Part shown: in pieces, positions 1-64,000 of the stretch
Numbering within the stretch: the stretch's first letter is position 1
Layout of the letters: the number at the start of each line of letters is the position of its first letter
Origin: an uncultured Pirellulaceae bacterium
GTDB lineage: Bacteria > Planctomycetota > Planctomycetia > Pirellulales > Pirellulaceae
Direction: 5' to 3'
Length of the DNA: 64,000 bases
Assembly (NCBI GenBank): GCA_937981585.1
Contig: CALJOA010000027.1
Location: 32,385 to 96,384, forward strand
The notes under the pieces: model-generated
Told to the model about the DNA's origin: nothing
The model's database searches: none
What the model saw: the letters and a program-made list of their open reading frames with translations, nothing else
Position numbers and translations under genes: made by a program

Positions 1-238
1 TGAATGATAGCAGTTCCAATTTCGAGAGGATACGCTATTTAAAACACCGGTAATTTGATGCGAAAAGTGTTATCGCGGGTCTGCATTAAAACGAATCTGT
101 CGCCTGTTGCCCCGCTACGTCTGCCAAGCAAATTTGACGCGAAATTAGTGCTAGCTGTCAAGCTTCGATCATAACTAATCAAAGGACAGACGTCGCATAA
201 CTTTCGGCGAAATGCTACTCTCCGGGCAGCTTTTGATC

Positions 239-442
239 TTAAAAGCAGCAACTTGCCAACAGGAATGAAATGATCGTCAATACGACAATGACGACAATCC
301 AGGCGGGGGTCGGCCTTTTGAAGTCACTGGAGCTAAGAAACTCTCGGCAGTAGGGACACTGATCAACGTCTTCGTAGATTTCTTTGCCACACTTGGGGCA
401 GGGAATTTGGTAGTCGTCCTCGTCGTCTTCGTACACCGTCAA
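239..442 (-). CDS. Small zinc-ribbon membrane protein
   Basis: This 67-residue protein has an N-terminal zinc ribbon made of two CxxC knuckles (CPKCG and CPYC, about residues 15-33). One hydrophobic segment follows near the C-terminus (about residues 48-66). It therefore looks like a tail-anchored cytoplasmic zinc-ribbon domain. The start is uncertain: the reading begins at a TTG, and an in-frame GTG lies two codons later. It stands alone, divergent from the L,D-transpeptidase gene. No specific function can be assigned; short zinc-ribbon/TM proteins of this kind are common and uncharacterised. Confidence 0.6.
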   Translation of the reverse strand: MTVYEDDEDDYQIPCPKCGKEIYEDVDQCPYCREFLSSSDFKRPTPAWIVVIVVLTIISFLLASCCF

Positions 443-555
443 TCCAAAATCGAACCCGTTGCCAGCAATGACAAACTGATGTCAAGCCACTGGCAACATA
501 CCTTACAACGACTCAAGTGACAAACTTGAGGCATCGCCAGTCAAGGAGGACTGAA

Positions 556-2049
556 ATGCACTCGTTAAAAAACACTATCGTCGCCGTGGGCTTGCTTGGC
601 CTTTCGTTCCTGTTCTATCAGGCATCGACCAAGCCGAATCCGAATGCACACTTGAGTGAAGGGGTTCCGGATCTCTCGATATCCGATGGAACCGATGGAT
701 TCTCAAAGCTAACCACCGGCAAGCTCGATTCGGGAATTGACGCGATCAAGTCAAAGCTGAACAGCCTTCCGAATCTCGAGATGCCCGATCTATCCAAGCC
801 CAAACAGATGGTCTCGGACATGGCCAGCGATTTTAAAAACGAGTTGAACAACAAAGCAGCTCAGCTCAAAGAAAAAGTCAACGAAGGGATTTCTGATTTC
901 CAACTCGAAATGCCCAATCTAAACACACCCAACCTCAACGCCCCAACCTCGGAAGCTCCGAGACTCGAGGCGCCTCGACTCGAGGCTCCAATGTTGAAAA
1001 CAGATCAGCCAGCCCCAATTCAATTCAACGCTCCTGCTGCGCTTTCGAACCATCGCGCGACTCCTGCTCCAACTCAGCAAATGCCTGTCCAGCAGCCACT
1101 AGACAACACGGCGCGAGATCAAGGATTGATTGCAGCGCTTCAGTCCCAAGTTCAACAAACTGTTGATTCGAGTAACGACTTTCATCTGGATAACACGACT
1201 CAAGAGAAGTCTAGCGAGTTTCAGTTCGCTTCCCAACCAATTCCCTCCGGCGATTCATCGTTCAATCAACTCGCTGCAGACAGTCGTTCGATTGACGCAG
1301 GTTCGAATGTGTTCCGAGCCGACACCGCTCCTATGGACGCTGGCCTCCGATTTGAAGAGGCTTGGGCTCGTGTCGATCAACTCGTCGAAGCCAAAGATTT
1401 CTACGGTGCTCTGAGACTACTTTCGCAGTACTATCGACGTGACGATATCTCGGGACCTCAGCGACAGCGGCTAAACGGCTGGCTTGATGCTTTGGCGGGC
1501 AAAGTCATCTTTTCCACAGAACACCACTTGGACCAACAGCCCTTTACCGTCAGCAATGAGTCGTTGACCGATATAAGCTCCAACTGGGGCGTTCCAGCTC
1601 AATTGATCTACAACATCAACAAAGCAAAAATCGCCAATCCAGCTTTCGTGGATTCCGGAACCGAGCTGAAGGTTGTTCGAGGACCGTTCAGTTGTGAAAT
1701 CGACCTGTCCTCAAACGTAATGACGTTGTTTCTGGGCAACCTTTATGCCGGTCGCTATCCAGTGAAGATTGGAATCTCAGGAAACCCTCGACCGGGTGAG
1801 TATCGTGTTCTGGCCAAATCGATCGTCGGTCATTCATGGCGCGATGCGGCTGGGAACGAGTATCCACCAGGATCTCCTCAAAACGGCTATGGCCCAAACT
1901 GGATCGGGCTTAGCGAAAGCCTCTGCATCCACGCGGTTGGCAGTGATGTCACTGGCACCCACACCGGCTGCATCGGTCTCAACTCCAAAGACGCCAAAGA
2001 TGTATTTGGCATTCTCGGCAAAACGTCGCTGGTCAAGATCGTGGAATAG
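556..2049 (+). CDS. Secreted L,D-transpeptidase (YkuD) with LysM-like region
   Basis: This is a predicted peptidoglycan-modifying enzyme of the YkuD family, which forms 3-3 cross-links or attaches proteins to peptidoglycan. The ATG at 556 was chosen because an AAGGAGG ribosome site ends 6 bases upstream; an in-frame ATG at 517 has none. An N-terminal hydrophobic segment (about residues 5-20) indicates export or anchoring. Residues about 40-270 are low-complexity and rich in Pro, Asn, Gln and Ser, with repeated EAPRLEAP-like units. A LysM-like segment spans about 329-378. The catalytic domain is C-terminal and ends in the HTGCIGL motif with nucleophile Cys472. The catalytic motif has Thr before Gly-Cys instead of the more usual Ser-His. 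The gene appears monocistronic. Confidence 0.85.
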   Translation: MHSLKNTIVAVGLLGLSFLFYQASTKPNPNAHLSEGVPDLSISDGTDGFSKLTTGKLDSGIDAIKSKLNSLPNLEMPDLSKPKQMVSDMASDFKNELNNKAAQLKEKVNEGISDFQLEMPNLNTPNLNAPTSEAPRLEAPRLEAPMLKTDQPAPIQFNAPAALSNHRATPAPTQQMPVQQPLDNTARDQGLIAALQSQVQQTVDSSNDFHLDNTTQEKSSEFQFASQPIPSGDSSFNQLAADSRSIDAGSNVFRADTAPMDAGLRFEEAWARVDQLVEAKDFYGALRLLSQYYRRDDISGPQRQRLNGWLDALAGKVIFSTEHHLDQQPFTVSNESLTDISSNWGVPAQLIYNINKAKIANPAFVDSGTELKVVRGPFSCEIDLSSNVMTLFLGNLYAGRYPVKIGISGNPRPGEYRVLAKSIVGHSWRDAAGNEYPPGSPQNGYGPNWIGLSESLCIHAVGSDVTGTHTGCIGLNSKDAKDVFGILGKTSLVKIVE

Positions 2050-2120
2050 CTGGTCAACGCCAGGATATCATTTTGCCTTGGGAATTCGGCAAAGACTGTC
2101 TTGAACATCTCTATTCTCCT

Positions 2121-2184
2121 GAGCCGTTTTGGCGATACCCACAGTTGAACTGCCATCAACCGCGGCTAGCGCCAATACGGCTCA
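2121..2184. repeat. Dispersed palindrome, family A, copy 1
   Basis: This imperfect palindrome begins with GAGCCGTTTTGGCGATA and ends with CTAGCGCCAATACGGCTC. The arms are about 25 bases around a short centre containing TTGAACTGCCATCAA. The same core recurs at 14229, 19623, 22579, 28109, 48659 and 50062. It lies in the 357-base gap between the L,D-transpeptidase and the response regulator; nothing else was recognised in that gap. Confidence 0.8.
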
Positions 2185-2406
2185 AGTAGTTATCCATGCT
2201 TCGTCGCGTACCGACCGATCAAGCCTTTCCGGCGTTTCCTTTGGGCAATTGGCGTTAGCCAAAGCGCGCAAATTTCCGCCTAAAGACGGCATCACAACCG
2301 CGTGTTACCAACTCGTTACACCCAAATCAGGGGCAAGTTGTAACATTAGGTTAGAATACCAGTACAAACTGCCTCCGGCTTGAAATTGGCTCCTTGGAAT
2401 AATCTC

Positions 2407-3120
2407 GTGACGCGCGCAACCATTCTCACTATCGAAGACGATCCGGCGATTCGCCGGGGAATCGTCGACGCGCTCGACTTCAATCAGTACTCCGTGATCC
2501 AGGCTGCCGACGGGGACGAAGGGCTCAAGAAATCAACACAAAACGAATACGACCTTTTGTTGCTTGACCTCGCACTTCCCGGTACTCCTGGTTTGGAAAT
2601 TCTTCGCGAGGTCCGCAAGCTGCGCCCGACCCAACCGGTCATCATCCTGACGGCCAAAGGCGAAGAGTCGGATCGAGTTCGGGGTCTTGAGGATGGGGCA
2701 GATGACTATGTTGTAAAGCCATTCAGCATCAAGGAATTGATGGCTCGGGTGGAAGCAGTCCTGCGCCGCACACCACAGCGACCAAGCAACAATGAAGCGG
2801 TCTCGTTCCCCACGGGCCAAGTCGATTTTGAACGTCGCGAATTACGGTTCGTTGATAGCTCACGATCTGAGCTTTCCGAAAAGGAAGTTGAGTTGATTCG
2901 TTACTTGGCCAACAACCGTGGCCGGGCAATTTCCCGAGATGAACTTCTTTCAAGCGTTTGGAGACTCAATCCAAAAGGCATTTCGACCAGAACGATCGAT
3001 ATGCACATTGCCCGCCTGCGGGAAAAACTCCGCGACAACAAGGAGAAGCCAGAGATCCTGCTGACCGTTCGAGGCAAGGGTTATATGTGGGCGGCCCAGC
3101 CGACTCAGGTGGGAGACTAG
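2407..3120 (+). CDS. OmpR/PhoB-type response regulator
   Basis: This is a DNA-binding response regulator of 237 residues with the usual two-domain layout. The receiver domain (about 1-120) has the acidic pair Asp11-Asp12, phospho-acceptor Asp54 in LLLLDLALPG, and Lys104 in VVKPF. A winged-helix trans_reg_C domain (about 140-232) follows. The GTG at 2407 was chosen because the receiver strand begins a few residues later; a TTG at 2380 is a possible longer start. The next gene starts 2 bases downstream and encodes the likely partner histidine kinase, so the two form a two-component operon. The signal and target genes are not evident. Confidence 0.93.
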   Translation: MTRATILTIEDDPAIRRGIVDALDFNQYSVIQAADGDEGLKKSTQNEYDLLLLDLALPGTPGLEILREVRKLRPTQPVIILTAKGEESDRVRGLEDGADDYVVKPFSIKELMARVEAVLRRTPQRPSNNEAVSFPTGQVDFERRELRFVDSSRSELSEKEVELIRYLANNRGRAISRDELLSSVWRLNPKGISTRTIDMHIARLREKLRDNKEKPEILLTVRGKGYMWAAQPTQVGD

Positions 3121-3122
3121 AA

Positions 3123-5135
3123 ATGAAAAAGCCCTGGCAAATCTGGACGGCTTTTTTGCTTTGCCTCAGCGCGCTGGTTTTGGCAATGCTCTGGCTAAGC
3201 TTCAAAACCATTGAGATGGATCAGGCCAGAGAAAACGATCGTGTTGAAACCGAACAAGCTCGACGGCAGGCCGAACTGCAGGAACGAATCAGTAGTGCCC
3301 TTTATCGGATGGACTTGAAACTACTGCCACTGGTTTCCCTTGAGTCGTCGCGTCCGCATTACCTTTACGAACCCTTCTACGAAGTCTCCAATCCTACCGT
3401 CATTCCATCGTCGGGCCGTGGTGGCAATGACCTACAACAACAAACCGTTGGTGGTGGCTCGGAGGAGGGGTATCCAAAAGTCCCGTCTCCACTGCTAATC
3501 GAAACGCCAGAGTTTGTGTTGCTTCATTTTCAGCTTCGCGCCGACAAGTCGATTGCTTCGCCACAGAACCCAACTGGATTAGATCGTTCGCGAGCTCAGG
3601 AAATGCTTGGCAAAGCGTTCGCTCACCAACCGATTGCTGAAAGGCTTCAACATGCCAAGCAATTTTGTTTGTATGAGACGTTGATTGATCGTTGCCCGGG
3701 CGTCGAAACCGCCCCTGATTTTGAACCTCCAAAAGGCCAGCAGCTCGTTCAAAGTGTTCAGCAATCTGGGAACTATTACAACAGTCCGGCCAACGACAAA
3801 GTCTCAGGCAATCTGGCTAGCCAGAGCTATCAAGTCGGACTTTCCCAGGGAGGCAAGGGTAGCAAAGTCGCAATTCAACAGGAGCGCAGCCAGATGCGCG
3901 CTAGTGACGAGTTCAATCGTCGACTCGAAACTACTCGTAACCAAGTCGCGTCAGTCAACCAGAACACCATGCAGTACCAACTACAGGGACTTGGAGGTTA
4001 CGGACAAAGTTACGGTGTCGAATCGCAGACCGATTCAGCAGACATCGGCTTTGTAGAGCAAGGCGTTATGCAACCCATTTGGATCGAGGACGAGCTGGTC
4101 CTGTTTCGACGAATCGATGGCGACGGCGAGCCGGTATTTCAGTGTTGCTGGTTGGATTGGGAGGAAATTCAAAACAACCTGCGAACCGAAGTTGCTGATT
4201 TGCTACCAGAAGTCGATTTCGAACCAGTCAAAGCCGACACCGATTTGCACGTCGGTACCGCGTTGACGACGCTTCCGATTCAACTCATCGTCGACAGCCA
4301 GAAACTTTTGTCCACATTGTCGATCAACGATACAACGTCTGTTGTTGAAAAAGGCTCGGGGCTCAAGATGGCGCTGTTGCTTTCCTGGCTGGGAATCGGA
4401 CTGGCAGCCGTTGCTTCTGCACTTCTGCTCAATGGCGTCATGAAACTGAGCGAGCGACGGGCATCGTTTGTTTCGGCTGTGACTCATGAACTTCGCACAC
4501 CCTTAACAACATTCCGGATGTACTCCGAAATGCTGGCTGAGCGTATGGTTGCGCCTGAAAAACAACAGGAGTACGCCAACACGTTGAGGATTCAAGCCGA
4601 TCGGCTTTCACATCTGGTTGAAAACGTATTGCAGTTCGCCAGACTCGAGCGAAGCTCCGTTGTACCACACTCAGAACGAGTCCAGGTTCGCGATTTGATC
4701 GACCGGTTCTCAGCGCGTCTCACTGAGCGAGCCACCGAATCGGACATGAAGCTCTCGATCATGATCGACGATACTCTGTCCGATACTTCTGTTCAGACTC
4801 ATCCGGCCAGTGTGGAACAGATTCTTTTCAATCTGGTCGACAACGCTTGTAAATACGCCAAACCAAATTCGAAGAATGTGATTGAGCTTAGTTGCAAACG
4901 TGCTGGCAGCTCATTGCAGATCTCAGTTCGCGATTATGGACCGGGCGTCGCCCCTAAGTTCAAGAAAACGATGTTCCAACCATTCAGCAAATCCGATATC
5001 GACGCCGCCAATTCTGCGCCTGGCGTTGGATTGGGTTTGGCACTTTGTCGCAGAATGGCTCGCTCTCAAGGCGGTCGACTGTTCCACGAATCACAAACCG
5101 ACGGCGCCCAATTTGTGGTTGAGTTGCCGCTTTAA
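3123..5135 (+). CDS. Sensor histidine kinase with very large extracytoplasmic region
   Basis: This is a membrane histidine kinase of 670 residues. The ATG at 3123 follows a GGGAG site and lies 2 bases after the response-regulator stop. TM1 is at about residues 5-25. A roughly 380-residue extracytoplasmic region follows, part of it rich in Gln, Ser and Gly (about 215-305). TM2 is at about 416-440. The HisKA domain carries phospho-acceptor His455 in THELRTPL. The ATPase domain shows N-box NLVDNACKYA, DYGPGV, and GVGLGLAL. No HAMP or PAS domain separates TM2 from the dimerisation helix. It should phosphorylate the adjacent response regulator. The sensor region matches no fold I recognise. Confidence 0.92.
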   Translation: MKKPWQIWTAFLLCLSALVLAMLWLSFKTIEMDQARENDRVETEQARRQAELQERISSALYRMDLKLLPLVSLESSRPHYLYEPFYEVSNPTVIPSSGRGGNDLQQQTVGGGSEEGYPKVPSPLLIETPEFVLLHFQLRADKSIASPQNPTGLDRSRAQEMLGKAFAHQPIAERLQHAKQFCLYETLIDRCPGVETAPDFEPPKGQQLVQSVQQSGNYYNSPANDKVSGNLASQSYQVGLSQGGKGSKVAIQQERSQMRASDEFNRRLETTRNQVASVNQNTMQYQLQGLGGYGQSYGVESQTDSADIGFVEQGVMQPIWIEDELVLFRRIDGDGEPVFQCCWLDWEEIQNNLRTEVADLLPEVDFEPVKADTDLHVGTALTTLPIQLIVDSQKLLSTLSINDTTSVVEKGSGLKMALLLSWLGIGLAAVASALLLNGVMKLSERRASFVSAVTHELRTPLTTFRMYSEMLAERMVAPEKQQEYANTLRIQADRLSHLVENVLQFARLERSSVVPHSERVQVRDLIDRFSARLTERATESDMKLSIMIDDTLSDTSVQTHPASVEQILFNLVDNACKYAKPNSKNVIELSCKRAGSSLQISVRDYGPGVAPKFKKTMFQPFSKSDIDAANSAPGVGLGLALCRRMARSQGGRLFHESQTDGAQFVVELPL

Positions 5136-5222
5136 TGTGATAGCCGTTTTGCTGTTGTCGGTTTCCAAACTACGCCCGTAAAATGTCGGTTTGCATTTTT
5201 CAAACCTTACTGCGGGCGATTC

Positions 5223-7127
5223 ATGTCGAGTTTACGAACGATCTATTTTCTTTTGTTGATTGGCCTGTTCTGTTTCGCCGGACCGATTGATTCGACATCG
5301 GCACAATTCCAACAGGCTTACGTCAACTCGATCGAGCAAACTTATAAAAAGCAATCGGTTCGCATCCCGATGCGAGATGGAAAGACGCTTTACACGACCA
5401 TCTACGCGCCGCGTGATACGTCGCGACAATATCCGATCCTGATCAATCGGACTCCGTACAGTGTTCAGCCCTACGACGACAATCTCTACCCGGGTCGTGT
5501 GGGACCATCGAGATACATGGAATCAGATGGCTACATTTTTGTGCATCAGGATGTTCGTGGTCGCTGGATGTCAGAAGGCCGTTTCGACAATATGCGGCCC
5601 AACATTCCTGGCAATGACACTGATCAGATCGACGAAAGCACCGACACTTACGATACGATCGAGTGGTTGCTCAAACGCGTCAAGAATCACAATGGAAACG
5701 TTGGCATGTGGGGAATTTCCTACCCAGGATTCTACGCGGCGGCGGCGCTTCCAGATCATCATCCGGCGCTCAAAGCCGTTTCGCCCCAAGCTCCGATCTC
5801 CGACTTTTTCTTTGACGACTTTCACCATCACGGGGCATATCTGCTGAGCTATTTCGTCGCCACATCGACGTTTGGCTATCAACACAACGGCCCAACGCCA
5901 CAGAAATGGTATACGTCGATCGATACGACAGGTCAGGACCCTTGGAGTTTTTACGTGAATCTGGGCTCAATGAGCCAGGCCAGTCGGCTGTTCGATGACA
6001 AGAACTTCTTCTGGCGACAGATTGTCGAACATCCCAACTACGACAGCTTTTGGCAGAATCGAGCGATCATTCCTCATCTGAAGAATATCAAAGCTAATGT
6101 CATGACAGTCGGAGGATTCTATGATGCTGAGGATCTTTACGGTCCGCTCAATGTCTATCGCGCGATCGAGGAGAATAACCCGGACACGTTCAATGTACTC
6201 GTGATGGGCCCGTGGAGCCACGGCGACTGGGCAAGCGAAACTCCGTACGCGGTTGTTGGCAAAGTCAGTTACGGCGAGCGCGTTTCAGAAACGTACCAGA
6301 AGAACATCGAAGCTCCGTTCTTTCGCTACTTTCTCAAAGACTCCGGCGAACGACCAAAGTACGAAGCCCTGATGTTCGACACGGGTGTCAAGCGATGGCG
6401 AAAATTTTCGAAGTGGCCGCCAACGGGTGCTTCGACCAGCAAGTACTTCCTCCACGGCGATCGAACGTTGTCGACCAACGAACCTACCGCCACCGAGATC
6501 GACAAGACGCAATTCCTGAGCGACCCAGCCAATCCGGTTCCACACCGTCAACGCCAGGATATCAAGCTTGCTTTCACGCCGCGCGGCTACATGTCCGACG
6601 ACCAGCGGTTTGCGTCAGCCAGACCTGATGTTCTCGTCTTTCAAACGCCTCCACTAACTGAACCGCTCCTAATCACGGGCGATATTCTTGCGAACTTGAA
6701 AGTCGCCACCACCGGTTCAGCAGCCGACTGGGTTGTCAAACTGATCGACGTTCTCCCTGACAACCATCCGTCTTATGTTCCCGGATCCGATGGCAGTTTG
6801 AACTTCTCCGGAGCCCAGTTGATGGTGCGAAGCGAAGTGATTCGTGGTCGGTTTCGAAACAGTTATGAAAATCCCGAGCCTTTTGTGCCCAACGAAATGG
6901 CAGAGATTAAATTGCCGTTGCAAGACGTGTGTCACACTTTTAAAGCCGGTCACCGGATCATGATTCATGTGCAAAGCACCTGGTTTCCGCTGATAGATCG
7001 AAATCCGCAAAAGTACGTTGACAACATCTTCAAAGCCACGCCTGCCGACTTTATTCAGGCAACACATACGGTGTTCCATAAACCAGACGCACCCAGCTGG
7101 ATTGAGCTGAAGGTTTTCAAGCCGTAG
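5223..7127 (+). CDS. Secreted CocE/NonD-family alpha/beta hydrolase
   Basis: This enzyme belongs to the X-Pro dipeptidyl-peptidase S15 / CocE / glutaryl-7-ACA acylase family, which cleaves esters or amides (634 residues). An N-terminal signal peptide (about 1-28, ending near TSAQF) indicates export. The nucleophile elbow is GISYPG with Ser166. The family's catalytic His is probably in MGPWSHGDW near residue 332. A C-terminal beta-jelly-roll (about 400-630) is typical of the family. The substrate cannot be read from sequence; secreted planctomycete members are usually annotated only as hydrolases. No co-directional partner is close. Confidence 0.88.
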   Translation: MSSLRTIYFLLLIGLFCFAGPIDSTSAQFQQAYVNSIEQTYKKQSVRIPMRDGKTLYTTIYAPRDTSRQYPILINRTPYSVQPYDDNLYPGRVGPSRYMESDGYIFVHQDVRGRWMSEGRFDNMRPNIPGNDTDQIDESTDTYDTIEWLLKRVKNHNGNVGMWGISYPGFYAAAALPDHHPALKAVSPQAPISDFFFDDFHHHGAYLLSYFVATSTFGYQHNGPTPQKWYTSIDTTGQDPWSFYVNLGSMSQASRLFDDKNFFWRQIVEHPNYDSFWQNRAIIPHLKNIKANVMTVGGFYDAEDLYGPLNVYRAIEENNPDTFNVLVMGPWSHGDWASETPYAVVGKVSYGERVSETYQKNIEAPFFRYFLKDSGERPKYEALMFDTGVKRWRKFSKWPPTGASTSKYFLHGDRTLSTNEPTATEIDKTQFLSDPANPVPHRQRQDIKLAFTPRGYMSDDQRFASARPDVLVFQTPPLTEPLLITGDILANLKVATTGSAADWVVKLIDVLPDNHPSYVPGSDGSLNFSGAQLMVRSEVIRGRFRNSYENPEPFVPNEMAEIKLPLQDVCHTFKAGHRIMIHVQSTWFPLIDRNPQKYVDNIFKATPADFIQATHTVFHKPDAPSWIELKVFKP

Positions 7128-7156
7128 TTTGAGATACCAGGATGCGATGGCTCGTT

Positions 7157-7242
<86 letters not shown>

Positions 7243-7335
7243 TTTAAGGTATGCGAACTTGGGTATGCGAACCTTGGGTATGCCTGAACTACTCCCTTGG
7301 TATCACGGAACTGAGAAGCACTTGTGCAGCAGTCG

Positions 7336-9507
7336 TCAACTCTTAACCGTTGCTTGATCCGGCTTGGTTTCAACATCGGTCAAACCCGTTTGCATCGTAA
7401 GCTTCATTCGGCACGCCCAGCGGCCGTTTGTATCGCCGACAACCGACCAATGCGGTTGAACACAAACGCATTGGTGCACCAACTCAAAACCGGATTCGGA
7501 TTGACTGACCGTCTGGACTGGATAAGTGAATATCCCGCCGACTTGATCAGTTTCAAGGTTCACCGAAAGGCCCAACCAACCGTCGGTCAACTTCAACTCG
7601 TTAACGTCGGTGAGACTTAAAATCGAGCCAAGGTGGCCAAGGTTCTTTCCATCGGAACCCGAAAAGAACCTGTCGTCTTGGCCATCGGGAAGCCCCGCAA
7701 AATTAAATTCGACAGCAAACCGGAATTCTCTGTCTTTAGGGAGGCCCTCGATCAAGTAAGCGATTTCCAATTCGCTGACGCCTTCGTTGAGCGTAACGCC
7801 CTTCTTGATCGTCAATGGAACACCCCACGCGTTGCCTTCACGCGTCATCATCACTTGATTCCGACCCGGGTTGCGGCGGATTTTCGCGATAAACTCGCCG
7901 TCAGCAAAATCTCCACGCTCAGCGGCTCGACTTTCCTGAATCGCAAGCACATCGACATCATCGTCCCAAAAATGATCGATCAACATGTTTCGCAAGCGAA
8001 GATCGTACTGCAACCGCTCGTCAAGATCGGCTTGTTTGAACACCACGCGATCGTGAATGCTGGCGGCTTGTTCGCCATTTTCATTTTCGCCCTGGAGGAC
8101 TTTGGCGTGATAAAGCTCTGGTCGTCGCTGAATTGCTGCGCCGAGATTGTGCCCAATCGACCTAAGATCGAGCTCGTAGATCTGCCCACCGGTTTGGGCG
8201 CTAATCCAAGCCACCACTTGATCGTTGGCTAAACGAACTTCGGGTCGTCCATCGAAATTATAATCGTCGGTCGTCGTCTCAACCCATTTCGCGGGCCGAC
8301 CCATCGCCGATTCAAGCAACGTTTCGGCAGCCAGAAGATGTTGATAAACCGCATTACGAAGGTGCGGCAAGTAGATTCCGCCGAATGCCCCGTGCCAGTA
8401 ACTGCAGTTGCATTGACCTTGATACAGGTGATCGGTTGCGCGTTTGACGACCGGTGAATCGGCGTCCTTCTCGATCGCCTTTTCCAACAGACTGCTAACG
8501 TACATCATCCGTGAGTACATCTCGTTGGACTCAGGATATTTGACTTTGAAGTTTCGCCAAAATCCGCCACCAAAGAACGATTGAATCTGATTCCATCGAG
8601 GATCGTTCTCGAGCTGGTGAACAAGCTCGTCATATTCGACCTGCCGATTAACCGGCAGCGACCACTCTGTCATCTCGCGGTAGCTGGCATCGGGGAGGTA
8701 AACCTTGCCGCGGGGTGGCGTCGAGTCGATCGCTTCTTTGAGCGTCGAAGTCTTGAGCCAATCCTTGTTCTCGGTCAAAGCGGAGAAGAACTTCTCCAGC
8801 CAACCATCTTCATAGACGTGCTTTTTCGTGTTGGGCCAGGTACCGAACTTTTCGCCATCGTCACCAAAAACAACAACGCTGTCAGGCGAACGCTCCGCCA
8901 ACATCCGGCAGTGGTCAATGGTTTCCTGCGGCTCCGAAAACGGGATCAAGTAACGAAGGTGTTCACTGCCCGGGAAAACACAAATCGTCTTCCCTTCATC
9001 TTCGGCAACGAAATAGCCGGTCAACTGATCGTTCTTTAATCCGGATCGTCGGAAGTGATAGTCATCCAGAACGGTGTACCCAATTCCGGCTTCTGCGATC
9101 GAATCCGTGAGGCAGGATTCCCAGACTCGCTCTGGCATCCACATCCCATGGACTTTGGAACACACGCGATCCTCAAGCCATTTGGAGAACTGTGAAATCT
9201 GCCCCACCCGATCACGCTGGGGAATCATTGGCAGGATGGCTTCGTAAAATGCTCCGCCAACAATTTCAACTCGACCGACTTCCACCAGTTGGGAGATTCG
9301 ATTGAGATAGTCGGGATGCGTCGTCTCCAGCCACTTCATCAACGGACCGCTAGTGTGCAACGAAATCTTCAGATCCGTGTACGACTCAAACACATCCAGA
9401 AATGGCAGATAGCTGTCTTGGTATGCCGCTTCGAAAACGCCGTCGAAATTACCGACCGGCTGGTGATTATGAAGGACTAGGCAAAGTTGAATTTGTGGGT
9501 TGCTCAT
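7336..9507 (-). CDS. GH57 4-alpha-glucanotransferase / alpha-amylase
   Basis: This is a glycoside hydrolase family 57 enzyme of 723 residues acting on alpha-1,4-glucans. GH57 motifs are visible: HNHQPVGNF (about 13-21), GMWMPERVWE with candidate nucleophile Glu126, and GDDGEKFGTWP with candidate acid Asp216/217. The layout of an N-terminal catalytic barrel and a long C-terminal beta region resembles Thermococcus litoralis 4-alpha-glucanotransferase. The ATG at 9507 (MSNPQIQL) was preferred because the first catalytic strand begins there; the upstream reading of 33 codons looks non-conserved. galT and glgA follow in the same orientation further along, so this is a glycogen/maltodextrin region. 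Transferase versus hydrolase activity cannot be decided from sequence. Confidence 0.88.
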   Translation of the reverse strand: MSNPQIQLCLVLHNHQPVGNFDGVFEAAYQDSYLPFLDVFESYTDLKISLHTSGPLMKWLETTHPDYLNRISQLVEVGRVEIVGGAFYEAILPMIPQRDRVGQISQFSKWLEDRVCSKVHGMWMPERVWESCLTDSIAEAGIGYTVLDDYHFRRSGLKNDQLTGYFVAEDEGKTICVFPGSEHLRYLIPFSEPQETIDHCRMLAERSPDSVVVFGDDGEKFGTWPNTKKHVYEDGWLEKFFSALTENKDWLKTSTLKEAIDSTPPRGKVYLPDASYREMTEWSLPVNRQVEYDELVHQLENDPRWNQIQSFFGGGFWRNFKVKYPESNEMYSRMMYVSSLLEKAIEKDADSPVVKRATDHLYQGQCNCSYWHGAFGGIYLPHLRNAVYQHLLAAETLLESAMGRPAKWVETTTDDYNFDGRPEVRLANDQVVAWISAQTGGQIYELDLRSIGHNLGAAIQRRPELYHAKVLQGENENGEQAASIHDRVVFKQADLDERLQYDLRLRNMLIDHFWDDDVDVLAIQESRAAERGDFADGEFIAKIRRNPGRNQVMMTREGNAWGVPLTIKKGVTLNEGVSELEIAYLIEGLPKDREFRFAVEFNFAGLPDGQDDRFFSGSDGKNLGHLGSILSLTDVNELKLTDGWLGLSVNLETDQVGGIFTYPVQTVSQSESGFELVHQCVCVQPHWSVVGDTNGRWACRMKLTMQTGLTDVETKPDQATVKS

Positions 9508-9974
9508 TGAGTCGATTCGACGGGAACTACTTGTCAGCGGATGTGCAGGTGGCGCTTTTGATTTCAAAAGACGCTTTGTAGTAATGGCATCGGCAACTGT
9601 CAGCACCGATTGAACTCTGTTTTACCGTATTTGAATCGAGTCAAAAGGTGGAAACGGCAGACGACAGAAAATTGGGACAATTATTCGATTCGATTCATCA
9701 GTATCGACCCAGAAACTCTTGGTGACCGGCACAGATTGCCGAAGCAAGAACCAATTCGGAATGGCGAATCGTGTGGCACATCCTGCACATCGAGACAACT
9801 AAAGAACTGTTCTCTTAGAAGACTGATCCTGGGGAAAAGCCCGAGCTACCGGCAAGGGTTCCAACATTCCACTCGATGTTCCAACGTCAAAGCAATTTTG
9901 TTGGTCAGGGCATTTACTCTGTGTTAACGTATTGGCTTGAGAATATATTTAACAGAAACGGAAGAAGGACTTCG
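9508..9974. other. Intergenic region without recognisable gene
   Basis: This gap lies between the divergent GH57 and small membrane-protein genes. It should hold both promoters, but no convincing -35/-10 pair, repeat or RNA gene was recognised. The open frames present are short and start without ribosome sites. Confidence 0.5.
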
Positions 9975-10373
9975 ATGATTGCACTCGCGCTAACGATTTG
10001 GGGCATTGTTATTTTGGTCAAACGCAAGGTCTCATTGACGAAGCAAAAGATCTGCACCGGCGGTCCGGCGATTGCGATTGGCGCCCTTTTCGTGGGTATC
10101 TTTCCGATTTCGTTGGCGGTTGGAATCGTGATCGGTATTGTTCTGGTAGCGACAGGTGCTGATCCGGCGTTCCTGATGGACTATGCGATATTTTTTGACT
10201 TAGGCGTTCTCGCACTTATCGTGATCACCGCATTCGTGATCGCTTCGATTTACGGTCGTTCAGAAGAAGAATTGAACCGGCAGAAACTTGCACAAAATCG
10301 ACCAGCTGGCTCCAAGCCAAATTTCCAACCATCGAACTCGTCGAACCCCTTCGAGCCACCAGCGGCAAATTAG
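9975..10373 (+). CDS. Small multi-spanning membrane protein
   Basis: This 132-residue protein has about three hydrophobic segments (roughly residues 1-16, 29-57 and 68-93). A polar, Asn/Pro-rich cytoplasmic-looking tail ends in SSNPFEPPAAN. The ATG at 9975 is preferred because an AAGGAC ribosome site lies just upstream. An NPFE/PP-type C-terminal tail is frequent in small planctomycete membrane proteins, but no functional family is recognised. It is convergent with the galT-like gene. Confidence 0.65.
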   Translation: MIALALTIWGIVILVKRKVSLTKQKICTGGPAIAIGALFVGIFPISLAVGIVIGIVLVATGADPAFLMDYAIFFDLGVLALIVITAFVIASIYGRSEEELNRQKLAQNRPAGSKPNFQPSNSSNPFEPPAAN

Positions 10374-10447
10374 TCGCTCAGACAGACAAACAGAACGGCT
10401 AATTAAACAATGGCACGCTGTACGGACCATTGATAGCAGTGACAACA

Positions 10448-11449
10448 CTAGGACCGCAACTGCTCTGCTGCTGATTCGGGCGGTACCGGATTGACCCAGA
10501 TATCAGTTCCCAATTCAAATCCCGCCCCTTTGGTCAGCCGAGGCAGAAGCTCGACAAACCAGTTGCTTCGATCTCCTGCAAACGGATCAAGGTGCAACAA
10601 AAGATTGTACGCCGGCTCCTGTATTTGTGACTCAAGCATTGTTACGACTTGCCGGCAATGCTGGGCAAGCTCAGCCAACCCTTGAGAATCAAGATCGAGA
10701 TAACCGGATCTGGTGTCTCGCGGAATGATCCGGACTTGAAAAGGGCTACGACTGGCAAATGGGCAGACGACGCAAAAAGCATCGGTCAACGTTACGATTC
10801 GCTCCGACTGCTCGATTTCCCAATTCATCAACGACTCAATCAATGAACAGCCATGTTTTTGACGATGGGACTGGTCTCGATCGAAACGGTTCTGAAGATG
10901 GCTGCTGACAACCGGAGATCCAATCAGTTGCATGTGGATGTGACCCAGTGAAGCACCAGCGGCAAAGCGACAATTCATGAACAACATCGCATGCTTAACG
11001 CCGTCCATCGAATTCAAGTCTGCAATCCGGTCCTGTGCGACTTTCAGCGCCAGTCGCAACTCCTGGTCATTCAACTCACTGATGGAAGTAATATGTCGAG
11101 GCGAAGGAATGATTAATTCCTGAACACCATATCCCGAATTCGATTCGCATATTTCTGACTGGCCTGCGCCAGAAACTGCTGGATGACTTGCTGAACCGTT
11201 GCGAGAAAAAGAAGGGTATTTATTGGGAACCACCCTGACCATCCAGGCTTTGGGATCACTGAGCGGTGTTCCGTTCTCGTCGTAGTGCGCAATCGCAGCA
11301 GGAGTCTGCTCCTCATTGCCTTTGCAAAACGGACACAGCAACTGCTGCCTACGTTGTTCGATCGGAACGAACTCCATCGGACGCTGAATTCGATTCTTCG
11401 CGATGGCCACCCATTGGTCATTGATCGGATCGTGACGCAGGTCGGACAT
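10448..11449 (-). CDS. galT: Galactose-1-phosphate uridylyltransferase family protein
   Basis: This HIT-superfamily nucleotidyltransferase has 333 residues. It has the zinc-type CPFC knuckle (Cys39, Cys42) and the active-site motif GHIHMQ with His170, His172 and Gln174. His172 corresponds to the uridylylated nucleophile of GalT. The family transfers UMP between UDP-glucose and galactose-1-phosphate (Leloir pathway); some relatives act on ADP-sugars. The His-Ile-His-Met-Gln motif replaces the usual His-Pro-His-Gly-Gln. It lies 23 bases downstream of glgA on the same strand, which suggests a sugar-nucleotide/glycogen role. Confidence 0.88.
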   Translation of the reverse strand: MSDLRHDPINDQWVAIAKNRIQRPMEFVPIEQRRQQLLCPFCKGNEEQTPAAIAHYDENGTPLSDPKAWMVRVVPNKYPSFSRNGSASHPAVSGAGQSEICESNSGYGVQELIIPSPRHITSISELNDQELRLALKVAQDRIADLNSMDGVKHAMLFMNCRFAAGASLGHIHMQLIGSPVVSSHLQNRFDRDQSHRQKHGCSLIESLMNWEIEQSERIVTLTDAFCVVCPFASRSPFQVRIIPRDTRSGYLDLDSQGLAELAQHCRQVVTMLESQIQEPAYNLLLHLDPFAGDRSNWFVELLPRLTKGAGFELGTDIWVNPVPPESAAEQLRS

Positions 11450-11472
11450 ACGAGTGGTTACCGTCGATTCTG

Positions 11473-12966
11473 TTATTTAAGTGATTTGGAAACTACGGTT
11501 TTTTTGTAGAGCTCTTCGTACTTCCTTGCACTCGTCGTCCAGGACCAGTCTTTTGTCATTCCGTTGATGACCAGCTGATTCCAACCCTTGCGATCCTCAT
11601 TGTACATCCGCAACGACTTGGAAAGCGCCGCCTCAAGCCCAGCCGAGGTAAATTCCTCAAAACTAAACCCCGTCGCTGTGTTGTTCTCGAGATTCTCCTG
11701 AGTCGCATTGATAACGGTATCGGCAAGTCCACCAGTCCGCCGCACGACTGGAACCGTTCCGTAAGCCATGCTGTACATCTGATTGAGACCGCAAGGTTCG
11801 TAACGGCTGGGCATCACAAACATGTCTGCTCCAGCTTCGATTTGGTGGGCCAGTTCATTCGAAAAACCAAGCGTCAAACCAAGCTTGTTAGGATGCAATC
11901 GATGAAGCGTCGTCAAGACATGATGGTAGTCGGGGTCTCCCGTTCCCAGAATCACCCACTGAGCATCAACCGACTTCAACCACTGACGAAGGATAGGAAG
12001 TATCAACGACCAACCCTTCTGCTCGGCCAACCGGCCAACGATCCCGATCAAGGGCACGTTTGGATCAACCGCTAATTTGTTTTGAACCTGCAATTCATGT
12101 TTGCATTTTGCTTTGCCCGGACTTCCCGACGCGACGTCGAAGTTGGCGTCGAAATTGGTTGGAATCAATTTATCGGTCGCTGGATTCCAATCCGCAGTAT
12201 CGATGCCGTTGAGAATCCCGGATAATCGGTCCACTCGATCTTGAAGAATCCCTTCGAGCCCACAACCTTGTTCTGCGCCTTGAATCTCAACGGCGTACGT
12301 CGGACTGACTGTGTTGATTGAATCCGCAAACGCGATTCCGGTTTTCAAGAGATTCAATCGACCGTGAAACTCCATCTCTTGCCAGTTGAAATATTTGGCA
12401 TCCAACCCAGATACAGCCAATTTTTCGTAGTCGAACAAACCCTGATACGCCAAGTTGTGAATCGTAATCAGCGACGCGATGTCTTGATAAAGCGGATTCT
12501 CGGAGTACTCACATTTCAGTAGCGCTGGAATCAATCCGGTTTGCCAATCATTGCAATGAATCAAATCGGGTTGGAGGTCTAGCAAGCGCACCGATTCCAA
12601 AACGCTTCGGCAAAAGAAAGTGAATCGCTCGCAGTTATCTGCATAGTCGCTACCTTGCTCACCGTACAAGGCGTCTCGTTGAAAGTATTCCGTGTGATCG
12701 ACGAGATAGAGATCGACATTGCTATCGGGAAGCGTGCTTTTGAGAAGCCGCCCATTTTCGAGTTCGCTGCCGATCGGAATCTCGAGTGTCGTCGCAGTCT
12801 TCTCAACCTCAAGGCCCGCTTTGAGAGCCGCTTGATAGGCCGGCATAAAAACGGTGACCTCGTGGCCAAGCTTTTCCAGCTCCCGGGGCAAAGCACCTGC
12901 GACATCAGCCAAGCCACCTGTTTTGGCAAACGGCACAACCTCACTACTAGCCAGAAGAATTTTCAT
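11473..12966 (-). CDS. glgA: Glycogen synthase (GT5)
   Basis: This enzyme adds glucose from a nucleotide sugar (ADP-glucose in typical bacterial GlgA) to the growing alpha-1,4-glucan; it has 497 residues. The start MKILLASSEV at 12966 is the classical GlgA beginning and is preferred over an ATG five codons earlier. The GT5 substrate-binding motif KTGGLADVAG follows at about residues 15-24. The second Rossmann domain shows GIVGRLAEQKG and a C-terminal PSRYEPCGLNQMYSMAYG motif. It lies upstream of the galT-like gene and likely shares its transcript. No glgC or glgB is in this window. Confidence 0.95.
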   Translation of the reverse strand: MKILLASSEVVPFAKTGGLADVAGALPRELEKLGHEVTVFMPAYQAALKAGLEVEKTATTLEIPIGSELENGRLLKSTLPDSNVDLYLVDHTEYFQRDALYGEQGSDYADNCERFTFFCRSVLESVRLLDLQPDLIHCNDWQTGLIPALLKCEYSENPLYQDIASLITIHNLAYQGLFDYEKLAVSGLDAKYFNWQEMEFHGRLNLLKTGIAFADSINTVSPTYAVEIQGAEQGCGLEGILQDRVDRLSGILNGIDTADWNPATDKLIPTNFDANFDVASGSPGKAKCKHELQVQNKLAVDPNVPLIGIVGRLAEQKGWSLILPILRQWLKSVDAQWVILGTGDPDYHHVLTTLHRLHPNKLGLTLGFSNELAHQIEAGADMFVMPSRYEPCGLNQMYSMAYGTVPVVRRTGGLADTVINATQENLENNTATGFSFEEFTSAGLEAALSKSLRMYNEDRKGWNQLVINGMTKDWSWTTSARKYEELYKKTVVSKSLK

Positions 12967-13190
12967 AGATGGAGAGATCACTTGGCCTTGATTTGCAACA
13001 GTTCGAATCCGACTATCGAACAGGCATATCGTATTTCATAACCGCGAGAATTCGTATACCGACTTGGCAAAAAAGATCGGCAAGAAGGCAAAATCGGCAT
13101 ACGTCTTTGGTACTACCACACGGGAGTGACTAAATAATCGTTGGCGCATACAACTGACCAATGAAACGCCTAACGAACGCGAAGTTGGCG

Positions 13191-14006
13191 TTAAGATACT
13201 CCGTTCCCCGGCAATGGTTTGATCGCTTCAAAAGCAGCCTTAATTTCCATTTTCGATTTCTCCAGATCCTCGCTTAGCCGCAGTGTTGGGCCGGGAAATG
13301 AAACCGCGGCTTGAATTAACGGACTACCTAGACCTCTTTGGACGTGACCTGGTTGGCCGACAAAGCAAACGAGCTTGGCAAGCCTCCCTTTTTGCTCCAA
13401 CTGCTGTTGATCCGAAACGATCTCCAATCGCCATTCCGCTGGAAGTAAGCCTTGAATCTGCGCTTCATGTTTTACCAACTCAGCGGCCGCGAGTTCAGCC
13501 GTTGAAAACTCCAGCTTGGAAACAAACAAAACAAGATTCTCTGGTTGGTCCAACGCCGCCAACAATTGTTCAATCGTCTGACCTGAGCTTGCATGGACCA
13601 TGTCGCTGGCAATTTCACTGGCCGGTTGGAGCACGAAACGTCGGAAGGACATTCTCGGATGCGGTAACGTCAAGCTTTTTGTCTCGAGTTCAAGCCGACC
13701 GTAAAGCAACAAATCCAAGTCGATCTTTCGCGAACCCCATCTTTGACGACGCTTCCTCCCTAAATCGTTCTCAACCTTCACCAGTTCGCGGTGAAGTTCT
13801 TGGGCACCGAGACTGGTTTGAATCCGAATTGCCGCATTGAGATAAGACGCTTGTCCGTCCGGCCCACCGACCGGATCGGTTTGCAGTGGGCGGCTGCTGG
13901 CCAAAACGTTGATTTCCGTGATTTCCCCGATGCGCTTTACGGCTTGTCCGAAGATTTGAGTTGAATTGCCTTCGTTTGAGCCAAAGGCGATCAGACAGTC
14001 GTGCAT
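13191..14006 (-). CDS. folK: HPPK (6-hydroxymethyl-dihydropterin pyrophosphokinase) with C-terminal extension
   Basis: The N-terminal part (about residues 1-150) is HPPK, which transfers pyrophosphate from ATP to 6-hydroxymethyl-7,8-dihydropterin in folate synthesis. Visible family features are IAFGSNEGN at the start, the region ending QRWGSRKIDLDLLLYG, and LPHPRM. Standard HPPKs have about 160 residues; this one has 271. The extra roughly 110-residue C-terminus (including KLVCFVGQPGH and a PGPTLRL stretch) is not part of HPPK and matches no domain I can name with confidence. It stands alone, with no folB or folP neighbour. Confidence 0.92.
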   Translation of the reverse strand: MHDCLIAFGSNEGNSTQIFGQAVKRIGEITEINVLASSRPLQTDPVGGPDGQASYLNAAIRIQTSLGAQELHRELVKVENDLGRKRRQRWGSRKIDLDLLLYGRLELETKSLTLPHPRMSFRRFVLQPASEIASDMVHASSGQTIEQLLAALDQPENLVLFVSKLEFSTAELAAAELVKHEAQIQGLLPAEWRLEIVSDQQQLEQKGRLAKLVCFVGQPGHVQRGLGSPLIQAAVSFPGPTLRLSEDLEKSKMEIKAAFEAIKPLPGNGVS

Positions 14007-14210
14007 ACGAGTATCGAAGTAGTGTTCGAGAGAGTTTTGTTTTTTTGTTTATTAGGCTTGGGCTATTACGTTTTGGACCCAGCAGCTGTCCATTACTCAC
14101 GTGGTGAAAAGAATTATTGTCCGATGTGGACAAGAATCAAATCTGAGCCCCATCGCCCGGAGCGCGAAACACAAACTGCGGTGACGCAAGCCATTAATGC
14201 CGCCCTCCTG

Positions 14211-14338
14211 GACGTGGTTGTGATTTTATTAGCCGTTTGGGCGATAGCCCCGGTTGAACTGCCATTAACCGTGGCTATCGCCAAAACGGCTGATGTTATT
14301 AAGCAATGTTTTGAAAAAATCACAGCCTCGACGTGGTT
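14211..14338. mobile_element. 110-bp palindromic mobile element (MITE-like) with 9-bp direct repeats, copy 1
   Basis: The element occupies about 14220-14329. It begins GTGATTTTATTAGCCG and ends with AAAAAATCAC plus six bases, so the ends are imperfect inverted repeats. Its interior (14229-14291) is the family A palindrome. The flanks carry the identical 9-base direct repeat GACGTGGTT at 14211-14219 and 14330-14338, as expected of a target duplication. The copy at 19605-19732 has the same length (110 bp), about 95 % identity by eye, and its own different 9-bp flanking repeat. It has no coding capacity, so mobility would need a transposase in trans. Exact ends are uncertain by 4-5 bases because the GGYT next to the ends also looks like part of the inverted repeat. 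Confidence 0.8.
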
Positions 14339-14364
14339 TTGACCAGACAGTCTTCAAACCAAAT

Positions 14365-14399
14365 AAAAAACGACGATCGGCGCACCGCCAATCGTCGTT
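14365..14399 (-). terminator. Strong intrinsic terminator on the minus strand
   Basis: Read on the minus strand, arms AACGACGATTGGCG and CGCCGATCGTCGTT (14 bp with one G-U) close a 3-base loop and run into a T tract. It ends a minus-strand transcript coming from above 14400. No conventional gene ends there; the candidate small RNA/small ORF is the obvious source. Confidence 0.85.
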
Positions 14400-14640
14400 A
14401 TTAGCCCCGAGTCGAAAAATCGGCTAGGGACAAAAGCCTGTCCGGCCAGCCGCCATGCCGTCCGGGAGATGAAAATACGCTCAAGTCAAACTTGTTCGCC
14501 GATCTCCTTATACCCTTTCATCAACAGGCAAAAAATGGGCGGGAATCCGCTCCCCGACTTACGTCGCCGACTGTCGCATCCCTCGGTCGCCGCCACCCAA
14601 AATCGAAAGAGTGCGTCATGCACCCATGAATCTTTTCTTG
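14400..14640 (-). ncRNA. Candidate structured RNA ending at the 14365 terminator
   Basis: This stretch is GC-richer than the AT-rich sequence beyond it. On the minus strand it contains several possible stems: GGGUGG with CCGCCC enclosing the region near 14540-14595, GGACA with UGUCC near 14430, and UAGCC with GGCUA next to the terminator. It leads directly into a strong intrinsic terminator. I tested it by eye against tmRNA, RNase P RNA, 6S and SRP RNA and found none of their conserved cores. The 5' end is unknown. It also contains a 32-codon ORF, so it may instead be a small mRNA. Confidence 0.4.
14521..14619 (-). CDS. Possible 32-residue small ORF inside the candidate RNA
   Basis: This ATG-to-TGA frame of 32 codons encodes a Arg/Asp/Phe-rich peptide starting MTHSFDFGWRRPRD and ending in FFAC. 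It lies entirely inside the terminator-ended transcript candidate. There is no clear ribosome site, and another ATG overlaps just upstream and stops after three codons. Without comparative data I cannot tell a real peptide from a chance frame in a structured RNA. Confidence 0.25.
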   Translation of the reverse strand: MTHSFDFGWRRPRDATVGDVSRGADSRPFFAC

Positions 14641-15211
14641 ATCAATAACTCGTTCCGAAAATCGCCTACGAGCAAAAAAACAAACTCGCTATCCAAGAAA
14701 CTCAACCGCGCAACGCACTATCAATTAGGTGATCGCGAATAACAAAAGTGGTTGGTTATTTATGTAAGCGACAAACAGATCTCAACACTAAGGATTCGGT
14801 CGAGTTGGTCCTACTGTTTGCAAGGGAAAGTCTTTTCGTCTCGAGGCATATTTTGAGGATGCTCTTTGACTTGTCAAGCAATCACTTCAAACTTTTTAAA
14901 CTCAAAAAAAAGTTTGGTCGTTAGCGGCCCTTATTGAGGTTCGGTTTCTGCTTGCGGAAAAAAAAGTTGAGAGGGCTATCATTCTATTGTTAACTTTCAT
15001 CGTCTCAAAAAAAGCGTCGTAACAAAACTCATTTGCAACGGCAAAACTCGTGTCGTCTTGGCGCTCTCAATTTGTCAACGCATCGAACTTGGATTTAATC
15101 TATGCTTTAGGTCATGCTGCGGCTGAGTTTGAGAGTGTTCTAAGAACCCAATCAGTTTAGCCTTTGTTGATAAGCCATTTTTATGCTCGCAAAATTTTTT
15201 GACTCTGGAGC
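14641..15211. other. AT-rich intergenic region upstream of def
   Basis: This roughly 570-base AT-rich stretch has no gene, long repeat or recognisable RNA. It should contain the def promoter and, on the other strand, the promoter of the candidate RNA. Several A-runs occur (around 14680, 14905, 14960 and 15005) but no confident promoter could be assigned. Confidence 0.5.
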
Positions 15212-15802
15212 TTGACTGCATTGGAAATTGTTCAATATCCGCATCCCACCTTGCGTTACAAATCCAAACCGATTACTCGGGTCGATCGTGGGCTGCGCGA
15301 AATCGTCAAGAATATGTTCTCGCTGATGTACGAGGCTAAAGGCATCGGGCTAGCGGCGAATCAAGTCGATTTGCCACTGCAACTTTTTGTCGTCAACACA
15401 AAAAGTGACCCAGTCGAAGGCGAAGAGCGCGTGTTCATCAATCCAGTGATCACCAAACCTAAAGGCAGTCACGAAGCCGAAGAAGGATGCCTGAGTATCA
15501 TTGGCGTCAATGCGATGGTCGTACGTCCAGAGCAAATCCATATCTCGGCTTATGACCTCGACGGAAACGAAATCAGCGAAACAGTTGACGGATTGCTCGC
15601 CAAAGCGATTCAGCACGAGACCGATCACCTCGAAGGCGTATTGTTCATCGATCGAATCAGCGAATCATCGAGAAAACAGGTCGACATCGAACTGGAAGAC
15701 TTCGAGATCGACTTCAAAAGCCGTCGTGAAACCGGTTCAATCCCGGATGATCAAACGATCATGAAGCGGCTGTCGGAAATAGAAGCCAAATATTGCAGCT
15801 AA
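15212..15802 (+). CDS. def: Peptide deformylase
   Basis: This enzyme removes the N-formyl group from nascent proteins using a bound metal; it has 196 residues. All three PDF motifs are present: GIGLAANQ (about 47-54), EGCLSI with the metal-ligand Cys (about 92-97), and HETDH, the HExxH metal site (about 136-140). The start is a TTG at 15212. A GGAG site ends at 15210, so the next in-frame TTG at 15221 is better spaced and may be the true start. fmt follows 79 bases downstream, the classic def-fmt pairing. The protein is slightly long, with an acidic tail after the catalytic domain. Confidence 0.95.
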   Translation: MTALEIVQYPHPTLRYKSKPITRVDRGLREIVKNMFSLMYEAKGIGLAANQVDLPLQLFVVNTKSDPVEGEERVFINPVITKPKGSHEAEEGCLSIIGVNAMVVRPEQIHISAYDLDGNEISETVDGLLAKAIQHETDHLEGVLFIDRISESSRKQVDIELEDFEIDFKSRRETGSIPDDQTIMKRLSEIEAKYCS

Positions 15803-15881
15803 GATTCGGCAAACGTAACCGACTCTGGCAACGGCCTCGCGCCAATCAAACTCCAACAATGTCGTCCAACGAAAGCCAACA

Positions 15882-16862
15882 ATGCGATTGATCATGTTTG
15901 GAACCGGTCCCTTCGCCGTTCCAACGTTTAAGTCACTGCTTGACTCGGACCACGAAGTGCTGGCCTTGGTCACGCGTCCGATCGCCGATTCGGGCAAGCG
16001 AAGAAAGACCAGTGAGAACCCAACTCGGGACGCTGGCACAGAAGCAGGCCTGTTGGTCCTCGATCCACCTGACGTCAATCAACCAGGGTCAGTCGCCAAA
16101 CTGGAAGAACTCAATGCCGATCTGTTCGTCGTTTGCGACTATGGACAAATTCTTTCCCGGCAATGTCTGGGCGCTGCAAAGTTGGGCGGAATCAACCTGC
16201 ATGGATCGTTACTTCCCAAGTACCGTGGCGCGGCTCCGATTAACTGGGCCATCTACAACGGCGACGCGATAACTGGAATCACCATCATTCACATGACTCC
16301 CAAACTCGATGGCGGACCGTGCTTGGTCAAATCTGAAACAGAGATTCTTCCGACCGAAACAACTGAAACGATTGAGCCTCGCCTCGCGGAGCTTGGTGTC
16401 CAGCCAGTTCACGAAGCGATCTCAATGCTTGCGGCGTGGGACGGAGAATCAGAGATTGGCGAGATTCAAGATCGCAAACTTGCAACCAAAGCGCCGCGTT
16501 TGAGAAAGTCGGACGGCCAAATCGATTGGTCGCGATCGGCTATTGAAATCGTAAACCAGATTCGAGCCTTTCAACCATGGCCCGGTTCGTTCACCAACTG
16601 GCACTCCGACAAACTAAAGCAACCAATGCGACTGATCCTTCACCGTGCCTCGGTCAATGATCAATCCTCAGCGCCCGAATCAAAACCAGGCCAAGTCTTA
16701 TCCACTGTGTCGGCTGACACAAACGAGTCTCAGTTAATCGTGCAGACCGGCAATGGACAGCTTTCGATCGAGGAGATTCAGCCGGCGGGAAAGCGAAAGA
16801 TGCCAGTGGCAGATTTCCTGCGTGGCAAACCTCCCGAAATTGGTGATATCCTTGCTCCCTGA
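15882..16862 (+). CDS. fmt: Methionyl-tRNA formyltransferase
   Basis: This enzyme transfers a formyl group from 10-formyl-tetrahydrofolate to initiator Met-tRNA; it has 326 residues. It starts MRLIMFGTGPFAVP, and the formyl-transferase catalytic region includes INLHGSLLPKYRGAAPINWAI (about 105-126). The C-terminal OB-like domain covers about 205-320. It forms a functional pair with the upstream def gene, and folK and glyA elsewhere in the window feed the same folate one-carbon pool. Confidence 0.95.
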   Translation: MRLIMFGTGPFAVPTFKSLLDSDHEVLALVTRPIADSGKRRKTSENPTRDAGTEAGLLVLDPPDVNQPGSVAKLEELNADLFVVCDYGQILSRQCLGAAKLGGINLHGSLLPKYRGAAPINWAIYNGDAITGITIIHMTPKLDGGPCLVKSETEILPTETTETIEPRLAELGVQPVHEAISMLAAWDGESEIGEIQDRKLATKAPRLRKSDGQIDWSRSAIEIVNQIRAFQPWPGSFTNWHSDKLKQPMRLILHRASVNDQSSAPESKPGQVLSTVSADTNESQLIVQTGNGQLSIEEIQPAGKRKMPVADFLRGKPPEIGDILAP

Positions 16863-17072
16863 GCCAGATCAGCGAGGACAGGTGAGAAACAAGCCCGGAT
16901 TCTGCATTCCGTTTTCGAGTTGGGTCGTGGTAAACTGTGAGCTTGCCAGGACCGTAATCCTGAGCAACAACGACGCTATGTCGCGTTTGAAATATGAAGC
17001 GTTGCGGGTCTGTTGCCCGCATAAACACGGAAACCTGAGGGCCTAGCCCTGCGGCTAACACCAGATTGATCA

Positions 17073-18545
17073 ATGGCTACTGAGACCAAAACGCACAAAC
17101 TTTACATTGAAACCGTCGGCTGCCAGATGAATGTTCTGGACAGCGAGATGGTCGTAGCCAGCCTGCGTCAAAAAGGATACGAGCTGTCGGATAACGTCAG
17201 CGACGCCGACACGATTCTTTTCAATACGTGTTCTGTCCGTGAACAAGCCGAAAACAAAACTTACAGCGCCCTTGGCCGGCTTCGCGAAGAGAAAAAGAAC
17301 AATCCAGAAAAGATCATCGGTGTCATGGGATGCATGGCTCAGAAAGATCAAAAGTTGATTTTCGATCGAGCCCCTTACGTTGACATCGTTGTCGGACCGG
17401 GACAGCTGAAGGAGATCCCCGATCTGCTGGAAAAGGTTCGTGCTCACGGCGGTCAACACACCGCCGTTGGGCTTGGTCGAACCGATGGAAAAGTCGACGA
17501 CATCAAACGAAGTCACGAAACGTTTGACCCGCTTCGTGATCCAACCATGCGGCCAACTCCGTTCCAGGCGTTTCTACGAATTCAAATCGGCTGCGACAAA
17601 TTTTGTACCTACTGCATCGTCCCGATGACCAGAGGTCCGGAGCAGGGCAGGGACCCGAAACAGATTTTGGAAGAGGCCAAAATTCTCGCCGACCAAGGCT
17701 GCAAAGAAATCACTCTGCTCGGCCAAACCGTTAACAGCTTCAAGCATGTTACCAAGGCCGGTGAAACGACACGTTTGGCTGACTTGCTTTATCAAATCCA
17801 TGACGTGGACGGGATCGAGCGAATCAAGTTTGTCACCAGCTACCCCAAAGACATGAGTTACGAATTGCTCACCGCTGTTCGTGATTTGAAAAAGTGTTCG
17901 CCGTATCTCCACGTTCCTCTACAAAGCGGATCCGATGCGGTGCTTAAACGAATGAAACGTGGCTACACCGTCAGCGACTACCGCGACATGATGGCTCGCA
18001 TCAACGAGACACTGGGCGATGCCGCGGCGGTCTCGAGTGATTTCATTGTCGGTTTCTGTGGTGAAACCGAAGAAGAATTTCAGGAAACCGTCAAGCTGGT
18101 CGAGGAATGCCGTTTCAAGAACAGCTTCATTTTTAAGTACAGCGAACGTCCGGGAACGAAGGCTTCGGACCACTTGCCCGATGACATTCCTCACACCGTC
18201 AAGAAACGTCGCAACAACGAGTTATTGGAAGTTCAAAATCGAATCAGCGAAGAAGACAATCACAAATTCCTTGGGCGGACAGTCGAGGTGCTCGTTGAAG
18301 GGCCAAGCAAACGGTCTGACGCAGCCGTCAATGATCTCTCTGGTGGCCAGCCCGTAACCGACGGCACGCCAGTTCAACTGACGGGTCGCACCCACTGCGA
18401 TCGCATTGTCGTGTTCGACGGCACCAAACGGTTGGTTGGACAAATCATCCCAATCGGGATCTACGAGATCTCCGCTTTCACGTTGATGGGAACCGTGGTT
18501 ACCGATCACGTTTCGTCGGGCCAAGTCGTCAGTCTGGGCGGTTAG
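17073..18545 (+). CDS. miaB: tRNA-2-methylthio-N6-dimethylallyladenosine synthase
   Basis: This radical SAM methylthiotransferase modifies A37 of tRNAs reading UNN codons; it has 490 residues. It has the N-terminal UPF0004 domain starting ETVGCQMN, with cluster cysteines in GCQMN, NTCSVRE and GCMAQ. The radical SAM motif is CDKFCTYC (CxxxCxxC, about residue 175). A C-terminal TRAM domain begins near 395. The family assignment to MiaB rather than MtaB or RimO rests on the overall motif set. The protein is slightly longer than E. coli MiaB (474), with extra length in the TRAM region. Confidence 0.93.
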   Translation: MATETKTHKLYIETVGCQMNVLDSEMVVASLRQKGYELSDNVSDADTILFNTCSVREQAENKTYSALGRLREEKKNNPEKIIGVMGCMAQKDQKLIFDRAPYVDIVVGPGQLKEIPDLLEKVRAHGGQHTAVGLGRTDGKVDDIKRSHETFDPLRDPTMRPTPFQAFLRIQIGCDKFCTYCIVPMTRGPEQGRDPKQILEEAKILADQGCKEITLLGQTVNSFKHVTKAGETTRLADLLYQIHDVDGIERIKFVTSYPKDMSYELLTAVRDLKKCSPYLHVPLQSGSDAVLKRMKRGYTVSDYRDMMARINETLGDAAAVSSDFIVGFCGETEEEFQETVKLVEECRFKNSFIFKYSERPGTKASDHLPDDIPHTVKKRRNNELLEVQNRISEEDNHKFLGRTVEVLVEGPSKRSDAAVNDLSGGQPVTDGTPVQLTGRTHCDRIVVFDGTKRLVGQIIPIGIYEISAFTLMGTVVTDHVSSGQVVSLGG

Positions 18546-18801
18546 TTGGTCGACATTGGTTGGATCAACTGAGCCTGCCTAACATGCAATGTCTTTGAAG
18601 CACTGTCTTGGAAGCACTGTCTCTGGGGCGGCCATCCACCATTTCTTTTGGGCAACAATCGGTCTTTCGCCCAATTATCAGTGTAAAAATAGACCAATAA
18701 CGCAAATTAGGTCGTTGAGCAAAGCCAGTGCGATTGATAGCCTGATAGCTGTTCCTTTGACAATTCAACTACAACCCCCAATCCTTTTGATGGAAAATTT
18801 G

Positions 18802-19503
18802 ATGAAGAAGATCGCCTTTAGTGTTTGTTTGACGTTATTGTTGGCCAGTTTCTCGGTTGCCCAAGACGACGCGACTATCGCACCTCCAGCTGCTCCAAGC
18901 CCCGATGTAACTCCCGTTGCTCAAGCAGTCGAAGCTGTCGCAACAGAAGTTACCCGAGCGGCCGACGCTGCGGCGGCACCAGCTGCAACTGCTCCTGTTC
19001 AAACCGAACAACAGCTCGTTGTCGATGCAACTCCAGTCGAAGGCGTCGCCGACGCTGCCACTGCTGCTCCAGCGGACGTTGTGGTTGATCAAGGAATCGT
19101 TATCAATGAAGGTGCCGTTGCTGACCAGGGAATGATCATCCAAGGTGAGGTTTATGGTCAAGTCTACGATCAAGCCCCGGTTTACTCTGAGAATCAGATC
19201 AGCTCTTTGGGCCAAAGCGTAATGGCTCCTGTCGAAACCGAAATGGCTCCTATCGCTTCTTACGACCAAGGCGTTGTTACTGAGCCAGCTCCAATGACTT
19301 TTGAAGCCGCACCTGCCGTCAGTGCTGATCCTTTCGCAGCTCCTTCAATGGTTGCACCGACTCCAGTTGCCAGCTACTCCCAAGCACCAGCTTGCGTTGA
19401 TTGCAACAACAGCAACAACGGTCGTCGAATTTTCCGAGCTGTCACGACTCGTGGTCGTTCGGTATTCACTCGTGTTCGTGGGATTTTCGGTCGTCGTCGC
19501 TAA
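18802..19503 (+). CDS. Secreted Ala/Val-rich low-complexity protein with basic C-terminus
   Basis: This 233-residue protein has a clear signal peptide (MKKIAFSVCLTLLLASFSVAQ). A long Ala, Pro, Val, Thr, Asp and Glu region without recognisable fold follows (about 22-200). A CVDCNN motif precedes a strongly basic Arg-rich tail ending GIFGRRR. An ATG four codons upstream (18790) is an alternative start. Short secreted low-complexity proteins with basic tails are typical of planctomycetes; function is unknown. It is followed by an intrinsic terminator, so it is probably monocistronic. Confidence 0.75.
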   Translation: MKKIAFSVCLTLLLASFSVAQDDATIAPPAAPSPDVTPVAQAVEAVATEVTRAADAAAAPAATAPVQTEQQLVVDATPVEGVADAATAAPADVVVDQGIVINEGAVADQGMIIQGEVYGQVYDQAPVYSENQISSLGQSVMAPVETEMAPIASYDQGVVTEPAPMTFEAAPAVSADPFAAPSMVAPTPVASYSQAPACVDCNNSNNGRRIFRAVTTRGRSVFTRVRGIFGRRR

Positions 19504-19527
19504 CTCGAAACCGAATAGAGAAATTTC

Positions 19528-19561
19528 AAAAACGTCGCTTGGCAACAGGCGGCGTTTTTTT
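19528..19561 (+). terminator. Intrinsic terminator after the Ala-rich protein
   Basis: Arms AAAACGTCGC and GCGGCGTTTT close a loop of about ten bases and are followed by a run of seven T. It lies 25 bases after the stop codon of the secreted Ala-rich protein. Confidence 0.8.
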
Positions 19562-19590
19562 ATGCGCTTGAGCTAGCTACCGCCGCCGAC

Positions 19591-19775
19591 AGTAGCGCCC
19601 CCTCTCCGAGGCTGTGATTTTATTAGCCGTTTGGGCGATAGCCCCGGTTGAACTGCCATTAAACGTGGCTATCGCCAAAACGGCTGATGTTGTTAAGGAG
19701 TGTTTTGAAAAAATCACAACCTATCCGAGGCTGTGAAGCAACAATCCTGAAGAATCGCCTCGGAGAGGCGAGCTA
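19591..19775. repeat. Palindrome (family C) interrupted by the 110-bp element
   Basis: The left arm AGTAGCGCCCCCTCTCCGAGG (about 19591-19611) and right arm CCTCGGAGAGGCGAGCTACT (about 19756-19775) are inverted repeats of each other. They flank GCTGTGAAGCAAC sequence and the inserted 110-bp element. Removing the insert and one 9-bp repeat restores a compact palindrome, so the 110-bp element inserted into an older palindromic repeat. Confidence 0.75.
19605..19732. mobile_element. 110-bp palindromic mobile element (MITE-like) with 9-bp direct repeats, copy 2
   Basis: The element occupies about 19614-19723, again 110 bp, beginning GTGATTTTATTAGCCG and ending AAAAAATCACAACCTA. It differs from copy 1 at about six positions. 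Its flanks carry a different perfect 9-base direct repeat, TCCGAGGCT, at 19605-19613 and 19724-19732. The family A palindrome forms its interior (19623-19685). The insertion site is another palindrome, so this is a nested insertion. Confidence 0.8.
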
Positions 19776-19794
19776 CTTTGACATGCCCGCCACG

Positions 19795-20850
19795 CTAACC
19801 ACCGGGAAATAGCTTCATGAGCTTGCCCGCAAAACTCTCCCACGCCTCGGCGGCGGCTCCAAAATCCGTTTCCATGATCTTCAAACTACCCTTTGGACCC
19901 AAGGATTGTTCGACTCGTGACCTTTCGATGACCGTCGAATTGACGGGTATTTGAGCACTGGCTCCTGCCGCCAGACGGCTTTCGACATCCGACTCAAGCA
20001 ATCGCTCAACGAGCAGTTTTGCACGCTCTGGATTGGGTCCATTTTTGATGATCGCCAACGTATTGGGAATCAGAAGCGCTCCCATTTGATCGTCGGCTTG
20101 ATCGGGAAATACGATCGCTACGGGACGCAGGTTTTCGAGCTCAATGATCGCGTCATCGGTATCGGTAATTCCAAACGCATATTGACCACGAGCAACTTTA
20201 ATCGCCACTTGCTTGTTGCCGCCTTCAATAGCCGCATTGTCGGCGATCCTGGTTAGCAATTCCAAACCTTCTTCCTCGCCAAGTTTCGACATCAGAACTG
20301 CCGCGTGAGTCGCTGTGGTTCCAAACAATGGCCGCGCCATCGCGCAGCGTCCTTTCCATTTCGGATCGGCGAGATCGTAAATCGAATTTGGACGTTGATC
20401 TGCGTCGGGTAGCAATTCTGTATTTACGATCAAGACACGGGCGCGAGCGGCCAGACCATGCCACTGACTGGTTTTCGACACAAACTGCGGTGGCAAATGA
20501 TCAGCGCGATTACTGCGATAGACCTCTAATAAACCGAGCTTCTGAAGCCGCATGGTGTGCATGATTTCATTGTTCCAGAAAACATCGCACTGCGGGTTGG
20601 ACCTGTTTTGAATAATTCCGGTCACCAAACCAACCGTTTTGTTGGATTCCTGATCAAACTTGGGGAGGATCTTGATCCCCAGCTCCTGCTCGACATCATT
20701 GAGAATTGGCTCCGAAAACTCTCGGTCCAGCGCAGAATAGACGATGACTTCATTGTCAGACTTTTTCATACAGCCAACCGTCATCGTCAAACCGCAGATT
20801 GCAATCAGCGTGACGAGCAACAAATTTCGGCAGATAATTGTCTTTCTCAT
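19795..20850 (-). CDS. Substrate-binding lipoprotein of an iron(III)-type ABC importer
   Basis: This periplasmic-type binding protein has about 351 residues and a lipoprotein-like signal peptide ending TMTVGC. The mature part begins with the extracellular solute-binding fold (VIVYSALDREFSEPIL), as in FutA/FbpA-type ferric-iron binders. The distant alternatives are other family-1/13 ligands such as thiamine or phosphonate. No permease or ATPase gene is adjacent, so it is an orphan component here. The ATG at 20850 gives the best signal peptide; an ATG at 20862 is also possible. Confidence 0.8.
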   Translation of the reverse strand: MRKTIICRNLLLVTLIAICGLTMTVGCMKKSDNEVIVYSALDREFSEPILNDVEQELGIKILPKFDQESNKTVGLVTGIIQNRSNPQCDVFWNNEIMHTMRLQKLGLLEVYRSNRADHLPPQFVSKTSQWHGLAARARVLIVNTELLPDADQRPNSIYDLADPKWKGRCAMARPLFGTTATHAAVLMSKLGEEEGLELLTRIADNAAIEGGNKQVAIKVARGQYAFGITDTDDAIIELENLRPVAIVFPDQADDQMGALLIPNTLAIIKNGPNPERAKLLVERLLESDVESRLAAGASAQIPVNSTVIERSRVEQSLGPKGSLKIMETDFGAAAEAWESFAGKLMKLFPGG

Positions 20851-21074
20851 ATCCGTGACCATCCATCACATTGTTTCAACGGCAATCCGAGGAACCAGTT
20901 CCCAAAAGACTAGGTACTCGAGCTACTAGGTACTCGAACTGAGACTGGGCGATTGTAGGTCGGGCGCATCAAGAGTGCCCGTTCTACAGAAATACACTTG
21001 GGAGTGTGATCCGGTCTCCTTCACTGTTGGGCTATGATATTCGAAAAGCTTGTTCCGAACTGACGATCTCGACC

Positions 21075-22502
21075 ATGACCATTGACTTTCGATCTTTTCC
21101 TCTGCCTCTGTTGACCGCCGTACAAATCGGTGTGTTTCTGGTTTCAATTTCCCTCAGTGCCAACAACTTGTTGGCGCAGGATTTCGCAGAACAGAAAGCT
21201 TGGCAAGCCAACATGGCCGCCATCAACTTGAAAGTTCCAAAGTCTTTTAAAATCGACGAGAAAGCCGTTCGAGCGGCCGGAATCGCCAAGCAGTCCGGCA
21301 AGCACATCGTTCTTTACACCGACGTGCGCGATGCCAAGGTCGGCGAACTTATCTCAGTGTTCGACAAAGCCTTCCCTCAGTGGTGTCAATTGTTTGACGT
21401 TAATCCCAAACGAGCGGATCGCTGGAAGATGCGAGTCTTTCTGATCGCGAATTCCAAGAACACTCAACGTTTCAAAAAATCCGGTTTGATCCCTGATGAT
21501 CTTCCCGAGTTTCTTGCCGGCTATCAGCGCGGCCCTGACATCTGGCTCTATCTTCAGCCCGGCGATTATTACACATCGCATTTGCTAATCCATGAAGGAA
21601 CACACGCGATGATGCAGTGGTTTCTCGATGGACATGGCGCGCCCTGGTACAGTGAAGGGATGGCGGAGTTGATCGGAGTGCATCGCTGGAGCGACAACAC
21701 GCTTAAACTCAATTACCGCTTGCAGAACCGTGACGAAGCACCGTACTGGGGACGTGTCAAACAAATCAAAGACGACTGGAAGACCGGTCAAGGCATGACG
21801 TTGTCAGACGTGCTTGCAATCCAACCAAGAGCTTTTTTGAAAGTGCGAGCGTACTCCTGGAGCTGGGCCGCGTGTGACTTTTTCAGCAACCACTCTCGGA
21901 CAAAAGAACTTTTTCCCAAAGTCCAAAAACTAACGCCACTTCGACCATCGGTCTTCAATCAAAAGTTTCGAGAGTTGATGGAACCGCACTGGAACGAACT
22001 CGAACGCGATTGGGCACTCTATATTTCCGAAATGGAATATGGCTATGCTGTTGAAAGAGGCCAAATTTCGCCAGCCAAACGATCCAACGATGAGACGGCG
22101 AGATTTTCGATTCAATCAGATCGCAGCTGGCAATTAACTGACATCAAGTTCGAAAAAGGCGATCGAATCGAAATCTCAAGCTCCGGCGAGTTCCGGGTCG
22201 GCCAAACCGAGGGTTCATTGGATGGCTCAGCACCAGTGGCTTGGCCCTGTCAGAGCAACGGAATCACGATTGACTATTACCGGGGTCATCCGCTGGGAAT
22301 GTTGCATGCGGGACTTCTGAACGCCGAAGACAATACGCCAAAGGATCAGATTGCTGGCTTAATCAATCCAGTGCCAATTGGGGTCTCGAGCCAATTCACC
22401 GCTCCACACGATGGAATACTCTGTTTAAGGATCAATGAATCGCCAGCAAGCCTCGATGACAATCAAGGCGCCTTGGAAGTCCGGGTTGAAAAACTAGAAT
22501 AG
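21075..22502 (+). CDS. Secreted zincin-like (HExxH) protein
   Basis: This protein of 475 residues has a hydrophobic signal segment (about 8-35) ending near NLLAQ. The central domain has HEGTH (His173, Glu174, His177), followed about 20 residues later by WYSEGMAE, a layout typical of gluzincin-like peptidases in which the later Glu is the third ligand. The C-terminal third (about 345-475) looks like a beta-rich carbohydrate- or ligand-binding domain. The ATG at 21075 was chosen to start the signal peptide. The substrate is unknown. It runs in the same direction as glyA but is separated by a repeat. Confidence 0.75.
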   Translation: MTIDFRSFPLPLLTAVQIGVFLVSISLSANNLLAQDFAEQKAWQANMAAINLKVPKSFKIDEKAVRAAGIAKQSGKHIVLYTDVRDAKVGELISVFDKAFPQWCQLFDVNPKRADRWKMRVFLIANSKNTQRFKKSGLIPDDLPEFLAGYQRGPDIWLYLQPGDYYTSHLLIHEGTHAMMQWFLDGHGAPWYSEGMAELIGVHRWSDNTLKLNYRLQNRDEAPYWGRVKQIKDDWKTGQGMTLSDVLAIQPRAFLKVRAYSWSWAACDFFSNHSRTKELFPKVQKLTPLRPSVFNQKFRELMEPHWNELERDWALYISEMEYGYAVERGQISPAKRSNDETARFSIQSDRSWQLTDIKFEKGDRIEISSSGEFRVGQTEGSLDGSAPVAWPCQSNGITIDYYRGHPLGMLHAGLLNAEDNTPKDQIAGLINPVPIGVSSQFTAPHDGILCLRINESPASLDDNQGALEVRVEKLE

Positions 22503-22578
22503 CTGCGGTTAGCACATTTCCTGCAACCAATGTCTCGTTTAGAACTAATGTCCCGTTACTGAACTGAGCCGTTAAAAT

Positions 22579-22649
22579 GAGCTGTTTGGGCGCTAGCCCC
22601 GGTTAAGTGCGGTCTAACCAACCAACCGTGGCTATCGCCAAAACGGCTC
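22579..22649. repeat. Dispersed palindrome, family A, copy 4
   Basis: Arms GAGCTGTTTGGGCGCTAGCC and GGCTATCGCCAAAACGGCTC surround a centre of about 30 bases. It lies in the 236-base gap upstream of glyA. No glycine riboswitch-like element was recognised in the rest of that gap. Confidence 0.75.
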
Positions 22650-22738
22650 AGGAAAATGACTCTGCGAAATGACTCGATCCAACGATCATTGCCAATTTCA
22701 GCTTTAACCTCCCCTAACACAAAATATCACGTAGACCC

Positions 22739-23989
22739 ATGAACTTTCTCCAATCTCAAGACCCGGAAATTTGGCAAACCGTTCACGACGAATCCGTCCG
22801 ACAACAGGATGGACTGGAAATGATTGCCAGCGAAAACTACACCAGTCCTGCGGTAATGGAGGCCGTGGGTAGCGTACTGACCAACAAGTACGCCGAAGGC
22901 TATCCGGGACGTCGCTACTATGGTGGCTGTGAGCACGTTGATGTGATGGAAAACATCGCTCGCGACCGGGCCAAGGAATTGTTCGGTGCTGGTTTCGCCA
23001 ACGTTCAGCCCCACTCCGGCTCGCAAGCCAACCAGTCTGTTTACCTGACTGCCCTTGATGTCGGTGACACCGTTTTGGGCCTCAGTCTGGCTCACGGCGG
23101 TCACTTGACGCACGGCATGCGGTTGAACATTTCGGGCAAGCTTTACAACTTCATCGAGTACGGTGTCAACAAAGAGACTCACTTGATGGACTTCGACCAA
23201 ATCGCAGCACTCGCCAAAGAACACAAACCGAAAATGATTGTCGCGGGTGCCAGCGCCTACCCTCGAGAAATTCCTCATGGAAAGTTCAAAGAAATTGCCG
23301 ACGATGTAGGTGCCCTGCTGTTTGTTGATATGGCCCACTACGCTGGACTGGTCGCGGCTGGAGAGCATGACGACCCAGTCAAGGTTGCCGATTTCGTAAC
23401 CACGACAACTCACAAGACGCTTCGAGGTCCCCGTGGTGGTCTGATTTTGAGCAAGAAAAAGTTTGCCAAGAAACTCAACTCCAGTGTTTTCCCCGGCATG
23501 CAAGGCGGGCCGCTGATGCACGTCGTGGCGGGCAAAGCCGTCTGTTTCGCCGAGGCATTGGATCCCAAATTCAAGACCTACGCCAAGAACGTCAAAGCCA
23601 ACGCAAAGGTGCTTGCTGAATCCCTTCAGTCTGGCGGACTAAGCCTCGTCAGCGGAGGAACCGACAACCACTTGATGCTCGTCGATGTTACCGCCAAAGG
23701 CATCGGGGGCACGATCGCAGAAGACACATTGGGAGCCTGTGGAATCACCGTCAACAAGAACATGATCCCTTACGACGAGCGACAACCGATGGACCCCAGC
23801 GGTGTGCGTATCGGCACGCCGGCGTTGACTACTCGTGGAATGGGTGCTGATCAAATGAAGCAGATCGGCGGTTGGATTGTAGATGCACTTTCCAATCCCG
23901 ATGACCAGTCCCAGTTGGAAAACATTCGCGGACAGGTCGCTGATCTTTGTCAGCATTTTCCCGTTCCAGCTGCTGGGGTTCAGGTTTAG
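22739..23989 (+). CDS. glyA: Serine hydroxymethyltransferase
   Basis: This PLP enzyme interconverts serine and glycine while charging tetrahydrofolate with a one-carbon unit; it has 416 residues. The family motifs [24 protein letters not shown] and the PLP-lysine motif [13 protein letters not shown] with Lys226 are intact. The length is the usual one. It supplies the one-carbon pool used by fmt, although the genes are not in one operon. Confidence 0.97.
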
Positions 23990-24026
23990 AACGGTTTAAG
24001 GCAACAGCTCGAATCACAGAATGTCT

Positions 24027-24416
24027 CTATTGGTCAGTTGTATCGCAATCAGGCTGTATGTGGTCCCGGTTGGAAAACCTGGCGATCTCCCACTCGCTGG
24101 CGGCCCAAATTGTTACGCTGGCAACCGCCATCACTACGGCAGCCGCCCAAATGAACGGGTGGACTGACTCGAAAGTGCGTAACGGTGCAAAGCTGTCACG
24201 ATACTGGTCGCCCATCTGCTGCCAACCGTCTTTGGTGTAGCGCCAGTCTGTATCGATATCGGGTGACAACTGGAGGACATCGTCTGGTTGAGATGAAGAT
24301 TCTCCCTCGTATGAAAAGGCAGATTCAATCATCGTCGCCAACGCAAATGTAGCTACAAACGCGAATGCTACGCGTGCCACTGTTTTGAGGATCGTCTGTT
24401 CTTGTTGGACGGCCAA
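24027..24416 (-). CDS. Small membrane protein of unknown function
   Basis: This 129-residue protein has two hydrophobic segments (about 12-32 and 89-108) separated by a polar, Asp/Ser-rich stretch. The reading starts at a TTG at 24416; a GTG a dozen codons later is another possibility. No family is recognised. It is convergent with glyA, only 37 bases away. Confidence 0.5.
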   Translation of the reverse strand: MAVQQEQTILKTVARVAFAFVATFALATMIESAFSYEGESSSQPDDVLQLSPDIDTDWRYTKDGWQQMGDQYRDSFAPLRTFESVHPFIWAAAVVMAVASVTIWAASEWEIARFSNRDHIQPDCDTTDQ

Positions 24417-24714
24417 TCGATTGTCCCTGGTTGAGCGCTATTGATGTCAACCAGATATGATGCAATCACCGTGCCGAAGCGAACTCTAGTGCTCCGAATT
24501 GATCACTTGCCGAAGAAATGGCGTCGGCAGGCGCCCAATAGATAGGGCTTCCTTGATTGGAGCCAAAAGCTCTTGGCATGCCCTTGGGTGATTTCTGCCC
24601 ACTGAGAAGATGCGTCGGAGAATCGCGTTGAGAAATGCCAACGACCGAGTGTTGATAAAAATCAACATCTGGTTCAACAACAGCCTGACTTCAACAGATG
24701 ACTTGATTGGTTGG
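24417..24714. other. Intergenic region without supported gene
   Basis: This gap lies between the small membrane protein and the TPR gene. A 64-codon minus-strand frame (24486-24680) exists but has no ribosome site and no recognisable family, so it is not called. Confidence 0.4.
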
Positions 24715-25278
24715 CTAGACGGAAATTGATGTTAGCGACGCAAATACCGGGTTCTGTCGAATCAAATCGAAATCTGATTCCTCGGTCGTCAGGTCGCGAT
24801 ATTTCGGGTTCAGCTCCAAAGCAAACGACAGGTGCATCAGAGCCATCTCAACCTGCCTGTTGAGAGCGAAGTAGCAAGCCAAATTGTATTGGGCGATCGG
24901 ATTCTCAGCGTCCAATTCAACAGCGATTCGCATTGATTCAATCGCACGATCGAGTCGCTCAGTTCGCTTGTAACACCACGCTAGTGCCAGGTAGGTGTGC
25001 AGGTTATCGGGATCGAGTTTACTCGACTGCTCCAGATAGCGAATCGCATCGTCCAGCTTTCCAGCAGTTCGCATTGCCTGTCCCTTGAGGAACAGAATGT
25101 ACGGTTTATGACCAAGCGGATTCTTGATGTTCTCTAAGCAGGAAACTGCTCGGTGAGCGAGTGACGCTCGATTTTCATCATCAAGCGGCCAACGATCATC
25201 CAGTACCATGGCCAAATCAAGATAGCCTTCGGCCATTTGAATATTCTGGCGACGTTTGACTTGTTTGATCGTAGCCAT
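24715..25278 (-). CDS. TPR-repeat protein
   Basis: This 187-residue protein has at least three tetratricopeptide units: about residues 75-108 (KLDDAIRYLEQSSKLDPDN), 109-142 (ERLDRAIESMRIAVELDAEN) and 143-176. It has no signal peptide or membrane segment, so it is probably a cytoplasmic scaffold or adaptor. It stands alone downstream of the Tad-like operon terminator. Partners cannot be inferred. Confidence 0.8.
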   Translation of the reverse strand: MATIKQVKRRQNIQMAEGYLDLAMVLDDRWPLDDENRASLAHRAVSCLENIKNPLGHKPYILFLKGQAMRTAGKLDDAIRYLEQSSKLDPDNLHTYLALAWCYKRTERLDRAIESMRIAVELDAENPIAQYNLACYFALNRQVEMALMHLSFALELNPKYRDLTTEESDFDLIRQNPVFASLTSISV

Positions 25279-25519
25279 TGCTCACGTTTCAAAAACTGCG
25301 TTGGCGAGACATAGAAGGTCACTCACTTAGGACAAGCCAGCCTTCCTCTAATGAAGTTTAGGTGCAAAAACTGGGTTCGAGGCGAATTACTTGAGATTTC
25401 TGTAATCCAATCGCCGGGGGAAGTCACTAACTCCTTGCTGTGCAAAGGACGACAGACCAAGTGCGGTTGTGAGTGTTGGCGGGATTGAATCGGCTGTGGG
25501 TTTAATTCGACGATAAATC

Positions 25520-25552
25520 AAAAAAGGCCGAACGGAAAACCCGGTCGACCTT
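25520..25552 (-). terminator. Intrinsic terminator of the Tad-like operon
   Basis: On the minus strand, arms around AAGGTCGACCGG and CCGTTCGGCCTT form an imperfect stem with a TTTT loop, followed by a six-T run. It lies about 27 bases beyond the stop codon of the TadG/VWA gene. The rest of the 300-base gap to the TPR gene shows no feature. Confidence 0.75.
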
Positions 25553-25578
25553 CGTCAAATCTATCGTGTACTTCCAAC

Positions 25579-26919
25579 CTACTCGGTAAGAATCGTGGGC
25601 AGGTTGTTCGCAATTTCTTCAAAGATTTCCACCAAAACATCTCCATCATCCGCGTGGTAGTGACGACCACCGCCAAATCTTGCGACGTCCTTCATCGCGT
25701 CCTGATCCGCTCCGGGAGTGAAGGTTACCGTGTGAATCGTAACGTTGTTGTTGCTGCGAATATTCTGAACAACAGTCACTGGATCAGCTGTGCCAGGATT
25801 GTTGGAGCCGTCTGTCAAAACGACAATTGTTTTGGCAGCGAAAATTCTCGCCCTCGTTCCATTGATAATCGGGGGAAGCCCAATCCGCATTCCTTCTCCA
25901 ATCGCAGTTCCACCGAAAGGTGAGATATCATAAACTTTGGCTCGAAGGCCGTCGTACACTGATTGGAGCTGGGTATCGGCCGAGGCTTCACTTGAAAATG
26001 TTGTCAGCGATACTAACTCTTCTTGGTCAGTAACCTCGAGAACATCAAAGAATCGATCAACACCCTCTGCCATCAGGCTCCAGCGACTGTGCCGAGGAGC
26101 GCCAGTGCTTTGGCTTGAACTGTAACTCATTTTACTCATCCAGTCATCGGCGTATTCGCCCATTTCAATGTCCCAATCACCTAAATGATCTCTCAGGTTT
26201 GAGGAGTAACGGCGTTGATAGAAAGAATTGAGCGCGGCATCTCGTTCTGAACTGGAGATCAATCTGGTCGTGTAGGTGTGTTGATACCATCCTCGCCAGC
26301 TTGACCATCTCCAGACTCTATGGGTTTGGGTTGTGTTGTAGATGTCCCAAATCGCTTCGGTCAACGCATCATCGTCCTTGAAGAAAAGCATTGAACCACT
26401 TCGATCCAGTACCAGTGCGATATCTCGATCGACCTGCGTTGCGACCGAACGTCGACTCGCTGGAACACTCGATGTCCCGGGCATGGCAGCAAAAATCAGT
26501 GGCAAACTAAGCTCGCCAGTAACTGCGATACTCGTGGCTCGACCCGTTCCATTGTCGACGCTTGCTTTGGTTACAGGTTGGAAATCGTACCTTCCGAAAC
26601 CGTTGTTACCTCGAACCGATGATCCAAATCTGAGATGCTCCTCATCTCTGGGGATTTGCAATGGCTGTCCACCCACTGTGTTGAGAGTGCCTGCCTCGAT
26701 TGCGAAATCCCAAGCGGTATCAGAGTTCTGGTGGATGCTCATTGCCCGACCACCTGCATGCGCCGCTACGTCAGTGGCAATCTTTAACTCTGTTGAAACC
26801 AACTGCATGTAGGCAACGTTGATCGCGAAGCTACAGAGAATAACCAAGACCGGCAGCAAGATCGCAAATAATGCGAATACTGCTCCTTTACGTTGATTCA
26901 TTCGAGTCTTGAGGGTCAT
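25579..26919 (-). CDS. TadG-like protein with von Willebrand factor A domain
   Basis: This 446-residue protein starts with a TadE/TadG-type N-terminus (RKGAVFALFAILLPVLVIL), a single membrane helix near residues 13-35. It continues with a VWA domain from about 168. The metal-ion-dependent adhesion motif DRSGSM is intact, with a later TDGSNN. A GGAG site precedes the ATG at 26919. It is the last gene of a three-gene minus-strand operon with two TadE-like genes. Such proteins are pseudopilin-like parts of Flp/Tad systems or surface adhesins; no Tad ATPase or secretin gene is in this stretch. Confidence 0.82.
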   Translation of the reverse strand: MTLKTRMNQRKGAVFALFAILLPVLVILCSFAINVAYMQLVSTELKIATDVAAHAGGRAMSIHQNSDTAWDFAIEAGTLNTVGGQPLQIPRDEEHLRFGSSVRGNNGFGRYDFQPVTKASVDNGTGRATSIAVTGELSLPLIFAAMPGTSSVPASRRSVATQVDRDIALVLDRSGSMLFFKDDDALTEAIWDIYNTTQTHRVWRWSSWRGWYQHTYTTRLISSSERDAALNSFYQRRYSSNLRDHLGDWDIEMGEYADDWMSKMSYSSSQSTGAPRHSRWSLMAEGVDRFFDVLEVTDQEELVSLTTFSSEASADTQLQSVYDGLRAKVYDISPFGGTAIGEGMRIGLPPIINGTRARIFAAKTIVVLTDGSNNPGTADPVTVVQNIRSNNNVTIHTVTFTPGADQDAMKDVARFGGGRHYHADDGDVLVEIFEEIANNLPTILTE

Positions 26920-26985
26920 GGTGTTGCTCCAGTAAAGGGTCGGTCTGTGGGTCTAACTTAGTTGTCTTTTGGTGCCAGCTTCGAA

Positions 26986-27447
26986 CTAATTGGAGGTGTC
27001 GGCCGATACACCACCATCGAAGAATCCTCGGTAACGCTCAGTATTTAGAGTTACTTCGGCAACGACACTCTTGCCGTTGTAGAGCTGTGGGAAGACGAGT
27101 GAGTTTTCACTCATTGGGACTTCGATTCGAACGGTAACCGAGGGCGTGTCAAAACCGATGGCTTGTCCCCCGTTGACGTCGATGGTTGCAGCGGTAGCCC
27201 CAAAACGACTTAAAATCAAATTGGCCTGATCAATCGCATCCTGATTCGTTGAGCCTTCTGTGATTACCGTACGAGCAGCCTCATAGGCCGCATTCTGAGT
27301 CAAGTTCCGCATCATACTGATCCGTGCAAACTCAACGCAGCAGAAAATCACGATCAGAAATGTAGGCGTTACCATGGCAAATTCAACTGCCGTTGCGCCC
27401 CACCGATTGCTAGATTTTCTATTTTTGTTTTTTGTTAGCTTGAACAT
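26986..27447 (-). CDS. TadE-like protein, second copy
   Basis: This 153-residue TadE-family pseudopilin-like protein begins with a basic segment. The hydrophobic helix WGATAVEFAMVTPTFLIVIF (about 18-38) carries the TadE-typical Glu in AVEFA. It lies 10 bases downstream of a related TadE-like gene and upstream of the TadG/VWA gene, so the three are probably co-transcribed. In Tad systems such minor pilins are processed by a prepilin peptidase and affect pilus assembly. Confidence 0.82.
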   Translation of the reverse strand: MFKLTKNKNRKSSNRWGATAVEFAMVTPTFLIVIFCCVEFARISMMRNLTQNAAYEAARTVITEGSTNQDAIDQANLILSRFGATAATIDVNGGQAIGFDTPSVTVRIEVPMSENSLVFPQLYNGKSVVAEVTLNTERYRGFFDGGVSADTSN

Positions 27448-27457
27448 TACTTTATTT

Positions 27458-27886
27458 CTAGTCGTCGAATTCTCGCATCATCGAAACCGCTCCTTCGGCG
27501 CTGTGGCCGGTGAAAATCGAGAATGCGAAAAGTGAGTTGCCTGAGTACGGGGCTTCAACCGTGACATTGACCGGCTGCAAGGCAAGAAGATCGGCGAAGT
27601 TGCCTGGAGTAATCGTTACGGTTCCACCCTTTACGCCTCGGGCGCTGAGCACCTCTTGGCAACGGGCTTCAACCATGTCAAATGTTGCTCCACGTCGGAC
27701 TCCAACACGAGCTCCTTCGTAAGCAACGATCTTCAGTGATTCGGTGAGAAAGATGCCAGAGCAAGCCTCGAGAGTTCCAAACATCAAAATAATGACGACT
27801 GGCATGCAGAGGGCGGCTTCAACAGCCGCAGCTCCGTTGCGTCGGCGCCGATTGCGCCTTCGAATTTTGAAATTGTTGAAATTCAT
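27458..27886 (-). CDS. TadE-like protein, first copy
   Basis: This 142-residue TadE-family protein begins with a very basic N-terminus (RRRNRRRRNG). The helix AAAVEAALCMPVVIILMFG follows, with the conserved Glu. It is the first gene of the TadE-TadE-TadG/VWA operon. The downstream TadE-like gene shares its layout and is probably a tandem duplicate that has diverged. Confidence 0.82.
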   Translation of the reverse strand: MNFNNFKIRRRNRRRRNGAAAVEAALCMPVVIILMFGTLEACSGIFLTESLKIVAYEGARVGVRRGATFDMVEARCQEVLSARGVKGGTVTITPGNFADLLALQPVNVTVEAPYSGNSLFAFSIFTGHSAEGAVSMMREFDD

Positions 27887-28108
27887 ATCGTGACCTTGAA
27901 ACTGAAACGTCAGTCAAACTGTAGGTCACTATCTCAGAGCAAAGCGGCGTTTTAATTCTGTATTTCGCCAAAAAGTAGCATGACGAACTGAGGTCAAATC
28001 CGTTCAATCGTTACGACCGGCACTACAGCTGTGCGGGTTTGATGGCGCTTCTATCCCACAGGCGAGAATTCGCGGCCAGCGCTGTTACAGAAAAAATGCG
28101 AGTTGGCT

Positions 28109-28180
28109 GAGCCGCCTTTGGCGCTAGCCACGTTTATTGCATGGTCAACCGTGGCTAGCGCCAAAACGCCAAAACAGCTC
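28109..28180. repeat. Dispersed palindrome, family A, copy 5
   Basis: The left arm GAGCCGCCTTTGGCGCTAGCC and right arm GGCTAGCGCCAAAACG, with a short AACAGCTC end, enclose a centre of about 25 bases. It lies in the 365-base gap between the TadE-like operon and the YugP-type protease gene; the rest of that gap shows no feature. Confidence 0.75.
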
Positions 28181-28251
28181 AAAAGCTCGAAGCGCAAGGG
28201 GGTGAAGTTACTGCCAAGCCCCATTATATAAATTGCTTTCTTGGGGCGAAG

Positions 28252-29037
28252 TTAGTCGCGACTTCCAAGCAGGCCTGCTCGCTGTAGGAAGTAAAGCAAC
28301 GTTAGCAGTGATGTCACAAAAGCAGCAACGTAGGTCATCGCCGCAGCATTGAGGACCTTGTCGATGCCTTCGCGTTCCTGGTGGCCTACAATACCGGCCT
28401 CTACCACTAATCGTTTGGCCCGATTACTTGCGTTGAACTCAACCGGCAATGTCACCAATTGGAACAGGAGGAAAAGGGTAAACATGGCTGCACCCGCGCC
28501 AAAGATCAGCAGCCCGAAACCGCCTGGATTGGCTTCTCCGGCACTGGCAAGGAACATACCGCCAATCATCATGCCCCAGGTTCCAAATTTCGTTCCGATG
28601 TTGGCCGCCGGAACAATTGCACTTCTCCACTTCAGTGGATAGTAGCCAGTCGCATGTTGGATCGCGTGGCCGGCTTCATGAGTCGCAACGCCGATTGCGG
28701 CAACCGAGGTGCGGTCGAAAACGGCGGATGACAATGCGAGCTTCTTGGTCGTCGGGTTGTAGTGGTCGGTAAGCATCCCATCGACTCGAACAACTTCGAC
28801 ATCAGTAATCCCAGCTACGTCGAGCAGTTTTTGAGCCGCCGCCTGTCCGGTGTAGCCTTTGGTAGATGGGACTTTGGAGTACTTGGCGAAACGGCTTTTT
28901 ACCAACCATGCCGCTCCTCCCGAGAGGATGGCGCTGGGAATGGCAACCCACAACATGTATTTGAGACTAATGCCCATCATGCCAACGGGCATGTTATGAA
29001 TCAGGTTCAAAAGATTGAGGTCAAGCATTTCAGACAT
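28252..29037 (-). CDS. YugP-type zinc metallopeptidase (membrane)
   Basis: This 261-residue integral-membrane peptidase belongs to the YugP / Zn_peptidase_2 family. The active-site motif HEAGHAIQ lies at about residues 122-129. Hydrophobic segments at about 20-40, 148-180, 185-205 and 235-255 indicate four membrane spans. The ATG at 29037 (MSEMLDL) was chosen over the upstream TTG. YugP-like enzymes are uncharacterised in detail; membrane protein turnover is the usual guess. Confidence 0.9.
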   Translation of the reverse strand: MSEMLDLNLLNLIHNMPVGMMGISLKYMLWVAIPSAILSGGAAWLVKSRFAKYSKVPSTKGYTGQAAAQKLLDVAGITDVEVVRVDGMLTDHYNPTTKKLALSSAVFDRTSVAAIGVATHEAGHAIQHATGYYPLKWRSAIVPAANIGTKFGTWGMMIGGMFLASAGEANPGGFGLLIFGAGAAMFTLFLLFQLVTLPVEFNASNRAKRLVVEAGIVGHQEREGIDKVLNAAAMTYVAAFVTSLLTLLYFLQRAGLLGSRD

Positions 29038-29326
29038 AGTGAGTTCCAAGCAGATGATCAGATATTGTTGGGAAGGCGAGTTGGGTGGGATGATTCAATT
29101 ATCGACCGTACGCCAGCCGGCTCGTGACTAAAGCTTGAGCCAAGCACCAAATCAATCTTTGCGAGTTTGTCATATCGGGACAAGACAAACTTGTGCCAGC
29201 AATCTTGACTGCGAGCAAACCTCGGTTATTCGGCACTTTTGAAGCGATAGCCCTAAAACGCCCGTGGACCGGACTGTTGGATACTTCGACAGGGAGATCG
29301 TCAGCGACGTTCTTTTTGAGTTTTGA

Positions 29327-30428
29327 TTAACCTTCAGTTTTGGCTCGCCAATTCAGGTATGAATCGAGAAACCCTTGGATCTCTCCATCGAGTGCCTTGT
29401 GGATGTCACCCATTGCAAAACCGGTTCTGGCATCCTTGATCCGCTGATCCGGATGCATGAAGTAGTTTCGAATTTGAGAACCGAATCCGACACGAGCCTT
29501 GTTCTTGTAGTCGGCTGCGTTTTCGGCTTCCCGCTTTTCTTCTTCCAAACGAGCGATCGCGGCGCGAAGCATCTTCCAGGCCTGCGCGCGGTTTTTGTGT
29601 TGGCTTCGTTGGCTTTGACACTGAACGACGACACCGGTAGGAATATGCGTCAAACGAACGGCGCTATCGGTTGTATTAACGTGCTGGCCACCAGCCCCTT
29701 GGGCGCGATATCTATCGGTTCGAACATCGGCTTCTTCAATATCAATGTCGACTGAATCCGAAATCTCTGGGGTCACATCAACGGCTGCAAAACTAGTTTG
29801 GCGTTTGCCTTCGGAATTGAAGGGGCTGATCCGCACCAAACGGTGCAACCCTTTTTCGCCTTTGAGATAGCCGTACGCCATCGGGCCGCGAATCGCGATC
29901 GAAGCACTATTGATTCCGGCTTCCGAGTTGTCGTTGCGATCAAACAATACGACTTCGTAATCGTTCTTGGCCGCCCACTGCGTGTACATGCGCAGTATCA
30001 TCTCCGCCCAATCGTTGGCATCGGTACCACCATCGCGCGCGTGGATCGTCATGATCGCACCGCTTGAGTCATGCGGACCGTTGAGCAGCGATTTCAGCTC
30101 AAGATCGTCGAGCTTGGCCTCTAGTTGCTCGATCTCATTGCGAACTTCGCCTTCGATTGAATCGTCTTCCTCTGCCATTTCAAACAGAGCCTGAAGATCT
30201 TCGGCCTCGGTGATCAACTCGGTCATTGGTGTGACGAGCGACTTTACGGACTTCAGCTTTCCGACCGTCTCCTGTGCTTTCTCTTGAGAATCCCAAAAAC
30301 CGGGAGCAGCCATTTCGGCTTCGATCTCAACGATAGACGCAAGCTTGGACTCATAGTCAAAGACTATCTCGAAGTTGGGTAACGCGCTGGCGAATACTGT
30401 TGGAGCGGTCTGTCAGGTCAGAATCCAT
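29327..30428 (-). CDS. prfB: Peptide chain release factor 2 (programmed +1 frameshift)
   Basis: RF2 recognises UGA and UAA stop codons and triggers peptide release. The full gene is in two frames. An ATG at 30428 opens a 23-codon leader ending CTT TGA, and a +1 shift at CTTTGAC (30356-30362) enters the main frame, giving about 366 residues, the normal RF2 length (365 in E. coli). The catalytic GGQ motif is intact in GAGGQHVNTTDSAVR. A reading that starts only at the in-frame ATG at 30313 would lose about 38 residues. The classical frameshift autoregulates RF2 level: low RF2 favours shifting. Confidence 0.95.
30356..30362 (-). promoter_or_regulatory. prfB +1 programmed frameshift site
   Basis: On the minus strand the sequence is CTT TGA C. 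The in-frame TGA (30357-30359) ends the 23-codon leader, and slippage from CTT to TTT reads GAC and continues into the RF2 frame. A weak GAG-containing purine stretch (CGAGATAG) lies just upstream, where E. coli has a strong Shine-Dalgarno-like element. The site is at codon 24, close to codon 26 in E. coli. Confidence 0.93.
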
Positions 30429-30857
30429 GAAGCTTCTAAGAAAAATTTAAGGGATATCGATGAAATAGGTCACCAATCAGGACGATTGTTATAGCAAACA
30501 AAGTTTGGTCAAGCCGTCTTCAAGCCTTCAGTTCTTGGTTCTTGATTGAAATTCTCTGCAAAGAGCGACCCAACCTGATTGTGACCAGCGACGACAACGT
30601 CGCACGTCAAAAAAACGACGTCAACGATCGTCTATCCGTCAGCAAGTGCCAATATTAAGAAATCGACAAAAGCCTGTAAGTTATCGCTCTTGAGCGTGTC
30701 AAAGAGTAAGCCCGGTAAGGCCATGGTTTTCTGGGTTTAGTAAACAAGCAATCTGGTTGAAGCCCGCTGTGAAAGCCGACACTGAATTGACAGTGATAGC
30801 ATGAGCTTTCGAAACGGTTTGGCAATCTAAGTTTTCAAAATAGCTGGTTTGGTTTTA
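30429..30857. other. Intergenic region between prfB and the DUF547 gene
   Basis: This 429-base divergent region must contain promoters for both genes. No repeat, RNA gene or confident promoter hexamer pair was recognised. Confidence 0.45.
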
Positions 30858-32006
30858 ATGATTTCAGAACGAAGACTGTTGTTAGTTGCCGGACTTTTAC
30901 TTGCTGCAAGTTCTCCATGTTTGGGATATCAATCGGGAAGTCGAAGCGCAGGACCGAGTGGAGGCTTGGGAACACAGGTTTTTGTCCCGTCTGTCGCCTC
31001 ACCTTCATTCTCGGCGCCTCAATCCGTGATTTCTGCACCACATAACTTTGCCGCACCAGCACCTGTTGGCTCGGTCTTGCAAACGCCGGTTACTGAGTTT
31101 ATGCCCGCTCAACCTTCGTTCCAGTATCAGGGCCAGTTGGCGTCGCCCACAGTGATTTACCAACAACCGATGCCCTATCCGACCGGCCCAACCACTCAAA
31201 CGGTGCTTCAACCCAGAAACGGTTCATCCGAGGGCTCGTCCATCGTTCCTAAGGCTTCATTGGTGGACCCGATTTTTGAAATCAATGATCCGTATTCGCC
31301 TTATGCTGTAGATCACTCCACTTGGGACTGCCTGCTGGCTCGGTATCTGGTGTCCGACTCAACAGGCGTCAATCGGCTTCGATATAGCCGTGTCACGGCT
31401 CAGGATCGAAACGGACTCAAGAGCTACCTTCGTTACTTGCAATCTATCGACACGCGAACGCTTAACCGTCACGAGCAGTTGGCCTTCTGGTTCAATCTCT
31501 ATAACGCTCGAACCGTCGACATCGTGCTGGATAACTTCCCGATTCGTTCGATTCGTCAGGTCAAAACAAAGTTCACCGATTTTGTCGGACCGTTCGACGA
31601 CCCTGGAGCCGTCAACGTTTTGGGTAAGCCACTATCACTCAACGATATCGAAAGTGGAATTATTAGGCCGGTTTGGAAAGATCCTCGAATTCACTACGCG
31701 CTCAATTGCGCTTCTTATGGCTGTCCCAACTTGGCACCAAGAGCTTGGACGGCAGCGAATCTGGATTCCCAGCTCAACGGCGCCGCTTATGAATACATTA
31801 ACTCCAACCGAGCAATTCGCCGTGGCGTCCTCGGAGTCAAAGTGTCCAAAATTTTCAAATGGTACAAAGCCGACTTTGGCGGAAATGATGAAGCCGTTTT
31901 GAATCACCTCAGACAATACGCTAACACCACCACGCAACAGAAACTCTCTGGTCAACGCAACATCCGAGGTTACTTTTACAATTGGTCGTTAAACGCCGCG
32001 AGATAG
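30858..32006 (+). CDS. Secreted DUF547 protein
   Basis: This 382-residue protein has a signal peptide (MISERRLLLVAGLLLAASSPCLG). A Pro/Ser/Gln-rich spacer (about 24-125) follows, then a DUF547 domain (about 150-340). DUF547 hallmarks are NRHEQLAFWFNLYNA and HYALNCASYGCPNL. The ATG at 30858 was chosen over a TTG three codons upstream. DUF547 proteins resemble transglutaminase/papain-like folds, and the conserved Cys and His of the NCASYGCP region may be active-site residues, but the function is not established. Confidence 0.85.
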   Translation: MISERRLLLVAGLLLAASSPCLGYQSGSRSAGPSGGLGTQVFVPSVASPSFSAPQSVISAPHNFAAPAPVGSVLQTPVTEFMPAQPSFQYQGQLASPTVIYQQPMPYPTGPTTQTVLQPRNGSSEGSSIVPKASLVDPIFEINDPYSPYAVDHSTWDCLLARYLVSDSTGVNRLRYSRVTAQDRNGLKSYLRYLQSIDTRTLNRHEQLAFWFNLYNARTVDIVLDNFPIRSIRQVKTKFTDFVGPFDDPGAVNVLGKPLSLNDIESGIIRPVWKDPRIHYALNCASYGCPNLAPRAWTAANLDSQLNGAAYEYINSNRAIRRGVLGVKVSKIFKWYKADFGGNDEAVLNHLRQYANTTTQQKLSGQRNIRGYFYNWSLNAAR

Positions 32007-32175
32007 CCCGCAACAATTGTTGGAGTTGGATTGCATATTGTTCTTGGCGTCCAGCCGGAACAGTGGAACAGCGTTGACGGCTTGCTTTGCCGCGTGGCGA
32101 AGGCGATTTCGCTTCGTGACGTAGCAACCAATACGCTAATGCCTACCAACTTATTCTAAAATTTTCGAGTCGAGC

Positions 32176-33645
32176 ATGACGCAGCTTCCCATCTATACCC
32201 CACGCTCTGCATCCAACTCCGTTGCTGATCAGGATCCTATCGGCATGGACGAAAGTAACCTGGCCGATTTTGGCACCGGCCAGTTTATTAAGAAAACAAC
32301 CAGCATCTGTCCCGTTTGCCTCAATAAAATTGACGCTTCGGTTTACGAGCGAGGCGACGCGGTTTTCATGGACAAACAATGTGCTGAGCACGGTCGCTAC
32401 TCAGCGATGCTGGCCTCCGAGCGACGGCATTACTACGTTGCCGATCCCAACATCGAATCGCTGGCCTGTTGTTGTGGCCCTGGACAACATTGCGGCGACC
32501 AAGTCGAAAATCACAGCTGCAACATGCTGCTGGAAATCACCCAAAGCTGCAATTTGACCTGCCCGACGTGCTACGCTGGGTCATCGCCTCAAAACAAGTC
32601 CTTCATGTCGGTCGAAAAATTCACCTCGACCCTCGATGGACTGCTCGAAAAAGGTAAAGGCGATGCGGACCTGATTCAGCTTTCGGGCGGCGAGCCAACG
32701 ATCCATCCCGACTTTTTTGAGATCGTCGAAATCGCCTTGGAGAAAGGGATCAAGCAGGTTTATATCAACACCAACGCGATCAAACTCTCGCGACGGGAAT
32801 TTGCCGAGCGAGTTTCCAGCTACGGCAATCGCGTTTCGGTGTACCTGCAGTTTGATGGCTTCAAACCGTCGACTTATGAACTCCTGCGTGGTCGCGAAGA
32901 TCTTTTGGAAACCAAAATCCGCGCTGCCGATCACTGTGAAGAGCTTGGTATCAACACCGTTCCGACAATGACGTTGACGCGGGAGATCAATGATGACGAA
33001 GTGGGCAAGTTCATCGAATGGGCTTCGTCGCGTCCCCGAAGTGTCCGAAAAGTCATGATTCAACCAGCAATGTACTCCGGTCGCTACGACAATCCCCGCT
33101 TGATCGAGCGGATGACGGTTGCCGATGTGGTCAATAAAATTTGCGATCAGACCGGCGGGATATTTTCAGCAGACGACTTCACTCCGATTCCATGCTCGGA
33201 CCCCAACTGCTTCAGCCTTGGCGTAGCGGTTCGTGGTAAAGACGGATTGCTGCCGATCTCGCGTTATCTGCCCCGCTACAAGGATTGGGCGTCTCCCGCA
33301 AATCAACAAATGATTGCTGCGGTTTCGGACACGTTTGACAGCGCAAGTACTTTCGCAGATTTAATGGGTAAAGTGGTCGCCAGTGATGCACTTTCGGGTC
33401 TCGACGACTCAGCACTGGACGCTTTGCTGGACCTAGTCGAAGAACTACCTCAAGAATCCGCCGACAGCCACGATCCTCAAAACTGGAACGGGATGTTTGC
33501 AATCGGGATCAAGCCGTTTATGGACGCCTACTCCTACGATCAGGATCGCATCGACAAGTGCTGTGTCCACATCATATCGGCTGACGGAACCCCCGTGTCC
33601 TTCTGCGAATACAACGCGGTGAACCGGCCGAGAGGAAACATGTAG
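32176..33645 (+). CDS. Radical SAM enzyme of the COG1964 type
   Basis: This 489-residue radical SAM protein has the 4Fe-4S motif CNLTCPTC (Cys125, Cys129, Cys132). An N-terminal metal-knuckle region comes first: CPVC at 45-48, Cys69 in CAEHG, then a Cys-rich patch CCCGPGQHC near 98-106. C-terminal conserved cysteines appear in PIPCSDPNC and DKCCVH. This arrangement matches the COG1964 group, which includes the methanogen MJ0619 methylase and archaeal tetraether-lipid synthase. Substrate is unknown; those relatives act on pterins or lipids. A methyltransferase gene follows after 90 bases, then an RND transporter, all co-directional. Pairings of such radical SAM proteins with a methyltransferase are known in other bacteria. 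Confidence 0.85.
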   Translation: MTQLPIYTPRSASNSVADQDPIGMDESNLADFGTGQFIKKTTSICPVCLNKIDASVYERGDAVFMDKQCAEHGRYSAMLASERRHYYVADPNIESLACCCGPGQHCGDQVENHSCNMLLEITQSCNLTCPTCYAGSSPQNKSFMSVEKFTSTLDGLLEKGKGDADLIQLSGGEPTIHPDFFEIVEIALEKGIKQVYINTNAIKLSRREFAERVSSYGNRVSVYLQFDGFKPSTYELLRGREDLLETKIRAADHCEELGINTVPTMTLTREINDDEVGKFIEWASSRPRSVRKVMIQPAMYSGRYDNPRLIERMTVADVVNKICDQTGGIFSADDFTPIPCSDPNCFSLGVAVRGKDGLLPISRYLPRYKDWASPANQQMIAAVSDTFDSASTFADLMGKVVASDALSGLDDSALDALLDLVEELPQESADSHDPQNWNGMFAIGIKPFMDAYSYDQDRIDKCCVHIISADGTPVSFCEYNAVNRPRGNM

Positions 33646-33735
33646 GGGCAAACAAGAGGAGGTCTCCGATCCATCGCCCCATCCCTTTGAACCTACAACA
33701 ATCTTCCCAATTCGATCAACCACGGAAACCCGTCC

Positions 33736-34653
33736 ATGAACGAGCAAAACGCACCAGCCACCAATGACTGCGGAGAAAATAGTACAGCGATGTGTTGCGC
33801 CAACTTTTACGAGCAAGATATCGTTCAGGAACTGATGGGAGGGAGCTTTCACCCTGGCGGGGCTGACCTGTCGCGAAGGGTTGTGGAAAGCCTGGCCCTG
33901 AGTCCTGGCCAATCGGTTTTGGATGTGGCTTGCGGTGTTGGTACGACGGCTAGGATGATGGCTGGCGATTTTGGATTGCACGCAACCGGGCTCGACTTCA
34001 GCCAGCTCAATGTTGACAAAGCTCGAAACTCGGCTGATCAACCAGTCCCGACCACCCAACCGTGCTGTGCTCCCGGAGAAACCTGCTGCACGCCTGAACT
34101 GGCTACGCTGGGTGAAAAATCCAGCGGCCAATCAGAAACGCCACCGGCTGGTTCGTCCAAGTTCATCCGTGGTTCCGCCGATGCAATGGGGCTCGATAAT
34201 GAGAGCTTTGACGGACTAACGTGCGAGTGTGCCGTTAGCACATTTGCCGATCAAGCGGCTGTGGCGAGCGAGTTTTTTCGAGTTCTCAAACCTCATGGCG
34301 TCTTTGCAATGACTGACATGGTCGTCAACGCCGAGCTACCCGGTGACTTTGCTGAGAAAGCTGCACCCTGGACCTGCGTTGCCAAGGCGCTTTCGATCGC
34401 TGGCTATCAAGAGCTCTTTGAAGCAGCGGGTTTCGAATTGGTCACCAACGAAGACCATTCCCACACACTGCTGAATTTGGCGACCGAAATGAAGCGTAAG
34501 CTGGTGATGGCGGGCATGGGCAAAGCCCTGGGGGCGTTGCCAGCGTTGGGAATGAATCTGCGCGAAATGCGAGCGATGCTGACCCAGTCAACCGAACTGG
34601 TGAAAGCCGAAACGATTCAGTACGGCTTGTTGCTGTTCAAAAAGCCTGCTTGA
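33736..34653 (+). CDS. Cys-rich SAM-dependent methyltransferase
   Basis: This class I methyltransferase has 305 residues. The SAM-binding motif VLDVACGVGTTARM (about 61-74) and LDFSQ (86-90) are clear. Unusual features are paired cysteines at 20-21, 110-111 and 117-118, the latter two pairs in an insertion of about 40 residues between the second and third strands of the Rossmann fold (about 100-142). The N-terminal SFHPGGADLSRR resembles methyltransferases found beside radical SAM proteins. CC pairs suggest metal or arsenic-type thiophilic ligand binding; an ArsM-like activity is an alternative, not demonstrated. It lies between the radical SAM gene and the transporter gene. Confidence 0.82.
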   Translation: MNEQNAPATNDCGENSTAMCCANFYEQDIVQELMGGSFHPGGADLSRRVVESLALSPGQSVLDVACGVGTTARMMAGDFGLHATGLDFSQLNVDKARNSADQPVPTTQPCCAPGETCCTPELATLGEKSSGQSETPPAGSSKFIRGSADAMGLDNESFDGLTCECAVSTFADQAAVASEFFRVLKPHGVFAMTDMVVNAELPGDFAEKAAPWTCVAKALSIAGYQELFEAAGFELVTNEDHSHTLLNLATEMKRKLVMAGMGKALGALPALGMNLREMRAMLTQSTELVKAETIQYGLLLFKKPA

Positions 34654-34656
34654 TTC

Positions 34657-36912
34657 ATGCGCGAAAAAATCCTTCTCGCTCTGTTCGTATTGACGTTTCC
34701 GGTGGTGGCTTATGTTTCGACGCTCCCGCCCCAACGTTTCCGCAATGAGATCACCCAATGGGGTGACCTCAATTCGATAGCGTTCCAACAATTCAAAGAC
34801 TATCGCGAAAAGTTTGGCACCAACGAAGCGATCATTCTAAGCTGGCCAGGTTGTGTACTGAACGATCCGCGCGTCGAAAAAGTCACCACCGGAATTGAGA
34901 CGAAACTTAAAAGCAAAGTCCGGAACGTCAGCAGCGGTCAACAAGCCTATTGGGCTCTGGTTGATGATGCCAAGCTATCCGAAGCAACGGCTTTGAAGCG
35001 CCTGAAGAATGTTATGGTCGGTGCCGATGGCAAAGCGACTGCCGTCGGGTTTCAACTAACCCAAACCGCACGACAGAACCGAGGTGAAGTTGTAGCGCAA
35101 CTGGACGAGATTCTAAAATCAGCCGGCGTTGATCCCGGCGAAACGATCTACGCAGGACTCGGACACAACCTCTACACGATGGACAAAGAGGGATTGGAGT
35201 CCCCATTTCGCATGGTGCCACAGATCATGTTGCTGGCCTTTGTTTTGACAATCCTGTTTGTCCGCAACATCTGGCTGGCTTTTTTTATCAATGCTTTGGG
35301 AACTTACACCGGATGCCTCGCATTCAACATCGTCTGGCTCGCTGATGTCGATATGAACGCGATCATTTGGCCGTTGCCAACGCTGTCGATGCTGCTAACA
35401 GTTTCGGCGTCGCTGCATTTTTTGAGTTACTTCAGAAAATCGGCAGAGTCATTGGGCGAACCGGTAGGCGCTGAGACCGAACCCGATCCGCTGGCATGGC
35501 GACGGATGGTTGCGACCGACGCAGTACGTCGATCAATCAAGCCAATTCTGTACTGCACGGCAACCACGGCCATTGGACTATTGTCGTTAATGCTCAGTAC
35601 TAGTGAGCCAATTCGACAGTTCGGGCGCTTTGGAGCACTCTCAATTCTGGCTGGCAACCTTTTGCTGCTGGTTTGGTTTCCGGCTTGGCTGACGCTGATC
35701 GGTTACGCCACGAGAGTCAAACGGGAAAGTCTGAACTCGCCAATGACGAAACAACCCGGCAGTCTTTTTTTGACTGGCCGAAACGACGGTTGGCAACGTT
35801 GGTCAAATCTTACTCGACGCGGACGTTGGCCGATCGTGGGATTTTGTTTTCTCGCGTTGGTGGTTGGTGCTTTAGGGATTCCCAAAGTCAAAACCGGCAG
35901 TGAACTGTCGAACTTTTTTCCATCGGGCCACCACGTGTTGACGTCCGCAACTGAGATGGAGGCGCGTGTTGGGCCTTTGAATACGGTCGAGTTGTTACTC
36001 CATTTCGAAGAAGCCGACCCTGAGAACGACCGACTGAGGTTGCTGGGATTGCGGTCTTTGGAACGTCGTATTGAATCGGAAACCAATTTTGAGTCCTGTC
36101 TGTCGGCAGCTACGTTCGCCCCCAACTTCAAGCACGAGCGTGCTGGGCTGCGCAAGAGTGTGGAAAAGTCACGCCAAGCAAGGTTCAAGGAAAACGTCGT
36201 GGCCGCCGGATTGGTACACAAAGACGAAAATAGCCGCCAAGAGACATGGCGCATTTCGTGCCGCTACTCGGTTTCGAGCGAATTTGATTTGGCCCAGGAA
36301 ACAAAGCGGCTCAAGCGAATTACCAACGAATTATTCGTTCGCGACGGCCAAGTGGTTCTGCCCGGCGAATCACTGACGACGACCGTGACTGGCGAGTTTG
36401 TGTTGTTCGACTTTGTCGATAGGCAGTTTTTCAAAGAATTGCTGCTGACCTATTTTGCCGCTTTCGTGATTATCTCGCTGATGGTTTTATGCGTGCTGAG
36501 AAGCTTCAAATCAGCATTGGTCGCGTTGTTGCCAAACTTGTTTCCGGCGCTCGTTGTGCTGGGGATGGCAGGTTTCTGCGGATTCTCGCTGGACGTCGCT
36601 TCGTTAACCACCGCCAGTGTGGCGTTAGGCATCGCGGTGGATGACACATTGCATTTTCTTTTGTGGCATCAGGAGTCTTCAAAACGAAACGAAAAAGAAC
36701 CGCTCTGTTGGGCACTAAAATATTGCGGCACCGCGATGATGCAGACCAGCATGATCCTGGGTTTGAGCATCGTGCTTTATGCATTCTGCGGATTCCTACC
36801 GACGGTTCGTTTCGGAATCCTACTCTCTGCCATGATGTTTGCGGCGCTGGTCGGCGACCTCCTGTTGCTCCCGGCGTTGATGGCGATGAAGCAACCGGTG
36901 CCCAAATCTTAG
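34657..36912 (+). CDS. RND/MMPL-family membrane transporter
   Basis: This 751-residue RND-superfamily protein of the MMPL/HpnN-like type carries lipid- or hydrophobic-cargo exporters as known members. An N-terminal TM (about 3-20) precedes a large extracytoplasmic loop. A cluster of hydrophobic spans follows (about 185-345), then a second loop (about 425-590) and a second cluster (about 595-745) with the RND-typical SVALGIAVDDTLHFLLW motif. It starts 3 bases after the methyltransferase stop and is almost certainly translated with it. No membrane-fusion or outer-membrane partner is adjacent. Confidence 0.87.
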   Translation: MREKILLALFVLTFPVVAYVSTLPPQRFRNEITQWGDLNSIAFQQFKDYREKFGTNEAIILSWPGCVLNDPRVEKVTTGIETKLKSKVRNVSSGQQAYWALVDDAKLSEATALKRLKNVMVGADGKATAVGFQLTQTARQNRGEVVAQLDEILKSAGVDPGETIYAGLGHNLYTMDKEGLESPFRMVPQIMLLAFVLTILFVRNIWLAFFINALGTYTGCLAFNIVWLADVDMNAIIWPLPTLSMLLTVSASLHFLSYFRKSAESLGEPVGAETEPDPLAWRRMVATDAVRRSIKPILYCTATTAIGLLSLMLSTSEPIRQFGRFGALSILAGNLLLLVWFPAWLTLIGYATRVKRESLNSPMTKQPGSLFLTGRNDGWQRWSNLTRRGRWPIVGFCFLALVVGALGIPKVKTGSELSNFFPSGHHVLTSATEMEARVGPLNTVELLLHFEEADPENDRLRLLGLRSLERRIESETNFESCLSAATFAPNFKHERAGLRKSVEKSRQARFKENVVAAGLVHKDENSRQETWRISCRYSVSSEFDLAQETKRLKRITNELFVRDGQVVLPGESLTTTVTGEFVLFDFVDRQFFKELLLTYFAAFVIISLMVLCVLRSFKSALVALLPNLFPALVVLGMAGFCGFSLDVASLTTASVALGIAVDDTLHFLLWHQESSKRNEKEPLCWALKYCGTAMMQTSMILGLSIVLYAFCGFLPTVRFGILLSAMMFAALVGDLLLLPALMAMKQPVPKS

Positions 36913-37413
36913 CTCTCGGTTTTCTTGCCGAACTGAAGCCGCCTCTGGGATGTCCGATTGGCTCCATTGCGGTGGAGAGTGTTTCGATTTGAGAGGAACT
37001 TTAGAGCGAGGTGCAATGTCATTGGGAACGCTGTCGCGGTGATGGCAAACGCTCGGACGGTAAATTAGTTCTTTTGCTAGGAAAAATGCGGGATTGGTTG
37101 ACCCTTTTCCAGACTCGGCTTAAAGTAAAATTCCGGTTTAACCTGACCCAAATCTCTGGCTTCGGCCAAAAACGCGGTGGCTTGCGCTCTGTGGAGTAGA
37201 ATTTGGTAGTTGATGCCAAAGGTCAAGGTTACGACAATGCCTACTCCTGCTTCACTCGTGTCCATTTCCAAATGTCAGACGTGGCAGTCGCAACGGTCGC
37301 CGCGCAAATCAGTAACTCGGCATTCGATTTGGATTTAACCTGATCGTTTGACGATAAAGGATGGGATCTTGGATTCCAGACCTTAATCAGACTCATAATT
37401 TTGGAAATGTGAC
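36913..37413. other. Intergenic region without supported gene
   Basis: This 501-base gap lies between the RND transporter and pilT. Short frames exist on both strands (for example 37019-37219 minus) but none has a ribosome site or a recognisable family. It should contain the pilT operon promoter. No clear repeat or terminator was seen. Confidence 0.4.
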
Positions 37414-38637
37414 ATGTCCAAGCCGCCAAAAAAGCCCGCCAAAAAACCTAAACCGGTTGAAGACGATGGCAAAACTCTCGCCCAGCGCGACGAAGAAGCG
37501 ATCGAGCAAATGGTTTCGCGGTTCGTCGAAAAGCAGGAAGAGAAACCGGTCGACAAATACCTGCGGGCATTGGTCAAGCTTGAGGGTTCCGACCTTCACA
37601 TGAAAGTCGGCAAACCCCCGATCGTTCGTGTTAATGGAACGCTTAAAGAACTCAAGCGTGATCCGATCGGCGTCGAAGAAATGGCTCGGCTGCTATTCCC
37701 AATGATGACCGAACGTACCCGCGATATCTTCGATGAAGAAGGCGGTGCTGACTTTGCTTACACGATCGACGTCGATGGTGTGAACTGGCGATTCCGTGTC
37801 AACATGCTTCAGCAGCTCGGAAAGATTGGCTTGGTCGCGCGTCGTGTCAACAATTTCATTCCCGACTTTACGGGTTTGCATTTGCCGCCGACGATGGAAA
37901 CCCTGTGTCACTTCGACCAAGGCATGATTCTTCTGGCTGGAGTGACCGGTTCAGGTAAGAGTACCACGATTGCCTCGATGTTGAATTACATCAACAGCAT
38001 CTATTCCAAACACATCCTGACCCTCGAAGATCCGATCGAATTCGTTTTCACCGACGATAAGTGTTTAATCAACCAACGAGAAATCGGCATCGACGTGGTT
38101 GATTTCGGTGTCGGTATGAAGCATGCCGTTCGTGAAGATCCCGATATCATTCTCGTCGGTGAGCTTCGAGACGAAGAAACCTTCATGACCGCGATCCATG
38201 CGGCTGAGACAGGTCACCTCGTATTCGGAACGATTCATGCTTCGACGGCTCCTTCAACGATCGGTCGTATTCTCGACCTCTTTCCCGAAGACATGCACGG
38301 AGCGATTCGAAGTGCGATCGCGATGAACATGAAAGCAATCGTTGCTCAAAAGCTGCTCAAATCGATCAATCCCAAGGTCGGCCGAGTGCCGACTTGCGAG
38401 ATCATGACATTTAATCCGACGGTTAGGAAGTTGATTCTCGAATCTCGAGACCACAACTTGAGCGATGCAATTAGGATTGGATATGAGGAAGGCATGCAGG
38501 ACTTCACCAAAAGCCTCAAGGACCTGATCGATCAGGAGTTGATCGACCGACCAACCGCGTTCCAGGTCGCTCCCAACAAGGAAGAGCTCAAGATGAAGCT
38601 CAAAGGTATCAACGTTTCGCAACCCGGAATTATTTAA
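37414..38637 (+). CDS. pilT: PilT-type retraction ATPase
   Basis: This type IV pilus retraction ATPase has 407 residues. It has a PAS-like N-domain (about 45-150), Walker A GVTGSGKST (176-184), the Asp-box region around 200, Walker B/AIRAEG-equivalent ILVGELRDEET, and the His-box region GHLVFGTIHAS. A Lys-rich N-terminal extension (about 1-30) is longer than in standard PilT (about 345 residues). The next gene starts on the last base of its stop (TAATG), indicating translational coupling with the degenerate GspE-like protein. pilB and pilC are not in the window. Confidence 0.93.
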   Translation: MSKPPKKPAKKPKPVEDDGKTLAQRDEEAIEQMVSRFVEKQEEKPVDKYLRALVKLEGSDLHMKVGKPPIVRVNGTLKELKRDPIGVEEMARLLFPMMTERTRDIFDEEGGADFAYTIDVDGVNWRFRVNMLQQLGKIGLVARRVNNFIPDFTGLHLPPTMETLCHFDQGMILLAGVTGSGKSTTIASMLNYINSIYSKHILTLEDPIEFVFTDDKCLINQREIGIDVVDFGVGMKHAVREDPDIILVGELRDEETFMTAIHAAETGHLVFGTIHASTAPSTIGRILDLFPEDMHGAIRSAIAMNMKAIVAQKLLKSINPKVGRVPTCEIMTFNPTVRKLILESRDHNLSDAIRIGYEEGMQDFTKSLKDLIDQELIDRPTAFQVAPNKEELKMKLKGINVSQPGII

Positions 38638-40391
38638 TGCATCTAGTGCTTCGGCGCAATCAATGTACGGTCACGATCGCTTCGATTGCGATTTTGCTGG
38701 TACCGTTTGCTGATACTCTTTACGCGCAAACCGGCGGAGCAGACGGCCCCGGCGGCTATCTATCGTGGATCAAATTGCTGGTCATCGGCGTGGTCTACCT
38801 GATTTGGGTTCGTACATCGGACTGGATCAATCGAGATGCCATGAAGATCGGTGACAAAACCAACTTGAAACAGGAAATCTGGAATCCCATCGTGGTTTTC
38901 AGTTTCCTGATTGGTTTTCTGTGCGTAATTTCGATCCCGATCTTTTTGGCCGGTCTACCGATATACCTGTTAACTGCGTGGGTTCCCTTGCTGGTTTATT
39001 TTGTTCAGCGGCGCGGCAAGCTCCAATCCGACCCAAGTATCGCTCAGCAGTTGAAGCTCCAACCGGGTCAAACACCACCACCGAGGGTGTTGCCACAAGA
39101 CGAAGGCGCCGAGATCAACTTCTCTGCGGCCGGCGATGACAAAAGTCAAAAACAAGCCAACTTGATTCGCGCTCGTCAAAGCTCAGCCTTCGCCGAGATG
39201 AAAGATTTTCTGGTCATGAACCAGTTCAAGCGAGCCGAACAGGTTTTGCTGGACTACACTCGCGACGCCGTCAACGGACGGTTATTGGTTGACGGAACCT
39301 GGCATGCAATTGAACCCATGGATCGCGAGACCGGTGACGCGATTTTGGAAAGCTTGAAGAATCTGGCTGGTCTCAATCCGCAGGAACGACGAGCAAAACA
39401 ATCTGGTGGTTTCGGATTTAAGTCAGACCAAGGCAAAACAGAACTACAACTGACGACCCAGGGCGTCCCTACCGGTGAACGGGCACAACTGCTGTACAAG
39501 CTCGGCGGCAAAGACGAGATGAACTTCTCAGAGCTCGGTATGTTCCCAGACATGGTTGAGCAAATCAAATCAACTCTCGACGGCAATGGAATAGCGATCG
39601 TCTCGGCGCCACGCGGAAACGGCTTATCCACGAGCTGGAAAGGCGCGTTGGCAACGACCGATCGTTTGACCCGCGACTGTATCTCGCTCATTGACGCCAG
39701 TGAAAAAGATACAGACGTCGAAAACATCGTCGTCAATTTATACGATCTGGCAAAAGAACCGCAGCTTGAAACGCTTAATGCTCAATTGTTGACACAGCCA
39801 GATTTTGTCGCCGTTCCAAAAGTCGAAGACGCCGCGACAATGGACCGATTGGTCCAGCAGGCCTCTGGAGAAACAACGGTCTTGTTGCGGGCCTCGGCCA
39901 AATCAGCATCAGAGGCGCTTTTGAGGGCGTACTCCCAAGCCGGCGATCGCAAAAAGTTTCTCGCGGCGCTCAACAATGTGACATGTCAGCGATTGGCTCG
40001 TCGATTGTGCAGCGAGTGTCGAGTCGAAGTTCGTGTTCAACCTGCCATTATCCAAAAACTGGGCGGCAACCCGAAAACCCAAGGCACAATCTTCAATCAC
40101 TGGCAACTGCCGCCTCCCGAACAACGCGTCGACGAAAAAGGACGCGAGATTGAGTTCCCACCTTGTAAGGCTTGCGGGGGAATCGGATACATCGGTCGTA
40201 TCGCCGTGTTTGAGATGATCACACGCAACGACCAACTACGACAGTTCATCGGTAAAAATCCAAAAGTAGACGCGATTGAAAAAGCTGCGGCAAAACTCGG
40301 CAAAGCTTCGCTGGCTAAACAGACTTACAAACTGGTGTTGCTCGGGGTCATTTCACTAGCCGAAGCCCAACGAGTATTGAAACAAGGGTAG
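38637..40391 (+). CDS. Membrane-anchored GspE/PilB-like protein with degenerate Walker A
   Basis: This 584-residue protein has three or four N-terminal hydrophobic segments (about 13-30, 42-60, 85-105 and 108-125) followed by a PilB/GspE-like domain. The Walker A equivalent reads SAPRGNGLSTSW (about 323-334): the catalytic Lys is absent. The C-terminal zinc knuckle of the GspE family is kept (CSEC, then CKACGGIGYIGR). It overlaps pilT by one base (TAATG). The loss of the ATP-binding Lys in an otherwise conserved scaffold suggests a non-hydrolysing structural or regulatory partner of PilT-type motors. Confidence 0.8.
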   Translation: MHLVLRRNQCTVTIASIAILLVPFADTLYAQTGGADGPGGYLSWIKLLVIGVVYLIWVRTSDWINRDAMKIGDKTNLKQEIWNPIVVFSFLIGFLCVISIPIFLAGLPIYLLTAWVPLLVYFVQRRGKLQSDPSIAQQLKLQPGQTPPPRVLPQDEGAEINFSAAGDDKSQKQANLIRARQSSAFAEMKDFLVMNQFKRAEQVLLDYTRDAVNGRLLVDGTWHAIEPMDRETGDAILESLKNLAGLNPQERRAKQSGGFGFKSDQGKTELQLTTQGVPTGERAQLLYKLGGKDEMNFSELGMFPDMVEQIKSTLDGNGIAIVSAPRGNGLSTSWKGALATTDRLTRDCISLIDASEKDTDVENIVVNLYDLAKEPQLETLNAQLLTQPDFVAVPKVEDAATMDRLVQQASGETTVLLRASAKSASEALLRAYSQAGDRKKFLAALNNVTCQRLARRLCSECRVEVRVQPAIIQKLGGNPKTQGTIFNHWQLPPPEQRVDEKGREIEFPPCKACGGIGYIGRIAVFEMITRNDQLRQFIGKNPKVDAIEKAAAKLGKASLAKQTYKLVLLGVISLAEAQRVLKQG

Positions 40392-40455
40392 CCGATCAGC
40401 CTGGCTCAACTTTAAGACCACACCGAAACAAACGAAAAGTTAAAACCAAAAAGAT

Positions 40456-41751
40456 ATGTACGACGACGGACCTCCAATCGAATTCTTTGCTGCAGGAGAA
40501 ACTCCTGAAGAGCAAGAAGCCAATCTGAAGACGGTCGAGCCCTCTCCTGGTTTCGAACCGGCTTCGGAGTTGTGCGCCGAATCGATTCTAAAAGACGCCG
40601 ACGTCACCGTTCTCGACTTTTCGGCTCAGCAAGTAACGCTCCGATTTCAAATTGACGGCTTGTGGCACTCCGGCGCTCCGATGGACCGCGAAACTGGCGA
40701 CTACATGCTGGCGACGCTGAAACAACTTGCGGGGCTCGACTACCGCGAACGCCGCGCTCGGCAAACGGGCAACTTCGGCACGATGTACCTTAAGAAAAAG
40801 CAGAAGTTCAAGCTCGTCTCTCAAGGAATCAAAACCGGCGAACGAGTTGCGCTTTACCTTGACTACAAACGTCCGCCGCTGGACAAGTGCGAAGAATTGG
40901 GAATGCGGGCCAGCATGATCAACCAGTTGCACGGCATCGTAAATGACTCCGAAATGGGGATCGTCGTGACATCGGCCGTCCCCGGTGAAGGCTATACAAA
41001 GTGTTGGCGCGGAGCCTTGGATACCTGTGACCGGCTCACGCGCGACTACTTTGTGATGGAACACGTTGGCAGAAACGAACCCGAAGTCATCAACGTTTAT
41101 CCTGTTGAGTACGATACGGCCAAGGGCGAAGACCCGATGACTCCGATCCCCCAGCTAATGCTCAAAGAGCCCGATGTACTCGGGTTTCCGGACGTTGAAA
41201 CTGGCAATTTGCTTGATCGAATTGTTGATCACTCAGTGCAGCACAAACTGCCGACGTTCACTCGTGTTCCGGGCAAGCACTGTATCGACGCGCTGTTGCG
41301 ACTGCTGGTTCTAAAACCTGATGTCAAGAAGCTTGCCGATCGCTTGACTGCCGTGTTGACGATGCGCCTGATTCGGTTGCTTTGCGACGATTGTAAAATC
41401 GGATTTCCGCCTCATCCCAAAATGCTTCAGCAACTTGGTCTGCCACCGGGCCGCGTGGCGGAGTTGTTCCGCCCGATGGTGTACCAACCCGGGATGGTTG
41501 ACGAAGATGAAGTCGAAATCGAGCCGTGTGCAACATGCTCCGGGATCGGCTATCGGGGTCGAACCGGTCTGTTTGAGTTGTTGACGATCAACGACGAACT
41601 CAAACAGGCACTAGTTTCGGACCCCAAAATGGGCAACCTTGCCGGGATCGCCAAACGTCATGGACATGTTTCGATGCAAATGGAAGGCATCGTTATGATC
41701 GCTGCCGGGCGAACATCGATCGAAGAATTACAACGTGTTTTGAAGTCCTGA
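40456..41751 (+). CDS. Second GspE/PilB-like protein with degenerate Walker A
   Basis: This 431-residue soluble relative of the preceding protein lacks its membrane segments. The Walker A equivalent reads SAVPGEGYTKCW (about 175-186), with Tyr where the Lys should be. Both proteins share the sequence pattern GAL-x(3)-DRLTRD after the loop. The zinc knuckle is kept (CDDC ... CATCSGIGYRGR), as is the PilB-type C-terminal MQMEGIVMIAAGRTSIEELQRV. It appears to be a tandem paralogue. The start at 40456 has no strong ribosome site, but the first residues fit the paralogue. Confidence 0.8.
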   Translation: MYDDGPPIEFFAAGETPEEQEANLKTVEPSPGFEPASELCAESILKDADVTVLDFSAQQVTLRFQIDGLWHSGAPMDRETGDYMLATLKQLAGLDYRERRARQTGNFGTMYLKKKQKFKLVSQGIKTGERVALYLDYKRPPLDKCEELGMRASMINQLHGIVNDSEMGIVVTSAVPGEGYTKCWRGALDTCDRLTRDYFVMEHVGRNEPEVINVYPVEYDTAKGEDPMTPIPQLMLKEPDVLGFPDVETGNLLDRIVDHSVQHKLPTFTRVPGKHCIDALLRLLVLKPDVKKLADRLTAVLTMRLIRLLCDDCKIGFPPHPKMLQQLGLPPGRVAELFRPMVYQPGMVDEDEVEIEPCATCSGIGYRGRTGLFELLTINDELKQALVSDPKMGNLAGIAKRHGHVSMQMEGIVMIAAGRTSIEELQRVLKS

Positions 41752-41778
41752 TTGAACTGAAACGAATTACAAGAACCG

Positions 41779-42426
41779 ATGCTGTATTTAATCTTCTTTG
41801 GAATGTTTGTTCTGATCGTCGCCAGTACATGGTGGTTCGGTCTTTGGAGCAACGTTGTCACGTTGATCAATCTGATGATTGCGGCGCTATTGGCCAGCAG
41901 TCTGTACCAGCCGATGTCACAGGCGCTTAAGGGTATCGACGATTCGTATGCCGATCTATTCGATTTCATTGGTGTCTGGGCTGTTTTTTGCATTGCGATG
42001 TTTGTGCTTCGCGGAGCAACCGACGCCTTGAGCGCCTTTCGTTTGAAGTTTGATCCGTTGACCGAGATGATTGGGCGTTCCCTCGTTTCAATCTGGATCG
42101 CGGGTGTGTTTATCTGCTTTGCGGCTTTTTCGATGCAGATAGCTCCTTTGCCTCCGTCATTTTATGGACGTGAGACTCCTGCGACCAAGCCGTCGGAAGT
42201 TGGAACGATGCCTGATAAATTATGGCTGGCGTTTGTTCAAAGCCGATCTCGTGGAGCACTTGCGGCAAGCCAATCTGCTGGAGCCGGTTTGCCAGAGTAC
42301 CGTTTGCCGGATCACCCAGACGATGAAGGATCGGACAAACGCGTCTTCGATCCCCATGGCGAGTTTCTGTTCGAGATGGAAGATCGCCGCTGGAAGTTGT
42401 CCAAGAAAGAGCGACTGCGTAATTGA
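41779..42426 (+). CDS. CvpA-like membrane protein
   Basis: This 215-residue protein has four hydrophobic segments (about 2-22, 25-45, 60-80 and 100-120) followed by a soluble charged C-terminus. The layout resembles CvpA/colicin-V-production-family proteins, in which membrane spans with Gly/Ala residues come first. It lies 27 bases after the second GspE-like gene and completes the pilT operon. Function unknown. Confidence 0.6.
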   Translation: MLYLIFFGMFVLIVASTWWFGLWSNVVTLINLMIAALLASSLYQPMSQALKGIDDSYADLFDFIGVWAVFCIAMFVLRGATDALSAFRLKFDPLTEMIGRSLVSIWIAGVFICFAAFSMQIAPLPPSFYGRETPATKPSEVGTMPDKLWLAFVQSRSRGALAASQSAGAGLPEYRLPDHPDDEGSDKRVFDPHGEFLFEMEDRRWKLSKKERLRN

Positions 42427-42465
42427 TCGTAGTTGGCTCACAGCGCATTCGTTTAGTAGCTCGGC

Positions 42466-42598
42466 TGTCCCAGCCGTGAATAACGCTTTCACTTTAGCGG
42501 AGCCGTCCGGTCGAGCTTCTGTCTTATGGTGGGCTAGGCTTCCAGCCTGTCATTTTTCCTCGATGCCGCTGACAGGCAAGATGCCTATCCCACCTAAC
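42466..42598. repeat. Two adjacent palindromes (families D and G)
   Basis: The first part contains a GGCTGTCCCAGCCGTG half similar to the palindrome at 60374. The second is an imperfect inverted repeat with arms GGTGGGCTAGGCTTCCAGCC and GGCAAGATGCCTATCCCACC (about 42522-42597). They fill the 220-base gap between the convergent CvpA-like gene and fabI and may terminate transcripts from both sides. Confidence 0.65.
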
Positions 42599-42646
42599 GC
42601 GCAAACGGTTCAGGCTTTTCCGTATGAACAAAGCAAGAGCTGCCAA

Positions 42647-43474
42647 CTACTTGCTGGCCAGCATGTCGACCATTCGGCCCGGTGATCCCATGGCGTTGTA
42701 TCCTCCATCAACGTGAAGGATCTCGCCGGTTATGCCGTCGGAGAGATCGGACAGCAAGAACGCGCCGCTGTTGGCGACTTCGTGGTGTTCGATGTTACGA
42801 CCAAGGGGTGCGACATGCTCGTACATCATCAGCATTTCATTGGCGCCGACGGCTGAACTGGCTAGCGTCTTAAGCGGTCCAGCACTGAGCGCGTTAACTC
42901 GAACACCACTGGTTCCCAAATCGTAGGCCAGATATCTCGTCGTCGCCTCAAGCGCCGCTTTGCAGATTCCCATCATGTTGTAGCCGGCGACAATCTTCTC
43001 ACCGCCGAAGTAAGTCATGCAGGCGACCGAGGCCTTGTCAGACAGAATTGGTCGAGCTGCCTTGGTGACGGCGATCAAGCTGTAACAGCTAATGTCCATC
43101 GCCATCTTGAAGCCTTCCCTACTTGCGTCGATCGTGTCGCCCAAATCGGCTCGGTCGGCATAGGCAATCGAATGCAGCAGAAAGTCAATCGTGCCAAATT
43201 CTTTCTTGGCCGTTTCCATGACCTCGGCTATTTGGGCATCATCCTGAACGTTAAGCGGAACCAAGAACGAAGGCTGAGCTTCGAAATCGAGTTTACTAAA
43301 GCACTTTTCGACTCGGCGACGGTTCTTCTTTCGCTCGTCATCTTCCCGGTCGGGTAGATGGGTAAATCCACATTGGCCACCTTCAGACATGATCTTCTTG
43401 GCGATCGCCCAAGCGATCGAGCGATCGTTCGCCACACCCAGAATCAAACCTTTTTTGCCTTCGAACAAACCCAT
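42647..43474 (-). CDS. fabI: Enoyl-ACP reductase (NADH), FabI
   Basis: This enzyme reduces the enoyl-ACP double bond in the last step of fatty-acid elongation; it has 275 residues. It starts MGLFEGKKGLILGVAND (NAD-binding GxxxxxSI) and carries the FabI catalytic pattern Y-x(6)-K in YNMMGICK near residue 165-172. The length is the usual one. The start at 43474 has AAGGG about ten bases upstream. No other fab gene is adjacent. Confidence 0.95.
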   Translation of the reverse strand: MGLFEGKKGLILGVANDRSIAWAIAKKIMSEGGQCGFTHLPDREDDERKKNRRRVEKCFSKLDFEAQPSFLVPLNVQDDAQIAEVMETAKKEFGTIDFLLHSIAYADRADLGDTIDASREGFKMAMDISCYSLIAVTKAARPILSDKASVACMTYFGGEKIVAGYNMMGICKAALEATTRYLAYDLGTSGVRVNALSAGPLKTLASSAVGANEMLMMYEHVAPLGRNIEHHEVANSGAFLLSDLSDGITGEILHVDGGYNAMGSPGRMVDMLASK

Positions 43475-43596
43475 TTACCAATTCCCTTTTGCTGTACGAT
43501 TGTTTGACTGATTCAAAGTGGCTACGTTAGACAACTGAACCAGACTCAATTTGATAACAGTTTTACTGGCTCTCAACAATTCCTACGACTCCAAGT

Positions 43597-45540
43597 ATGT
43601 CTCAATCTGCACAATCATCGCGAATAACTGCAGGTCAATCGGCTGCGGAACTGTTAGTCCGTCTGATTGATTTATCGCTTGAGAGTTCCAGCGAAGCCGA
43701 TTTTCTCGGCTCGGCGCTGCAGTGCATTAACGAAAAAGCGAAATCGAGCGGGACAACGCTGATCGAAGGAGCCAAAGGTCAATGGCGTGTGATCGCTCAC
43801 TCTGGAGCTGGCGACGGACTGCCAACTGAAATGCTTGCCGACGCGCTGGACGCTGAAGCCTGCAAACAGGGCGAAGGCTGGACAGCGGCTCCGCTGTACA
43901 AGCCAAACCGGGCCAGCCAGTTGCTAGCCTGCAATTCCGATTCCATCGACACCAGCGAATTCGATTCCTGGACTGCGGCGGTCGGATTGGCGCTCAGCTC
44001 GTTCAAACAACGAGCCCAACAGTCTCGCCGTGCCCAGCGGCTCGATGCGATTCTTGAGATGACGGCCCAGTGGAACAAGTCACGACAAACCGATCAGTTG
44101 CTTGAACAAATCGCACTGGCATCAACCCGATTGTTGGGAGCCGAACGTGCGACGATCTTCTTGCCCGACGCGGCAGGAAGCTCGTTGATTGGAAAACCGG
44201 CGTTGGGAGTAGAAGCCGGTGAGATCCGGATCCCGCTCAATGCCGGTGTGGTAGGACAAGTCATGGAGTCTGGCCAACCGGCGCGGGTTGACTACGACGT
44301 ATCGGATGAGCAAAGCCAGATTCATCGCGAGGTCGATGACCAGCTTGGGTTTCAAACGAAAACGATTCTGTGCGTGCCGATGGTTAACGGCGAGGGAACG
44401 ACGATCGGCGCGTTCGAACTGATCAACCGCAACGAAGGCAACTTTACCGACGAAGACGAAACAGCACTGCGCGAACTGGCCTCTCATGCCGCGGTCGCTA
44501 TTGACAACACCCAGCACGTTGAACAATTGGTCACGTCAAAGCGAACGGTGTCACAGCAGGCGGCCGGGCAAGTCGAAATGATCGGCGAGTGTGCCGCGAT
44601 CGAACAACTCAAAAAGTCGATTGAGCGCGTCGCCAATACCGATCTTGTGATTCTGATCACTGGTGAAAATGGTACCGGCAAGGAAGTCGTCGCTCAGATG
44701 ATTCATTACCTCAGCGCCCGCCGCGACGAGGTTTTAGTCGCCGTCAACTGCGCCGCGATCAGCGAGACGCTGCTGGAGAGCGAACTGTTTGGCCACGAAA
44801 AAGGTTCCTTCACCGACGCACATCAAACACGCGAGGGAAAATTTGAACTCGCCAAAGACGGGACGTTGTTCTTGGACGAAATCGGGGACATGAGTCTTGA
44901 TGGTCAATCGAAGCTCCTCAGAGTCCTTGAAGAACGAAAGGTCGTGCGAGTGGGCGGATCGACTCCGATTCCGACCGATGCGAGGGTGCTTGCCGCGACC
45001 AATCAAGATCTGGCTCAAATGATCACGGACAAAAAGTTCCGCCAGGATCTGTATTTCCGACTTAACGTCGTTCCAATTGAGCTTCCCCCGCTGCGCGATC
45101 GTGGAGATGACGTGATCTTGCTAAGCGAACATTTCCTGACTCAGTTCTGCGGCAAAGCCCGACGCAGCGTGCCAAAAATTACAGCGGCGGCGAAGAAGCG
45201 ACTGCTTGGTCACGCTTGGCCGGGCAACATCCGTGAGCTTCGCAACATGATGGAACGACTGGCTTATCTGACCGACGGAGAGAAAATCGACGCCAGCGAT
45301 TTGGATTTCGTAAACTCGCCCGCCAGCGCCGATTCCGCAATACCGATGGACCTGCCACTTACCGAGGCGACCCGTCAGTTCCAGGTCGACTATATCGCTC
45401 GGCACATCGAACGCTCAAAAGGCAACATGACCGACGCGGCCGCAAAAATGGGGCTTCATCGTTCCAATCTTTATCGCAAGATGAAGCAGTTGGGGATGAG
45501 CGACGGCGATGGGGGAGGTGCGGAAGACTCTGACGGCTGA
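43597..45540 (+). CDS. Sigma54-type activator with GAF domain
   Basis: This bacterial enhancer-binding protein has 647 residues. A GAF domain (about 165-310) follows an N-terminal segment of unclear fold, then an AAA+ core (about 325-560) with Walker A GENGTGKE and Walker B GTLFLDEIGDM. A Fis-type helix-turn-helix lies at 605-640. The sigma54-contact loop, normally GAFTGA, reads GSFTDA at about residue 403. The GAF domain suggests sensing of a small molecule or redox signal. Target genes are unknown; no -24/-12 promoter was identified nearby. Confidence 0.9.
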   Translation: MSQSAQSSRITAGQSAAELLVRLIDLSLESSSEADFLGSALQCINEKAKSSGTTLIEGAKGQWRVIAHSGAGDGLPTEMLADALDAEACKQGEGWTAAPLYKPNRASQLLACNSDSIDTSEFDSWTAAVGLALSSFKQRAQQSRRAQRLDAILEMTAQWNKSRQTDQLLEQIALASTRLLGAERATIFLPDAAGSSLIGKPALGVEAGEIRIPLNAGVVGQVMESGQPARVDYDVSDEQSQIHREVDDQLGFQTKTILCVPMVNGEGTTIGAFELINRNEGNFTDEDETALRELASHAAVAIDNTQHVEQLVTSKRTVSQQAAGQVEMIGECAAIEQLKKSIERVANTDLVILITGENGTGKEVVAQMIHYLSARRDEVLVAVNCAAISETLLESELFGHEKGSFTDAHQTREGKFELAKDGTLFLDEIGDMSLDGQSKLLRVLEERKVVRVGGSTPIPTDARVLAATNQDLAQMITDKKFRQDLYFRLNVVPIELPPLRDRGDDVILLSEHFLTQFCGKARRSVPKITAAAKKRLLGHAWPGNIRELRNMMERLAYLTDGEKIDASDLDFVNSPASADSAIPMDLPLTEATRQFQVDYIARHIERSKGNMTDAAAKMGLHRSNLYRKMKQLGMSDGDGGGAEDSDG

Positions 45541-45628
45541 GCATCAAATTGCTAGTCTTACTGGGAAAAAAACCGGTTTTTGCCTCTCGACGTAAGCTGG
45601 GGGATTTATTAGAATCTGGCGTTCCACA

Positions 45629-45655
45629 GGACGGTATTGCCGTCCATTTTTTATT
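45629..45655 (+). terminator. Hairpin with T run ahead of rplU
   Basis: The perfect 6-bp stem GGACGG-TATTG-CCGTCC is followed by ATTTTTTATT. It sits 31 bases upstream of the rplU start. It can end the upstream activator transcript, or act as an attenuator in the L21 leader. Confidence 0.65.
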
Positions 45656-45685
45656 CACAGATCAAAATTGATCCACGGACCAATC

Positions 45686-45994
45686 ATGTACGCGATTATT
45701 GCAGACGGCGGACGCCAATATAAAGTCGAAGAAGGCCAGCTTTTGGAGATTGATTTCCGCGAAGCCAAAGAAGGCGACAAGCTGACTTTTGATCGCGTTT
45801 TGGCGGTTTCAAGCGACAGTGGATTCAAGCTTGGCAAACCCACCGTCAGTGGTGCCAAGGTATCGGCCAAAGTCATTGGTCAAACCCAAGGCGAGAAGGT
45901 CTACGTCCAAAAGTTCCGTCGCCGTAAGAACAGCAAGCGACGAACCGGTCATCGACAGAAGTACGTGAAGGTCTTGATCGAGTCTATCGCGTAG
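45686..45994 (+). CDS. rplU: 50S ribosomal protein L21
   Basis: This 102-residue large-subunit protein starts MYAIIADGGRQYKVEEGQ. The L21 signature KFRRRKNSKRRTGHRQKY near the C-terminus is intact. The ATG at 45686 is preferred over a TTG six codons earlier. Usually rpmA (L27) follows directly; here an intrinsic terminator and a sigma54-type activator gene follow instead, and no L27 was seen in the next 1.4 kb. Confidence 0.97.
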   Translation: MYAIIADGGRQYKVEEGQLLEIDFREAKEGDKLTFDRVLAVSSDSGFKLGKPTVSGAKVSAKVIGQTQGEKVYVQKFRRRKNSKRRTGHRQKYVKVLIESIA

Positions 45995-46024
45995 TTCATC
46001 ATCCAAAGAAACATTGATGTTCGA

Positions 46025-46053
46025 GCCAGTCCTCCAAGGGGCTGGCTTTTTTC
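46025..46053 (+). terminator. Intrinsic terminator after rplU
   Basis: The stem AGCCAG ... CTGGCT, extended by GG-CC pairs, is followed by TTTTTT. It begins 31 bases after the L21 stop codon and isolates rplU from the downstream activator gene. Confidence 0.88.
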
Positions 46054-46263
46054 GTTGAGGCTTCCTGAACTGGAAATCAGAATTTCCCGGTCCCGATGAG
46101 CCTACGTAATCCCCACTTTTTGGGTTGAGATTCCTCTGTTGCTGATTCTGCTTGCTATTGTTGTCGATTTATCGCGCAAATCGCGAGTTGGGGTATTTGA
46201 GAATTAAGGAAACGAGGTTGAAATAGAACCTGACCACAACTTTTACATCAATTTGTGCAATAT

Positions 46264-47349
46264 ATGAGCAGCGGCAATTCTCATTTCAGCAACGTCGACG
46301 ATTCGCCACTTGAAGGCCTAGTCGGGACTTCGGCTGCGATGTCGAGCGTTTACCAAATGACTCGATTGTCAGCGGCTAGTAACTCTTCGGTCCTATTGTT
46401 GGGTGAAACTGGGACTGGAAAAGAGCTCATCGCGGCGGCGTTGCATCGGTTGAGTGACCGGGCAAGCGGTCCGTTTGTCCGGGTCAACTGCGGCGCGTTG
46501 ACCGAAAGCCTGCTCGATAGCGAGTTATTTGGACATGTCAAAGGCTCGTTCACCGATGCTGTTCGGGACCGGACGGGGCGATTCGAAGCCGCCCACGGCG
46601 GGACGATTTTCCTCGACGAAGTCAATTCGACGTCCTCAACGCTGCAAGTAAAACTGCTTCGCGTGCTTCAGGAACGCGAATTTGAACGCGTCGGAGACAC
46701 GCGAACCATTCAGGTAGATGTCCGCGTAATCGCTGCCAGCAATTGCGATTTGAATCTCGAAGTCAGTGAAGGTCGTTTCCGCGAGGACCTGTTTTGGCGC
46801 CTTAACGTATTGCCAATCGCGCTTCCGCCACTGCGTCGTCGCGAAGGTGACATTGAACCGTTGGTGCGATTCTTCCTCGACGTGTACGGTACCGCCAACG
46901 GCAAGGAGATCAAAAAGATTGACCCGGATGCTTTGAAAGCACTCAACGAATATCAATGGCCGGGCAACGTTCGTGAGCTTCAAAACTACATCGAGCGAGC
47001 CGTCGTATTGGCACAATCAGATCAGCTGGAACCTTCGTTGTTACCGGTCGCCGTCATGGGTGACGCCGCCGAAGCCCAAGTTGCTGTATTTAGGCCCACA
47101 GATGATCAGTCATTGATCCGGGAGTTCGTTTATAATCGTCTAAGTAAAGCCGAAAAAGATGCTGACAATTTGTACAATGAAATTGTTGAGCCGGTTGAGA
47201 AAGAGTTGTTGATGCAAGTCCTTCAGTCTTGCAATCACACTCAAACCAAAGCCGCCAACAAGCTCGGCATTAACCGAAATACGCTTTACAAAAAACTGAC
47301 CGAGTTCGGATTGGCAAAATCCAAGAACGATGATTCTGATGCCGAGTAG
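46264..47349 (+). CDS. Sigma54-type activator without receiver domain
   Basis: This 361-residue AAA+ enhancer-binding protein consists of an AAA+ core and a C-terminal Fis-type helix (about 320-350). The Walker A GETGTGKE (about 45-52) and [11 protein letters not shown]alker B are intact. The sigma54-contact loop reads GSFTDA at about residue 94, the same variant as the GAF-containing activator upstream. There is no N-terminal receiver or GAF domain, so control must be by level or a partner. The ATG at 46264 is preferred; a GTG three codons earlier exists. Confidence 0.88.
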
Positions 47350-47417
47350 GTGCGGACAATCGTCTTGAGTTACTTTCCCTCAGAGAAGGTCGGCACAGCC
47401 TAGTGGATCATCAAACC

Positions 47418-47485
47418 TGAGTTGATTAGTTCGTAGTACCGCCTTTAGGCGGAAATTCCGGCTAAAGCCGCTACTACGAACTCAG
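47418..47485. repeat. Palindrome (family E) upstream of the HemX-like gene
   Basis: The imperfect inverted repeat has arms AGTTCGTAGTACCGCCTTTAG and CTAAAGCCGCTACTACGAACT around a GGCGGAAATTCCGG centre. The outermost bases CTGAGTT and AACTCAG also match. It lies between the convergent-free activator gene and the HemX-like gene and could serve as terminator or mobile REP-like repeat. Confidence 0.75.
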
Positions 47486-47597
47486 CTCTGATACACCGCC
47501 TGGGAGCGTTTGCTACTTGGATCAGGTTGGTGTTTTAGTACGACTTCCCCGAGCCTTCGGCAAGCAACTACTTTTATTCTTACCTCGGAACCACACT

Positions 47598-48737
47598 GTG
47601 GATTGGCTTTATAAAATCTCGATCACCTGCTTTGCGGCCAGCTATCTGGTCGTATTGGTGTTGGAAATTTCGCGAGTCTTCTTCCAAGCCGGGCTTCGAA
47701 AATATATTCGAGTCGGATTCGCGGCCGCTGGCCTATTCGCCCACACCGTTTATCTAGTACTGCAAGGCAAACTTGAACTCGATGCAACCGGTATCTGGCT
47801 CAGCAGTTGGTCCGGTTGGTGTCTGGCGGCGGCGTGGGTTCTGGCGGCGGCCTACCTGTGGATTTCGCTACGTCAATCAAAATCAGTGATTGGCTTGTTC
47901 CTCATGCCGGTCGTTCTGATCCTGATTTGTGCCGGCGTTCTTCTCGATGGCACCAGCACGTTTTCCGTTGACCGAGTGAAGTCAATTTGGAATATGGTTC
48001 ATGGATCGACGCTGCTGCTGGGAACGGCAATTGTGGCGCTTGGTTTCGTATTTGGAATCGTTTATTTGATTCAAGCCGCGAGGCTCAAACGAAAGATCGT
48101 CGCGTCGAAACTGTTTCGGCTACCGTCGTTGGAGTGGCTGCAACGTTCTAGCGAGATTTCCTTGATCGCGTCGACGTTGTTGCTGGGTGGCGGTTTGGTG
48201 TCAGGGATCGCTTTGAATCTTGTCAATCACGCGGCTGATGGAGATGCCGTTTCCACGGGCACGATCGCTTGGTCCCATCCGGTCGTCTGGTCATCTGGCG
48301 TACTGTTTCTCTGGCTGCTGGCCGCGGCGCTGTTTAACATGTTTTACCGGCCAGCAAGACAAGGTCGAAAAGTCGCCTATTTGGTCGTGACAACGTTTCT
48401 ATTTTTGGTTCTGGAGCTGGCGATCGTCTGGTGGGCTGGTCATGCGGTCAACGAGTCGACCAAAGAAATCGCTCAGACAAAAGTTGTCGCTGAGTTTGCG
48501 GTTGAGCTAAGCGAAAGGCGTAAGCCCAATGGCACTTACTTCGCCTGCACAATTGTAGCGTTTGGGCGCGAGCCCTCCGGTTTCTCAGAGTTCCGCTTGA
48601 ATAAAACCGGGGAGCTTGCGCTCCACCGCTACGCCATTGGGCTAACGCCCTCGGATCTGAGCCGTTTGGGCGCTAGCCCCGGTTCATCGCGCACCCTACC
48701 GGTGGCTGGTCGCATTTTGCTGGAGGTCCGTTCATGA
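47598..48737 (+). CDS. HemX/CcsA-like membrane protein with repeat-derived C-terminus
   Basis: This 379-residue protein has about eight hydrophobic segments through residue 300 and belongs to the cytochrome-c assembly / HemX-like family, which often neighbours hemA. The motif SIWNMVHGSTLLLG (about 140) resembles the family's conserved His region. The GTG at 47598 (VDWLYKIS) was chosen because the first helix begins right after; an upstream TTG at 47517 would add 27 residues. The last ~75 residues (from 48511) are encoded by palindromic repeats, and the stop overlaps hemA by ATGA (48734-48737). HemX-like proteins are thought to affect hemA product level. Confidence 0.72.
   Translation: MDWLYKISITCFAASYLVVLVLEISRVFFQAGLRKYIRVGFAAAGLFAHTVYLVLQGKLELDATGIWLSSWSGWCLAAAWVLAAAYLWISLRQSKSVIGLFLMPVVLILICAGVLLDGTSTFSVDRVKSIWNMVHGSTLLLGTAIVALGFVFGIVYLIQAARLKRKIVASKLFRLPSLEWLQRSSEISLIASTLLLGGGLVSGIALNLVNHAADGDAVSTGTIAWSHPVVWSSGVLFLWLLAAALFNMFYRPARQGRKVAYLVVTTFLFLVLELAIVWWAGHAVNESTKEIAQTKVVAEFAVELSERRKPNGTYFACTIVAFGREPSGFSEFRLNKTGELALHRYAIGLTPSDLSRLGASPGSSRTLPVAGRILLEVRS
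48511..48712. repeat. Nested palindromic repeats inside the HemX-like coding end
   Basis: Three palindromic parts lie in the coding sequence. The outer arms GGCGTAAGCCCAATGGC (48518-48534) and GCCATTGGGCTAACGCC (48633-48649) match at 16 of 17 bases. An inner pair spans 48556-48584 and 48604-48632 around CCGGTTT/AAACCGG. A half copy of family A lies at 48659-48710 (GAGCCGTTTGGGCGCTAGCC). All are read through in frame as the C-terminus of the HemX-like protein. Confidence 0.8.
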
Positions 48738-50005
48738 ACCTCCAAGTCATCGGTTGCAGCCATCATCAATCCAATGTCGCAATTCGCGAGCAATTGGCTT
48801 TCACCGAACAACAAGTGCCCTCGTTCCTGAAGCTGTTCTACGATCGGTTTCCCGAATCCGAGGCCGTGCTTCTGTCGACATGCAATCGAACCGAGTTCTA
48901 CGCGGCGGCCCAAAAACCTGATCTGATTCCCAGTCAGAAAGAGATGATCGAATTCCTTGCTACCGAACGTGGGCTTTCGTTTTCCGATGTTAATGGAGAC
49001 CTGTTTGCCCATTCGGACCGCGATGCGATTGAGCACTTGTTCAGTGTTGCGGCAAGCCTAGACAGTATGGTCGTTGGTGAGACCCAAATTCTGTCCCAAG
49101 TCAAACGTGCCTACCAATTGGCAGTCGAGTCAAACCAGACGATTCCGCTTACCCATCAAGCGTTTCAATCTGCTATTCGTGTTGCTCGTCGGGTCAGCAA
49201 CGAAACCGATATCCACTCGCATCGGGTTAGTGTTCCCAGCATCGCAATCTGCGTTTTGGCCAAACAGATTTTTGAGCGGCTGGACAACAAGCGGATCTTG
49301 ATCCTCGGGGCAGGGGAGATGGCCGAAGAAACGTTGACCTATGTTCGTTCCGAAGGCGGGAAAGACATTTGGATCACCAATCGAACGCAATCCAGAGCCG
49401 AAGAGTTGGCTGGCAAATTTGATGGCAATGTGGCCAGCTGGGAAAGCCTTGAGGAACAACTGGCAAAGGCTGATTTGATTGTCAGTACAACAGGAGCCAC
49501 CGAGCCGGTGGTGACATCGGCGATGTTCGACAGGGTTGAAAAAGCCCGAAACCAGAAACCGATGTTCGTCCTCGATTTGGCGATTCCTCGGGACATCGAA
49601 GCCGAAATAGGGGATCGGCTCAATGTCTACCTGTACACGCTTGATGACTTGCAGAAGGAATGTGAAAAGAACCGTAAGTCCCGTCAGTCGCAGTATCCCA
49701 AAGCGGTAAAAATCATCGGCCAGGAAACCGATCAGTTTTTCGCCGAGCTGAGGCGACGATCAAGCGGCTCGACGATCGCCCAACTGCGGCAACAGGCCGA
49801 CGAAGCCAAAAATGCCGAGCTGACTCGGTTGATGAATCGGCTTGAAGGTCTTTCGGATGCTCATCGCGCCGAGATCGAACAGTCGTTCCACAGGCTGGTC
49901 AACAAGATCCTTCATCCGCCTTTGGAATCATTGCGAGATGATTCGGTCAACGAGTCGGGAAGTTTATTGGACGCATTGAAAAAGCTGTTTCAGTTGGGCG
50001 ATTAG
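48734..50005 (+). CDS. hemA: Glutamyl-tRNA reductase
   Basis: This enzyme catalyses the first committed step of C5-pathway tetrapyrrole synthesis, reducing Glu-tRNA to glutamate-1-semialdehyde; it has 423 residues. The N-terminal catalytic domain has the nucleophile Cys in LSTCNRTEFY (about 47-56), the tRNA-recognition region and the GETQILSQVK motif. The NADPH domain has ILGAGEMAEE. The start codon overlaps the stop of the upstream HemX-like gene (ATGA), suggesting coupled translation. No heme-regulatory motif was recognised. Confidence 0.96.
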   Translation: MNLQVIGCSHHQSNVAIREQLAFTEQQVPSFLKLFYDRFPESEAVLLSTCNRTEFYAAAQKPDLIPSQKEMIEFLATERGLSFSDVNGDLFAHSDRDAIEHLFSVAASLDSMVVGETQILSQVKRAYQLAVESNQTIPLTHQAFQSAIRVARRVSNETDIHSHRVSVPSIAICVLAKQIFERLDNKRILILGAGEMAEETLTYVRSEGGKDIWITNRTQSRAEELAGKFDGNVASWESLEEQLAKADLIVSTTGATEPVVTSAMFDRVEKARNQKPMFVLDLAIPRDIEAEIGDRLNVYLYTLDDLQKECEKNRKSRQSQYPKAVKIIGQETDQFFAELRRRSSGSTIAQLRQQADEAKNAELTRLMNRLEGLSDAHRAEIEQSFHRLVNKILHPPLESLRDDSVNESGSLLDALKKLFQLGD

Positions 50006-50061
50006 TTGGGCGATGGGCGATTAGTTGAAGTCGTGTTGCGTTTGCTCAATTTTAGGATGGT

Positions 50062-50118
50062 CCGTTTTGGCGTGTTGGCGTTAGCCACGGTTTTTGCATG
50101 TTCATCCGTGGCTACCAC
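50062..50118. repeat. Degenerate family A palindrome, copy 7
   Basis: GTCCGTTTTGGCG and GTTAGCCACGG resemble the left arm; CCGTGGCTACCAC resembles the right arm core. The right end is lost. It lies just upstream of the family B copy. Confidence 0.5.
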
Positions 50119-50152
50119 TGTTGAGCAGAATTACTTTCATGAAATTGTGGGT

Positions 50153-50257
<105 letters not shown>

Positions 50258-50442
50258 TCAACCACCCAGCCACCCCATTTAGATATGCAACCACTCCCCT
50301 ACATACATCTAGTGCATACAAAAAACGACGACGCCATTAACTGCATCTAGGCCACGTTCTATAAATCAGCCGACACGGCTCATGTTGCCAACTTGGTGCA
50401 GAATTACTTTGGAGCTGCTTGGGTGAGTTAAAGTATTCTGAC

Positions 50443-50958
50443 TTACTCCCAGTCATCATCGTCGTCGTCCCATTCTTCATCGTCGAGACCGTCGTCGTCT
50501 TCGACTTCTTCCCACTCATCGTCTTCTAGGCCATCGTCGGATTCTTCGCCTTCTTCATACTCGAATTCTTCGTCGTCATCTCCTTCGACGGTTTCGTCGT
50601 CGTCTTCTTCGTCGTCTTCTTCATACTCGTACTCGTAGTCATCGTCTTCTTCTTCACCCTCTTCGACGTCTTCGTACTCGTACTCCTCATCGTCACCTAG
50701 TTCTTCCTCTTCGCCTTCTTCATCTTCTTCTTCGTACTCATACTCTTCGCCGTCATCTTCCTCTTCGTATTCGTCTTCTCCCTCGTCGTCGTCTTCGTAC
50801 TCTTCTTCCTCGTCTTCGAATTCATCACTGGCTACGACATCAGTGGGGCTGGACCAATCGAAGTTATCCAACAATTCGTTCTCCTCGATTACGATCGCGC
50901 TAGTATTCATCGAGTGCTGCTCAAAGTGTTTTTCATTTGAATTGACTAGCAAGCTCAT
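50443..50958 (-). CDS. Extremely acidic low-complexity protein, overlaps scpB
   Basis: This 171-residue protein has an ordinary first ~50 residues (MSLLVNSNEKHFEQHSMNTS and on). The remaining ~120 residues are almost entirely Asp, Glu and Tyr with occasional Gly. Its start overlaps the scpB stop by four bases (ATGA), so it is coupled to the chromosome-condensation gene. No family with an assigned function is recognised; similar acidic tails occur in RNA-polymerase delta-like proteins, but there is no matching N-terminal domain here. The repetitive GAA/GAC codons make it prone to expansion and contraction. Confidence 0.7.
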   Translation of the reverse strand: MSLLVNSNEKHFEQHSMNTSAIVIEENELLDNFDWSSPTDVVASDEFEDEEEEYEDDDEGEDEYEEEDDGEEYEYEEEDEEGEEEELGDDEEYEYEDVEEGEEEDDDYEYEYEEDDEEDDDETVEGDDDEEFEYEEGEESDDGLEDDEWEEVEDDDGLDDEEWDDDDDDWE

Positions 50959-51713
50959 TCTTCTTCCTCCTTTGGCGGTGAGTCTTCCGACCCGTGATTC
51001 TGACTGGTCAGGGTGCTGACTTTTGGGGTCTGGCTCAATTTTGATTCTGTGTCATTCTCGGCTGGGCCACGATTTTCATCAGAAGTAGCCCATTGAGGCA
51101 ACCCTCTTCCAGAAAGTTGTTTGGATCTGGGGAGATCGTTGAGGGTGTTGAGGCCAAATTGAGTCAAAAAGTCCTTTGAGGTGGTATACAAGAATGGTCG
51201 TCCGAGCTTTTCGCTTCGCCCGGCAATCTTGATCAAGCCTTTTTCCAGCAATTGACGCAGCATTTCTCCACAACTTACACCGCGAATCGACTCAATCTCG
51301 GCTTTGATGATCGGCTGTCGGTAGGCGACGACGGTTAAGGTTTCCAGAGCGGGCGTTGAAAGCCGTTTGGGGCGTTGCACGTGATCGAGCTGTTGAATCC
51401 ACTTGGAGAACTGGGGTCGGGTAAGCATCTGATATCCGCCAGCGACCCGTTTGACATGAAACGCTCGCCCAATCTGATCATATTGCTGGTTGAGTTGCTT
51501 AATCATCGTGCGGGCCTGGGTTCCGTCTTCGAGCTCGGCCAGCTGACTGATTTTGCGGCTCGGGATCGGTGCCCGTGACATGAACAACACGGCTTCGAGT
51601 CGTCGCATTCGCGATTTGGGATCCGAAGGCCACTTGGGCTCATGGGCGTCTTCGAAGCCCGCTTCTCCAAGATCAGCAGGCGTCGTTTCAAGTTGTTGGT
51701 CAGGCTCGGTCAC
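50955..51713 (-). CDS. scpB: Segregation and condensation protein B
   Basis: This SMC-ScpAB condensin subunit, a tandem winged-helix protein, has 252 residues. The core (about 30-200) has the ScpB signatures RRLEAVLFMSRAPI, GYQMLTRPQFSKWI, LETLTVVAYRQPI and LGRPFLY. The N-terminal ~30 and C-terminal ~55 residues are low-complexity and Ser/Glu-rich, longer than in typical ScpB. scpA and smc are not in the window. Its stop overlaps the start of the acidic protein. Confidence 0.95.
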   Translation of the reverse strand: MTEPDQQLETTPADLGEAGFEDAHEPKWPSDPKSRMRRLEAVLFMSRAPIPSRKISQLAELEDGTQARTMIKQLNQQYDQIGRAFHVKRVAGGYQMLTRPQFSKWIQQLDHVQRPKRLSTPALETLTVVAYRQPIIKAEIESIRGVSCGEMLRQLLEKGLIKIAGRSEKLGRPFLYTTSKDFLTQFGLNTLNDLPRSKQLSGRGLPQWATSDENRGPAENDTESKLSQTPKVSTLTSQNHGSEDSPPKEEEE

Positions 51714-52034
51714 GATGGATCAAACAAATGTTAATTTTTGATTAGCAGCCGGTCGCTTTGACAACGTCGGCTCAGGGCAGGATATCGACAGAAACAATAT
51801 CGACACAACGGTTTGCTTACAGCACAAAGAAAGCGTCAAAACTGCCGTGGATTATTGGAAGCAAAATTCGGTGTGACAAGTCGCTTTTTCTTCGCTTTTT
51901 TGTCGACTTTATAAGCCAGGCAATCGTCTATCAAGCCCGTATTTGCCTTCGTTTTGGGTATGATACCTCTGTTCAATCATCCGACCAAACCAACAAACAA
52001 AGGCACATCTCCTCTCGAAGGCAGCCATTGATTC
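51714..52034. other. Divergent intergenic region between scpB and the TPR-like gene
   Basis: This 321-base region is AT-rich near its right end. It must contain promoters for both directions. No repeat, RNA gene or confident promoter was recognised. Confidence 0.45.
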
Positions 52035-52793
52035 ATGAATGAGCAAGATTCCGATCAAGATCAAGCCAATTCGTCAAAAGCCCGGTCGATATTATTGGTT
52101 TCTTTGCTAGTGATGCTGATCGTCGTGCCCGTTCTGTTCCTGATCATGCTTGGTTTGGGCACAGTGCAGGGAGTTGAATTTTCTCCTGATGATTTTTCCC
52201 GTAGAGAATTTAGCTACAACCAGATGCCTCTCACGGGATGGATCGTATCCAAGAAACAATACGTGGATCTAACATCTGATTTAGAACGATCATTGGTCGT
52301 CAACAAGCTCGTTCCTGCGGTCGTCCTCAAGAAAAAACGCTGGCATTTGGTTTCTGAGATTGGACCGCCGGTAATCTCTCACGAGTGTGATGCGCGGTTT
52401 TTGACCGGATATCTCGATAAGCTCCATGACGAGGGTGGAAACTATTGGGATACCTGGAACACAGATTTTCCGAAATCCGCCAAAGTGTTCTGGCCTCACG
52501 TGGCTGAACTTGCCCGTGACGAAATGTATTTTAAAGTCGCCGATGTAATGCGAGTTGCAATGAGCATTTCCAAAGACAATCCCGATTCTCTGGATCGCTC
52601 GCTGCATAAAACGATGTCCCAAGCATACCTGGAACTGGGGACGCTGGATTCTGAATTGGGACGACTGGAGCGGGCAAAGTATCGACTGGAACGCTCAATC
52701 GAATTTGATTCCAATTCAAAGGCAGCAGAGAAGCTCGAATCCCTCAAAATGCAAACCCCTGTGGCAACTCCTGTCATCGAGGCCGACGAGTGA
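52035..52793 (+). CDS. Membrane protein with TPR-like C-terminus
   Basis: This 252-residue protein has one membrane helix (about 17-42). A soluble region without recognisable fold follows, then a helical C-terminus (about 160-240) with TPR-like helix pairs (ELGTLDSELGRLERAKYRLERS). Its stop overlaps the GTG start of the cysteine desulfurase gene (GTGA), so the two are translationally coupled. Function unknown. Confidence 0.7.
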   Translation: MNEQDSDQDQANSSKARSILLVSLLVMLIVVPVLFLIMLGLGTVQGVEFSPDDFSRREFSYNQMPLTGWIVSKKQYVDLTSDLERSLVVNKLVPAVVLKKKRWHLVSEIGPPVISHECDARFLTGYLDKLHDEGGNYWDTWNTDFPKSAKVFWPHVAELARDEMYFKVADVMRVAMSISKDNPDSLDRSLHKTMSQAYLELGTLDSELGRLERAKYRLERSIEFDSNSKAAEKLESLKMQTPVATPVIEADE

Positions 52794-53974
52794 GCGACTC
52801 CTTTATCTACCTCGACCACAATTCGACTTCACCGATCCTACCGGAAGTCGCCCAAACCATCGCCGAGTGTCACGCCGAGCAATTTGCAAACCCGGCCAGC
52901 CAACATCGACTAGGACAAGCCGCCCGTCGAAAAATTGAGCTACTGCGGCTGGCAATGGCAAGAATGCTTGGTGCTCATTGTGAAGGCATGCAGACCGATC
53001 AACTGATATTCACCAGCGGTGGCACCGAAAGCAACAATCTTGCCCTGCTGGGGCTGGTGTCTCGAAACTCAAATGCTGGAGATTCAACCGCCATTGCTAA
53101 ACGGGTTTTGATTTCGGCGATAGAGCATCCCTCCGTCTTTGGCGCCGCCGAGCAGCTGGCCCGTTTGGGCTATGAAGTCGAAAAGATTCCCGTTGATCGC
53201 AATGGAGTTTGCGATCTTGAAGCACTCGCAATGATGCTTGAGCGTCCCGCCGATCTCGTTTCAATCATGCTTGCCAATAACGAAACGGGAGTCATCCAGC
53301 CGATCGAGGCGGCTGCTCAAATCTGCCGCCACAAAAACGTCTTGATCCACACCGACGCGGTTCAGGCGGTCGGGAAAATCCCCGTCGATTTTCGTCAGCT
53401 CGGCGTCGATGCGATGTCGTTGACGGCTCACAAATTCGGCGGTCCGCGCGGAATTGGTGGGCTTTTGGTCCGAAGTGGAATCACACCCCAACCAATTCTG
53501 TTCGGTGGATTTCAGCAATCCGCCATCCGGCCTGGTACAGAAGATGTCGCCCTGACCGCTGGAATGCACAAAGCGATGGAGCTTTACCAGGATTCACCCG
53601 ATCACCGCCAACAGCGGCTGAGTCGTCTGCGAGACCAGCTGCAAGACGGATTAATGGATCATTTTGATGATTTGGTCGTCAACGGCCACCAAGCCGATCG
53701 GGTCCCTCACACGCTCAACGTTTCGTTCCCAGGGATTGATCGACAGTCCTTTCTGCTGGCCGCTGACATGGCTGGACTGGCGATCTCAACCGGCTCGGCA
53801 TGTGCAAGTGGGTCAAGCGAACTCTCACCCGTCCTGCTGGCAATGAAGCTTGAGAAGGAAGTGATCGAGGGCTCGATTCGCATCAGTTTAGGCATCTCGA
53901 CCACCCCTGAAGAAGTCACCGAATCTGTCAACCGGATAGTCAATATTATCACGGTTTTTCGCGGCTCAAAATGA
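52790..53974 (+). CDS. Cysteine desulfurase (NifS/IscS family)
   Basis: This PLP enzyme removes sulfur from cysteine for Fe-S clusters or tRNA thiolation; it has 394 residues. The PLP-lysine motif SLTAHKFGGPRGIG and the catalytic-Cys loop STGSACASGSSELS are present. The Cys-loop is of the group I (long-loop) type. It starts with GTG overlapping the upstream TPR-like gene and ends ~100 bases before dnaA. It could be iscS or a related homologue; no iscU is adjacent, so I leave the symbol open. Confidence 0.93.
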   Translation: MSDSFIYLDHNSTSPILPEVAQTIAECHAEQFANPASQHRLGQAARRKIELLRLAMARMLGAHCEGMQTDQLIFTSGGTESNNLALLGLVSRNSNAGDSTAIAKRVLISAIEHPSVFGAAEQLARLGYEVEKIPVDRNGVCDLEALAMMLERPADLVSIMLANNETGVIQPIEAAAQICRHKNVLIHTDAVQAVGKIPVDFRQLGVDAMSLTAHKFGGPRGIGGLLVRSGITPQPILFGGFQQSAIRPGTEDVALTAGMHKAMELYQDSPDHRQQRLSRLRDQLQDGLMDHFDDLVVNGHQADRVPHTLNVSFPGIDRQSFLLAADMAGLAISTGSACASGSSELSPVLLAMKLEKEVIEGSIRISLGISTTPEEVTESVNRIVNIITVFRGSK

Positions 53975-54076
53975 TCTCCAAATTGGGGTTATGCAGGTGT
54001 TGGTTTGGTCAAAAAATGGTACAATTAGGGTACGCTAAATTGGCGTTTCATTCTTGTTTTTCCGGTATTTTACCGC

Positions 54077-55288
54077 ATGTCTCGGGCGGCTCTCGATCAA
54101 GTTTTCTCGGTACCCTTTCGCCATCTTCGGAGTACCAATTTTACCGGCGATGAGGTGGTCTCTCACGGTCGCCCCAATGGTCTTGCGCGCTTTGTTGGTG
54201 ACGAAAAAAATGAAATGCTGAAGTTTCTGGCTTCGATCAGTCAAACTGCTGACCAGCCAAGTGTCAGTTCATTGGACGACGCTGCCACTGAAGCGGTTTC
54301 TGTTTTGCAATGGCCGTTGGTACTCTTCGGGCCTTCTGGCACTGGGAAAACCTGGCTTGCCATGACGCTTCTTACAATGATTTCCGAGCTGGTTGATCAG
54401 CCAGCTGGGCGTGAGTCACAAAAGCCGCTTTACATGACGGCTTTGGATTTTGATCGCCGGTTCCGATCGGCTATCGAAACTGATTCGGTAGAAGATTTGC
54501 GAAAACGGTTTGTCGAAAGCCCTGGATTGGTAATCGACGACGTTCATCGCTTGGTTTCAAAACCCGCTACGCAAACAGAGTTGACATTGATTCTCGACAG
54601 AATGTACGAGAAAAACCGACCTATTATCATCACAATGGACGCTTCGCCTCAGGAATGCGATGGTTTGGTAGGTCAACTGGTGTCTCGAATGTTGGGTGGC
54701 TTGTGCCTGCCAGTAAACCCGCCAGGACCTGCTGCCAGATTCGAAATTATTCGTGATCTCGCATCGATCAATAAATTGAATCTCACTGATGACGCAGTTC
54801 AGTTGCTAGTTGACCAACTTAACGTCACCGTCCCGAAGCTCGACCACTTTTTTGCTCAAGCCAAAGTAACGTTGCTGGCTGACGAAGAACAAAACCCTAA
54901 TCGACCAATCGACGCGGCCAAATTGACTCAGCTGTTCAAGAAGTCAGATGCCGAAGTCGACCAGCTTTCCAAATTGATTGTCAAATTGGTCGCTGCTGAG
55001 TTTCACTTGAAACCATCGGAACTGAAGAGCAACTCACGAAAGCAAACGATCGTGCTGGCTCGCGGCGTTGCGGTTTACCTGAATCGAATGTTGCTTGGTT
55101 CCAGCTTTCTCAAAATCGGCACCTATTTTGGCAACCGCGATCACTCTACGATCATGCACGCGTTTCGGAAAATCGAAACGATTATTTCTAAGCCCGATGA
55201 TAACGATTCCAATTCTGTCAAAATGACGATCGAAAAACTCAAACAACAACTCACTGAACATTTTGCCAGCCAAATCAACTTCATTTGA
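54077..55288 (+). CDS. dnaA: Chromosomal replication initiator DnaA, lacking domain I
   Basis: This 403-residue protein has the AAA+ core and C-terminal DNA-binding domain of DnaA. Walker A is GPSGTGKT at residues 85-92 and Walker B is LVIDDVH near 150. The domain IV signature GNRDHSTIMHAF is intact. In E. coli DnaA the Walker A is near residue 172, so here the domain I (DnaB/self-interaction) and most of the domain II linker are absent. Sequence divergence from typical DnaA is marked. The following dnaN, dciA and gyrB support the assignment as the replication initiator. No strong ribosome site precedes the ATG. Confidence 0.88.
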   Translation: MSRAALDQVFSVPFRHLRSTNFTGDEVVSHGRPNGLARFVGDEKNEMLKFLASISQTADQPSVSSLDDAATEAVSVLQWPLVLFGPSGTGKTWLAMTLLTMISELVDQPAGRESQKPLYMTALDFDRRFRSAIETDSVEDLRKRFVESPGLVIDDVHRLVSKPATQTELTLILDRMYEKNRPIIITMDASPQECDGLVGQLVSRMLGGLCLPVNPPGPAARFEIIRDLASINKLNLTDDAVQLLVDQLNVTVPKLDHFFAQAKVTLLADEEQNPNRPIDAAKLTQLFKKSDAEVDQLSKLIVKLVAAEFHLKPSELKSNSRKQTIVLARGVAVYLNRMLLGSSFLKIGTYFGNRDHSTIMHAFRKIETIISKPDDNDSNSVKMTIEKLKQQLTEHFASQINFI

Positions 55289-55587
55289 AAACATGTTCAA
55301 ACAATGTTGCTATCAACAGCACAACTTTGTGGTTGCCAACACCAAATTTGAAACAGCCGACAACCGACAATCTGATCGACTAACTAACAACCAATTACTG
55401 ACAGGTAAGTAACGAGTTATCCACGTCAGCCAAAACTACTTTACCTCAGACTAAACCAATACTTACGGCAGTTCAGCACGAGTTACCAACAGTTTTGCTG
55501 CCGTATTAATACTAATACTGAAAAAGAACTTAGATTATTTAAAGCTGGGCAGAACAGTTCAGCGAACTCCCTGGAAAAGGATTTAAC
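55289..55587. other. Putative replication origin (oriC) between dnaA and dnaN
   Basis: This 299-base AT-rich gap contains a DnaA-box-like 9-mer TTATCCACG (55417-55425, 8 of 9 to TTATCCACA) and a weaker TTACCAACA (55483-55491). A very AT-rich stretch (about 55500-55545), suited to unwinding, lies beside dnaN. Only one good box was found, fewer than in classical oriC, so the call rests mainly on position next to dnaA and dnaN. Confidence 0.5.
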
Positions 55588-56703
55588 GTGAAGATAAAAA
55601 TCAATCGAGAATCGTTCTTTCGAGTGTTTCAAATCGCAGCAGCAGTCGCTCCTGCTCGAAGCCCGAAAACGATCCTTCAGAACGTCAAAATTGAAGTCAC
55701 CAAGGACCAGGGGATTTTGACCGCCACCGACACCGAGGTCGGTGTGAAGCTCACCGTACCCGATTTGGAGATTGTGACTCCTGGTAGTGCCGTAGTCCCG
55801 GTTTCGCGTTTGAGCATGATTCTGCGTGAGTCCAGCGATGATCTGTTGGAGATCGACGCCAGCTCGGAAAAGACGCTTATCACAGGAGCTAACAGTCGAT
55901 TTGAGCTTCAGGCTCAAAATCCCGACGAATTCCCGGAAGTATCAGGTTTCGATGACAAAGACTACTACGAGATCAACGCCAACGTTCTCAAAGAATTGAT
56001 CAAACGAACCTTGTTTGCGACTGACTCAGAGAGCAGCCGTTATGCTTTGGGCGGCGTGCTGTTGGAGATGGATGATAAGACGATCACCGCCGTAGGAACT
56101 GACGGTCGGCGATTGGCCAAGATGCAAGGCGTACTCAAGAAGGTTGGTAAACCTCAATCGGGAGCTACAACGATTGTGCCATCGCGATCAATGCAATTGA
56201 TGGAGCGTATCCTGCCAGACGGTGAAGTCCCGGTTCAAATTTCGGCTCGAGCAAACGACTTGGTCATGAAAGAAGCCAACGGAATCTTCTACACGCGATT
56301 GGTCGAAGGAAGATTCCCGAAGTGGCGTGACGTGTTGCCAAAACGAGAGTCAACCAACCGAATTGATATCCCAGTCGGGCCAATGTATTCGGCGCTTCGT
56401 CAGGCTGCGATCGTGGCCAGTGAAGAGAGCCGAGGAATTGATTTCACGTTTCACAAAGGATCATTGGTACTGAGCAACAGCACTGCCGAGATCGGCCAGT
56501 CACGAATCGAAATGCCGGTCCCGTTTGATCAAGACGAATTGACGATCACGTTGGATCATCGGTATGTCGCCGACTTTTTGAAAGTCCTTCAGCCCGACAA
56601 AACATTTACGTTGGATGTCGAGAACGCTGAAGCGGCCGCTTATTGCGAAACTGATGACAACTACGGATACGTGATCATGCCACTGTCGAAGGATCGGCGG
56701 TAG
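55588..56703 (+). CDS. dnaN: DNA polymerase III beta (sliding clamp)
   Basis: This ring-forming processivity clamp has 371 residues with the three-domain layout. The start MKIKINRESFFRVFQIAAAVAPARSPKTIL and the middle and C-terminal clamp domains (TIVPSRSMQLMERIL, YVADFLKVL, YGYVIMPL) are typical. It follows the putative origin and precedes dciA, the common dnaA-dnaN order. recF, which often follows, is absent. Confidence 0.96.
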   Translation: MKIKINRESFFRVFQIAAAVAPARSPKTILQNVKIEVTKDQGILTATDTEVGVKLTVPDLEIVTPGSAVVPVSRLSMILRESSDDLLEIDASSEKTLITGANSRFELQAQNPDEFPEVSGFDDKDYYEINANVLKELIKRTLFATDSESSRYALGGVLLEMDDKTITAVGTDGRRLAKMQGVLKKVGKPQSGATTIVPSRSMQLMERILPDGEVPVQISARANDLVMKEANGIFYTRLVEGRFPKWRDVLPKRESTNRIDIPVGPMYSALRQAAIVASEESRGIDFTFHKGSLVLSNSTAEIGQSRIEMPVPFDQDELTITLDHRYVADFLKVLQPDKTFTLDVENAEAAAYCETDDNYGYVIMPLSKDRR

Positions 56704-56766
56704 TTGGCGGTGACTGAAAAGTTTGAGCTCAGTCCGTCCCAGGAATTTGCAAAGGAGTAGCCAGGC

Positions 56767-57138
56767 ATGGGCGACGAATCATTTGAGGAGCTGGATTTTT
56801 CGCAGGCACAGGATTTGGTCAAGAGTCGCCAGCGTTACTTTCGGCGTCCAAAAAAGTCGGCGGACATTGTCGGTCGTTTGATGGCTCGAAAAGGTTACGC
56901 TCAAACCGAGTCGGCTAACGAACTGGAAACGGTTTGGAATCAAGTAGTCGGGCCCAAGTGGGAAACCAAAACAAAAGTCGGAAATATCAGTCGAGGTGTG
57001 TTGGAGGTTTTTGTAGCCAGTTCGATGGTGAATCAGCAAATTGGCTTTCAAAAGAAAAAGATACTGACCGAGATTCAAAGTCGGCTACCAAAAAACAAAA
57101 TCAAAGACCTGCATTTCCGAATCGGGAATGTGAAGTAA
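56767..57138 (+). CDS. dciA: DUF721 protein, DciA-like helicase loader
   Basis: This 123-residue protein has a DUF721 domain (about 35-110) with the typical VWNQVVGPKWETKTKVG and GVLEVFVASSMVNQQIGFQKKKIL segments. DciA loads the replicative helicase in bacteria lacking DnaC/DnaI. It lies 64 bases after dnaN and 85 bases before gyrB, in the place held by dciA in other replication clusters. The assignment rests on family and position. Confidence 0.85.
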   Translation: MGDESFEELDFSQAQDLVKSRQRYFRRPKKSADIVGRLMARKGYAQTESANELETVWNQVVGPKWETKTKVGNISRGVLEVFVASSMVNQQIGFQKKKILTEIQSRLPKNKIKDLHFRIGNVK

Positions 57139-57207
57139 ACAATCAGCAACGAAGCGGGGTAGCCAACCACTCCCAACTGGAGATCGTTGGCGAATTCCGC
57201 AACTTAA

Positions 57208-59712
<2,505 letters not shown>

Positions 59713-59735
59713 GCAAGTGTGAGGCTGTGCTGCTA

Positions 59736-59811
59736 ATTGGTAACCCGACGCGTGAGCGAGGGATGGAGTTCTTTACGGATCCACTACTCGCTGACGCGTC
59801 GGGTTACCAAT
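59736..59811. repeat. Palindrome (family F) after gyrB
   Basis: Near-perfect arms ATTGGTAACCCGACGCGT and ACGCGTCGGGTTACCAAT, the right one with one extra base inside, enclose GAGCGAG and CTCGCT that also pair, around a ~20-base loop. It lies 24 bases after the gyrB stop and could terminate it, but there is no T run. Confidence 0.8.
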
Positions 59812-59846
59812 CGTGTCATCAGAACGGATGTCCAGCGCGTAGCCGT

Positions 59847-60338
59847 TTAGAACAAAGGTTCACGACCAAGTTGACGTCGGACGACAGCCCACTGACCAGC
59901 GTGCATCATCCAGTGTGTGTCTTGCATCAGGAACACATGGCCGACCGTTGGGGCGTAAGATCGCAATTCTTCCGGAGCGGGTTTATCGAAGTCTTCGTCG
60001 GATACCGTTTGAAGTGCCGCCAGAGTTGCAACTCGTTGCTGCTCGTGAAGCTTCATCAAATCGGCTTTTGAATCAAACGCTGCCGGATCATCATTCCTCG
60101 AAGCCTCTTTGTTGTATCTGTCGGCAAATCCTTCAGGCAAATCAGGCAGTGATCCAGGTAAGACTTGGTTGATCATGTGATTTTCTGACGCGATCAGGTG
60201 CCCGACTTGCCATTTGATATGGTTCGCCGCGGGGTCTGGGCGATGCATCATTTCTTCATCGGTCAGGTCGTTGAGGTATGAAGTAGAAATCATGCTGGAA
60301 GTGTCAATTGCGGTTTTGATTGCGGCTTGGGTATTCAT
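59847..60338 (-). CDS. DinB-like protein
   Basis: This 163-residue four-helix-bundle protein belongs to the DinB/YfiT superfamily. The metal-binding histidines are suggested by NHIKWQVGHLIASENHMI (about 39-56) and a C-terminal TVGHVFLMQDTHWMMHAGQ (His in HV..DTHWMMH). DinB-like proteins are often thiol-dependent enzymes (for example bacillithiol or mycothiol transferases) but the substrate here is unknown. It is convergent with gyrB. Confidence 0.82.
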   Translation of the reverse strand: MNTQAAIKTAIDTSSMISTSYLNDLTDEEMMHRPDPAANHIKWQVGHLIASENHMINQVLPGSLPDLPEGFADRYNKEASRNDDPAAFDSKADLMKLHEQQRVATLAALQTVSDEDFDKPAPEELRSYAPTVGHVFLMQDTHWMMHAGQWAVVRRQLGREPLF

Positions 60339-60373
60339 GAGTGGGTTCCAGAAAACGTTAATTGGATTCGTTG

Positions 60374-60436
60374 AGTAGTACAGCCGTCCCAGCCGTGAAC
60401 AAGTCGCAAAAACACGGCTGGGACAGCCGTGCTACT
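60374..60436. repeat. Palindrome (family D)
   Basis: Arms AGTAGTACAGCCGTCCCAGC and GCTGGGACAGCCGTGCTACT form a near-perfect inverted repeat with a centre of about 20 bases. The half GGCTGTCCCAGCCGTG is also found at 42468. It lies in the short gap between the BlaI-type and DinB-like genes. Confidence 0.8.
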
Positions 60437-60471
60437 ATCGATGAACGCGCCGTTTGAGTAGCTGGACTCAG

Positions 60472-60894
60472 CTACGCTGCGTCACGGCGTGGTACCACTG
60501 GGGGAAGGTCCTGCCGAATCTCGTCCAACATCTTCCGTAGTGTTTCGACTTCGCGGCCGCTGAGTCGAGATGATTTGACGAGGTAAGCCAACATGGGCAC
60601 TGGTCGGCCTTTAAAGACGGTATGCAACAGCTGATCGCTCGCGTTGTCGATGCACTCGAATTCAGTCAGATTGGAACGGTACAGATACCGATTGCCCTTT
60701 CGCTGAAAATCCAAAACGCCTTTTTGAACCAATCGATGCAGCAGTGTTTTGATTGTACCGGGCGACCAGTGGGTCGTCTCGCTTAAACGAGCCGTGATCT
60801 CGCCCGAAGTGATCGGTTCGCTTTGCCAGATCTCGTGCATCACGCACCATTCAGCGTCAGAGATACCGGGTTTTGATTCTGTCGTTTCGGACAT
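60472..60894 (-). CDS. BlaI/MecI/CopY-family repressor
   Basis: This 140-residue winged-helix regulator has the family start GISDAEWCVMHEIWQSEPITS, the DNA-reading helix near WSPGTIKTLLHRLVQKG, and a C-terminal dimer segment. The ATG at 60894 is preceded by GAGGAG. The usual partner, a BlaR1/MecR1-type membrane peptidase, is not adjacent. Targets are unknown; it may regulate its own transcript. Confidence 0.9.
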   Translation of the reverse strand: MSETTESKPGISDAEWCVMHEIWQSEPITSGEITARLSETTHWSPGTIKTLLHRLVQKGVLDFQRKGNRYLYRSNLTEFECIDNASDQLLHTVFKGRPVPMLAYLVKSSRLSGREVETLRKMLDEIRQDLPPVVPRRDAA

Positions 60895-61034
60895 GTTGAA
60901 ATTCTCCTCTTCTAAATGATGAGATAGACGGCCTGCCAAACTGGGTCAATAGAGATCCAGTCAAACAGAGGGGTTTGCTATCTCGATGTATCAACAATTC
61001 CCAAGAAGCAACATCGCTTGCAGTCGGTGCGCGC

Positions 61035-61067
61035 AAAAAAGCTACGTTCAATGGTAGAACGTAGCTT
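61035..61067 (-). terminator. Intrinsic terminator on the minus strand
   Basis: On the minus strand, arms AAGCTACGTTC and GAACGTAGCTT (11 bp perfect) close a 7-base loop and lead into a six-T run. It ends transcripts from the OmpH fragment/DUF11 side. It lies about 130 bases beyond the OmpH-like stop. Confidence 0.88.
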
Positions 61068-61194
61068 GGTTGGTAGGAGCTTAGTACCGAGTACCTAGCG
61101 AGCATTCAGCAACAAACAAGTCGCTGGCATCGCCAATTCGTTTGTTGTCACTGGCGAGTATGCCACTTCCACTCCATACACTTCGATAGTCTCG

Positions 61195-61344
61195 TTAATC
61201 ATTGGTGCCGCGAGACTGGCCATTCCGGGCACTGCTATCCGATTGCTGCAATGCCTGAGTCAATTCGGATAACACTTCATCAGTAACATCAATTTTCTTA
61301 TTGGCAAAAAGAACACCATCGCTGATGATCAGATCGTACTGATG
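61195..61344 (-). pseudogene. Stranded C-terminal fragment of an OmpH/Skp-family gene
   Basis: A 49-codon open frame with no start codon encodes a segment beginning HQYDLIISDGVLFANKKIDV. This pattern, DLIxxDGVLFANxxIDVTDEV, is the conserved C-terminus of OmpH/Skp periplasmic chaperones. The frame is closed upstream by a stop 11 bases after the stop of the DUF11 gene, so the N-terminal two thirds of the gene are missing. It keeps the natural stop and a downstream terminator. It looks like a remnant of a deletion or recombination that joined the DUF11 gene to an ompH 3' end. Confidence 0.7.
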
Positions 61345-61355
61345 TTAAACCAGAA

Positions 61356-63206
61356 CTATCGAGGAATAACCGGGCTGATCGACTCGCTGACACGAGCTTG
61401 ATCGACTTCGTAAACGTAGACGGTGTCTTCAGCGATAACCTTACGCTGAGAACCGTCGGCTTGAAGCACGCTTCGCACCACGTGCTCACCGTTTGCAACA
61501 CCTACGGCAGCAAACTTGAAAGTCACTTTTTGGCCAGGAGCAACCAGCGGCTCTTCGAACAGGATTGAGCTGTCGTTTTGAACGACATCGTCATTCTTCA
61601 CAGCCATCATTGACTCTGGCAAAGCGATCTCAACGCTAACGTCGCTGGCTCGGCGACTTCCCTTGTTCTCAACAGTCACCATGAACTCAGCCTTGGCACC
61701 GACTTGAACTGGTCCGGTCACGTTAGCGATCTGAACGCTCAAGTCAGCGCGAGTGATAACCTTGGTCACAAGTGAGATCTCTTTGTCACGAGTCTCATTG
61801 CTCGAAACAAGAATGCTGCAGTTCTGAACGCCTTCTTTGAGAGCAGTTGCCTTAAGCTGAATTTGCTCAGAGCTCTTCGAAGCGATACGATCGAACTTCC
61901 AGGTCAACATGCCTTCGTCCGAGTCGACACTAGCTTGACGGCTGATGGTGTTAACCTTCATTCCTTGGGGAACGCGAAGCGAAATTCGTGTGTCAGTGAC
62001 ATCAACTACGCCAGTGTTCTCAATGTTGACCGTGTAAATTCCGTCTCGCTCGACAAAATTAAGCTTCGGTCCGCTTGCAGTAACTCTTAGCTCGGGCTGA
62101 TAGACGTTAAAGAGTAGATCTGTTTTTTTAGGATCGCAACCAACTGCTTCGGCGGTGGCTTTGAGCTGCATTTCACCAGAGGCCTGAGCCATTGATTCAA
62201 GTGTAATTCTTTGCGACTTACCTGGCTCGATTGAGCGAATGTAAGGTCCACCAGATTGATTGATCAGTTTGAGTTGGCTCGGAAGGACCGTGTCCAGACG
62301 AACGTCGGTTGCAACTCCGTCGCCAATGTTGGTAACTAGCAACTCGTGAGTGACTTTCTGGCCAATGTTGGTTTGCCTAGGACCGCTAAGAGACAGAGTG
62401 ATATCTGGCTGACGGACAGCGATTGAGCTTCGCGATTTACTTTCAATTCGAACGACAGTCGCTACGTCGATGGCCGCTTTCTTGGTCGGCACTAGTGTCA
62501 TTGACACTTGACGTGTACTCAAACTGCCGATTTGAGGAACAGAGAACTTGTAGACTTGCCCGTCATTGCTGATTGGAGATGGCGACGAAGAGGTTAGTTT
62601 TACATGAGCAGGCAGGGTGGCCAACAAAGTGACATTTTGAACTGCTGTATTCCCCTCATTGTTCAGCGTAATATTCACCTGTGCAGGCTGATTAACGTTG
62701 ACGTACTTTGGGAGTTGAATTTCCGTCTGAACGCTGTTGCTACCCTTGACTGTCGTACTGTCTTTGGTCGGTGAAGCAAGTGTGGTTGTCAAAGGACCCG
62801 TGCGTTTGGAAAGAGCTTTCTGTGGAGTTTTCCATGCATTGGAAACTCTCGGTCCAGTTCTAGTAGTAGGTGGATTGTTTCGAGTTGGAGCAACGGGAGA
62901 TACAAACTCGCTCTTTTGATCAGCAACTCTGGGGTTTTTCTGAAGCGCTGGAGGTACGCTCTTGATGTCTTCATACTTGATTTGAGCAGGATTGGTGAAG
63001 GTCTTGCGGGCAGAATTTTCAAGCCTCGAAGTTTCACTTTCTACTTTTTGAGCTGCTTGTTGAGCCAGTTCAGATGAGCGAAGTTTGATTACCCGATTAA
63101 CGGATTGAGCTTGGCCAATAAATTCGTTTTGGCCAACCGCAGGGGAGGATAAAAGAGCCGTCGACACGATCATAGCCGTAGTCAACAGTGAAAAGTAGAA
63201 ACGCAT
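61356..63206 (-). CDS. Secreted protein with DUF11 repeats
   Basis: This 616-residue protein has a signal peptide (MRFYFSLLTTAMIVSTALLSSPAVGQ). A coil/low-complexity N-terminal part (about 28-150) follows. At least four beta-sandwich DUF11-type repeats (about 155-610) each contain a xVTNxGxGxAxxVxL pattern such as LLVTNIGDGVATDVRL and TVENKGSRRASDVSVE. A GGAG site precedes the ATG at 63206. DUF11 domains are found in cell-surface proteins; the protein is probably a structural cell-envelope component. An ompH fragment follows immediately. Confidence 0.85.
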   Translation of the reverse strand: MRFYFSLLTTAMIVSTALLSSPAVGQNEFIGQAQSVNRVIKLRSSELAQQAAQKVESETSRLENSARKTFTNPAQIKYEDIKSVPPALQKNPRVADQKSEFVSPVAPTRNNPPTTRTGPRVSNAWKTPQKALSKRTGPLTTTLASPTKDSTTVKGSNSVQTEIQLPKYVNVNQPAQVNITLNNEGNTAVQNVTLLATLPAHVKLTSSSPSPISNDGQVYKFSVPQIGSLSTRQVSMTLVPTKKAAIDVATVVRIESKSRSSIAVRQPDITLSLSGPRQTNIGQKVTHELLVTNIGDGVATDVRLDTVLPSQLKLINQSGGPYIRSIEPGKSQRITLESMAQASGEMQLKATAEAVGCDPKKTDLLFNVYQPELRVTASGPKLNFVERDGIYTVNIENTGVVDVTDTRISLRVPQGMKVNTISRQASVDSDEGMLTWKFDRIASKSSEQIQLKATALKEGVQNCSILVSSNETRDKEISLVTKVITRADLSVQIANVTGPVQVGAKAEFMVTVENKGSRRASDVSVEIALPESMMAVKNDDVVQNDSSILFEEPLVAPGQKVTFKFAAVGVANGEHVVRSVLQADGSQRKVIAEDTVYVYEVDQARVSESISPVIPR

Positions 63207-63503
63207 GATGAGCTCCAACGCCTTGGTTAAGTCGAAAACTAGTCCTAAACGTGAAATCGGGCGCTTGGTGCCCAAATATTCATAACAAAACCAACAAATG
63301 GAAAACTTGCTTAAAACTTTTTAATCGGCTGGGTTTGAACCCCCCAGAACAGGTCACCTGTGAAAGCAATTTGAGCTAGCGTGACTTACGCGAAGGTATA
63401 GCATCGAGCGGACTACCATAGCAGCCAATCAGCAAGTCGTCCCGCTGCATGAACAGCAATGAGCGTGGGGCTGGCAAGTTGAGAGAGTAAAGCGCTTGAC
63501 GCA

Positions 63504-63532
63504 CAATCCAGCGCCAAGCGGACGCTGGATTG
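63504..63532. repeat. Perfect hairpin downstream of the last gene
   Basis: Arms CAATCCAGCG and CGCTGGATTG (10 bp perfect) close a 9-base loop. There is no T run on either side. It lies in the 397-base gap between the DUF11 gene and the 63604 gene, where no other feature was recognised, and could be a REP-like element or a terminator-like structure. Confidence 0.6.
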
Positions 63533-63603
63533 GCTTGGATTGATACTGATCAAGCAAGACTCGCCAGACGTAGCCAACTCGTATATTTAGCTGTAACACA
63601 GCA

Positions 63604-63990
63604 CTAGTCAGCCAATCTGATTTCAAGCAATACACCCAGACCGGTCCCGTCACCACGAAACTTGACGAGCTCATTGACTTGCTTTCGGTTCAAGCACTTC
63701 AGCGTATCGTGCAGCCGTCGTTTGGGGCAAATGGTAGGATGAGCTACCAATGGATCATCGATTCGCGCGGGCCAACCAAGGTCTTCGAAAGCGTTGAGTA
63801 CCAGTTCCTGATTTTCGGCAGGCCACTTGAATCGCTTAACGACAATGTCACCAAGTCGAAGTACTCGTCGTTCACGATCCCAGACTGGCTTTACAGGGAG
63901 ATGAGGCCGGCTGGACGAACCAAGTTGGTTCGCTTGAGAAGGTTGGGGATTTTTGCTGGGACCTAATGGTCCGCTGTGATGGGATGACAT
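63604..63990 (-). CDS. Small conserved planctomycete-type protein, possibly incomplete
   Basis: This frame of 128 residues has a Pro/Ser-rich start (about 1-35). A conserved-looking core follows: LRLGDIVVKRFKWPAENQELVLNAFEDLGWPARIDDPL (about 45-82), then KRRLHDTLKCLNRKQ. The core resembles a winged-helix-like segment seen in hypothetical planctomycete proteins, but no function is known. The ATG at 63990 lies only 10 bases from the window end and the frame stays open to that edge, so the real start may be further out. Confidence 0.65.
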   Translation of the reverse strand: MSSHHSGPLGPSKNPQPSQANQLGSSSRPHLPVKPVWDRERRVLRLGDIVVKRFKWPAENQELVLNAFEDLGWPARIDDPLVAHPTICPKRRLHDTLKCLNRKQVNELVKFRGDGTGLGVLLEIRLAD

Positions 63991-64000
63991 AGGTGACCGT

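What the first reader, a model, noticed from the sequence alone, without database searches (positions are those of the whole stretch)
32176..36912. COG1964 radical SAM enzyme, Cys-rich methyltransferase and RND transporter form one transcription unit
Seen: three co-directional genes with 90- and 3-base gaps. The radical SAM protein has Cys125/129/132 and an N-terminal CPVC/CAEHG metal region. Known: COG1964 includes MJ0619 (pterin methylase) and archaeal tetraether-lipid synthase; MMPL/HpnN transporters move hydrophobic cargo. Inference: this could be an uncharacterised lipid- or thiol/metalloid-modifying pathway with export. Two radical-type readings compete: lipid C-C coupling with export, or a detoxifying methylation (arsenic/selenium).
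Basis: partly seen in the sequence, partly recalled or inferred. Interest (0 to 1): 0.7.

Follow-up and report, generated by a model that had tools for sequence, protein, structure and literature searches.

The report
Predicted organoarsenical-making enzyme pair with exporter
Neighbouring genes in a planctomycete bacterium encode a radical-SAM enzyme, a methyltransferase carrying the two cysteines that arsenic methylases use to hold arsenic, and a membrane transporter; together they would likely build and export a carbon-bonded arsenic (or similar) compound, which would add a third radical-SAM family to the two known to make such bonds.

The parts
30849..32006 (+). DUF547 protein (385 aa, TTG start as listed), first gene of the unit
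   Evidence: ORF; PF04784 86.6 bits, cut-off 27; same place in L002-L005
32176..33645 (+). COG1964 radical-SAM enzyme (489 aa)
   Evidence: PF04055 and PF23545; nearest solved structure tetraether lipid synthase
32308..32391 (+). rubredoxin-like metal site C45-x2-C48-x20-C69-x2-H72
   Evidence: three Cys invariant, His nearly so, in alignment A2; same spacing as in PMC9433317
32548..32571 (+). radical-SAM motif C125-x3-C129-x2-C132
   Evidence: invariant in 32 of 32 aligned
33193..33210 (+). CSDPNC: Cys340 (Ser in M. jannaschii tetraether synthase) and Cys345 (beyond the stretch aligned to it)
   Evidence: invariant in 32 of 32; alignment to 7tol
33559..33606 (+). C-terminal cluster cysteines C462, C463, C477
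   Evidence: invariant in 32 of 32; also in 7tol
33736..34653 (+). ArsM-like / DVU_1556-like SAM methyltransferase (305 aa)
   Evidence: NF045667 140.5 bits (cut-off 155), NF008823 arsenite methyltransferase 77.5 (cut-off 263)
33793..33798 (+). Cys20-Cys21, same place as the N-terminal CC of ArsS-linked ArsM proteins
33850..33861 (+). His39-Pro-Gly-Gly, at or next to the third ArsM cysteine
   Evidence: invariant 36 of 36; alignment with ArsM
34063..34089 (+). Cys-rich insert CCAPGETCC, seen in near relatives
   Evidence: alignment A1
34222..34230 (+). Cys163-Glu-Cys165; Cys165 = As(III)-binding Cys of ArsM (CmArsM 174)
34375..34377 (+). Cys214 = As(III)-binding Cys of ArsM (CmArsM 224)
34657..36912 (+). 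MMPL/RND (HAE3-like) transporter (751 aa), dedicated family
   Evidence: PF03176 54.9 bits, cut-off 20.5; 88 homologs at 41% identity or more, then a drop to 29% and below

Best explanation
The unit encodes a COG1964 radical-SAM enzyme, an ArsM-like methyltransferase and an RND transporter that likely work as an organometalloid pathway analogous to arsinothricin's ArsL-ArsM-ArsQ: the radical-SAM enzyme would form a carbon bond to a thiophilic element (arsenic as first choice), the methyltransferase would methylate that trivalent product held by Cys165 and Cys214, and the RND protein would export it. Shown: gene order and its conservation; fold kinship of the radical-SAM enzyme; methyltransferase cysteines; recurrence of the enzyme pair in bacteria and haloarchaea; DUF547 enrichment near ArsS and its place beside this pair in two domains of life. 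Inferred: the element, the reaction order, the organic group, the exported cargo, and the role of DUF547 (possibly a thiol or redox helper).
For: Cys165 and Cys214 are invariant in 36 of 36 aligned family members and line up with the ArsM cysteines in 6 of 6 ArsM-type rows (one of the six, L088, is over its NCBIfam cut-off, the five ArsS-linked ones score best on ArsM models but below cut-off); 0 of 4 unrelated methyltransferases have both, nor do the three solved methyltransferases printed. Cys72, 174 and 224 are reported conserved for arsenite binding in the ArsM set of PMC5552862 (passages). Radical SAM with ArsM is the scheme of arsinothricin and arsenosugar synthesis, and arsinothricin's set is exporter + methyltransferase + radical SAM (PMC8552651, passages; PMC12159101, passages). 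The pair recurs: 29 of the 120 listed radical-SAM clusters share their longest contig length with a listed methyltransferase cluster, against 0-3 for lengths shifted by 1-10 bases; a mycobacterial and five haloarchaeal plasmids carry it. DUF547 is beside the pair in 5 planctomycetes and 3 of 5 haloarchaeal plasmids, and within 5.2 kb of ArsS in 14 of 60 planctomycete genomes. A MerA-like oxidoreductase similar to one in an ArsS locus is the second gene after the pair in L007.
Against: No arsR, arsB, acr3, arsP or other arsenic-resistance gene was recognised near the pair among neighbours read, annotated or scanned (10 proteins); not every neighbour was scanned. The only arsenate-reductase-like gene (Halorarius plasmid) scores 62.6 against a cut-off of 174.3. 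The DUF547 tree does not place the unit's DUF547 with ArsS-linked ones. The MerA-like gene goes with DUF547 (8 of 15 ArsS loci with DUF547 nearby) rather than with ArsS as such (0 of 8 other ArsS loci). DUF547, DUF3179, redoxin and dihydrolipoyl dehydrogenase also occur together in a haloarchaeal plasmid with no pair annotated in the stretch seen, beside sulfur-type transporters. The best solved matches of the methyltransferase model are small-molecule methyltransferases such as AtmM, and by sequence ArsM is not the best solved match (80.7 against 111.4 bits). ArsM's third cysteine is missing. The own genome already has ArsM-type and ArsS genes. The RND is absent beside the pair in L006, L007, G150 and the annotated plasmids.
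Confidence: 0.4

Rival explanations
1. Sulfur chemistry: the radical-SAM enzyme inserts sulfur from its C-terminal cluster into an organic substrate and the methyltransferase caps the thiol, giving a methylthio product that the RND exports; DUF547 partners handle thiol redox.
For: Tetraether synthase accumulates a lipid with one added sulfur atom, read as an intermediate (PMC9433317, passages); haloarchaeal DUF547 loci hold redoxin, DsrE and TauE/SafE genes.
Against: S-methylation needs no ArsM-type cysteine pair, yet it is invariant; DUF547 is strongly tied to ArsS.
Confidence: 0.25
2. Cofactor maturation: a relative of the TrsS / DVU_1556 and hydroxymethylpterin-methylase group that alters a pterin or metal cofactor for another enzyme.
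For: Best NCBIfam models are TrsS and DVU_1556; PF23545 bears the name HMPTM (its expansion to pterin methylase is recalled); the methyltransferase is fused to a CobW-type GTPase in G150.
Against: Both model cut-offs are missed and the TrsS model scores an Lgt-linked enzyme higher (355 against 277 bits); a dedicated RND pump does not suit a cofactor.
Confidence: 0.14
3. Lipid C-C coupling or radical lipid methylation with MMPL-type export.
For: Fold and metal sites of tetraether lipid synthase; MMPL transporters move hydrophobic cargo (recalled).
Against: Conserved tetraether-synthase Met439 and Tyr459 replaced; methyltransferase cysteines unexplained; COG1964 enzymes beside an Lgt-type membrane protein form other branches.
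Confidence: 0.12
4. Plain detoxification: arsenic or selenium methylation with RND efflux of the methylated product.
For: ArsM cysteines; no match to the PRK11873 arsenite methyltransferase model at E 1e-40 in the 19 genus genomes searched.
Against: The own genome does hold an ArsS-linked ArsM-type protein, which that search at that threshold passed over at 183 bits or listed under no match; leaves the radical-SAM partner without a task; no ars regulator recognised nearby.
Confidence: 0.09

Closest known systems
arsQML, arsinothricin biosynthesis (Burkholderia gladioli; PMC8552651, passages)
   Same: Adjacent radical-SAM enzyme, ArsM-type methyltransferase and membrane exporter; methyltransferase cysteines for trivalent arsenic
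   Different: ArsL is described as having a single cluster; the exporter is GntP-like, not RND; arsQML responds to arsenite and sits in an ars operon, no such context recognised here
ArsM-ArsS arsenosugar loci
   Same: Methyltransferase + radical SAM; DUF547 and MerA-like neighbours in part of them; N-terminal CC of the methyltransferase
   Different: ArsS model scores only 37 of 300 bits on the window enzyme; no glycosyltransferase read beside the unit; window DUF547 is a separate branch
TrsS (NF045646) and DVU_1556 methyltransferase (NF045667), function unknown
   Same: Best NCBIfam matches of both enzymes
   Different: Both below curated cut-off (277/490, 140.5/155)
Tetraether lipid synthase Tes / GDGT-MAS (MJ0619, 7TOL)
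   Same: Fold, rubredoxin-like site, radical-SAM and C-terminal cysteines
   Different: Below cut-off (232/450); Met439 and Tyr459 replaced; Cys340 where it has Ser
HpnN and HAE3 RND transporters
   Same: MMPL domain
   Different: Far below both family cut-offs (38/752, 79/352)

Membership tests
Tetraether lipid synthase Tes (NF045702) | score over curated cut-off 450 bits | tested here: not met
   232.1 bits
Tetraether lipid synthase Tes (NF045702) | Met439 and Tyr459, completely conserved in 1000 archaeal homologs (though variants stay active) | tested here: not met
   Lys446 (invariant 32 of 32) and Ile466
Tetraether lipid synthase Tes (NF045702) | overall fold | tested here: met
TrsS (NF045646) | score over cut-off 490 | tested here: not met
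   276.8; 0 of 392 planctomycete genomes over it
DVU_1556 methyltransferase (NF045667) | score over cut-off 155 | tested here: not met
   140.5; six other pair members 130-139
ArsM arsenite methyltransferase (NF008823) | score over cut-off 263 | tested here: not met
   77.5
ArsM arsenite methyltransferase (NF008823) | cysteines equivalent to CmArsM 174 and 224 | tested here: met
   Cys165, Cys214
ArsM arsenite methyltransferase (NF008823) | cysteine equivalent to CmArsM 72 | tested here: not met
   HPGG at or beside that column
ArsM arsenite methyltransferase (NF008823) | methylates As(III) | not testable with these tools
   needs enzyme assay
ArsS (TIGR04167) | score over cut-off 300 | tested here: not met
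   37.1
HpnN (TIGR03480) | score over cut-off 751.85 | tested here: not met
   37.9
MMPL superfamily (PF03176) | score over gathering cut-off 20.5 | tested here: met
   54.9
arsQML-type pathway | arsenite-inducible, in an ars operon | tested here: inconclusive
   no ars gene recognised among neighbours read or scanned; induction not testable here

The most novel reading that the evidence does not exclude
COG1964 is a third radical-SAM family for carbon-arsenic (or carbon-selenium/antimony) bonds, found in bacteria and haloarchaea with its own two-cysteine-plus-histidine ArsM-like methyltransferase tuned to already carbon-bonded, trivalent metalloid, and in this planctomycete clade with a dedicated RND exporter that releases an unknown organoarsenical.
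Probability: 0.33. Interest if true: 0.82.

Novelty: new variant of a known kind. Interest (0 to 1): 0.6.

Why it matters
The review seen in passages (PMC12159101) names two radical-SAM reactions that make carbon-arsenic bonds, those of arsenosugars and arsinothricin. A third family, in archaea as well as bacteria and with its own exporter in one clade, would widen organoarsenical chemistry, give a function to DVU_1556-like methyltransferases and a lead for DUF547, and show how the tetraether-synthase scaffold was turned to another substrate. It is testable with two or three genes in a laboratory strain.

Tried and rejected
TrsS kinship as a functional clue: rejected as specific, because an Lgt-linked COG1964 enzyme scores higher on that model. 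C-terminal cysteine pattern as a mark of methyltransferase-linked enzymes: rejected, since 19 Lgt-linked rows have it too. DUF547 tree to tie the unit to ArsS loci: did not support it. Viral contigs: 7 weak partial radical-SAM matches only. Gammaproteobacteria: 1 of 274 genomes at E 1e-100, the one already known. G150's order: 1 of 9, G150 itself. Promoter and terminator scan: near shuffle level. Papers: TrsS, TrsM and DVU_1556 searched together gave 641 papers with at least one term, none relevant among the 20 listed; the selenoprotein search listed 2; COG1964 with related terms listed none that holds COG1964 (10 of 45 and 2 of 2 listed); DUF547 with arsenosugar terms: none of the 10 listed of 297 holds DUF547. 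ArsM structures are not among the 50 PDB rows listed for the methyltransferase model; that absence proves nothing.

The 5.2 kb limit was set after seeing the distances; 12 of the 14 pairs lie within 2.4 kb. In one search two of six 'generic' rows were set aside: one is an ArsM by its motifs, one an antisense ORF. Of 10 plasmid records, 9 were fetched (not the M. avium one). In one search several genomes occur twice under different locus ids, flanks are short for many, and the Lgt-type gene annotated two genes before the Mycobacterium branderi enzyme fell outside the 600-base rule. In one search five rows are labelled methyltransferase-linked only through shared contig lengths.
Full report
What is there. 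The window lies in a planctomycete genome (G000, contig C27); close relatives are titled Pirellulaceae and Mariniblastus. The three genes stand as described: radical SAM 32176-33645, methyltransferase 33736-34653, RND 34657-36912, gaps 90 and 3 bases. A DUF547 gene, 30849-32006, precedes them by 169 bases. The next genes downstream are three type II/IV secretion ATPases, unrelated by reading.

Conservation. In the genus, 7 of 28 genomes have the radical-SAM ortholog at E 1e-110. The methyltransferase follows in 7 of 7. The RND follows in 6 of 7 (not in G012/L007). DUF547 precedes in 5 of 6; G013's contig begins inside the radical-SAM gene. Outside the genus the pair is kept without RND and DUF547 in a gammaproteobacterial MAG (L006) and in planctomycete G150, 1 of 391 other phylum genomes drawn at that threshold, where the methyltransferase is fused behind a CobW-type GTPase. 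So the RND is a dedicated partner of the near clade; radical SAM plus methyltransferase is the core.

A wider pairing. COG1964 enzymes on plasmids also sit directly before a methyltransferase: Mycolicibacterium vanbaalenii, Halorarius, Haloarcula halophila, Salinirubellus, Haloarcula sinaiiensis and Halalkalicoccus (in the last the radical-SAM match is in two pieces). The three methyltransferases scanned score 130-136 bits on the DVU_1556 model, cut-off 155. In three of the five haloarchaea a DUF547 gene is the divergent neighbour, and in Halorarius it lies about 9 kb away; over 72,556 plasmid records the same DUF547 query found 15 records, and its three best hits are those three. In a set of 76 radical-SAM rows (repeats included), 20 have the methyltransferase within 600 bases, 47 an Lgt-type protein, 9 neither and none both (three Lgt-type neighbours scanned, 3 of 3 are PF01790). 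On the tree the window's clade (13 rows) is wholly methyltransferase-linked with support 100/99, and the methyltransferase label needs three changes in all; the tool warns of long branches.

The methyltransferase. Of the invariant columns in 36 sequences, C20, C21, H39-P-G-G, C165 and C214 stand out. Aligned with six ArsM-type proteins, C165 and C214 fall on the two ArsM cysteines (6 of 6), C20-C21 on the N-terminal CC (5 of 6), and the third ArsM cysteine falls at or beside HPGG. Of the six, L088 is over the PRK11873 cut-off; the five ArsS-linked ones score best on the arsinothricin ArsM model, 321-368 bits against a cut-off of 500. PMC5552862 names CmArsM Cys72, 174 and 224 as integral to arsenite binding (passages); replacement of ArsM cysteines by histidines has been proposed for a Thermus enzyme (PMC8649762, passage). 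The five haloarchaeal proteins keep HPGG and both core cysteines but not the CC. A site with two cysteines and a histidine would suit a trivalent element that already carries one carbon; that step is inference. The Cys-rich insert CCAPGETCC is seen in near relatives; several outer members have a Cys-rich C-terminus instead. By fold and by sequence the best solved matches are small-molecule methyltransferases, not ArsM.

Link to arsenosugar loci. ArsS occurs in 65 of 199 planctomycete genomes at E 1e-60, the own one included (ArsM-type gene and ArsS at G000:C96). DUF547 lies within 5.2 kb of ArsS in 14 of the 60 genomes tested, 14 pairs against 0.13 expected for random placement at 5 Mb. A MerA-like oxidoreductase is present in 8 of the 15 ArsS loci with DUF547 nearby and in 0 of 8 other ArsS loci, so it goes with DUF547; L007 has one, 43% identical to that of L112, as the second gene after the pair. 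Against this: the DUF547 tree separates the unit's copies from ArsS-linked ones, and DUF547 with DUF3179, redoxin and dihydrolipoyl dehydrogenase also occurs where no such pair is annotated in the stretch seen, beside sulfur-type transporters. The shared accessory genes therefore support, but do not prove, a metalloid substrate.

Mechanism. The nearest working precedent is arsinothricin, where ArsL forms the C-As bond, ArsM methylates and ArsQ exports (PMC8552651, passages). The unit has the same three roles filled by other families. I put 0.4 on this reading, with arsenic the first choice of element, and name sulfur chemistry, cofactor maturation, lipid coupling and plain detoxification as rivals.

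Novelty. The enzymes lie next to families that NCBIfam names without a function in their titles (TrsS, DVU_1556; that both come from one Desulfovibrio neighbourhood is recalled, from no call). Searches listed no paper on this pairing. I file it as a new variant of a known kind: radical SAM with an ArsM-type methyltransferase.

Noticed in passing
L008-L022, L025, L027 and many of L037-L058 and L076-L087, L206, L210: A second COG1964 radical-SAM group is neighboured by an Lgt-type (PF01790) membrane protein in 47 of 76 rows, in Bacteroidota, Planctomycetota, a Sphingomonas and plasmids; a possible radical lipid or lipoprotein modification worth its own study.
   Followed up: partly
L072:7513-9318 (G150): The methyltransferase is fused behind a CobW/HypB/UreG-type GTPase with a GGCFCC motif, directly after the radical-SAM gene.
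   Followed up: no
planctomycete ArsS loci, e.g. L147, L148, L156, L158, L160, L161: DUF547 is a recurrent neighbour of ArsM-ArsS in planctomycetes (14 of 60 genomes), in part with a MerA-like oxidoreductase or, in L114, DUF3179; none of the 10 papers listed holds DUF547.
   Followed up: partly
L107 (G000:C96): The own genome carries an ArsM-type gene and ArsS side by side on another contig.
   Followed up: partly
P0237: A gene call that begins in what looks like the C-terminus of a COG1964 radical-SAM protein and runs in frame into the methyltransferase (compare the Mycolicibacterium enzyme), pointing to a fused enzyme.
   Followed up: no
L214 (Halorubrum salinarum plasmid): DUF547, DUF3179, two redoxin genes, TSUP and TauE/SafE transporters and dihydrolipoyl dehydrogenase cluster with no radical-SAM gene annotated in the stretch shown.
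   Followed up: no
L006:2129-5700: In the gammaproteobacterial MAG the pair lies some 4 kb from corrinoid-protein, homocysteine methyltransferase-like and trimethylamine methyltransferase-like genes, all below their curated cut-offs.
   Followed up: partly
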